Virus record (IMG/VR): IMGVR_UViG_3300044489_000058 | Coordinates: 1 to 23,515 of that record | Origin: a virus | Length of the DNA stretch: 23,515 nt | Reading direction: 5' to 3' (one strand) | Part shown: positions 1 to 23,515 of the stretch, piece after piece | How positions within the stretch are numbered: the first letter of the stretch is position 1 | Layout: each line of letters opens with the position of its first letter | Notes under the pieces: model-generated | Database searches by the model: none | The model's input: only the letters and a program-made list of their open reading frames with translations | What the model was told of the DNA's origin: nothing | Position numbers and translations under genes: made by a program

Positions 1-1
1 G

Positions 2-151
2 CTTCAAGGTATTTCTGAATGGATTAGTGAAAATAACTTCAGATTCAACGCAATCCAGAACGGAAGGTATCGGTTTGGGCATGCCGAAAACGGCAAGATC
101 GTTATCGGCGCAGTTGAAACCAGCGAAGGCTGGATTGATTTGGAAATATAA
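2..151 (+). CDS. C-terminal end of an unknown protein (5' truncated)
   Basis: An open frame enters from the left edge and runs 49 codons to TAA at 149-151. The visible tail is mixed polar and aromatic (it includes GRYRFGHAENGKIVIGAVE) and ends in WIDLEI. I do not recognise a family. It lies on the same strand as the following small genes and is followed six bases later by a Rho-independent terminator, so it is probably the last gene of an upstream plus-strand transcript. The absence of stops and the terminator position support a real gene. Confidence 0.6.
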   Translation, partial: LQGISEWISENNFRFNAIQNGRYRFGHAENGKIVIGAVETSEGWIDLEI

Positions 152-156
152 TCTTA

Positions 157-178
157 ATGCCCTAGCGGGCATTTTTTT
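157..178 (+). terminator. Rho-independent terminator
   Basis: A perfect 6-bp stem ATGCCC/GGGCAT with a TAGC loop is followed directly by a run of T residues (173-178). It sits between the stop of the truncated first gene and the ribosome binding site of the 203-544 gene. No promoter is visible between it and that gene, so the downstream operon would need read-through, antitermination or a promoter I do not recognise. Confidence 0.85.
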
Positions 179-202
179 GATTTGAAAGGAGAATGAAATG
201 AA

Positions 203-544
203 ATGACAACTTATATCGGTCTAGCAATAGCGGATGGGATGTTTCCATCCACTTGTACAATTAGTCGGCGTGAATTGAACGCCGACCAAGTTAAAGAAAT
301 TATCATGGCTGGGATTGTCACTTGCTGCAACCCAAGCCACCAAACAACATTAAAGGCGCTGGATCAGAAATTTGGTATTGTTGTGCCATTTCGGATCGCG
401 CCGGTAATGGTTTCTCTTAAATCAAATGATTCGATAATTGTCCTTTCCGCCCGTTTTCCTCGCCGGTTGGCTGAGGGGGAAACCTGGACGCAGGCAGATG
501 TAGATGCAGCCGAATTCAAGTTCGGCGAGTGGTTAGTAATATGA
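203..544 (+). CDS. Candidate viral ring nuclease / type III anti-CRISPR (DUF1874, AcrIII-1-like)
   Basis: This 113-residue protein matches the length and layout of the DUF1874 family (STIV B116, SIRV1 gp29), enzymes that cleave the cyclic tetra-adenylate second messenger of type III CRISPR systems. Seen in the sequence: an N-terminal strand beginning TTYIGLAI; a loop with His46 followed by QTT, where SIRV1 gp29 has its catalytic His47 in GHDST; then a helix ending KFG; and near residues 87-92 RRLAEG, matching the conserved R-L-x-E-G of the family. The C-terminal strand FGEWLV fits the family end. AAAGGAG (185-191) lies 11 nt before the ATG. It is the first gene after a terminator and its stop overlaps the next start (ATGA). 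A host-type Crn2 or a non-enzymatic DUF1874 protein is the main alternative. The call rests on remembered family motifs, not on a search. Confidence 0.72.
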   Translation: MTTYIGLAIADGMFPSTCTISRRELNADQVKEIIMAGIVTCCNPSHQTTLKALDQKFGIVVPFRIAPVMVSLKSNDSIIVLSARFPRRLAEGETWTQADVDAAEFKFGEWLVI

Positions 545-696
545 AATATAACCACGTTCGTAACTCGTATCAACTAGAACGCCAGGAGCAACCACAGGAT
601 CAGCCCTGGCAGGTAATCGCGGTTATCATATTCGCTGTTATCTTGTTCGTGACCTTCACGGTAATCGCTGGCGAATTTGCCGGATGGGGGTGGTAG
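541..696 (+). CDS. 51-aa single-helix membrane peptide
   Basis: The start overlaps the stop of the ring-nuclease-like gene as ATGA, and the stop abuts the next ATG (TAGATG). The protein has a polar, Gln-rich N-terminus of about 26 residues, then one strongly hydrophobic stretch (WQVIAVIIFAVILFVTFTVI), then a short GEFAGWGW tail. This predicts one transmembrane helix. It has no family signature. It is too far from the lysin and too early in the genome to call a holin. An early membrane or superinfection-type peptide is equally possible. Confidence 0.65.
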   Translation: MKYNHVRNSYQLERQEQPQDQPWQVIAVIIFAVILFVTFTVIAGEFAGWGW

Positions 697-912
697 ATGG
701 ATAACCAGATCGGTTGGGAGAAGATCGGCGTGTCTGGTCATGCCAGACCTGCCAACCCGAAACAGGAAGCATTTGACACCGCCTGCCGGTTGCACGACAA
801 AGCGGTCGATGAGTACATCGCCAACCCGAACACCCACACGCTGGCGGCGATGATGGAAGCCGAAAACGTGATGAACACGGCTTATAATTTCCTTATGGGG
901 GTGAAACAATGA
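697..912 (+). CDS. Hypothetical small phage protein
   Basis: This 71-aa soluble, helix-prone protein has no motif I recognise. It starts directly after the stop of the membrane peptide, and its own stop overlaps the next start as ATGA. That tight packing is the main evidence that it is real. The sequence contains two short helical segments (EAFDTACRLHDKAVDEYIAN and LAAMMEAENVMNTAYNFLMG), suggesting a small helical hairpin. Confidence 0.65.
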   Translation: MDNQIGWEKIGVSGHARPANPKQEAFDTACRLHDKAVDEYIANPNTHTLAAMMEAENVMNTAYNFLMGVKQ

Positions 913-1121
913 TTGACATAACGCAGTATTTGCCGGAAGAAGAACACCAGGTAACAGCCGAAGAAATACTGGCAGCCCAATCCATTGTGACATATAAATA
1001 CACCCTGCTTTCTTCTGCCGGTTTGATGGAAGCAGAAATATTTGAGGATGATGACTTTATGCGAATGTTCAATAAAGTCGTTGATCTTCAGGAAAAATTC
1101 CATGAGCAAAAAGGAGAATAA
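909..1121 (+). CDS. Hypothetical small acidic phage protein
   Basis: A 70-aa acidic protein overlapping the preceding stop (ATGA) and ending TAA just before the recT start. It is rich in Glu and Asp (FEDDDF, PEEEHQ) and predicted mostly helical. No family is recognised. The 3' end of the gene contains the AAGGAG ribosome binding site used by recT, so the two are likely translationally linked. Confidence 0.65.
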   Translation: MIDITQYLPEEEHQVTAEEILAAQSIVTYKYTLLSSAGLMEAEIFEDDDFMRMFNKVVDLQEKFHEQKGE

Positions 1122-1122
1122 A

Positions 1123-2181
1123 ATGACAGAATCAACCGCAATCACCAAGTTCGACAAAACAAGAGCCACGCTCCGCAGCGATAAATCTATTGAACGGTTT
1201 ATTGAGGTTTTGGGCAATAAAGCCAACGCCCAGGCGTTTATCTCCAGCGTCCTGATCGCCGTCGGGAATAACCCGAAACTCCAGGATTGTTCAACTGCCA
1301 GCATTTGTGAGAGCGCAATGCGCGCCGCAACGCTGCGGTTGTCCGTTGATCCATCCCTGGGTCATGCCCACCTTGTGCCATATAAAGGCGTTTGTACATT
1401 TCAGGTCGGATACAAGGGATATGAACAACTCGCCCTGCGAACTGGCAAATATCGCTACATCAACCTAGCAACGATCTATGAGGGTCAGGTCGTAGAAGAA
1501 AACCAACTCAAAGGTATTCATAGCATCCATAAACTGCCAATCAGCAAAACAGCCATTGGTTACATGCTGTATTTTGAGTTATACACCGGATACTCAAAGA
1601 CGTTCTACATGACGGTTGAGGAATGTGATGCTCATGGTCGGCAGTTTGCGCCGTCGTACAATTACGATAGTTCTCTCTGGAAGACGAACCCCCACGCGAT
1701 GTATAAAAAGACCGTCATAAAAATGGGTTTGTCTCGGTGGGGATATTTTGACCAGTCCGACCGGGTTGTAATTGAAGCGGCAGACGATAGCAATGAGATA
1801 ACCGCCGATTGGTCTGAAGTTCAACCAGCCACAAAACCACCAGAGGAAGCGAGCAATATTATTGCCGAATTGACAGGCGAAGTTCTGGTCAAACCAACCG
1901 AACCCCAACCAAAAACCGCAGAACCAGCCCCCCATGAAATTCCGCTGTTAGATCGCAGGAAAGCAGACTGGAAGTCAACCCGCATCGCAGCCGAAACAGC
2001 CGCCAGCCTGCTATCATCGGACGGAACGCCGTATATGTCGATGCCGATCCAAGACCTGCGGGTAAGGGTGATCGGGCTGAAGAAACGGCTCGAACACAAC
2101 GGGCTTACGCCCGAAGCCCATGACGAAACTAAAACGAAACTTGACTGCATCCAGGACATCATCGCCCTGGGGATAGAATAA
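1123..2181 (+). CDS. recT: RecT-family single-strand annealing protein
   Basis: A 352-aa protein with the RecT core: an N-terminal segment IERFIEVLGNKANAQAFISS, the conserved block NNPKLQDCSTASICESAM followed by AATLRLSVDPSLGHAHLVPY, and then FQVGYKGYEQLALRTGKY. The VGYKGY and LxxDP-type motifs are typical of phage annealing proteins that promote strand annealing during replication and recombination. The C-terminal third (from about residue 235) is a Pro/Glu-rich linker followed by a helical tail, longer than in the shortest RecT proteins. The start at 1123 is chosen because AAGGAG at 1111-1116 sits 6 nt upstream. An in-frame ATG at 1102 is less well placed. No partner exonuclease is visible in this window; it may lie upstream of the left edge. 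Confidence 0.93.
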   Translation: MTESTAITKFDKTRATLRSDKSIERFIEVLGNKANAQAFISSVLIAVGNNPKLQDCSTASICESAMRAATLRLSVDPSLGHAHLVPYKGVCTFQVGYKGYEQLALRTGKYRYINLATIYEGQVVEENQLKGIHSIHKLPISKTAIGYMLYFELYTGYSKTFYMTVEECDAHGRQFAPSYNYDSSLWKTNPHAMYKKTVIKMGLSRWGYFDQSDRVVIEAADDSNEITADWSEVQPATKPPEEASNIIAELTGEVLVKPTEPQPKTAEPAPHEIPLLDRRKADWKSTRIAAETAASLLSSDGTPYMSMPIQDLRVRVIGLKKRLEHNGLTPEAHDETKTKLDCIQDIIALGIE

Positions 2182-2200
2182 AGCCCAGTTCGGAATACAG

Positions 2201-2220
2201 GCGGGTGGATGCACACCCGC
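2201..2220 (+). promoter_or_regulatory. Intercistronic hairpin before the 2253-2573 gene
   Basis: A perfect 7-bp stem GCGGGTG/CACCCGC with a 6-nt loop lies 19 nt after the recT stop and just before an AGGAG-rich leader. There is no T-run, so it is not a typical terminator. It could protect or process the message or limit read-through from recT. Part of it belongs to a leader sequence that is repeated before the gene at 2609. Confidence 0.5.
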
Positions 2221-2236
2221 CAGAGGAGAAAGCAAA
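2205..2236 (+). repeat. Duplicated ribosome-binding leader, copy 1
   Basis: About 32 nt starting GTGGATGCACACCCGCC and running through GGAGAAAGCAAA recur with only three differences at 2577-2608. Both copies sit directly before a gene and carry its ribosome binding region. In this copy a further GGAG follows, and translation starts at 2253. The similarity suggests duplication of a translation leader or of an old gene end. Confidence 0.7.
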
Positions 2237-2252
2237 GGAGAAGAGAGAAACG

Positions 2253-2573
2253 ATGGAAGGCAATAAAAATATAGATTTACTGATGGTTCCAGTCCTTAAA
2301 GCCATTAAACGCCACATAAAAGACAGGGATGCCGTAACCGAAATTTACAACCGTGCTTATGAAGCCTGCTTGCAAGCGCAGGAAAGTAAAAACGAGCCGC
2401 ACGTAAATGAAGAACACCTTAAATCTATCATACGCGGAATGTTACCACTTTGGATCGCGGCGATGGGATATGCTGAACACGGGAAAGCGAAACAACTGGA
2501 TTTTATTCGGAATTACTATAATTCTGGTTGCACGATGACCCAGGAAGAAATACATACAATGTTTTCTGTTTAG
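2253..2573 (+). CDS. Hypothetical helical protein
   Basis: A 106-aa, mostly helical, charged protein that I cannot assign. The start at 2253 is chosen because purine-rich GGAG repeats (2224-2240) precede it. An in-frame ATG at 2205 falls inside the upstream hairpin and repeat leader and is less likely. It lies between recT and the Imm5-like gene in the same transcription unit, but nothing in the sequence ties it to recombination. Confidence 0.65.
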   Translation: MEGNKNIDLLMVPVLKAIKRHIKDRDAVTEIYNRAYEACLQAQESKNEPHVNEEHLKSIIRGMLPLWIAAMGYAEHGKAKQLDFIRNYYNSGCTMTQEEIHTMFSV

Positions 2574-2576
2574 CAT

Positions 2577-2608
2577 GTGGACGCACACCCGCCAAAAGGA
2601 GAAAGCAA
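2577..2608 (+). repeat. Duplicated ribosome-binding leader, copy 2
   Basis: The second copy of the leader seen at 2205-2236. It begins three bases after the preceding stop and ends just before the ATG at 2609. Its AAGGAG is the ribosome binding site of the Imm5-like gene. The left arm of the copy-1 hairpin (GCGGG) is absent here, so this copy does not fold the same way. Confidence 0.7.
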
Positions 2609-3397
2609 ATGTGCCAATTTTTATCGTTTTTGATCGTTCCGACCCCAAACGGGTTGTCTATCCTGACCGACGGCGTTCTTACCAGCCACGATACTATTAT
2701 CAAGACGCACCACCCGCCAAAGTATTACGAGGGGGAATGGCTGGATGATGATAGTGTCGTCATCCGGGTCACGCATGACACCAGCGAAGCAATAGCCGAT
2801 AAGATAGCAACCTGGGTTCGGGCAAACTACACCCGCCATAGGATCGTCAACGCTCAGATCATCAGCGATCTGAAGGCAGGGATTGTGCCGGATGGATTAT
2901 TATATCTGGTTCACCCAAAGTGGAACGAACGTACACAACAGATTTTTGCCTGTGATTGTGCCGAGCGGGTTCTCCCAGTTTGGAAGAGAAAATATCCAGA
3001 CGATAAACGACCGGAGGCGGCGATTGAGACCACCCGAAGATATGCGGATGGGTTGGCAACAAAAATAGAACTAATTGCCGCCAAGGATGCCGCCAAGGCT
3101 GCTGCCAAGGCTGCCGCCGGGGCTGCCGCCAAGGATGCCGCCGGGGCTGCCGCCGGGGCTGCCGCCTGGGATGCCGCCTGGGCTGCCGCCTGGGATGCCG
3201 CCGGGGATGCCGCCTGGGCTGCCGCCAAGGCTGCCGCCGGGGCTGCCGCCTGGGCTGCCGCCGGGGATGCCGCCTGGGCTGCCGCCAAGGCTGCTGCCAA
3301 GGCTGCCGCCAGGGCTGCCGCCTGGGATGCCGCCTGGGCTGCCGAACGCAAGTGGCAGGCTCAGCACTTGCTAGACATGATCGGGGAGGAAAACTAA
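2609..3397 (+). CDS. Imm5-like domain protein with a 22-copy tetrapeptide repeat tail
   Basis: A 262-aa protein. Residues 1 to about 110 form an unassigned N-terminal domain starting [15 protein letters not shown]. Around residues 112-150 is a segment ([21 protein letters not shown]) typical of the Imm5-like putative immunity family, which is usually followed by Ala-rich helical repeats. Residues 159-246 are exactly 22 tetrapeptides of form (K/G/W/R)-(A/D)-A-A, and the protein ends in [23 protein letters not shown] precedes the ATG at 2609, and the stop overlaps the next start (TAATG). A role in immunity is only suggested by the family name; phages carry many such proteins of unknown function. 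The repeat is much more regular than expected for a degenerate Ala-rich helix. Confidence 0.75.
3083..3346 (+). repeat. 22 x 12-nt in-frame tandem repeat
   Basis: 264 bases made of 22 units of the form NGG-GMT-GCC-GCC or AAG-GMT-GCY-GCC, each encoding one tetrapeptide. The units differ at the first codon (Lys, Gly, Trp or Arg) and at the second (Ala or Asp). Because the repeat contains no stop triplets in most frames, it creates several long false open frames on both strands. It is a likely site of copy-number change by slippage or recombination. Confidence 0.95.
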
Positions 3398-3573
3398 TGC
3401 CAGACGATACGAGCGAATATACCGAATGTCCAGCCTGCGAAGGCAACGGGATCGTTATAATACCCAATACCCAGATTCTTCCCGATGTCTTCAACTGCGC
3501 TTATTGCGAAGGAACCGGCATCATGGAGTATCAGCAAGCCGTACAATACCATGAGGACAACCGCGATGAGTAA
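3397..3573 (+). CDS. Small zinc-knuckle protein with two CxxCxGxG motifs
   Basis: A 58-aa protein with CPACEGNG near the N-terminus and CAYCEGTG about 23 residues later. The pair resembles the zinc-binding repeats of the DnaJ cysteine-rich domain and would bind one zinc ion. No J domain is present, so it is a stand-alone zinc ribbon, common in phage early regions. The start overlaps the preceding stop (TAATG) and GGGGAGGA lies upstream. Its partner or target is unknown. Confidence 0.75.
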   Translation: MPDDTSEYTECPACEGNGIVIIPNTQILPDVFNCAYCEGTGIMEYQQAVQYHEDNRDE

Positions 3574-3673
3574 GATCGCCAGGGTCATCTATTGGATCAT
3601 GGTCGGCTTATGCGTCACCGTTGTCTGGCTGACGGCGGCGCTGGTCGTGTTCGTCTACTTCGGGCGGGGATGA
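3566..3673 (+). CDS. 35-aa single-helix membrane peptide
   Basis: A short frame beginning ATGAGTAA, overlapping the preceding stop, that encodes SKIARVIYWIMVGLCVTVV and a further hydrophobic stretch ending FVYFGRG. Almost the whole peptide is one membrane helix flanked by Lys/Arg residues. An in-frame ATG at 3551 would add five residues. It is the last gene of the left operon, followed by hairpins and a terminator. No family is recognised; a holin role is possible but not supported by position. Confidence 0.55.
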   Translation: MSKIARVIYWIMVGLCVTVVWLTAALVVFVYFGRG

Positions 3674-3733
3674 AGCATCAAGCGGGTTCTCCTTCCTCCC
3701 GCTAAGGGCGGTGCAAGCCCGTTCTCCCGATAG

Positions 3734-3764
3734 GGGGGGGTTACCACAGCCCCCCCTCTTTTTA
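3734..3764 (+). terminator. Strong Rho-independent terminator ending the left operon
   Basis: Seven G residues (3734-3740) pair with seven C residues (3750-3756) across a 9-nt loop and are followed by TCTTTTTATT. It lies 60 nt after the last small gene of the left operon. Confidence 0.85.
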
Positions 3765-3860
3765 TTGTTAGAACACCAGAAAACAGCCCTACGATACCCC
3801 TGTATGACCACAGGAAGCCCATACAATGAAATATATCAATTATGGTTCTTTTATTCCACG

Positions 3861-3877
3861 TAGAACATTTTAGAACA
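3861..3877. promoter_or_regulatory. Possible operator: tandem TAGAACA boxes
   Basis: TAGAACA occurs at 3861-3867 and 3871-3877, exactly one helical turn (10 bp) apart, and again at 3769-3775. A GTTCT half-site (3845-3849) also forms an inverted pair with AGAAC at 3862-3866. The cluster lies 36-52 bp upstream of the -35 box of the promoter at 3913. This fits a repressor or activator site. The binding protein is not identified. Confidence 0.4.
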
Positions 3878-3912
3878 CTACATTAGAGTTTTCGTATGTA
3901 CGATATTCCATA

Positions 3913-3939
3913 TTGACAAGGATAATTTATATGTATAAT
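3913..3939 (+). promoter_or_regulatory. Sigma-70-type promoter for the 3972 gene
   Basis: A perfect TTGACA at 3913-3918 and a perfect TATAAT at 3934-3939, separated by 15 bp, which is shorter than the optimal 17. It lies about 30 bp before the start codon, in an AT-rich segment, and is the best promoter match I found in the window. Confidence 0.65.
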
Positions 3940-3971
3940 ACTATTAGAGATTAGAAAAAAGGAGATACGAG

Positions 3972-4184
3972 ATGGACAACACCTTAACTTATGATAAGTT
4001 TTCTAACACTTATATCTTGAAAATAGATAAAAAACAATTTGGGTATATATCAGACCACATCGAGAAATTCAGCAGCCTGAGTTATGCCAATCCTCGAAAG
4101 TCCGCACTTATTAGAGTTGCGGAATACGAAGAAATAGGCGTGAAAATTGAAAAAAAGATATTTTATCCCTATTTCAGCCGGTAA
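3972..4184 (+). CDS. Isolated AT-rich hypothetical gene
   Basis: A 70-aa Lys/Ile/Tyr-rich protein preceded by its own promoter and AAGGAG (3959-3964). It is not recognised. Base composition is clearly more AT-rich than the flanking genes, which suggests later acquisition, as for a moron gene. Its last 16 bases overlap antisense with the end of the minus-strand gene at 4169-4384, so it sits exactly where the two arms collide. Confidence 0.65.
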   Translation: MDNTLTYDKFSNTYILKIDKKQFGYISDHIEKFSSLSYANPRKSALIRVAEYEEIGVKIEKKIFYPYFSR

Positions 4185-4384
4185 ACGTTGATATGTCCGC
4201 ACTTCCTGAAAGCAAGTACCCCGCTCTCGGTCATGGACTGCAGTTTGTTTTCAGCCTGCCGCCTCTCCATCCCGAACCTTTCGGCGAACTGGGAGGTTGT
4301 AAACTCCCCCTCCCCTGGCGGCGCGTCGATGTGCTTCTCCAACGCCGCCCAAACCTCTGCAAGTAGATCGTCTTCTGTTGTCAT
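4169..4384 (-). CDS. Small winged-helix-like DNA-binding protein
   Basis: A 71-aa protein of the form MTTEDDLLAEVW, then FTTSQFAERFGMERRQAENKL (a helix-turn-helix-like stretch) and SGVLAFRKCGHINVYRL (a wing-like hairpin). This resembles small MarR or winged-helix modules that bind DNA. The start overlaps the methyltransferase stop (ATGA), so it is the last gene of the long minus-strand operon. The domain call is from pattern only; its target is unknown. Confidence 0.6.
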   Translation of the reverse strand: MTTEDDLLAEVWAALEKHIDAPPGEGEFTTSQFAERFGMERRQAENKLQSMTESGVLAFRKCGHINVYRLK

Positions 4385-5133
4385 ACACCCTCTAGTCTTA
4401 ATTGTGCCTGGGCTTCTGTTATCCGCTTTTGTGCCATCTCAAAATATTTAGGGTCTATCTCAATACCGATAAAATTTCTATCCATCTGGACACAAGCAGC
4501 GCCGGTCGTTCCGCTTCCCATGAATGGATCTAGCACAGTGTCCCCAGGTCGAGTGTGCAAACGAATAAACCGACGCGCTAATTCTACCGGTTTTTCTGTG
4601 GGATGGTTGTTTTTGTTTGGGATAATTTTTCTAATATCCCTTATAATGTTTTCTACCTTGTGAGAAGTATCATACCATCGGCAAGGCGCACCTGGTTTTT
4701 CCGCAACAAGAACCATCTCATACGACCGCCGATAGTGCCACCCCATACCTATCGGTCCTTTGTCCCAAATAACCGCCTGCTTGAACCCAATTATTTCGTC
4801 CATCCATAATGACCAATGCCCGAATTGTGGGTCAGGACCGCCACCGCCGCCGCAGCAGCAGCAGCAACAACCAGGCATTAGAAGGCGGTTGGCTTCAACT
4901 AGAAATTTCTTGTAAATATCGTTTGCCTCTGCCCCATCATTTGCAATCGGACGCGCCCAGTCATCTTGGACATATTTTTCTTTGCCTAAGGCAGCCTCCC
5001 GCCTATGAATTAGGTCGTTATTATTATTATTATTATGTCCATAAGGCGGGTCGGTGAAGATAAAATCTATGCTTTTGTCTTCCATCTGGCGCATCACCTC
5101 AAGACAATCGCCAAGTCGTAAGTCTACCGTCAT
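4381..5133 (-). CDS. Beta-class DNA methyltransferase (N6-adenine or N4-cytosine)
   Basis: A 250-aa protein with catalytic motif IV DPPY at residues 28-31, NHPTEKPVELARRFI in the C-terminal half, and the S-adenosylmethionine site DPFMGSGTTG at 202-211. Motif IV before motif I gives the beta-class order. It would methylate exocyclic amino groups of DNA bases, probably to protect phage DNA or mimic host marking. Two homopolymer tracts stand out: six Asn after DPPYGH and six Cys plus five Gly before PDPQFGHW. The start at 5133 gives an ATGA overlap with the phosphoesterase stop; an in-frame ATG at 5145 would overlap more. No restriction enzyme is nearby, so it is an orphan methylase. Confidence 0.9.
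   Translation of the reverse strand: MTVDLRLGDCLEVMRQMEDKSIDFIFTDPPYGHNNNNNNDLIHRREAALGKEKYVQDDWARPIANDGAEANDIYKKFLVEANRLLMPGCCCCCCGGGGGPDPQFGHWSLWMDEIIGFKQAVIWDKGPIGMGWHYRRSYEMVLVAEKPGAPCRWYDTSHKVENIIRDIRKIIPNKNNHPTEKPVELARRFIRLHTRPGDTVLDPFMGSGTTGAACVQMDRNFIGIEIDPKYFEMAQKRITEAQAQLRLEGV
4837..4869 (-). repeat. Trinucleotide tract coding poly-Cys/poly-Gly
   Basis: On the coding strand five TGC codons and one TGT (six Cys) are followed by five Gly codons, inside the methyltransferase gene. The length is a multiple of three, so changes would lengthen or shorten the protein rather than switch it off. Confidence 0.9.
5017..5034 (-). repeat. Trinucleotide tract coding poly-Asn
   Basis: Five AAT codons and one AAC directly after the DPPYGH catalytic motif of the methyltransferase encode six Asn in a row. 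Seen directly on the plus strand as GTT followed by five ATT. Confidence 0.9.
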
Positions 5134-5939
5134 GCTACCACCCAAACCCTTCTCTGCGGCTTGATCTCGAACTTCTCGACCTCATATTTTCCATCTTCGC
5201 AATGGATGAACACCGCCCCAATTTCAGCAAGAGCACCTGGAGCGATCTTATTGATGAACTCACTCGCCAGCGTCCAGGCTGGGGTAAATAATACCCTGCA
5301 AGGAGCAGCATCATAACTATCCCCCCACCGGTGCATGTGCGACCTGACAACCAGGTGAGGGATCGCCCGCCCCGTTGCGGAGTATTCGTAGAATATCCGG
5401 CTGGCGTATCTTGATACGTTTCCTGCCCGTGTCCAGGGCAGCCCGCCCATTGTGGCATGATGAGCGATGTCAAACCTGACCCCCTCAACCTCCAATGGCA
5501 AATAGAACCAGGATGCAGCCCCGTTTGTTTCCGGGCGGACCGTGCTATCAAAGCCATCGGCGGTAAGGTCTTCCAGGTTGCCGGACTTCCCGACATGCGC
5601 CGCCGTCCCTCTGACAAAAAACACCCCGCTTGCAATTTGTACAAGCGGGGCGATGGCTTCGGTCGTCATTTTAACGATCGTCGAGGGGTTTTTGGTGATG
5701 ATCTGGTATGACCTGTCATGTTTATCGCCTTCGCATAGATCGCCGTTTGATACCAATACGATCTCGCGGGTTTTGCGCAACTCCGCCGCCCGCTCGATCA
5801 AGGCTTGCCAGTTATCCCAAATCCATGACTGCCCTGGTGATGATAGGTATGTACCGCCGTCATCCAGCGTGACCGTGCGCGGGGATAGTCCAACGCACGA
5901 ATTGACGTGAGCGTCAGAGAATATCAGAATGGTCTTCAT
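5130..5939 (-). CDS. Calcineurin-like metallophosphoesterase
   Basis: A 269-aa protein with the metallophosphatase pattern: SDAH (residues 8-11), NGDLCEG (65-71), GTAAH (111-115) in place of the usual GNHD/E, a conserved HH pair (160-161) and SHMHRW (200-205), matching the GHxH metal site. It would use two metal ions to hydrolyse phosphoester bonds; the substrate is unknown. The changed GTAAH box keeps the His but lacks the Asn that usually stabilises the transition state, so activity may differ from that of classical members. It follows the lysin by 6 nt and overlaps the methyltransferase start (ATGA). Confidence 0.85.
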   Translation of the reverse strand: MKTILIFSDAHVNSCVGLSPRTVTLDDGGTYLSSPGQSWIWDNWQALIERAAELRKTREIVLVSNGDLCEGDKHDRSYQIITKNPSTIVKMTTEAIAPLVQIASGVFFVRGTAAHVGKSGNLEDLTADGFDSTVRPETNGAASWFYLPLEVEGVRFDIAHHATMGGLPWTRAGNVSRYASRIFYEYSATGRAIPHLVVRSHMHRWGDSYDAAPCRVLFTPAWTLASEFINKIAPGALAEIGAVFIHCEDGKYEVEKFEIKPQRRVWVVA

Positions 5940-5945
5940 TGTTTT

Positions 5946-6923
5946 TTAGAATGACTCGAACCAAGCCATGATCTTGTCTAGCATCCCCCAAATTTCCCGC
6001 AACATCTGGCGGTCTTCTGGGGTGAATTTCAAATCATCATCCTGCCCAGGTTCTTCGGGGTCTGGCTCAGGCTCAGGCTCCGGTTCAACCGGCGGTGCAA
6101 CCGTGATACCAAGCCAGTCATATAGTTTTTCTTTAGTGCCGTTGTAAAGGTTGAAGTCCATCCCCGAAGGTCGCTTCAGCGTGTCGGTTATGTAAGGCAG
6201 AGTGAGCCGGTCACCTGAAAACTGCCAGAATGACCATTGCGCCGTTCCGAATAGTACGGGGTTTGTGGTGTCTTTTGGCAGGTAATTTACCAATTCAACC
6301 CTGTCTTTCAGGTGCGTTGTGCATGGCGGGTATGACTCGGCTGGATAGTTTGCAACCCAAATGCAATATTTTGATAACTGGTTTGCAACATCAACGGATT
6401 GATACCGGTCGGTGAAGTGTTTGGCGGTGTAGACGATCAATGGATAATTTTTCAAAACAGGATCATCCTGGATGTGGTTCAAAAACAAGTCGATGGTTTT
6501 CTGCATCCAGGCTGGTGATACAAGCGGAACATCGCTCCCCGCGATCTTTTTGGCAAGAAAGTCATAATACTTTCCCCAATCCGCCCACCACTGCTCGATG
6601 TCGATGAAAATGACGTGGATCGCCTTGTACTGAAGCAGGTGTTTGAGATGAGTCAAACATGGATCATCTTTCGGCTCTGGCAGGTTGTTCAACCCCCACC
6701 TGAAATACGGAATCGGGTCGAACCAGTAATAAGCCATCGCAGGAATATCTGCATCGTAGCATCCCTGGACGTGTTCGGCGAATTTGCTGTCTGATTCGCC
6801 GTCCCCGCCGCCGCATCGCACAATCGCAAAGTCAAAGTCTTTGGCAAGTTTTGAGTAATCCACGACCGGTTGATAGTGGGATATATCAACCCCAAGCGCC
6901 ATTTTCTCGTATCTGTTCATCAT
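5946..6923 (-). CDS. GH25 lysozyme-type endolysin
   Basis: A 325-aa protein with the GH25 signature: GVDISHYQ (Asp13) near the start, then FIDIEQWW with the catalytic pair Asp108/Glu110, and later WSFWQFSGD. GH25 muramidases cut the N-acetylmuramic acid to N-acetylglucosamine bond of peptidoglycan. After the catalytic domain is a Pro/Glu-rich linker (about residues 275-297) and a C-terminal amphipathic helix (301-325) rather than a standard cell-wall-binding repeat. There is no signal peptide, so release would need a holin; none is evident next to it. ATG at 6923 or 6920 could start translation. Confidence 0.92.
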   Translation of the reverse strand: MMNRYEKMALGVDISHYQPVVDYSKLAKDFDFAIVRCGGGDGESDSKFAEHVQGCYDADIPAMAYYWFDPIPYFRWGLNNLPEPKDDPCLTHLKHLLQYKAIHVIFIDIEQWWADWGKYYDFLAKKIAGSDVPLVSPAWMQKTIDLFLNHIQDDPVLKNYPLIVYTAKHFTDRYQSVDVANQLSKYCIWVANYPAESYPPCTTHLKDRVELVNYLPKDTTNPVLFGTAQWSFWQFSGDRLTLPYITDTLKRPSGMDFNLYNGTKEKLYDWLGITVAPPVEPEPEPEPDPEEPGQDDDLKFTPEDRQMLREIWGMLDKIMAWFESF

Positions 6924-6932
6924 TTACCCCAG

Positions 6933-7391
6933 TTAAATTCGATAACTTAACACGATGTTTATTTGATCAGACTGCGCCCACGCAAAAGGAGCGGTGTTTT
7001 TCATAACGTCCCCGCCGTGATATACGAGCATCGCTTTTGTTGTGTCTGTATTGTTAATTTGGGCAACAAATACACTCGACACATTCGCGCTTACATCAAA
7101 AGCAAACCCATAGCCAACCTTTTGATATGATGCAAAGTAATTCGCCGTTACAGGCAACGACACCAGATAATTACCAGACCCAGCGTTCATGCCCGAACCA
7201 AAAGCAAGATAACATTCTGCCTCAACTGTATCGCCGCGTACGGTGTAACGTCCAGTAGCAGTCGACCCAGACCCAAGTGTCGGGTTTGTTGTGGTTGCTG
7301 TCAAGGCTGGCGTGTAGGTTGTCCACCCTGGGCTTATCAAGCCAACCACTAATGGCTTAATTTTCAACCATAATTGCTGTAAGTCGATCAT
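6933..7391 (-). CDS. Tail-tip / receptor-binding-type structural protein
   Basis: A 152-aa protein with a short helical N-terminus (LQQLWLKIKPLVVGLI) and then a Thr/Gly-rich beta domain containing WTTYTPALTATTTNPTLGSG and GRYTVRGDTVEAECYL. This WTxYTP plus GDTVE layout is common in small phage tail-tip and fibre proteins that form trimeric beta structures. It lies between the tail-hub gene (ATGA overlap) and the lysin, the usual place for adsorption proteins. Confidence 0.65.
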   Translation of the reverse strand: MIDLQQLWLKIKPLVVGLISPGWTTYTPALTATTTNPTLGSGSTATGRYTVRGDTVEAECYLAFGSGMNAGSGNYLVSLPVTANYFASYQKVGYGFAFDVSANVSSVFVAQINNTDTTKAMLVYHGGDVMKNTAPFAWAQSDQINIVLSYRI

Positions 7392-8455
7392 TCCGCCACC
7401 TCAAATAACGTTTGCAGATCTGGTGATCCTCGCGGGGTGATGGATGCCTTCTCTGACCCCCTTGTCCATCCAACCCGCTCGATCATGAACCTCCGCGAAT
7501 TGGTGAACCAGGATGCGCCAACCGTCGCGGGTAACACCCCAACCATCCGAACCCATTTACCAGGTCTGACAAGGTGAGAGGGGATAACCGTATTGTTCAG
7601 GTCATAGATCAACCCATTTCTCCGAATAACATACTCATCGGCTGTTGGCTCAGCGTAAATTCTAATTCTTTTCTGGCGGTTCGTTTCCAGCAGCAGCCTG
7701 GTTTTGGTACTCGTTCCAACTTCCAGTAATTCTTTAATTTCAGTCATGCAGGATACCGCCCCGTCCCGATACTGGTTTGTACTAACTCCCGATGATGTCG
7801 CATCGAGGATAACGCCAGCCACCTGGGTTTGCGAGATTATGATGTTCTGAATTTGCGTCACGGTATCGGCGGTGGTTGTGCCAGCGTTGGAATAATACAA
7901 CCACTCCAGGGTATGTACCCAGCCTTTTAATTCTATGGTCGCCTTCGGCGCTCCACCCTGGTTTGTCGTCACCATTGGCGGGTTTTTGTGAAACTCCAAG
8001 AATGTATTGCGGTACGCCGTCCCCTGGGCTGCTGGCGCGTTGTTGAGCGATAGGATGATCGACTTTTGCCCATAGGTGGCGATGCTATTTGAATCTGTCC
8101 CCGCCGTCGTTGTCCCCTGGGTGGTTGATGGCGTTGTGCCTGACATGGTTGTCGTGGAATATTGCACCACAACCGAGTTATACAGGTTGTCCAGGCTCGC
8201 CCCAACTGTCACCCCGTCATCGGTCACGGTCACGGCATGGACGTAACCGCCCCATAGCCAGCGGGCTTGCTCATCATAAACGTCCACCCCATATTTGAGA
8301 TAATTCAGCATCATCCAGGCATCATACCCGCCCTGATCAACTGACAGGGTCGCCGTATCGCTCCCGCCGAAGGCGTCCCAATTCAGCGCGTCGACCTGGA
8401 CAACTGGCTGCAGCGGGGTTTGTACACCAGACCGATCAAACCAAGTGCAATTCAT
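7388..8455 (-). CDS. Tail hub / baseplate-like protein
   Basis: A 355-aa, mostly beta protein. The segment DTATLSVDQGG, then VDVYDEQARWLWGGYVHAVTVTDDGVTV, resembles the start of siphovirus tail-hub proteins such as the Gp37-like and Tal N-terminal domains. Later parts carry EIKELLEVGTSTKTRLLLETN, as in related tail proteins. No protease or lytic domain is visible. It overlaps the upstream tail gene and the downstream one by ATGA, in the right place for a baseplate hub. Confidence 0.6.
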   Translation of the reverse strand: MNCTWFDRSGVQTPLQPVVQVDALNWDAFGGSDTATLSVDQGGYDAWMMLNYLKYGVDVYDEQARWLWGGYVHAVTVTDDGVTVGASLDNLYNSVVVQYSTTTMSGTTPSTTQGTTTAGTDSNSIATYGQKSIILSLNNAPAAQGTAYRNTFLEFHKNPPMVTTNQGGAPKATIELKGWVHTLEWLYYSNAGTTTADTVTQIQNIIISQTQVAGVILDATSSGVSTNQYRDGAVSCMTEIKELLEVGTSTKTRLLLETNRQKRIRIYAEPTADEYVIRRNGLIYDLNNTVIPSHLVRPGKWVRMVGVLPATVGASWFTNSRRFMIERVGWTRGSEKASITPRGSPDLQTLFEVAE

Positions 8456-9903
8456 AGCGCCAATCTCCTGGGGCGATAGGATAGTTTGAGGGTAAACCTT
8501 CCCAAGTCCTCATCATATTCGCGCATCCCCCAAACCCGTACCTGTTGGTTTTTGTTTGGGTATAGGTGAAGCATCCCAACTGGTGAGATAAATGACGATA
8601 TGTAATTCCCTGGTGCAACGTTATCAACATAACTCACCCCGCCAACGTAAGGGTCAATGACCGTTGGTGCGGTCGCACCGTAGGTGTTGCTATACGTTCC
8701 GGCATATACAATGCTATCGAACGCTACGAAAGCAACATAATCAAGCAGCGTTGGGATGTTCGCCGTCCCTCCGCATTTGGCGTAAACGGTAATTTTCTCA
8801 TCGTAAACCGGATATGTGGCATGGTCATAAAACGGGTGTTTCACGACGCCAAACAGAAGCGGAGCAAACGCTTCTGCTCCCTGATATGTTGGATCAATGC
8901 CAACCCAGGGCGATGTCATGATCGTATATATCGGGTCGCCCAGGTTTACCGCCCAATCCGCCCGATAGTATACATCCGATCCAGATGTAGCGGTGACGTG
9001 GGTTGTAACCTGGGCATAGTCTATCTGCCCACCCAGGAAAACCGCCACGTTTTGACCGCCAACCCCAGCAAGGTTGGCGCTGGTGATCGTTCCAACCATC
9101 GCCATAGTTGAACCGACCGTAATCGTTCCGTAGCGTGCGTCAGAGTTTGAATATTTCCCCGTTCCTGCCGTCGCTGTGCCAGGAAACATATACCCAGCCA
9201 CCGACCCCATTGTATTGGTTTCGATGAAGACGCAAAAGCCGTTTGTTCCAGAATTGCTAGAAAATGTGTTTGTGAGATAAAAATTGCGGGCGGTCACCAG
9301 GTCGGTTGTACCATCCATCTCAATTTTTGCCGGTGCTGGCAGGTCGCCGGTGATCTGATTCGACGCGATATTGGCATAGTTCCGGCGGGTGTTGCTCCCG
9401 ACCGCCGTACCATCATTGACAATAAACATCGACAACCCCGCCGCCGTTGTTCCGTTCGGATTGGATAACGTGGCGGCGGTTAGTGTCCCCTCCCAATAGT
9501 TTCGCCGTTGCCAGGTAATGTCACATAATGCCCGATATGAGTTCCAGCGGGGATAGTTCATACCGCCATTGACGATCTGAATTTGCCCGTCCAGCATTTC
9601 AGACCGAAAAGACGATGTATAACCGTCTGGCTGGTAATTCAGAAATACGGGCGTTCCAGCGGTCGAGTTCTGCCACAACCTCGCTTGATGCAAATACCGG
9701 TTGATCGACCCATAGACCGCATTGATGTCAGATGCCGCCGTCCCAACAATTTCGATTTGGGCAGATTCGACAATCGTTGCATTATCGCCAATTTCCATCC
9801 CGACTTGGGGGGTATATTCCATCAGCCGGATATACACCCCGCTCGTGGCTGTGCTTGCCAGGTTTATCGTTCCGCTTTCTGTGATCGTAAGCGCATGTGC
9901 CAT
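8452..9903 (-). CDS. Minor tail protein (distal-tail-like)
   Basis: A 483-aa Thr/Gly/Ala-rich beta protein directly after the tape measure gene. It starts MAHALTITESGTINL and contains a long middle domain with repeated Thr-rich strands. By position it should be the distal tail or first tail-tip protein. The sequence does not show a family motif I can name with confidence. Confidence 0.6.
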   Translation of the reverse strand: MAHALTITESGTINLASTATSGVYIRLMEYTPQVGMEIGDNATIVESAQIEIVGTAASDINAVYGSINRYLHQARLWQNSTAGTPVFLNYQPDGYTSSFRSEMLDGQIQIVNGGMNYPRWNSYRALCDITWQRRNYWEGTLTAATLSNPNGTTAAGLSMFIVNDGTAVGSNTRRNYANIASNQITGDLPAPAKIEMDGTTDLVTARNFYLTNTFSSNSGTNGFCVFIETNTMGSVAGYMFPGTATAGTGKYSNSDARYGTITVGSTMAMVGTITSANLAGVGGQNVAVFLGGQIDYAQVTTHVTATSGSDVYYRADWAVNLGDPIYTIMTSPWVGIDPTYQGAEAFAPLLFGVVKHPFYDHATYPVYDEKITVYAKCGGTANIPTLLDYVAFVAFDSIVYAGTYSNTYGATAPTVIDPYVGGVSYVDNVAPGNYISSFISPVGMLHLYPNKNQQVRVWGMREYDEDLGRFTLKLSYRPRRLAL

Positions 9904-9906
9904 AAT

Positions 9907-12084
9907 TTATATCCCTTGTAAGACGCGTGCAACCTGCCGCGCCATCATGTGCGCGTCCATTGTAGAATTGACGTTCAAATTAATCGTTACCTTCTGGTCG
10001 CCCTGCTTGTGTTTGTCGCCCTGGGGCACAACCGTCACCTGCTCGCCAGATGATACCCGTATCCAGGCAGAGTCGCCCGGCGCACCTGGGGGAACTGTGA
10101 AGGAAGCCCCTCCTGCCGCAGAAGGATAGCCGACAACCCCGCCGGTTGCCTTTTGTAAAAACCTATTCCTTCCTGCAAGAGCGAGGTTGGTTTGGTTTCC
10201 TTCATATCCTTGTCCAGATGTGATATACAATGTTTCTTCAATAGTCAGGATGTGAACCACCGCTTTCGACATCGTACCGTTAATGTTGCGTAGATAGTTT
10301 AGTATTTTTTCAACCAGTTCTTTTTCATTATTTGTGCTTCCGATGATCTGGTCGATGCCCTTCAGCACGTTATATTCCTCGTCGGTTATTACCCCCCACG
10401 ATTTTCCTAGTTCCGTTATGATCCCCAAACCAGCATCTTTCAGCCCTAACAGCGCCAACTTCTGCTGGAGTACATTGAGTAACCATTGCTTCGTTTGCTT
10501 GTCGTGTTCAACTTTCAGGTTAGAAATTTCGTTCGTGACATCGAATACGCCATCTTGCAGGCTTTTCAGTTCCTTCTTTTGCGCGTCAGTCTTCCAGGGT
10601 AGTTTCTCTAATTCGGCAATGCGCTCTTTGTACTCGTTTAGTTTCTTGTTCAGTCCGTTCAACTGTTCGTTGTATCGTTCGTTCGACTTTGTCAATTCGC
10701 CCTGCAACATCAACCTTAAGTTTAGGGCTTCGTTTGATTTGGCAAACTCGTCTTTTTGTTTTTTGACTGCGTCTGTATTCTGAATTACTTTTTCGGTCAG
10801 CCTGGGCATGATGTCATCTTGCGTCCCGATCATCCCGTTGTATTTATCGGTGTTCTGCACCAATTCATACTCAACCTTTGACAGAGCGTACTTCTTCTGA
10901 GTGATAATTTCAACTTCTTCACTTCCGCGCCGATAAACCTTTACAAGATCGCCGTTAATCCCGACCGCGTAACCTGCTTCTTTGGCGGCTCGTTGCATCT
11001 CAGCGATGTAGTCCTCGTATGATTTGGCGGTCTTCGCCGTCACCCCTGCATGTTCGTTCAGGGCAATCCGCACCCGATCATCCCATGATAGCATCAAGGT
11101 CATCGCCTTCGTTGCATTGGTCAAGACGGGGATCAAATGCCCGCCTATTTCCTCAGCCAAATTGTTGAACTCCCCTTTCAGTTTGTTCAGGCTTCCAGCA
11201 AACGTTTCTCCTGCCGCCTTTGCCGCCCCGCCAAATTCTAGTGACAATTCCTGTAAAATAATTTTTTGTGCAGATGCCAGGTCTCCAACTTCCATGAACG
11301 ACTTGATTAATTTCTCTTGTTCATCGGTCAACTGCACACCGACACGCCGCAATGCTGATACACCCTCAATCGGCTCTTGCAACGCCTTGCCGACCTGCAC
11401 GATGGACGATTGTAAGTCTTGCCCCATAACCGCCGACATATTCATCGCGGCTTCCATCGCCTGAGGGAATACATCTCGCCCGATTGCGCGGAACGTCAAC
11501 AAAACCGTTGACGCGCTCTTAATTACCTCATCATCAATTCCGGTCTGCCGCATCCATGCGACTGACATATCGTTAATTTGGTCGGCGGTATAACCTGCCG
11601 CCTGTCCAGTCGCCTTGATGACCGCTTGCAGGGTTGCATCAACCCGCTGAGCCTCCATCGCCTGGGTGACAACGCTTTTCAGCGCCATGCCGACCGCCAA
11701 AACACCACCAGCAAGCGACAAAGAAGATAACGACAAACCGGTAAACTCTTTCAGTACATCGCTCAACCCCTTTTTTAGGTCACCCGATGCGCTTCCGGTT
11801 TCGGTGAGGGCGTTTTTGACTTCTTTAATTTTTGTTTTCGTTTTGGTTGATTCTTCTGACACCCCAGAAAGCGAATCCTTTACACCCTTTAATCCGCTTT
11901 TGGTTTTGTTTGATTCCTCTGAAACGCCGCCAAGTGATTCCTTTACGCTGCCGATGTTTTTGCCCGCGTCTTTTGCCGCCTTTTCGGTTTCCAATAGCGC
12001 GTTTCTGGTGTCCTTCAGCCCCTTCTCAGCCTTCGAAGAATCGACCGTTAACTCAGCATAAATTGAGGCAACCTTTTGGCTCAT
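9907..12084 (-). CDS. Tail length tape measure protein
   Basis: A 725-aa protein, the longest in the window, with a coiled-coil N-terminus (SSKAEKGLKDTRNALLETEK), a hydrophobic segment near residues 113-138, and the tape-measure domain with LRRVGVQLTDEQ, followed by AGETFAGSLNKLKGEFNNLAEE. A second coiled coil lies around NERYNEQLNGLNKKLNEYKE. At about 0.15 nm per residue it predicts a tail near 109 nm. The start overlaps the end of the frameshifted chaperone (ATGA). A 21-residue repeat is present at the N-terminus. Confidence 0.93.
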   Translation of the reverse strand: MSQKVASIYAELTVDSSKAEKGLKDTRNALLETEKAAKDAGKNIGSVKESLGGVSEESNKTKSGLKGVKDSLSGVSEESTKTKTKIKEVKNALTETGSASGDLKKGLSDVLKEFTGLSLSSLSLAGGVLAVGMALKSVVTQAMEAQRVDATLQAVIKATGQAAGYTADQINDMSVAWMRQTGIDDEVIKSASTVLLTFRAIGRDVFPQAMEAAMNMSAVMGQDLQSSIVQVGKALQEPIEGVSALRRVGVQLTDEQEKLIKSFMEVGDLASAQKIILQELSLEFGGAAKAAGETFAGSLNKLKGEFNNLAEEIGGHLIPVLTNATKAMTLMLSWDDRVRIALNEHAGVTAKTAKSYEDYIAEMQRAAKEAGYAVGINGDLVKVYRRGSEEVEIITQKKYALSKVEYELVQNTDKYNGMIGTQDDIMPRLTEKVIQNTDAVKKQKDEFAKSNEALNLRLMLQGELTKSNERYNEQLNGLNKKLNEYKERIAELEKLPWKTDAQKKELKSLQDGVFDVTNEISNLKVEHDKQTKQWLLNVLQQKLALLGLKDAGLGIITELGKSWGVITDEEYNVLKGIDQIIGSTNNEKELVEKILNYLRNINGTMSKAVVHILTIEETLYITSGQGYEGNQTNLALAGRNRFLQKATGGVVGYPSAAGGASFTVPPGAPGDSAWIRVSSGEQVTVVPQGDKHKQGDQKVTINLNVNSTMDAHMMARQVARVLQGI
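11821..11946 (-). repeat. Two 63-nt repeats in the tape measure gene
   Basis: Residues 47-67 and 68-88 of the tape measure protein are a tandem 21-residue repeat built on V-K-(E/D)-S-L-x-G-V-S-E-E-S-x-K-T-K. A decayed third copy begins VKNALTETGSASG. The codons differ, so it is an old duplication. Adding or losing such units would shift tail length by roughly 3 nm each. Confidence 0.8.
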
Positions 12085-12499
12085 TCGTTCTTATACCTCT
12101 GTGCCTTTACCCGCGCATCCTCGATCTGTGACCATTCGTGCAGCCTCGCTAAAGGCAAGCCGTCAATGTACTCCAGCGTCCATCCAAACCTCTCCGCCAT
12201 CGACCATGTAACCACCTCGACCGGCGGGTCGCCCTGCCCGATTAAGGCGAAGTAGACCCGCTTTGCAAGTTTGGGTCAGCGAGTGGGTTTCTGGCTCTCT
12301 CCAAAAACTCGGCAAACACCCGCCGGTAGTCTGGATATGGCAAATTGAGCAGGTCATCGTATTCAAGCCCCGCGCATTTGGCGATGATCCGGTCGCTGCT
12401 TTCATCGGTTGAACCCGTATCGAACAACGACCGGAACTGCCTGATGGTGACGTGGTTCAGGTCAATGGTTATCTGTCTCCCGTCAGATAGTGTTATCAT
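12081..12499 (-). CDS. Tail assembly chaperone G-T fusion (programmed -1 frameshift)
   Basis: The product of a -1 slip during translation of the chaperone G gene. It uses the first 77 codons of G, slips on CCCAAAC (12275-12269) and continues 62 codons in the -1 frame to TGA at 12083-12081, giving 139 residues. The extension reads LAKRVYFALIGQGDPPVEVV and then a helical tail with TWSMAERFGW, followed by WSQIEDARVKAQRYKNE. It has no early start codon of its own and runs to an ATGA overlap with the tape measure gene, as in lambda G-T. The ratio of G to G-T controls tape-measure coating during tail assembly. Confidence 0.85.
12224..12275 (-). promoter_or_regulatory. -1 ribosomal frameshift site with downstream stem
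   Basis: The heptamer C-CCA-AAC lies in the correct phase of the G frame (first full codon starts at 12274). Seven bases later a perfect 7-bp stem GCGGGTC/GACCCGC (12261-12255 with 12230-12224) encloses a 24-nt loop. A 7-nt spacer is in the usual 5-9 range for stimulatory structures. The zero frame stops 25 bases past the heptamer. Confidence 0.85.
12242..12499 (-). CDS. Tail assembly chaperone G
   Basis: An 85-aa protein from ATG at 12499, overlapping the stop of the tail tube gene (TAATG). It begins MITLSDGRQITIDLNHVTIR, as in many siphovirus G-type chaperones, and continues with QFRSLFDTG and a helical segment ending AEFLERARNPLADPN. It sits between tail tube and tape measure genes, the classical position, and carries the frameshift site near its end. 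A longer in-frame start at 12538 lies inside the tail tube gene and is unlikely. Confidence 0.87.
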   Translation of the reverse strand: MITLSDGRQITIDLNHVTIRQFRSLFDTGSTDESSDRIIAKCAGLEYDDLLNLPYPDYRRVFAEFLERARNPLADPNLQSGSTSP

Positions 12500-12903
12500 T
12501 AGTTCGTTCCCTCCGTGCGTGCGCCGTTCTGCTGCCAAGAGATCGACAACTCGACGACCCCGTCATATGGAACGTTTAGGTTTCCACCCATCGAGATCGC
12601 TGGTATTGTGAACTTTTGCTTACCCGCAGCCGTGCCTTCGGGCGAAAACAGCAACGTGCCAACATTGCCTTCGTTAGCCGCAAACCAGTTTGTCGTACCA
12701 GTCGACTGGTAGACACCCTTGAAGTCGAGTTTGCCGTCTTTTTGAGCCGCAAGGTACAACTTGTTCGCATCTGCCCCGGCGGTTTCATCAACCAGCGCCA
12801 CCGATGGCGCATAGGTGATCGAACGAAAGTCGGTGTTATACGTTGTGGTCGCTGCCGCTTGAACCCATTGCAGTACTGCGATAGAACCAACATAAGCAGG
12901 CAT
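12499..12903 (-). CDS. Major tail tube protein
   Basis: A 134-aa protein preceded by AAGGAG and an ATG at 12903. It contains long beta strands and the tail-tube-like pattern KLYLAAQKDGKLDFKGVY, then LLFSPEGTAAGKQKFTIPAI and GVVELSISWQQNG. This matches siphovirus major tail proteins that stack as hexamers around the tape measure. Its position directly before the G chaperone and after the tail terminator supports the call. Confidence 0.82.
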   Translation of the reverse strand: MPAYVGSIAVLQWVQAAATTTYNTDFRSITYAPSVALVDETAGADANKLYLAAQKDGKLDFKGVYQSTGTTNWFAANEGNVGTLLFSPEGTAAGKQKFTIPAISMGGNLNVPYDGVVELSISWQQNGARTEGTN

Positions 12904-12914
12904 GTTTTATCTCC

Positions 12915-13325
12915 TTAATTGTCCAACAAGATACGATAGATCGCGCCGCATGAGTAAGTCTTTGACCCATTCAGCGCGTTATCAACTATTTCTATGTCTG
13001 TTTCTCTAACAACCCGCAGGGTACTGTAACCCGATACCGTGATCGTTCCTCGATGTAGAAGGTTTGATATGGCTGTGTCTATTGACCCCGCCAGGTTTTG
13101 ACGGGCGGCGTATGCCCGGATGTAGTACACCATGTCCCTGGTATCGTGCGGGTTGTTGTTGATCGCCCCTCCGCCCTGGTGGTTATAAACCACGTAGGGC
13201 ATGGTTGCGTTATCCGGCGCTTGCATCCAGTAAACCGACGCCGTCCCTGCAAGCAACGCCGTGAGCGCCGTCCCTGCGGTTAGTTTGGTGTATATACCCT
13301 GGGCAACCGCGTTTGATGTACTCAT
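12915..13325 (-). CDS. Tail terminator / completion protein (DUF3168-like)
   Basis: A 136-aa protein with an N-terminal helix (VAQGIYTKLTAGTALTALLA), then VYWMQAPDNATMPYVVYNHQ and a C-terminal strand pair. The helix plus P-D-N-x-x-x-P-Y-V-V-Y pattern is typical of DUF3168 and related tail terminator proteins that cap the tail before joining the head. It overlaps the gp10-like gene stop (ATGA). Confidence 0.78.
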   Translation of the reverse strand: MSTSNAVAQGIYTKLTAGTALTALLAGTASVYWMQAPDNATMPYVVYNHQGGGAINNNPHDTRDMVYYIRAYAARQNLAGSIDTAISNLLHRGTITVSGYSTLRVVRETDIEIVDNALNGSKTYSCGAIYRILLDN

Positions 13326-13741
13326 TTACCCTCGAACAACTTTCGCCACAACTCGCCCGAATTGACCTTGTGAGCCACGCTTTCTACGGCTGGAATTAGA
13401 AAGGGACGGGCGGCAACGTGCTTGTTGTTGACCGTTCTGTGTCCAAACTCAACCGCGCTCGCATATTCCACGCTCGGACCGACTCTAGCAAACACCTTGC
13501 CGCCTTTTTGCGGCGATGGATGCTTGTAAGTCCTTGCCCCCGTCACTTTTGGCGGCGTATTGCTGTTTTGGGTCGCGGTGTAGATGCTTGATCGAAGTGC
13601 GCCGGTCAAATATGGCGCTTGTGGTTTAGCCGTCGCCTCGATGTCAAATGCCAACGACTCCATCACAGCCTGGATATTGGTATTCAGCCCCGCCGCAATT
13701 CGGTCTAACTCTTTGGTGTCCAGTTTGACATTGACGCTCAT
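13322..13741 (-). CDS. HK97 gp10-like head-tail joining protein
   Basis: A 139-aa basic protein beginning MSVNVKLDTKELDRIAAGLN, followed by IEATAKPQAPYLTGALRSSI and a C-terminal segment with VEFGHRTV and AARPFLIPAV. The A-P-x-x-T-G-x-L-R-x-S and F-G-(T/H) plus RPFL motifs are hallmarks of the HK97 gp10 family. The start at 13741 gives an ATGA overlap with the upstream gene; a longer form from 13777 would overlap it by 40 bases. Confidence 0.87.
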   Translation of the reverse strand: MSVNVKLDTKELDRIAAGLNTNIQAVMESLAFDIEATAKPQAPYLTGALRSSIYTATQNSNTPPKVTGARTYKHPSPQKGGKVFARVGPSVEYASAVEFGHRTVNNKHVAARPFLIPAVESVAHKVNSGELWRKLFEGK

Positions 13742-14103
13742 ACGATCTCCAATGCTACCCGCTTGCATCCCTGCCATGAGTTCACATTAACGCTGGTCAC
13801 GTTATAGGTGTTCCCGTTCCACTCTACCCGCGACTGCTCATTTATGGTCACGTCATGTGCCAGGGTCATGATGTATGGGTGGAATGGTCGAAGCGCCTCA
13901 GCCGTTATGTTTTCCAGTCCTTTTAGCGGATCCACTCGGCAGGCAGCCCCAACCGTTGCCGTACCCCAGGTGTCTGTCCAGCCTCCGAACCCATCAGCCG
14001 TCCTTGTAACCGAAAGGATGTTGCAGGTATCGGGAAGAAGCAACTCGATACTAGACCGGATGTACTCAAGATCATTACTAGGCAGCATAGTCGCCCCGCT
14101 CAT
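13738..14103 (-). CDS. Head closure (stopper) protein
   Basis: A 121-aa beta-rich protein with CNILSVTRTADGFGGWTDTW followed by CRVDPLKG and YNVTSVNVNSWQ. The pattern resembles head-closure proteins of the SPP1 gp16 or Gp9-type family that seal the portal after packaging. The start could be 14103 or 14088; both overlap the connector gene end. Its position between connector and gp10-like protein supports the call. Confidence 0.7.
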   Translation of the reverse strand: MSGATMLPSNDLEYIRSSIELLLPDTCNILSVTRTADGFGGWTDTWGTATVGAACRVDPLKGLENITAEALRPFHPYIMTLAHDVTINEQSRVEWNGNTYNVTSVNVNSWQGCKRVALEIV

Positions 14104-14659
14104 GTGGGATAACCTGCATCCCGCTCTGGCTCTCGTAGTATTCAGCCATTGATAGGTATTGCTTCACAAGAGCCGACCGCTTCACAGAATGGTTATCGGT
14201 CGAGAAGTCAAAATAGGATGCAGCCTTCGCCGCCTTCTGACGATAGACCGCCCCCGCCGCCATGTTTAGGTCGTATGACCTTCCGGTCAGGTAGTACGAT
14301 GTACCGCCCTGGTCAGCGGTGAAAGTGAAAACACCCTGGGTATAATCGGCGGTATATCCAGATGTCCCAACCGCCGAACCAGAGCCATCCGACAACCCAA
14401 AGACGGGGGGCGTTCCACTCTCGATGTTGCCATAAGTTGAACGGTACTCGAAGTATTGCAGCGTCCCGCCGGTACTGTCATACCTGGGGAAGGCAACAAG
14501 GGGGGTTCGTTCCATCAGCCTGACATTGCGGTCGAGGATAGTTTGAAGGTGGTCATCGGTCCAATACGTGACCGTTCCGGCGGTGAAGTCGGCAGTACCC
14601 GCGTCAGTCATCCCTCTCAACTCCAGGATGATCGTTGCCATTCCAGTTCTTGCTGTCAC
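14078..14659 (-). CDS. Head-tail connector (adaptor) protein
   Basis: A 193-aa protein with GTG at 14659 preceded by AAGGAGGTG at ideal spacing. It has an N-terminal helical part (MATIILELRGM, DDHLQTILDRNVRLM), a beta insertion, and a C-terminal helical part (VYRQKAAKAASYFDFSTDNH, VKQYLSMAEYYESQSG). The final helices match adaptor proteins (HK97 gp6 / SPP1 gp15-like) that form the ring under the portal. The beta insertion in the middle is larger than in the compact adaptors. Confidence 0.7.
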   Translation of the reverse strand: MTARTGMATIILELRGMTDAGTADFTAGTVTYWTDDHLQTILDRNVRLMERTPLVAFPRYDSTGGTLQYFEYRSTYGNIESGTPPVFGLSDGSGSAVGTSGYTADYTQGVFTFTADQGGTSYYLTGRSYDLNMAAGAVYRQKAAKAASYFDFSTDNHSVKRSALVKQYLSMAEYYESQSGMQVIPHERGDYAA

Positions 14660-14671
14660 CGTTTCACCTCC

Positions 14672-15319
14672 TTATGGGCGGAACTTACGAAAGTCGTCCG
14701 TTAAATCCATCCGCATCATTTCAGTTCTCCGTGCCCAGGGCATGATCCCGTGCCAACCCTTGATAACGGGGTTGGGACACATATTCACGTCAATAGTCGC
14801 GTTCCATTTGTCAGGCAGGGTTACAACCAACTCTTTGTACTCGGCTTCCTTCACCATGTCATTGAAAGCGCCCTGCTCCATCCACCGCCGATCGCCTGGG
14901 TATCGGCTCAGCCAGTCGGCGCAAAACTGACGGGTTATATCCGCGTTCTTGAAATACAGAACCCCCACGTTAAGGTGAGGGGCGATGCCCATTGATGGGA
15001 AGTGAGGGGCATCATGTAAACATGCCCCGATCTTTCCGCCGTCTTTCAGTGCATCACGCAGGTCGGTGGAAAAGTCCATGATCGCTGCATCTGCATCAAC
15101 CCAAAAGACGTGCCGGTATCCCTGTTCGAGGGCATTGAGAACCAGTTTGATCTTGCCCCAACTACCGAAGAATATCTCTTTGGGGTAGTCGCCCAGGATC
15201 GCCCAATAGTCCATTTCCCTTGATCTGGCATAAGCGGTATGGCGCATCAAAGTAAGGCGCTGCATTTCGCCAAACTCGCCGCTTGAAAACGTTTGCTGGA
15301 TGATGATCGCGTCACGCAT
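14672..15319 (-). CDS. GT-A glycosyltransferase (GT34 / GMA12-MNN10-like)
   Basis: A 215-aa protein with the GT-A nucleotide-sugar site VFWVDADAAIMD (DAD at 75-77), then PHLNVGVLYFKNAD (about 114-127) and EQGAFNDM. These are the pattern elements of the galactosyl or mannosyl transferase family GMA12/MNN10. It should transfer a sugar from an NDP-sugar with a divalent metal. The start overlaps the GT4 gene stop by 8 nt, so the two enzymes are co-translated. Their place between the decoration and connector genes suggests a virion protein as acceptor, which is inference. Confidence 0.82.
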   Translation of the reverse strand: MRDAIIIQQTFSSGEFGEMQRLTLMRHTAYARSREMDYWAILGDYPKEIFFGSWGKIKLVLNALEQGYRHVFWVDADAAIMDFSTDLRDALKDGGKIGACLHDAPHFPSMGIAPHLNVGVLYFKNADITRQFCADWLSRYPGDRRWMEQGAFNDMVKEAEYKELVVTLPDKWNATIDVNMCPNPVIKGWHGIMPWARRTEMMRMDLTDDFRKFRP

Positions 15320-16574
15320 GGCTCGCCTCGGTCAGTTCGGCGTATCGTTTGGTGTTTGCTTCAAGCGCGCCACCAACATTCACGCGCTCGCTTTCGGGCA
15401 GGTCTGGACGGTCAAGTATCTCCTGCATCCGTACCATGTTATCGTGGCAGATGTTTTTCTCGATGTCAACCAGTACCGGCTTCCAATACTTGCTCATGAT
15501 AAGGTCGGCATCGTACTGCGCCGCACCCTTTACCGCCCTATCCCTGGGTGATGGCTGCTTGCGTTCCATTTCCAGCGCTCGCTCAATTCCCCGCACGTGG
15601 GGGATGAATTGAAAACTCTCCGCGCCTGTCCATTGACGCTCGCTATCTGACTTGTCCACAACCCGACCACTAAAAACCAGTTCGGGCATGGCAGTCCAGT
15701 CCCCTACGATAACCGGAGTACCGCAAGCCTGGGCTTCGATGATAGGCACGCCAAAACCCTCTCCCATGCTTACAAGTAGATGCACATCCATAGCCGAGTA
15801 CATATCCCGCATGAAGTCGTCGCCATAGCCAAGCAGCAGCCCGTACTGTTCGGGTACTATCACGTCCTTGCCAAATTCCAACCCAAGACCGGCGCATAGG
15901 TTAGGGATGTTCACCCCGCCAGCGCCGACAACCTGGGTATGGAGTATATAGATCGCGTCGGTATGGCGTGACTTGAAACTAGCAAACGCCTCCAGTAATT
16001 GCGGGAAGCACTTACGGGACGGGTTACCCTTGTTCATGGCAACTGTACCGATAATATAGGCGCTTTCTGGCAGCCCTAACCGCTTGCGTGCTTCAGCCCG
16101 ATCAACGGGGTAAAATGCTTTCGTGTCCACCCCGTGAGGGACATAATAACAGTCCAGCCCCGCTTCCCTGGTAAGTCTCTCGCCAAAGCGGGACATGGCT
16201 ATTCGTTTGTACGCTTTTGATATAACGTTTTTAACGTTCTGCGGTAATGGATCATGGTCGACTGGATACCAGGGTACATATCGCATACCCTGGGGCATGG
16301 TTGATACGTCCAGTACCCATTGATCCATGAGTGGCATGACTATATCCGCTCCAAAGTTTCGGGCATGATGCCAGATAACGTCGTTGCCGTAAGGGTCGGC
16401 AGCCCTTGGGTATATTTTTATCCCATTCAGGTTCAATACAGAACCCTCTAACCCGTAGTATGACGAATGCCCGATAGTATGACCGTCAGCCATGAACCGT
16501 TGGCATATCTGGTTAGACTGGCAACCATAGCCAGTCTTCGCCCACATCGCGTTACTATGTATGAGTATTCTCAT
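15312..16574 (-). CDS. GT4-family glycosyltransferase
   Basis: A 420-aa GT-B enzyme. Residues 1-30 begin MRILIHSNAMWAKTGYG, a Rossmann start with a Gly-rich turn. VPHGVDTKAFYP lies at 145-156, NKGNPSRK at 181-188, and the E-x7-E nucleotide-sugar motif GEGFGVPIIEAQACG at 271-285. These are typical of family GT4 retaining transferases. The gene is preceded by GAGGGAGAG and a 90-nt non-coding gap with an inverted repeat. It is long and intact, in the middle of the virion operon. The acceptor is unknown; a virion protein or host surface glycan are both possible. Confidence 0.88.
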   Translation of the reverse strand: MRILIHSNAMWAKTGYGCQSNQICQRFMADGHTIGHSSYYGLEGSVLNLNGIKIYPRAADPYGNDVIWHHARNFGADIVMPLMDQWVLDVSTMPQGMRYVPWYPVDHDPLPQNVKNVISKAYKRIAMSRFGERLTREAGLDCYYVPHGVDTKAFYPVDRAEARKRLGLPESAYIIGTVAMNKGNPSRKCFPQLLEAFASFKSRHTDAIYILHTQVVGAGGVNIPNLCAGLGLEFGKDVIVPEQYGLLLGYGDDFMRDMYSAMDVHLLVSMGEGFGVPIIEAQACGTPVIVGDWTAMPELVFSGRVVDKSDSERQWTGAESFQFIPHVRGIERALEMERKQPSPRDRAVKGAAQYDADLIMSKYWKPVLVDIEKNICHDNMVRMQEILDRPDLPESERVNVGGALEANTKRYAELTEASHA

Positions 16575-16664
16575 CGCTCTCCCTCACGATACTCCCCAAA
16601 AGCGCCAGGCAGGGGGCGGGAGTAACCCCTTTTCGGTTGCAAGCCTATCCTGGCGCATATCATC
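16575..16664 (-). other. Structured 90-nt spacer before the glycosyltransferase pair
   Basis: An 8-bp perfect inverted repeat GCGCCAGG (16656-16649) with CCTGGCGC (16609-16602) encloses 39 bases that include a smaller AACC/GGTT pair. TTTT follows the 3' arm. It could be a weak terminator that lowers expression of the glycosyltransferases relative to the capsid genes, or a processing stem. It is one of few real gaps in this operon. Confidence 0.6.
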
Positions 16665-17063
16665 TTACCGACCCATCGCGGCGGTCAGGTAAATTTCTTG
16701 TTTCGCGGAAGTAGCTGAAACAGCCGTTCCGCCCCGCTCGACGACGATATACTCGCCGCCATCCACCCAGCCATTGGTGATCGTGAAGGTAGATGGAACA
16801 TCAGCAGTCAGGGCAGCCGTACCCGGCACCTGGGTCGCCACGATCGTTCCGGTCACGGCACCTGCAGCCGAGTACTTAAGTACCCGGAACTGCGGCGCTG
16901 AACCCGCGGCGTTGGTCGCGTTGGTGATAACCCCGCCTTCGAGGATGGTATACCCGCCACCTTTGGCATCTGCTGGCGCTTTGGCAACCCATGAAAGGGT
17001 CGTGCCAACTGCAACCGTACCGGCGGGGAAGAGCCCGTAAATAGGGAAGGTTTCGTTAGCCAT
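16665..17063 (-). CDS. Probable capsid decoration protein
   Basis: A 132-aa, beta-rich protein with low charge and many Ala, Gly, Thr and Val residues. It starts right after the major capsid gene behind a strong GGAGATATAAATA leader. Size, composition and position fit head decoration or stabilisation proteins, but I see no diagnostic motif. It could instead be a small head fibre. Confidence 0.6.
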   Translation of the reverse strand: MANETFPIYGLFPAGTVAVGTTLSWVAKAPADAKGGGYTILEGGVITNATNAAGSAPQFRVLKYSAAGAVTGTIVATQVPGTAALTADVPSTFTITNGWVDGGEYIVVERGGTAVSATSAKQEIYLTAAMGR

Positions 17064-17065
17064 TA

Positions 17066-17111
17066 TTTATATCTCCTTATACACCGATTGTTTATATCTC
17101 CTTATACACCG
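17066..17111 (-). repeat. Direct repeat of a gene end plus ribosome binding site
   Basis: A 21-nt perfect direct repeat with a 25-nt period (copies at 17066-17086 and 17091-17111). Each copy contains GTGTATAAGGAGATATAAA, that is, the last codons of the capsid gene, its stop and an AGGAG. The upstream copy ends the capsid gene and the downstream copy serves the decoration gene. Confidence 0.9.
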
Positions 17112-17962
17112 GTCGGAGCCTGTGCGTCAAAGATGCCCTGGACGCCAACCAACGGACGCCAGACGCCATGAGCATACACGGCGCTCATGTTCAATTCAAT
17201 ACCGCGCCGTGAAGCGTCGCGCACCGCCTCAACCCGAATGGGCCTCCGCCAGTCAATGGCGATAGCGATCCGTGGGAATACCCCTGGCTTGAAGTCGTCG
17301 GCTGAGTCTGGTGACTGGAACGTTTGGTAGATCGGCACACCCATAAACTCGGCAACTTTGCCGGTGCGGGTAACTTCCTCCTGGAAACCAGGAGCAACAG
17401 CAACGGTCGCGCCAGCCACGCTTGCAGACTTCGCCAACGCAGCCCAATGGTAGCCATGAATGACGGCAGACAACGGCACGCTGGATGACTTATTAGCATT
17501 GCGCGCTTTGGCAATCATAGCAGCCATGTACGACCAAGTGATCGTCGAGCCAGCCGCGCCAATAGTTCCGCCGGTCAAAGAGGCGAAGTCCCCAACCAGG
17601 TCGGATAAAATTTTGTCGGTCGCAGCATAACCCAATTCGCGGGAAGCATCCGCCAGGATGTTCTCCGGTGCTTCGCTTTCGGCGCGCTGGTCGCTAATGA
17701 AAAACTGCAACCCAATTTCGGAAGGTGTCAGGGTTTCGAGTGCGGACGGGGTGAAGGCTTTGCTGGTGAGATCATCGGCATCGCTTACCGCCACCGCCGT
17801 ACCTTGGTTATACTGATACCCGATGCGCGGGTTCATTCCAGCCATGTCACGAAAGACGGTAATAAGCGGTTCGAGGAAAAGGCTTTCCCGAACTACAAAC
17901 AGTGCATCCTCGCGGACGCTGTTTGAGATCGAACTTACGTCAGACCAAATATTTAGAGGCAT
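17102..17962 (-). CDS. Major capsid protein (HK97 fold)
   Basis: A 286-aa protein preceded by GGAG 9 nt before ATG 17962. Features of HK97-type capsid proteins include a helical N-arm (SVREDALFVVRESLFLEPLI), an E-loop-like segment with TSKAFTPSALETLTPSEIGL, a spine helix with AATDKILSDLVGDFASL, and a C-terminal P-domain strand set with IAIDWRRPIRVEAVRDASRRG. It follows the scaffold gene by 11 nt. There is no N-terminal delta domain, consistent with a separate scaffold protein. Confidence 0.88.
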   Translation of the reverse strand: MPLNIWSDVSSISNSVREDALFVVRESLFLEPLITVFRDMAGMNPRIGYQYNQGTAVAVSDADDLTSKAFTPSALETLTPSEIGLQFFISDQRAESEAPENILADASRELGYAATDKILSDLVGDFASLTGGTIGAAGSTITWSYMAAMIAKARNANKSSSVPLSAVIHGYHWAALAKSASVAGATVAVAPGFQEEVTRTGKVAEFMGVPIYQTFQSPDSADDFKPGVFPRIAIAIDWRRPIRVEAVRDASRRGIELNMSAVYAHGVWRPLVGVQGIFDAQAPTGV

Positions 17963-17973
17963 GGTTTAATCTC

Positions 17974-18468
17974 CTATAAACCGAGTCGCATCCTCCGCTG
18001 TGCGTCAGTTTCGCCTGTTCGCCCGCTTCCTGGGTTGGTTGTCCCTGGTTGCGGCTTCGGTTGTTTGGGGATCGACTTAAGCAGCGCTTCCGCATCCTGC
18101 CTCAGTTCGTCAGGGGTTTCTCCCCTCAAACGATCCGCAAATACCGCCGGTAAACCGGTTTCGTCAGCGACTGCGCGCTGGAGTATTGCGCGTTGTGTTA
18201 GTTTCAGTTCCGCCTGGGTTCGTTCTAATTCCGCCTTCATCCGTTCGGCTTCGGTCATCGCGGCTTGCTTCCGTTGGGTTTCGGCGGTTTCGAGTTCATC
18301 CAGTCGTTTTCGGCGTTTGGCGGCTTCGCTGTTCGCCTCCTTTAGCGCCTTTGCTACGGTTTCCAACTGCGCCTTCAGGCTTTCGACCGTCTCGGTCGGC
18401 GGCTCTGCGGCGGGTGCTTCTGGTTTTGTCTCAACCATCTCGGTCGGGACATTTGTTTCTTCTGGCAT
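17974..18468 (-). CDS. Capsid scaffold protein
   Basis: A 164-aa, highly charged protein with a central coiled coil (about residues 28-110, rich in Lys, Glu, Ala) and a C-terminal basic tail ending DAQRRMRLGL. Acidic N-terminus, long coiled coil and basic end are typical of DUF4355-like scaffolds that guide capsid assembly and then leave. The start at 18468 is chosen because GGAGGCGAG precedes it directly. Upstream in-frame starts at 18564 and 18558 would run through the long leader hairpin and are rejected. Confidence 0.85.
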   Translation of the reverse strand: MPEETNVPTEMVETKPEAPAAEPPTETVESLKAQLETVAKALKEANSEAAKRRKRLDELETAETQRKQAAMTEAERMKAELERTQAELKLTQRAILQRAVADETGLPAVFADRLRGETPDELRQDAEALLKSIPKQPKPQPGTTNPGSGRTGETDAQRRMRLGL

Positions 18469-18490
18469 CTCGCCTCCGTTCAAATGTGAA

Positions 18491-18540
18491 AGCCGCTTTC
18501 CTGTGACATTCCCTCGCGGGCTTATCACAAAAAAGCGGCT
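18491..18540 (-). ncRNA. Long structured leader hairpin before the scaffold gene
   Basis: Read on the minus strand, AGCCGCUUU, UU, UGUGA pair with UCACA, GG, AAAGCGGCU to give 16 continuous pairs with two U-G wobbles. Two more pairs (U-G, A-U) lead to a 2x2 purine mismatch (A-A, G-A), then CCC/GGG closed by a GCGA tetraloop of the GNRA type. No T-run follows. It lies 22 nt upstream of the scaffold ATG, in the leader of the predicted promoter. An RNase III site, a stabiliser or a protein-binding operator are possible. Confidence 0.7.
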
Positions 18541-18572
18541 CTCTCGAAAGATAACCATATTCAATTAATACT

Positions 18573-18600
18573 ATTATAACATGCCATTACAGGGTGTCTT
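18573..18600 (-). promoter_or_regulatory. Extended -10 promoter for the scaffold/capsid genes
   Basis: On the minus strand a perfect TATAAT (18578-18573) is preceded by TGT (extended -10) and, 16 bp upstream, by AAGACA (18600-18595), which matches the -35 consensus at four of six bases. It overlaps the end of the small gene 18587-18739 and would start a transcript near 18566 with a leader of about 98 nt containing the long hairpin. Confidence 0.55.
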
Positions 18601-18739
18601 CGCACCTCCCGCGTGCCTGCCGCCGAATTTGAGCGGTTGTTGGCGTTATGTCCAGCATCCGCTCGATGGCATCAACAACGCTCAAAAGGGCATTTCGCAA
18701 GCACATCCAAAACTCACGGGTTGGGGTTATCGGCTCCAT
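18587..18739 (-). CDS. 50-aa basic hypothetical protein
   Basis: A frame from ATG 18739 to TAA 18587 encoding MEPITPTREFWMCLRNALLS, then VVDAIERMLDITPTTAQIRRQARG. It overlaps the preceding 53-aa gene by 13 bases, with GGGCGG before the start. The P-T-R-E-F-W and V-D-A-I-E-R-M-L pattern looks like a conserved small head-region phage protein, an impression I cannot verify here. One amphipathic helix is predicted. Function unknown. Confidence 0.6.
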   Translation of the reverse strand: MEPITPTREFWMCLRNALLSVVDAIERMLDITPTTAQIRRQARGRCEDTL

Positions 18740-18888
18740 TCCGCCCGCGTGTTATCCATCAATCCGCGCCAGGTGTAGACGCACTCGGTATCGTCATGAT
18801 CCATCGCGGCGAATTGGTAGAAGTAGCCGAGGGTGTAAAAAACCATCGCTTGCTTGAAGACGAAAACAAAAACATCTGTTCTATTCAT
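18727..18888 (-). CDS. 53-aa hypothetical protein
   Basis: A frame from ATG 18888 to TAA 18727 that starts inside the last codons of the MuF-like gene, using GGAGAGGAAG as ribosome binding site. The protein begins MNRTDVFVFVFKQAMVFYTL, then YFYQFAAMDHDDTE and YTWRGLMDNTRAEWSR. It is aromatic-rich with a weakly hydrophobic first half. Good start signal and tight coupling support it; the family is unknown. Confidence 0.6.
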   Translation of the reverse strand: MNRTDVFVFVFKQAMVFYTLGYFYQFAAMDHDDTECVYTWRGLMDNTRAEWSR

Positions 18889-19876
18889 CTTCCTCTCCGA
18901 GTAAAGACTTCAAACTTCGCTCGAACCGCATCGTACCATAAACGGGTTCATCCTTCTGGTGCGTCAACTGGTCAAGGTCAAACCTGCCATCTTTCCAGGC
19001 TTCATACTTGCTGTCGCCCAATATTTCCCGCTGCTTGTCCTCATCCAGTTTACTAAACCATTCTATCCCACTTTCAATATCGGGGTTAGGGTTCGTGATC
19101 GTTATTGGGATCATCGAACAACGCCCGTTATAGTGGTCGTCAAGCACCTCGTCGGCGCTATGCCTGGTTCCGTGCATGGCGATACACGCCCCGCAGGTTT
19201 CGGTATCCAGCGCCGCGTACCATATCCATCCGGTTACCACCTCTGGGTTTGCCACATAACTTGCTCTGCTCGCTTCCCGATACCCCCATAATTGGACCGT
19301 GCGCATGGTTCGGATCGCATCGGTAAGCGGCATCCCCATTTTATTTAGGATGGTTTTGGCGGTCTTCACGGGGTTGTACCCACGCGCCACCCCTTCTAAT
19401 ATCCCCTTCGCCACCTGCTCACGGGTATATGGGGCAGTCGCCCGCAGCCGCTTGTACAACTCACCATCTTTGTCCAGGAAGCCCAGCAACTGCTCGATGA
19501 TCTCCGGCTTCAGTTCACGCCAGTTTGAAAGAATTTCGCCTTCGCCAGCCGACAACCGAACCATTTTGAGGGTATCATCAACCGCCTGGGTTATCGCCGC
19601 CCGCGCATGTGTCCCCAACTCAACCTCATACCATTGGGCATACGTGACAAGTTCTTCCTCGATATTATTCAGTAGCCGGTTGTATTGCGCCAATTTGCGC
19701 ACCTGGGCAACGGTCGGAGCATCCAACTCTGCGATCTTTGACATCAGCGCATCAATATCCGACTGCAGGCGGTCGTACAAGTGCTGGTAGTTTGAGATGA
19801 TCCTGTCGACCGCCGCGCCCTCTTTCCGCATCAAGGCGGCTTTGAAAATGCGGGTTGTTTCGAGTATGTCAGCCAA
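18881..19876 (-). CDS. MuF-like head morphogenesis / minor capsid protein
   Basis: About 331 aa. The N-terminal two-thirds is helical (LETTRIFKAALMRKEGAAV, repeated Leu/Glu heptads). The C-terminal domain carries the SPP1 gp7 / Mu gpF signature: YAALDTETCGACIAMHGTRH followed by NGRCSMIPI, with Cys-x-x-Cys, His and GRC typical of the family. These proteins bind the portal and may be ejected with DNA. The start is probably a non-ATG codon: TTG at 19876 overlaps the stop of the 38-aa gene (TTGGCTGA), and TTG at 19900 is an alternative adding eight residues. Followed by two small genes. Confidence 0.87.
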   Translation of the reverse strand: MADILETTRIFKAALMRKEGAAVDRIISNYQHLYDRLQSDIDALMSKIAELDAPTVAQVRKLAQYNRLLNNIEEELVTYAQWYEVELGTHARAAITQAVDDTLKMVRLSAGEGEILSNWRELKPEIIEQLLGFLDKDGELYKRLRATAPYTREQVAKGILEGVARGYNPVKTAKTILNKMGMPLTDAIRTMRTVQLWGYREASRASYVANPEVVTGWIWYAALDTETCGACIAMHGTRHSADEVLDDHYNGRCSMIPITITNPNPDIESGIEWFSKLDEDKQREILGDSKYEAWKDGRFDLDQLTHQKDEPVYGTMRFERSLKSLLGEEDE

Positions 19877-19985
19877 GTTTTTTCTTGATCCAATGGACAA
19901 TTACACGCCCAAGCGTGGTATCTTGCAACCAGTCCAGCATGATGAAGACCGCAATAACCGTGAGAATTACGTCTGTATATGTCAT
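19869..19985 (-). CDS. 38-aa single-helix membrane peptide
   Basis: A frame starting with an ATGA overlap on the upstream gene stop and ending TGA at 19869. It reads MTYTDVILTVIAVFIMLDWL, then a short polar part and a basic end (HWIKKKLG). One membrane helix with a positively charged C-terminus is predicted. It lies between portal and MuF genes, an unusual place for a holin. Overlaps on both sides support translation. Confidence 0.6.
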   Translation of the reverse strand: MTYTDVILTVIAVFIMLDWLQDTTLGRVIVHWIKKKLG

Positions 19986-20569
19986 GTTATCACCGATGTA
20001 TGTTCATACCAAACGATCCACCAGTTTATATAGTTTGTCGTTCCTGCCCCAGCCCGTGATGTCACCCGAAACAGGTACTTTGCGTTTTGTTTGAGTATCC
20101 ATTCGGCAACGCCAAGCGTTTGTGTTCCAGCGGACTTGCCCGCACCCTCCCTGCGCTGCGCTAAAAGCGTTCCGGTGGTGGTGATGGTCGGGGTATGGTA
20201 AACCAGGACACCCGATACCGTGCTGCTATTGCGGTTGCGGTTATAGGTCGTGACTGCCGTCCCTCCCGTTATGTTTCCATCCTCATAAAACTCAAACTCA
20301 ACCTCAAGGGTAGATGACAGGCTGTATTGTAGGTGAGCCCATTTGGTTGTGTCAGGCGTTACGATCAGGATAGACCGCGTTCCGTTGTTTTCAAGACTTG
20401 CGTTCTCCCCCGCCCGAAACATCGAACCGCCGTGTATCTCATGATGCTCATATTCGATGGTCATAACCGCGTTCGTCATGCCATCGTGCGGATAAAATGC
20501 CTTCAACTGCCCCGCGTTTGCAGGGAAGGCACGGAATAGAACCCCGCCAATTTCAGCATAATCAGGCAT
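19982..20569 (-). CDS. Virion-associated protein of unknown function
   Basis: A 195-aa, beta-rich protein with ATG at 20569 preceded by AGGAGGT at 7-nt spacing; the start overlaps the portal stop by 8 bases. The segment TIEYEHHEIHGGSMFRAGEN is the most distinctive part and contains a His-rich stretch that could bind metal. By position between portal and MuF-like protein it is likely structural. I do not recognise a named family. Confidence 0.65.
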   Translation of the reverse strand: MPDYAEIGGVLFRAFPANAGQLKAFYPHDGMTNAVMTIEYEHHEIHGGSMFRAGENASLENNGTRSILIVTPDTTKWAHLQYSLSSTLEVEFEFYEDGNITGGTAVTTYNRNRNSSTVSGVLVYHTPTITTTGTLLAQRREGAGKSAGTQTLGVAEWILKQNAKYLFRVTSRAGAGTTNYINWWIVWYEHTSVIT

Positions 20570-21938
20570 TTGCTCCACCTCCTCTATTGAACGCCCTCAA
20601 TAACGCTGCACCGACGTTGTCAGTTTGTACCTGCTCGGCTGCCATCAACTCTTTTTCATGTTGATAATCATAGCCCCGCATCGTGGCGGCGGTTTCCTTT
20701 GACACAAGCCCAAGTTCCATATCTTGCTTGATGGCGTTTGATTCCTCCTGCTCGCTTTCTGGCAGCCATTCGCCCCATTGAATTGATCCTGCATCACCAG
20801 CAAACCCGCCAATGACCAACATCCGCCGGTTGAGTTCAATCAACGCTGCGCCGTACAACTCCTGCTTTGTGTGGATCCGCGAAACCGCATCCGCAAAAAG
20901 AACTTTCAGCCCGAAGTTCGTGAGTGATCCGAGTTTATCGCCAAGCGTGTCCAGGTCGACCTGCTGCGTGATGTCAAACAGGGCTTGACGAAGGAAGCGG
21001 ACGTACTCCAGTGACTTTGTGATGTCGGTCGAGGGCTCCAGGTATCCCAGGTCGCCGCCAACCGGAACGGGAAGCATGTTACCCGGAGCCGTGTCAATAA
21101 ACTCCGACTCGCCCTTGCGGATCCCAACCGCCTTGATGATCGGATGCGCCGCCATTCGGATGATTTTGCTCTGGTTTCCAGCGATGAAGTTTATCCGGTC
21201 TTGCAACTCGATCACGTCCTCGGTGATGTCAGGCTGCCCATACACGCCAACGGCTGGCAGGTTATGCCAATGGATGATCGGTGGGAAGTCAAACCCCCAA
21301 ACCATCGTTTCGCCCATGATCTGCCAATGACCGCCGGTAGACTGCCCCGCTTGATAGTCCGTGATCGTCCATCGGTTCGTGTCATCCAGTTCGACGACCT
21401 GCTTCCTGGCTACCTCTTTGCCATCAAAACCGATAATGTTGAACTGGATCGTGTACCGAATAGGCACTTCCACATCCTCCGGCATGGTATCAACCGTGAC
21501 GGTTGCGGGGTCAAGCACGATCAATCGCGGGTATGTTTTGCCATCGCTTCCGACCGCGCCGTCTGGAACGATCTTGACAAAGCAGGTTCCGCTCTCGGTT
21601 CCATACGTACCGACCCGATGCAGGGTAATTTCCTGGTTGTTTGCGCTCCAACAGGTGTTTAGCCATACCGCCTCTGGTGACTCATCTCCGTTTGGCAGGA
21701 TGAATTTCACCCCACCCCCGAACAGGTTAGAAACCGAACGGGAAACGATCAAACCAGTAAAGTTTAGAACAATGTTGTCATCAAATTTGTTCTGTCTTAC
21801 CGCCAACTGCCGCTTCTGCGATCCTACGCGGTACTCGCGGCGGGTCAGTACGAACTCTGACCGCTTTTGCATCTCGGTATTGAACCCGTCAAGCAGCCAG
21901 TTTATTAATTGGTTTCGTGCGCTGTCAAATATGCTCAT
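20562..21938 (-). CDS. Portal protein (SPP1 gp6 type)
   Basis: A 458-aa protein of usual portal length, starting MSIFDSARNQLINWLLDGFN one base after the terminase stop. It shows the portal pattern: a beta-rich wing (VSNLFGGGVKFILP, RLIVLDPATVTVDT), a clip and stem region with VIELQDRINFIAGNQSKIIR, and a helical crown with SGEWLPE-like and SAIKQDMELGLVSKETA-like segments. It forms the dodecameric DNA gate and terminase dock. Position after TerL confirms it. Confidence 0.9.
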   Translation of the reverse strand: MSIFDSARNQLINWLLDGFNTEMQKRSEFVLTRREYRVGSQKRQLAVRQNKFDDNIVLNFTGLIVSRSVSNLFGGGVKFILPNGDESPEAVWLNTCWSANNQEITLHRVGTYGTESGTCFVKIVPDGAVGSDGKTYPRLIVLDPATVTVDTMPEDVEVPIRYTIQFNIIGFDGKEVARKQVVELDDTNRWTITDYQAGQSTGGHWQIMGETMVWGFDFPPIIHWHNLPAVGVYGQPDITEDVIELQDRINFIAGNQSKIIRMAAHPIIKAVGIRKGESEFIDTAPGNMLPVPVGGDLGYLEPSTDITKSLEYVRFLRQALFDITQQVDLDTLGDKLGSLTNFGLKVLFADAVSRIHTKQELYGAALIELNRRMLVIGGFAGDAGSIQWGEWLPESEQEESNAIKQDMELGLVSKETAATMRGYDYQHEKELMAAEQVQTDNVGAALLRAFNRGGGANA

Positions 21939-21939
21939 A

Positions 21940-23172
21940 TTAGTACGGAGCCTCCAATACTTCCAACTTGCCAGGATATAACATTAACTCGGTTGCCGCC
22001 CAAACAAGCGCATCCATCCGGTTGGGTGAAGGGTCGCCTGGTATCCATAAACACATCTCGTCTTCCATTGACGGAAATAGCCCGACCTGGTGCGCTCGCC
22101 CCTGCTCATAGATCGCGGCGATAGGTTCGGCGCGGGTTGCCTTGCCCCTGGATGCGTGAACCAGCCTGACGTTGACGGTCGGGTCGACCGTCAAGATCGT
22201 TTGGCTCACCATCTCCCCGCCCTGATTCGCCTCAGCGATAACCGCGTCAGCCTTCCAACGATGATAGGCGGCAACTGCGGCGGTTGCCCATTGCAGGGGC
22301 GAACCCTGGACGCTGTTATCTTCCAGAATGTATATCTCCCCGTTTGTGCCAGCCGTGACGATTCCTGCCTCATCGCCGGTGGACGTGATGGACGGGTCAA
22401 CCCCGACAACGACCCTGTACAGGTTATCTGGACATTTCAAGACCCTGCTCTTGTCAATCGTTTCCCGCGTCCACAGCGCCCCAGGCGCTTCGTCGATGTC
22501 CTCGGCGAGTATCTCCTGACGATAGGCAAGGTTGGTCATATCATGGGTAATTTCATCCAGCGCCGACTTGCTTATCTTTGGGTTGTCCATGCTCGTAAAG
22601 TGAAACGCCTCCCACCTGCCAGTCTTGTCTTCAGCCGCCCGCTTGTACATCTTCGCGGCGTGCTGCGGGTCATTCGACTTCGTGACGCTTCGACTGTGAA
22701 GCGATGGCGGCGTATAAACGAAAACAGCATCCCCGTCATGATCCAACAACATCGGAGCACCGACTTCCTCCCAGGCTGCCTCATCCGTCAACTGCCATTC
22801 GTCGAGTATGAGCAAATCAGCATAGTCCCCACGCATTGTATCGCTGTTCCAGGCAGTTTTGCCCCTGATGCGCTGCTCCGTACCCCTCAACTCGATGATG
22901 TGCTCCGTTTCATTTTTATTGAATATCCCTGCCGAAACAGGCTCAGCCAGCGCACGGCAAACAAGCGCCCACCAACGCCCCAACTGGTCGGCGGTCGGCG
23001 CGGTGTAAAGCACCCGCCGCCCTGCCAGAAAGCGCTTGATAGATAGGATCGCCACCCCATGAGTTTTGCCGCTTCGCCGTCCTGCCCGAATGATCTTTCG
23101 TTTTGCAGTCGAATCGATAAACGCGGCTTGTTTTTCGTGCGGTCGGGATAGGTGTATCATCCTGTCAGTCAT
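21940..23172 (-). CDS. terL: Terminase large subunit
   Basis: A 410-aa packaging motor. Walker A GRRSGKT is at residues 31-37 and Walker B LLILDE at 120-125. The C-terminal nuclease domain has acidic residues in GVDPS (Asp259), IAEANQGGE (Glu314) and NRMDAL (Asp387), the RNase H-like triad. ATP hydrolysis drives DNA into the prohead and the nuclease cuts concatemers. The start at 23172 overlaps the TerS stop by 8 bases (ATGACTGA); in-frame starts upstream would run deep into terS and are unlikely. Confidence 0.95.
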   Translation of the reverse strand: MTDRMIHLSRPHEKQAAFIDSTAKRKIIRAGRRSGKTHGVAILSIKRFLAGRRVLYTAPTADQLGRWWALVCRALAEPVSAGIFNKNETEHIIELRGTEQRIRGKTAWNSDTMRGDYADLLILDEWQLTDEAAWEEVGAPMLLDHDGDAVFVYTPPSLHSRSVTKSNDPQHAAKMYKRAAEDKTGRWEAFHFTSMDNPKISKSALDEITHDMTNLAYRQEILAEDIDEAPGALWTRETIDKSRVLKCPDNLYRVVVGVDPSITSTGDEAGIVTAGTNGEIYILEDNSVQGSPLQWATAAVAAYHRWKADAVIAEANQGGEMVSQTILTVDPTVNVRLVHASRGKATRAEPIAAIYEQGRAHQVGLFPSMEDEMCLWIPGDPSPNRMDALVWAATELMLYPGKLEVLEAPY

Positions 23173-23473
23173 CGTACACCACCCGAAGCACCTGGACGGC
23201 ATCAATGTTGATGTTATCTGGTACTTTGCCGTAGCAAATTTCAAGGAACGCCCGCTGTAATTGCGGGTTTTTAGACTGCGCCCATTGACGCAGGATAGCC
23301 TCGCTTACCGTCACCTTATGCCCATTGATGATGATAGGCTGCCCGCCAGATGTCGCCTCCTCATGAGCGATAGCCTGAGCCAGTTCCCGAAGCGCGTCAA
23401 AGGTTTTAGGTCGCCCGCGTCTATTAATTCTTGCATCACCCTTTTTGAAAGTCCCTGGTTTTTGGTCTATCAT
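23165..23473 (-). CDS. terS: Terminase small subunit
   Basis: A 102-aa protein starting MIDQKPGTFKKGDARINRRG, the basic KGDxRINRxGRP DNA-binding motif found at the start of DUF5681-type small terminases, followed by helices (FDALRELAQAIAHEE and ILRQWAQSKNPQLQRAFLEI). It would recognise the packaging site and recruit TerL. It is the first gene of the minus-strand operon inside the window and is preceded by a large dyad. Confidence 0.82.
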   Translation of the reverse strand: MIDQKPGTFKKGDARINRRGRPKTFDALRELAQAIAHEEATSGGQPIIINGHKVTVSEAILRQWAQSKNPQLQRAFLEICYGKVPDNINIDAVQVLRVVYDD

Positions 23474-23475
23474 AT

Positions 23476-23513
23476 GGCGACCCCTTGTGATATAATAAAG
23501 TTATATTGTCGCC
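23476..23513 (-). promoter_or_regulatory. 38-bp dyad before the small terminase gene
   Basis: Outer arms GGCGAC (23476-23481) and GTCGCC (23508-23513) and inner arms ATATAA (23490-23495) and TTATAT (23501-23506) form an imperfect two-part dyad ending three bases before the terS start codon. The 5' part of the terS ribosome binding region lies inside it. It may be an operator, a translation-control hairpin or a packaging site. Any -35 element would be outside the window. Confidence 0.45.
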
Positions 23514-23515
23514 CA

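Follow-up and report, generated by a model that had tools for sequence, protein, structure and literature searches.

The window analysed here, a stretch of 23,515 bases, is the whole of one virus record. Genes for the terminase, portal, major head protein, tape measure, endolysin and a methyltransferase lie on its minus strand, and a plus-strand cluster includes recT. The reading frame of 113 codons at 203–544 on the plus strand was found with the coordinates, ATG start and length given in the preliminary description. The locus contains the following features.

156–173, plus strand: terminator-like hairpin, AATGCCCTAGCGGGCATT followed by a T run, between a truncated upstream gene and 203–544
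185–191, plus strand: AAAGGAG, probable ribosome-binding site read from the sequence, 11 bases ahead of the ATG
203–544, plus strand: coding sequence of a DUF1874-like (ring-nuclease fold) protein, 113 amino acids, ATG start
338–340, plus strand: codon of His46, within PSHQTT; in alignments this residue falls on the His that is catalytic in classic DUF1874 proteins
464–478, plus strand: codons of R88-L89-A90-E91-G92, which align to RLxEG, a motif conserved in classic DUF1874 proteins

The gene is closely followed by the frames 541–696, 697–912 and 909–1121 and then by recT (1123–2181); the frame starting at 541 overlaps its stop codon. Its earlier placement as the first gene of the cluster is nearly right: a truncated plus-strand gene ends upstream at base 151, and the hairpin at 156–173 lies between the two. 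As judged from its sequence, this hairpin is a moderately convincing candidate terminator (nine terminator-like sites in the region against 5.3, sd 2.6, in shuffles). Early expression of 203–544 would be consistent with the neighboring RecT gene and with the location of the structural genes on the opposite strand. Relatives with identities as low as approximately 25% retain the frame, and hence 203–544 encodes a real protein.

The large terminase (21940–23175, minus strand) is 62% identical to TerL of the Methanosarcina virus MetMV over 88% of the query. Other genes common to the window and MetMV are few, with weak matches, and the window encodes a GH25-like endolysin, which would rather suggest a peptidoglycan-bearing host. 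On these grounds, the terminase match is not taken to name a host; a MetMV-like terminase in a virus most of whose other genes show no such resemblance points to an exchange of genes among virus groups or to a host that would not be expected. Among other plus-strand genes, 2609–3397 contains a long Ala-rich repeat (about 3080–3345) and has an Imm5-like match (PF21805, E 8.9e-10), and 3397–3573 encodes a 58-residue protein with paired CxxC motifs that resembles both DnaJ-type zinc fingers and Q-like antitermination proteins (phrog_6060, E 4.8e-6).

The protein encoded by 203–544, hereafter the window protein, was compared with the AcrIII-1/DUF1874 viral ring nucleases, which include SIRV1 gp29 (2x4i, 6scf), AFV3-109 (2j6b) and STIV B116 (2j85). 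Searched alone, it matches PF08960 with 15.6 bits (E 0.018), under the curated Pfam cut-off of 26 bits, and its top PDB sequence is AFV3-109 with E 0.23; an NCBIfam search gave no match. The top PHROG is phrog_5063 (E 8.6e-4), which represents DUF1874, as each of the 11 classic members matches this PHROG. The PADLOC model PDLC01147, labelled as Csx16, a CRISPR-associated cA4 ring nuclease, also matches the window protein (E 1.5e-4). The same model matches 11 of 11 classic DUF1874 proteins, down to 9e-21, and therefore behaves as a DUF1874 model, so a bridge from the window protein to Csx16 was dropped; no other Csx16 model was matched in a Pfam search of the window protein. The Csx16 label of PDLC01147 may itself be mistaken or cover too much.

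When single proteins were searched against viral contigs, phages and plasmids, no close viral relative was found. The IMG/VR searches with the queries P0001, A1 and P0014 gave no close relative, and a search of viral sequences with A5 reached only classic members of the Microcystis-phage type. The plasmid matches are confined to Planktothrix plasmids (29% identity), and a Pseudomonas match of 19 residues (L010) was rejected as a chance match within another gene. The viral records related by terminase lack a copy of the gene; most of them are fragments, and the near-identical L040 and L041 end before this region.

A genome scan identified four true relatives, in WWE3 (about 58–60% identity), Syntrophaceae (45%), a Patescibacteria MAG (42%) and another bacterium (35%). 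A family profile yielded seven strong matches in 380 Patescibacteria genomes, the WWE3 genome counted, and two matches in 395 genomes of the Syntrophaceae phylum. Twelve of the relatives found make up the family alignment (A2). The majority of relatives are stand-alone genes on Patescibacteria chromosomes; the carriers are loci L013–L019 in genomes G001, G019, G107, G142, G296, G308 and G310. Their neighbors are housekeeping genes, such as clpC and polA at the WWE3 locus L006 and ruvABC and rpoB-like genes elsewhere, all named from their translations without a database search. The Patescibacteria proteins L006, L008 and L014–L019 are the nearest relatives of the window protein and share with it the CxNPSH and GLA/GFA motifs; unlike the window gene, they are chromosomal and stand alone beside housekeeping genes. 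The G107 copy (L015 1495–1821, minus strand) has an in-frame TAG near its start and looks broken or read differently. Two cellular relatives, L009 5953–6522 (plus strand) and L019 1143–1631 (minus strand), each have a short tail at the C-terminus; the tails match the helix-hairpin-helix/RNA polymerase alpha CTD and a zinc ribbon, weakly and under the cut-offs.

The assignment to DUF1874 comes from the family and not from the single sequence, as the window protein is under the PF08960 cut-off but two of its relatives exceed it, P0012 with 26.8 bits and P0009 with 31.6 bits, also in a six-frame search; the identities of this pair to the window protein are 44% and 34%, in no assigned order. A profile of the 12 family members aligned by hhalign to the profile of classic DUF1874 proteins over 102 columns (probability 97.3%, E 2.6e-11), with His46 paired to the classic His; the window protein alone reached 91.7%. 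The family profile scored 67.5, against a maximum of 22.2 (8.5%) in 200 column-shuffled family profiles, and the window protein scored 41.2, against a maximum of 19.9 (4.7%) in 300 shuffled sequences. The family profile ranked AFV3-109 first among PDB sequences (E 6.4e-4), with STIV B116 and Csx1-Crn2 among the weaker rows below it. Profiles built from the family only and from the classic proteins only each recover members of the other set. The proposed homology to DUF1874 thus holds at the family level, where the profile match is significant, and falls short for the window protein taken alone against PF08960.

The predicted structure points in the same direction. An AlphaFold2 model of the monomer, built from 11 family members and limited, as all our predictions, to single chains, has a mean pLDDT of 95.4 and pTM of 0.85. 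In a Foldseek comparison with PDB (E 9.5e-7), all 16 chains below E 0.001 are DUF1874 proteins (6scf, 2j85, 2x4i, 2j6b, 8y7f, 8y7g). A second structure aligner gave Z 13.1 and rmsd 1.9 over 97 residues for 2x4i, 12.4 for 8y7f and 12.3 for 2j85; the next fold, an unrelated one, scored 2.1. The predicted monomer thus has the DUF1874 fold. A chance resemblance of an unrelated protein would fit the weak single-sequence scores against PF08960 (E 0.018) and AFV3-109 (E 0.23). This explanation is extremely unlikely: all of the profile and fold evidence opposes it, the shuffled controls score far lower, and it is refuted unless the model is wrong. Membership of the window protein in the DUF1874 superfamily is well supported, and within the superfamily it falls, with its relatives, in a separate branch.

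In SIRV1 gp29, His47 is the catalytic residue, and the H47A mutant is inactive and retains cA4 binding (PMC7213978). His46 of the window protein, already proposed as a catalytic-type His, aligns with it in the profile alignment and does not vary among the 12 relatives. The proposed R-L-x-E-G motif is likewise borne out, with R88-L-A-E91-G92 aligned to the classic motif. Length, monomer fold and location in a virus are further features shared with AcrIII-1. The fold is also that of Crn2 and Csx1-Crn2 (8y7f, 8y7g), and the His equivalent to His46 in the latter, His495, is required for cA4 cleavage (PMC7293037). Unlike Crn2 and Csx1-Crn2, the window gene lies outside a type III CRISPR locus and is not fused to Csx1. 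Identity with Crn4 was set aside, as the Crn4 fold is reported to be unrelated.

A protein of the same fold could instead be a non-enzymatic DNA- or RNA-binding or regulatory protein, which we consider quite unlikely. Some classic viral homologues are annotated in RefSeq as 'DNA binding protein', and one cellular relative has the weak helix-hairpin-helix-like tail and another the weak zinc-ribbon-like tail described above. However, this annotation is older than the enzymology or takes no account of it, the tail matches fall under the Pfam cut-offs, and the His and Arg at known catalytic positions are invariant in a family with diversity down to 25% identity.

The window protein is only 13–21% identical to the AcrIII-1/DUF1874 proteins and differs from them in the putative ligand pocket. 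Seven columns are invariant in the 11 classic members (N6, G44, H45, R64, R83, E86 and G87 in AFV3 numbering). Four of these are kept in the window protein, as His46, Arg88, Glu91 and Gly92, and three are replaced (N6 by Leu7, G44 by Ser45, and R64 by Pro67); in SIRV1 numbering the missing residues are Asn8, Gly46 and Arg66. Asn8 and Arg66 are absent from 12 of 12 relatives. The preliminary description noted the divergent PSHQTT sequence around His46 but missed the loss of this Asn and Arg. The roles of the classic Asn8, Arg66, Arg85 and Glu88 are assumed from their conservation. The family has conserved features of its own: CxNPSH where the classic proteins have AIGH, a residue at column 22 that is always basic (R22), Asp76, and, in 9 of 12 relatives, Arg at column 84. 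Three two-residue insertions precede the His, the xP-V strand (the Asn-Arg strand of the classic proteins) and the RL motif. In a tree of 23 rows, rooted only at its midpoint, the split between the 12 relatives and the 11 classic members has support 100/99, which leaves the window protein outside the classic clade. The window protein groups weakly with the WWE3 protein (80/20). The RLxEGE subgroup, formed by these two proteins and L019, is the closest in the family to the classic members.

These differences bear on a second explanation, in which cA4 is not the ligand and the protein instead cleaves, or binds as a sponge, another cyclic nucleotide such as cA3, cA6 or a CBASS-type signal. A change of ligand would then explain why the classic Asn and Arg are missing and why three insertions lie around the pocket. 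The family's own CxNPSH, R22 and column-84 Arg, its separate clade and the Patescibacteria carriers without Cas10 (see below) agree with this explanation, and broad cOA specificity is known in another ring nuclease, Crn4 (PMC12830947). On the other hand, His46, Arg88, Glu91 and Gly92 are kept in the subgroup of the window protein, which is nearest to the classic members, and the DUF1874 enzymes in the cited literature all act on cA4. We regard a ligand other than cA4 as possible, if rather unlikely.

The gene had been taken to imply a host with a type III CRISPR system that signals through cA4. The distribution of the family does not support this implication: Cas10 had no detectable match in any of the seven Patescibacteria carriers sampled, where a missing match is weak evidence of absence, as MAGs may be incomplete. 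Cas10 matches over the cut-off were found in 5 of the 380 Patescibacteria genomes, none of them a carrier; with such a low base rate, the disjointness of Cas10 and the gene says little. The point that counts is that the gene is present in genomes without detectable Cas10, and thus a genome that carries it need not have a type III system. The two Desulfobacterota-type carriers have strong Cas10 matches, located elsewhere in the genome.

On balance, we somewhat favor the explanation that the window protein is a ring nuclease of this DUF1874 branch, likely acting on cA4, that disarms type III CRISPR during infection. The small protein would probably be dimeric and could bind a cyclic oligoadenylate, with cA4 as the first choice, between its two subunits. 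The bound ring would then be cut; in this reaction His46 would donate a proton to the leaving group, and Arg88 would contact the phosphate. Expression together with the recT cluster could allow the protein to disarm type III CRISPR signalling in the course of infection. Cleavage of a cyclic oligoadenylate is the most likely activity given the shared fold and catalytic residues, with cA4 as the first candidate and cA4 cleavage likely; an anti-defence role is the most likely function, as predicted from the sequence and the model. Counted against the explanation as a ring nuclease that disarms type III CRISPR are the position of the window protein under the Pfam cut-off, the replacement of Asn8, Arg66 and the Gly before the His, and the fact that its relatives are mostly chromosomal genes of Patescibacteria, with no Cas10 match in any of the seven carriers sampled.

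We speculate that a branch common to a virus and to Patescibacteria that lack type III systems could apply its catalytic His to another cyclic nucleotide, or could serve an episymbiont against the immune signal of its host; either would be unlikely. Since the window protein is under the curated cut-offs in standard single-sequence searches, proteins of this kind probably go uncounted in surveys of viral ring nucleases. As the branch also occurs in small Patescibacteria in which Cas10 is not detectable, one may ask which signal these cells degrade. The catalytic residues are kept and the classic pocket only partly so, which makes this branch a good test of the determinants of ligand choice.
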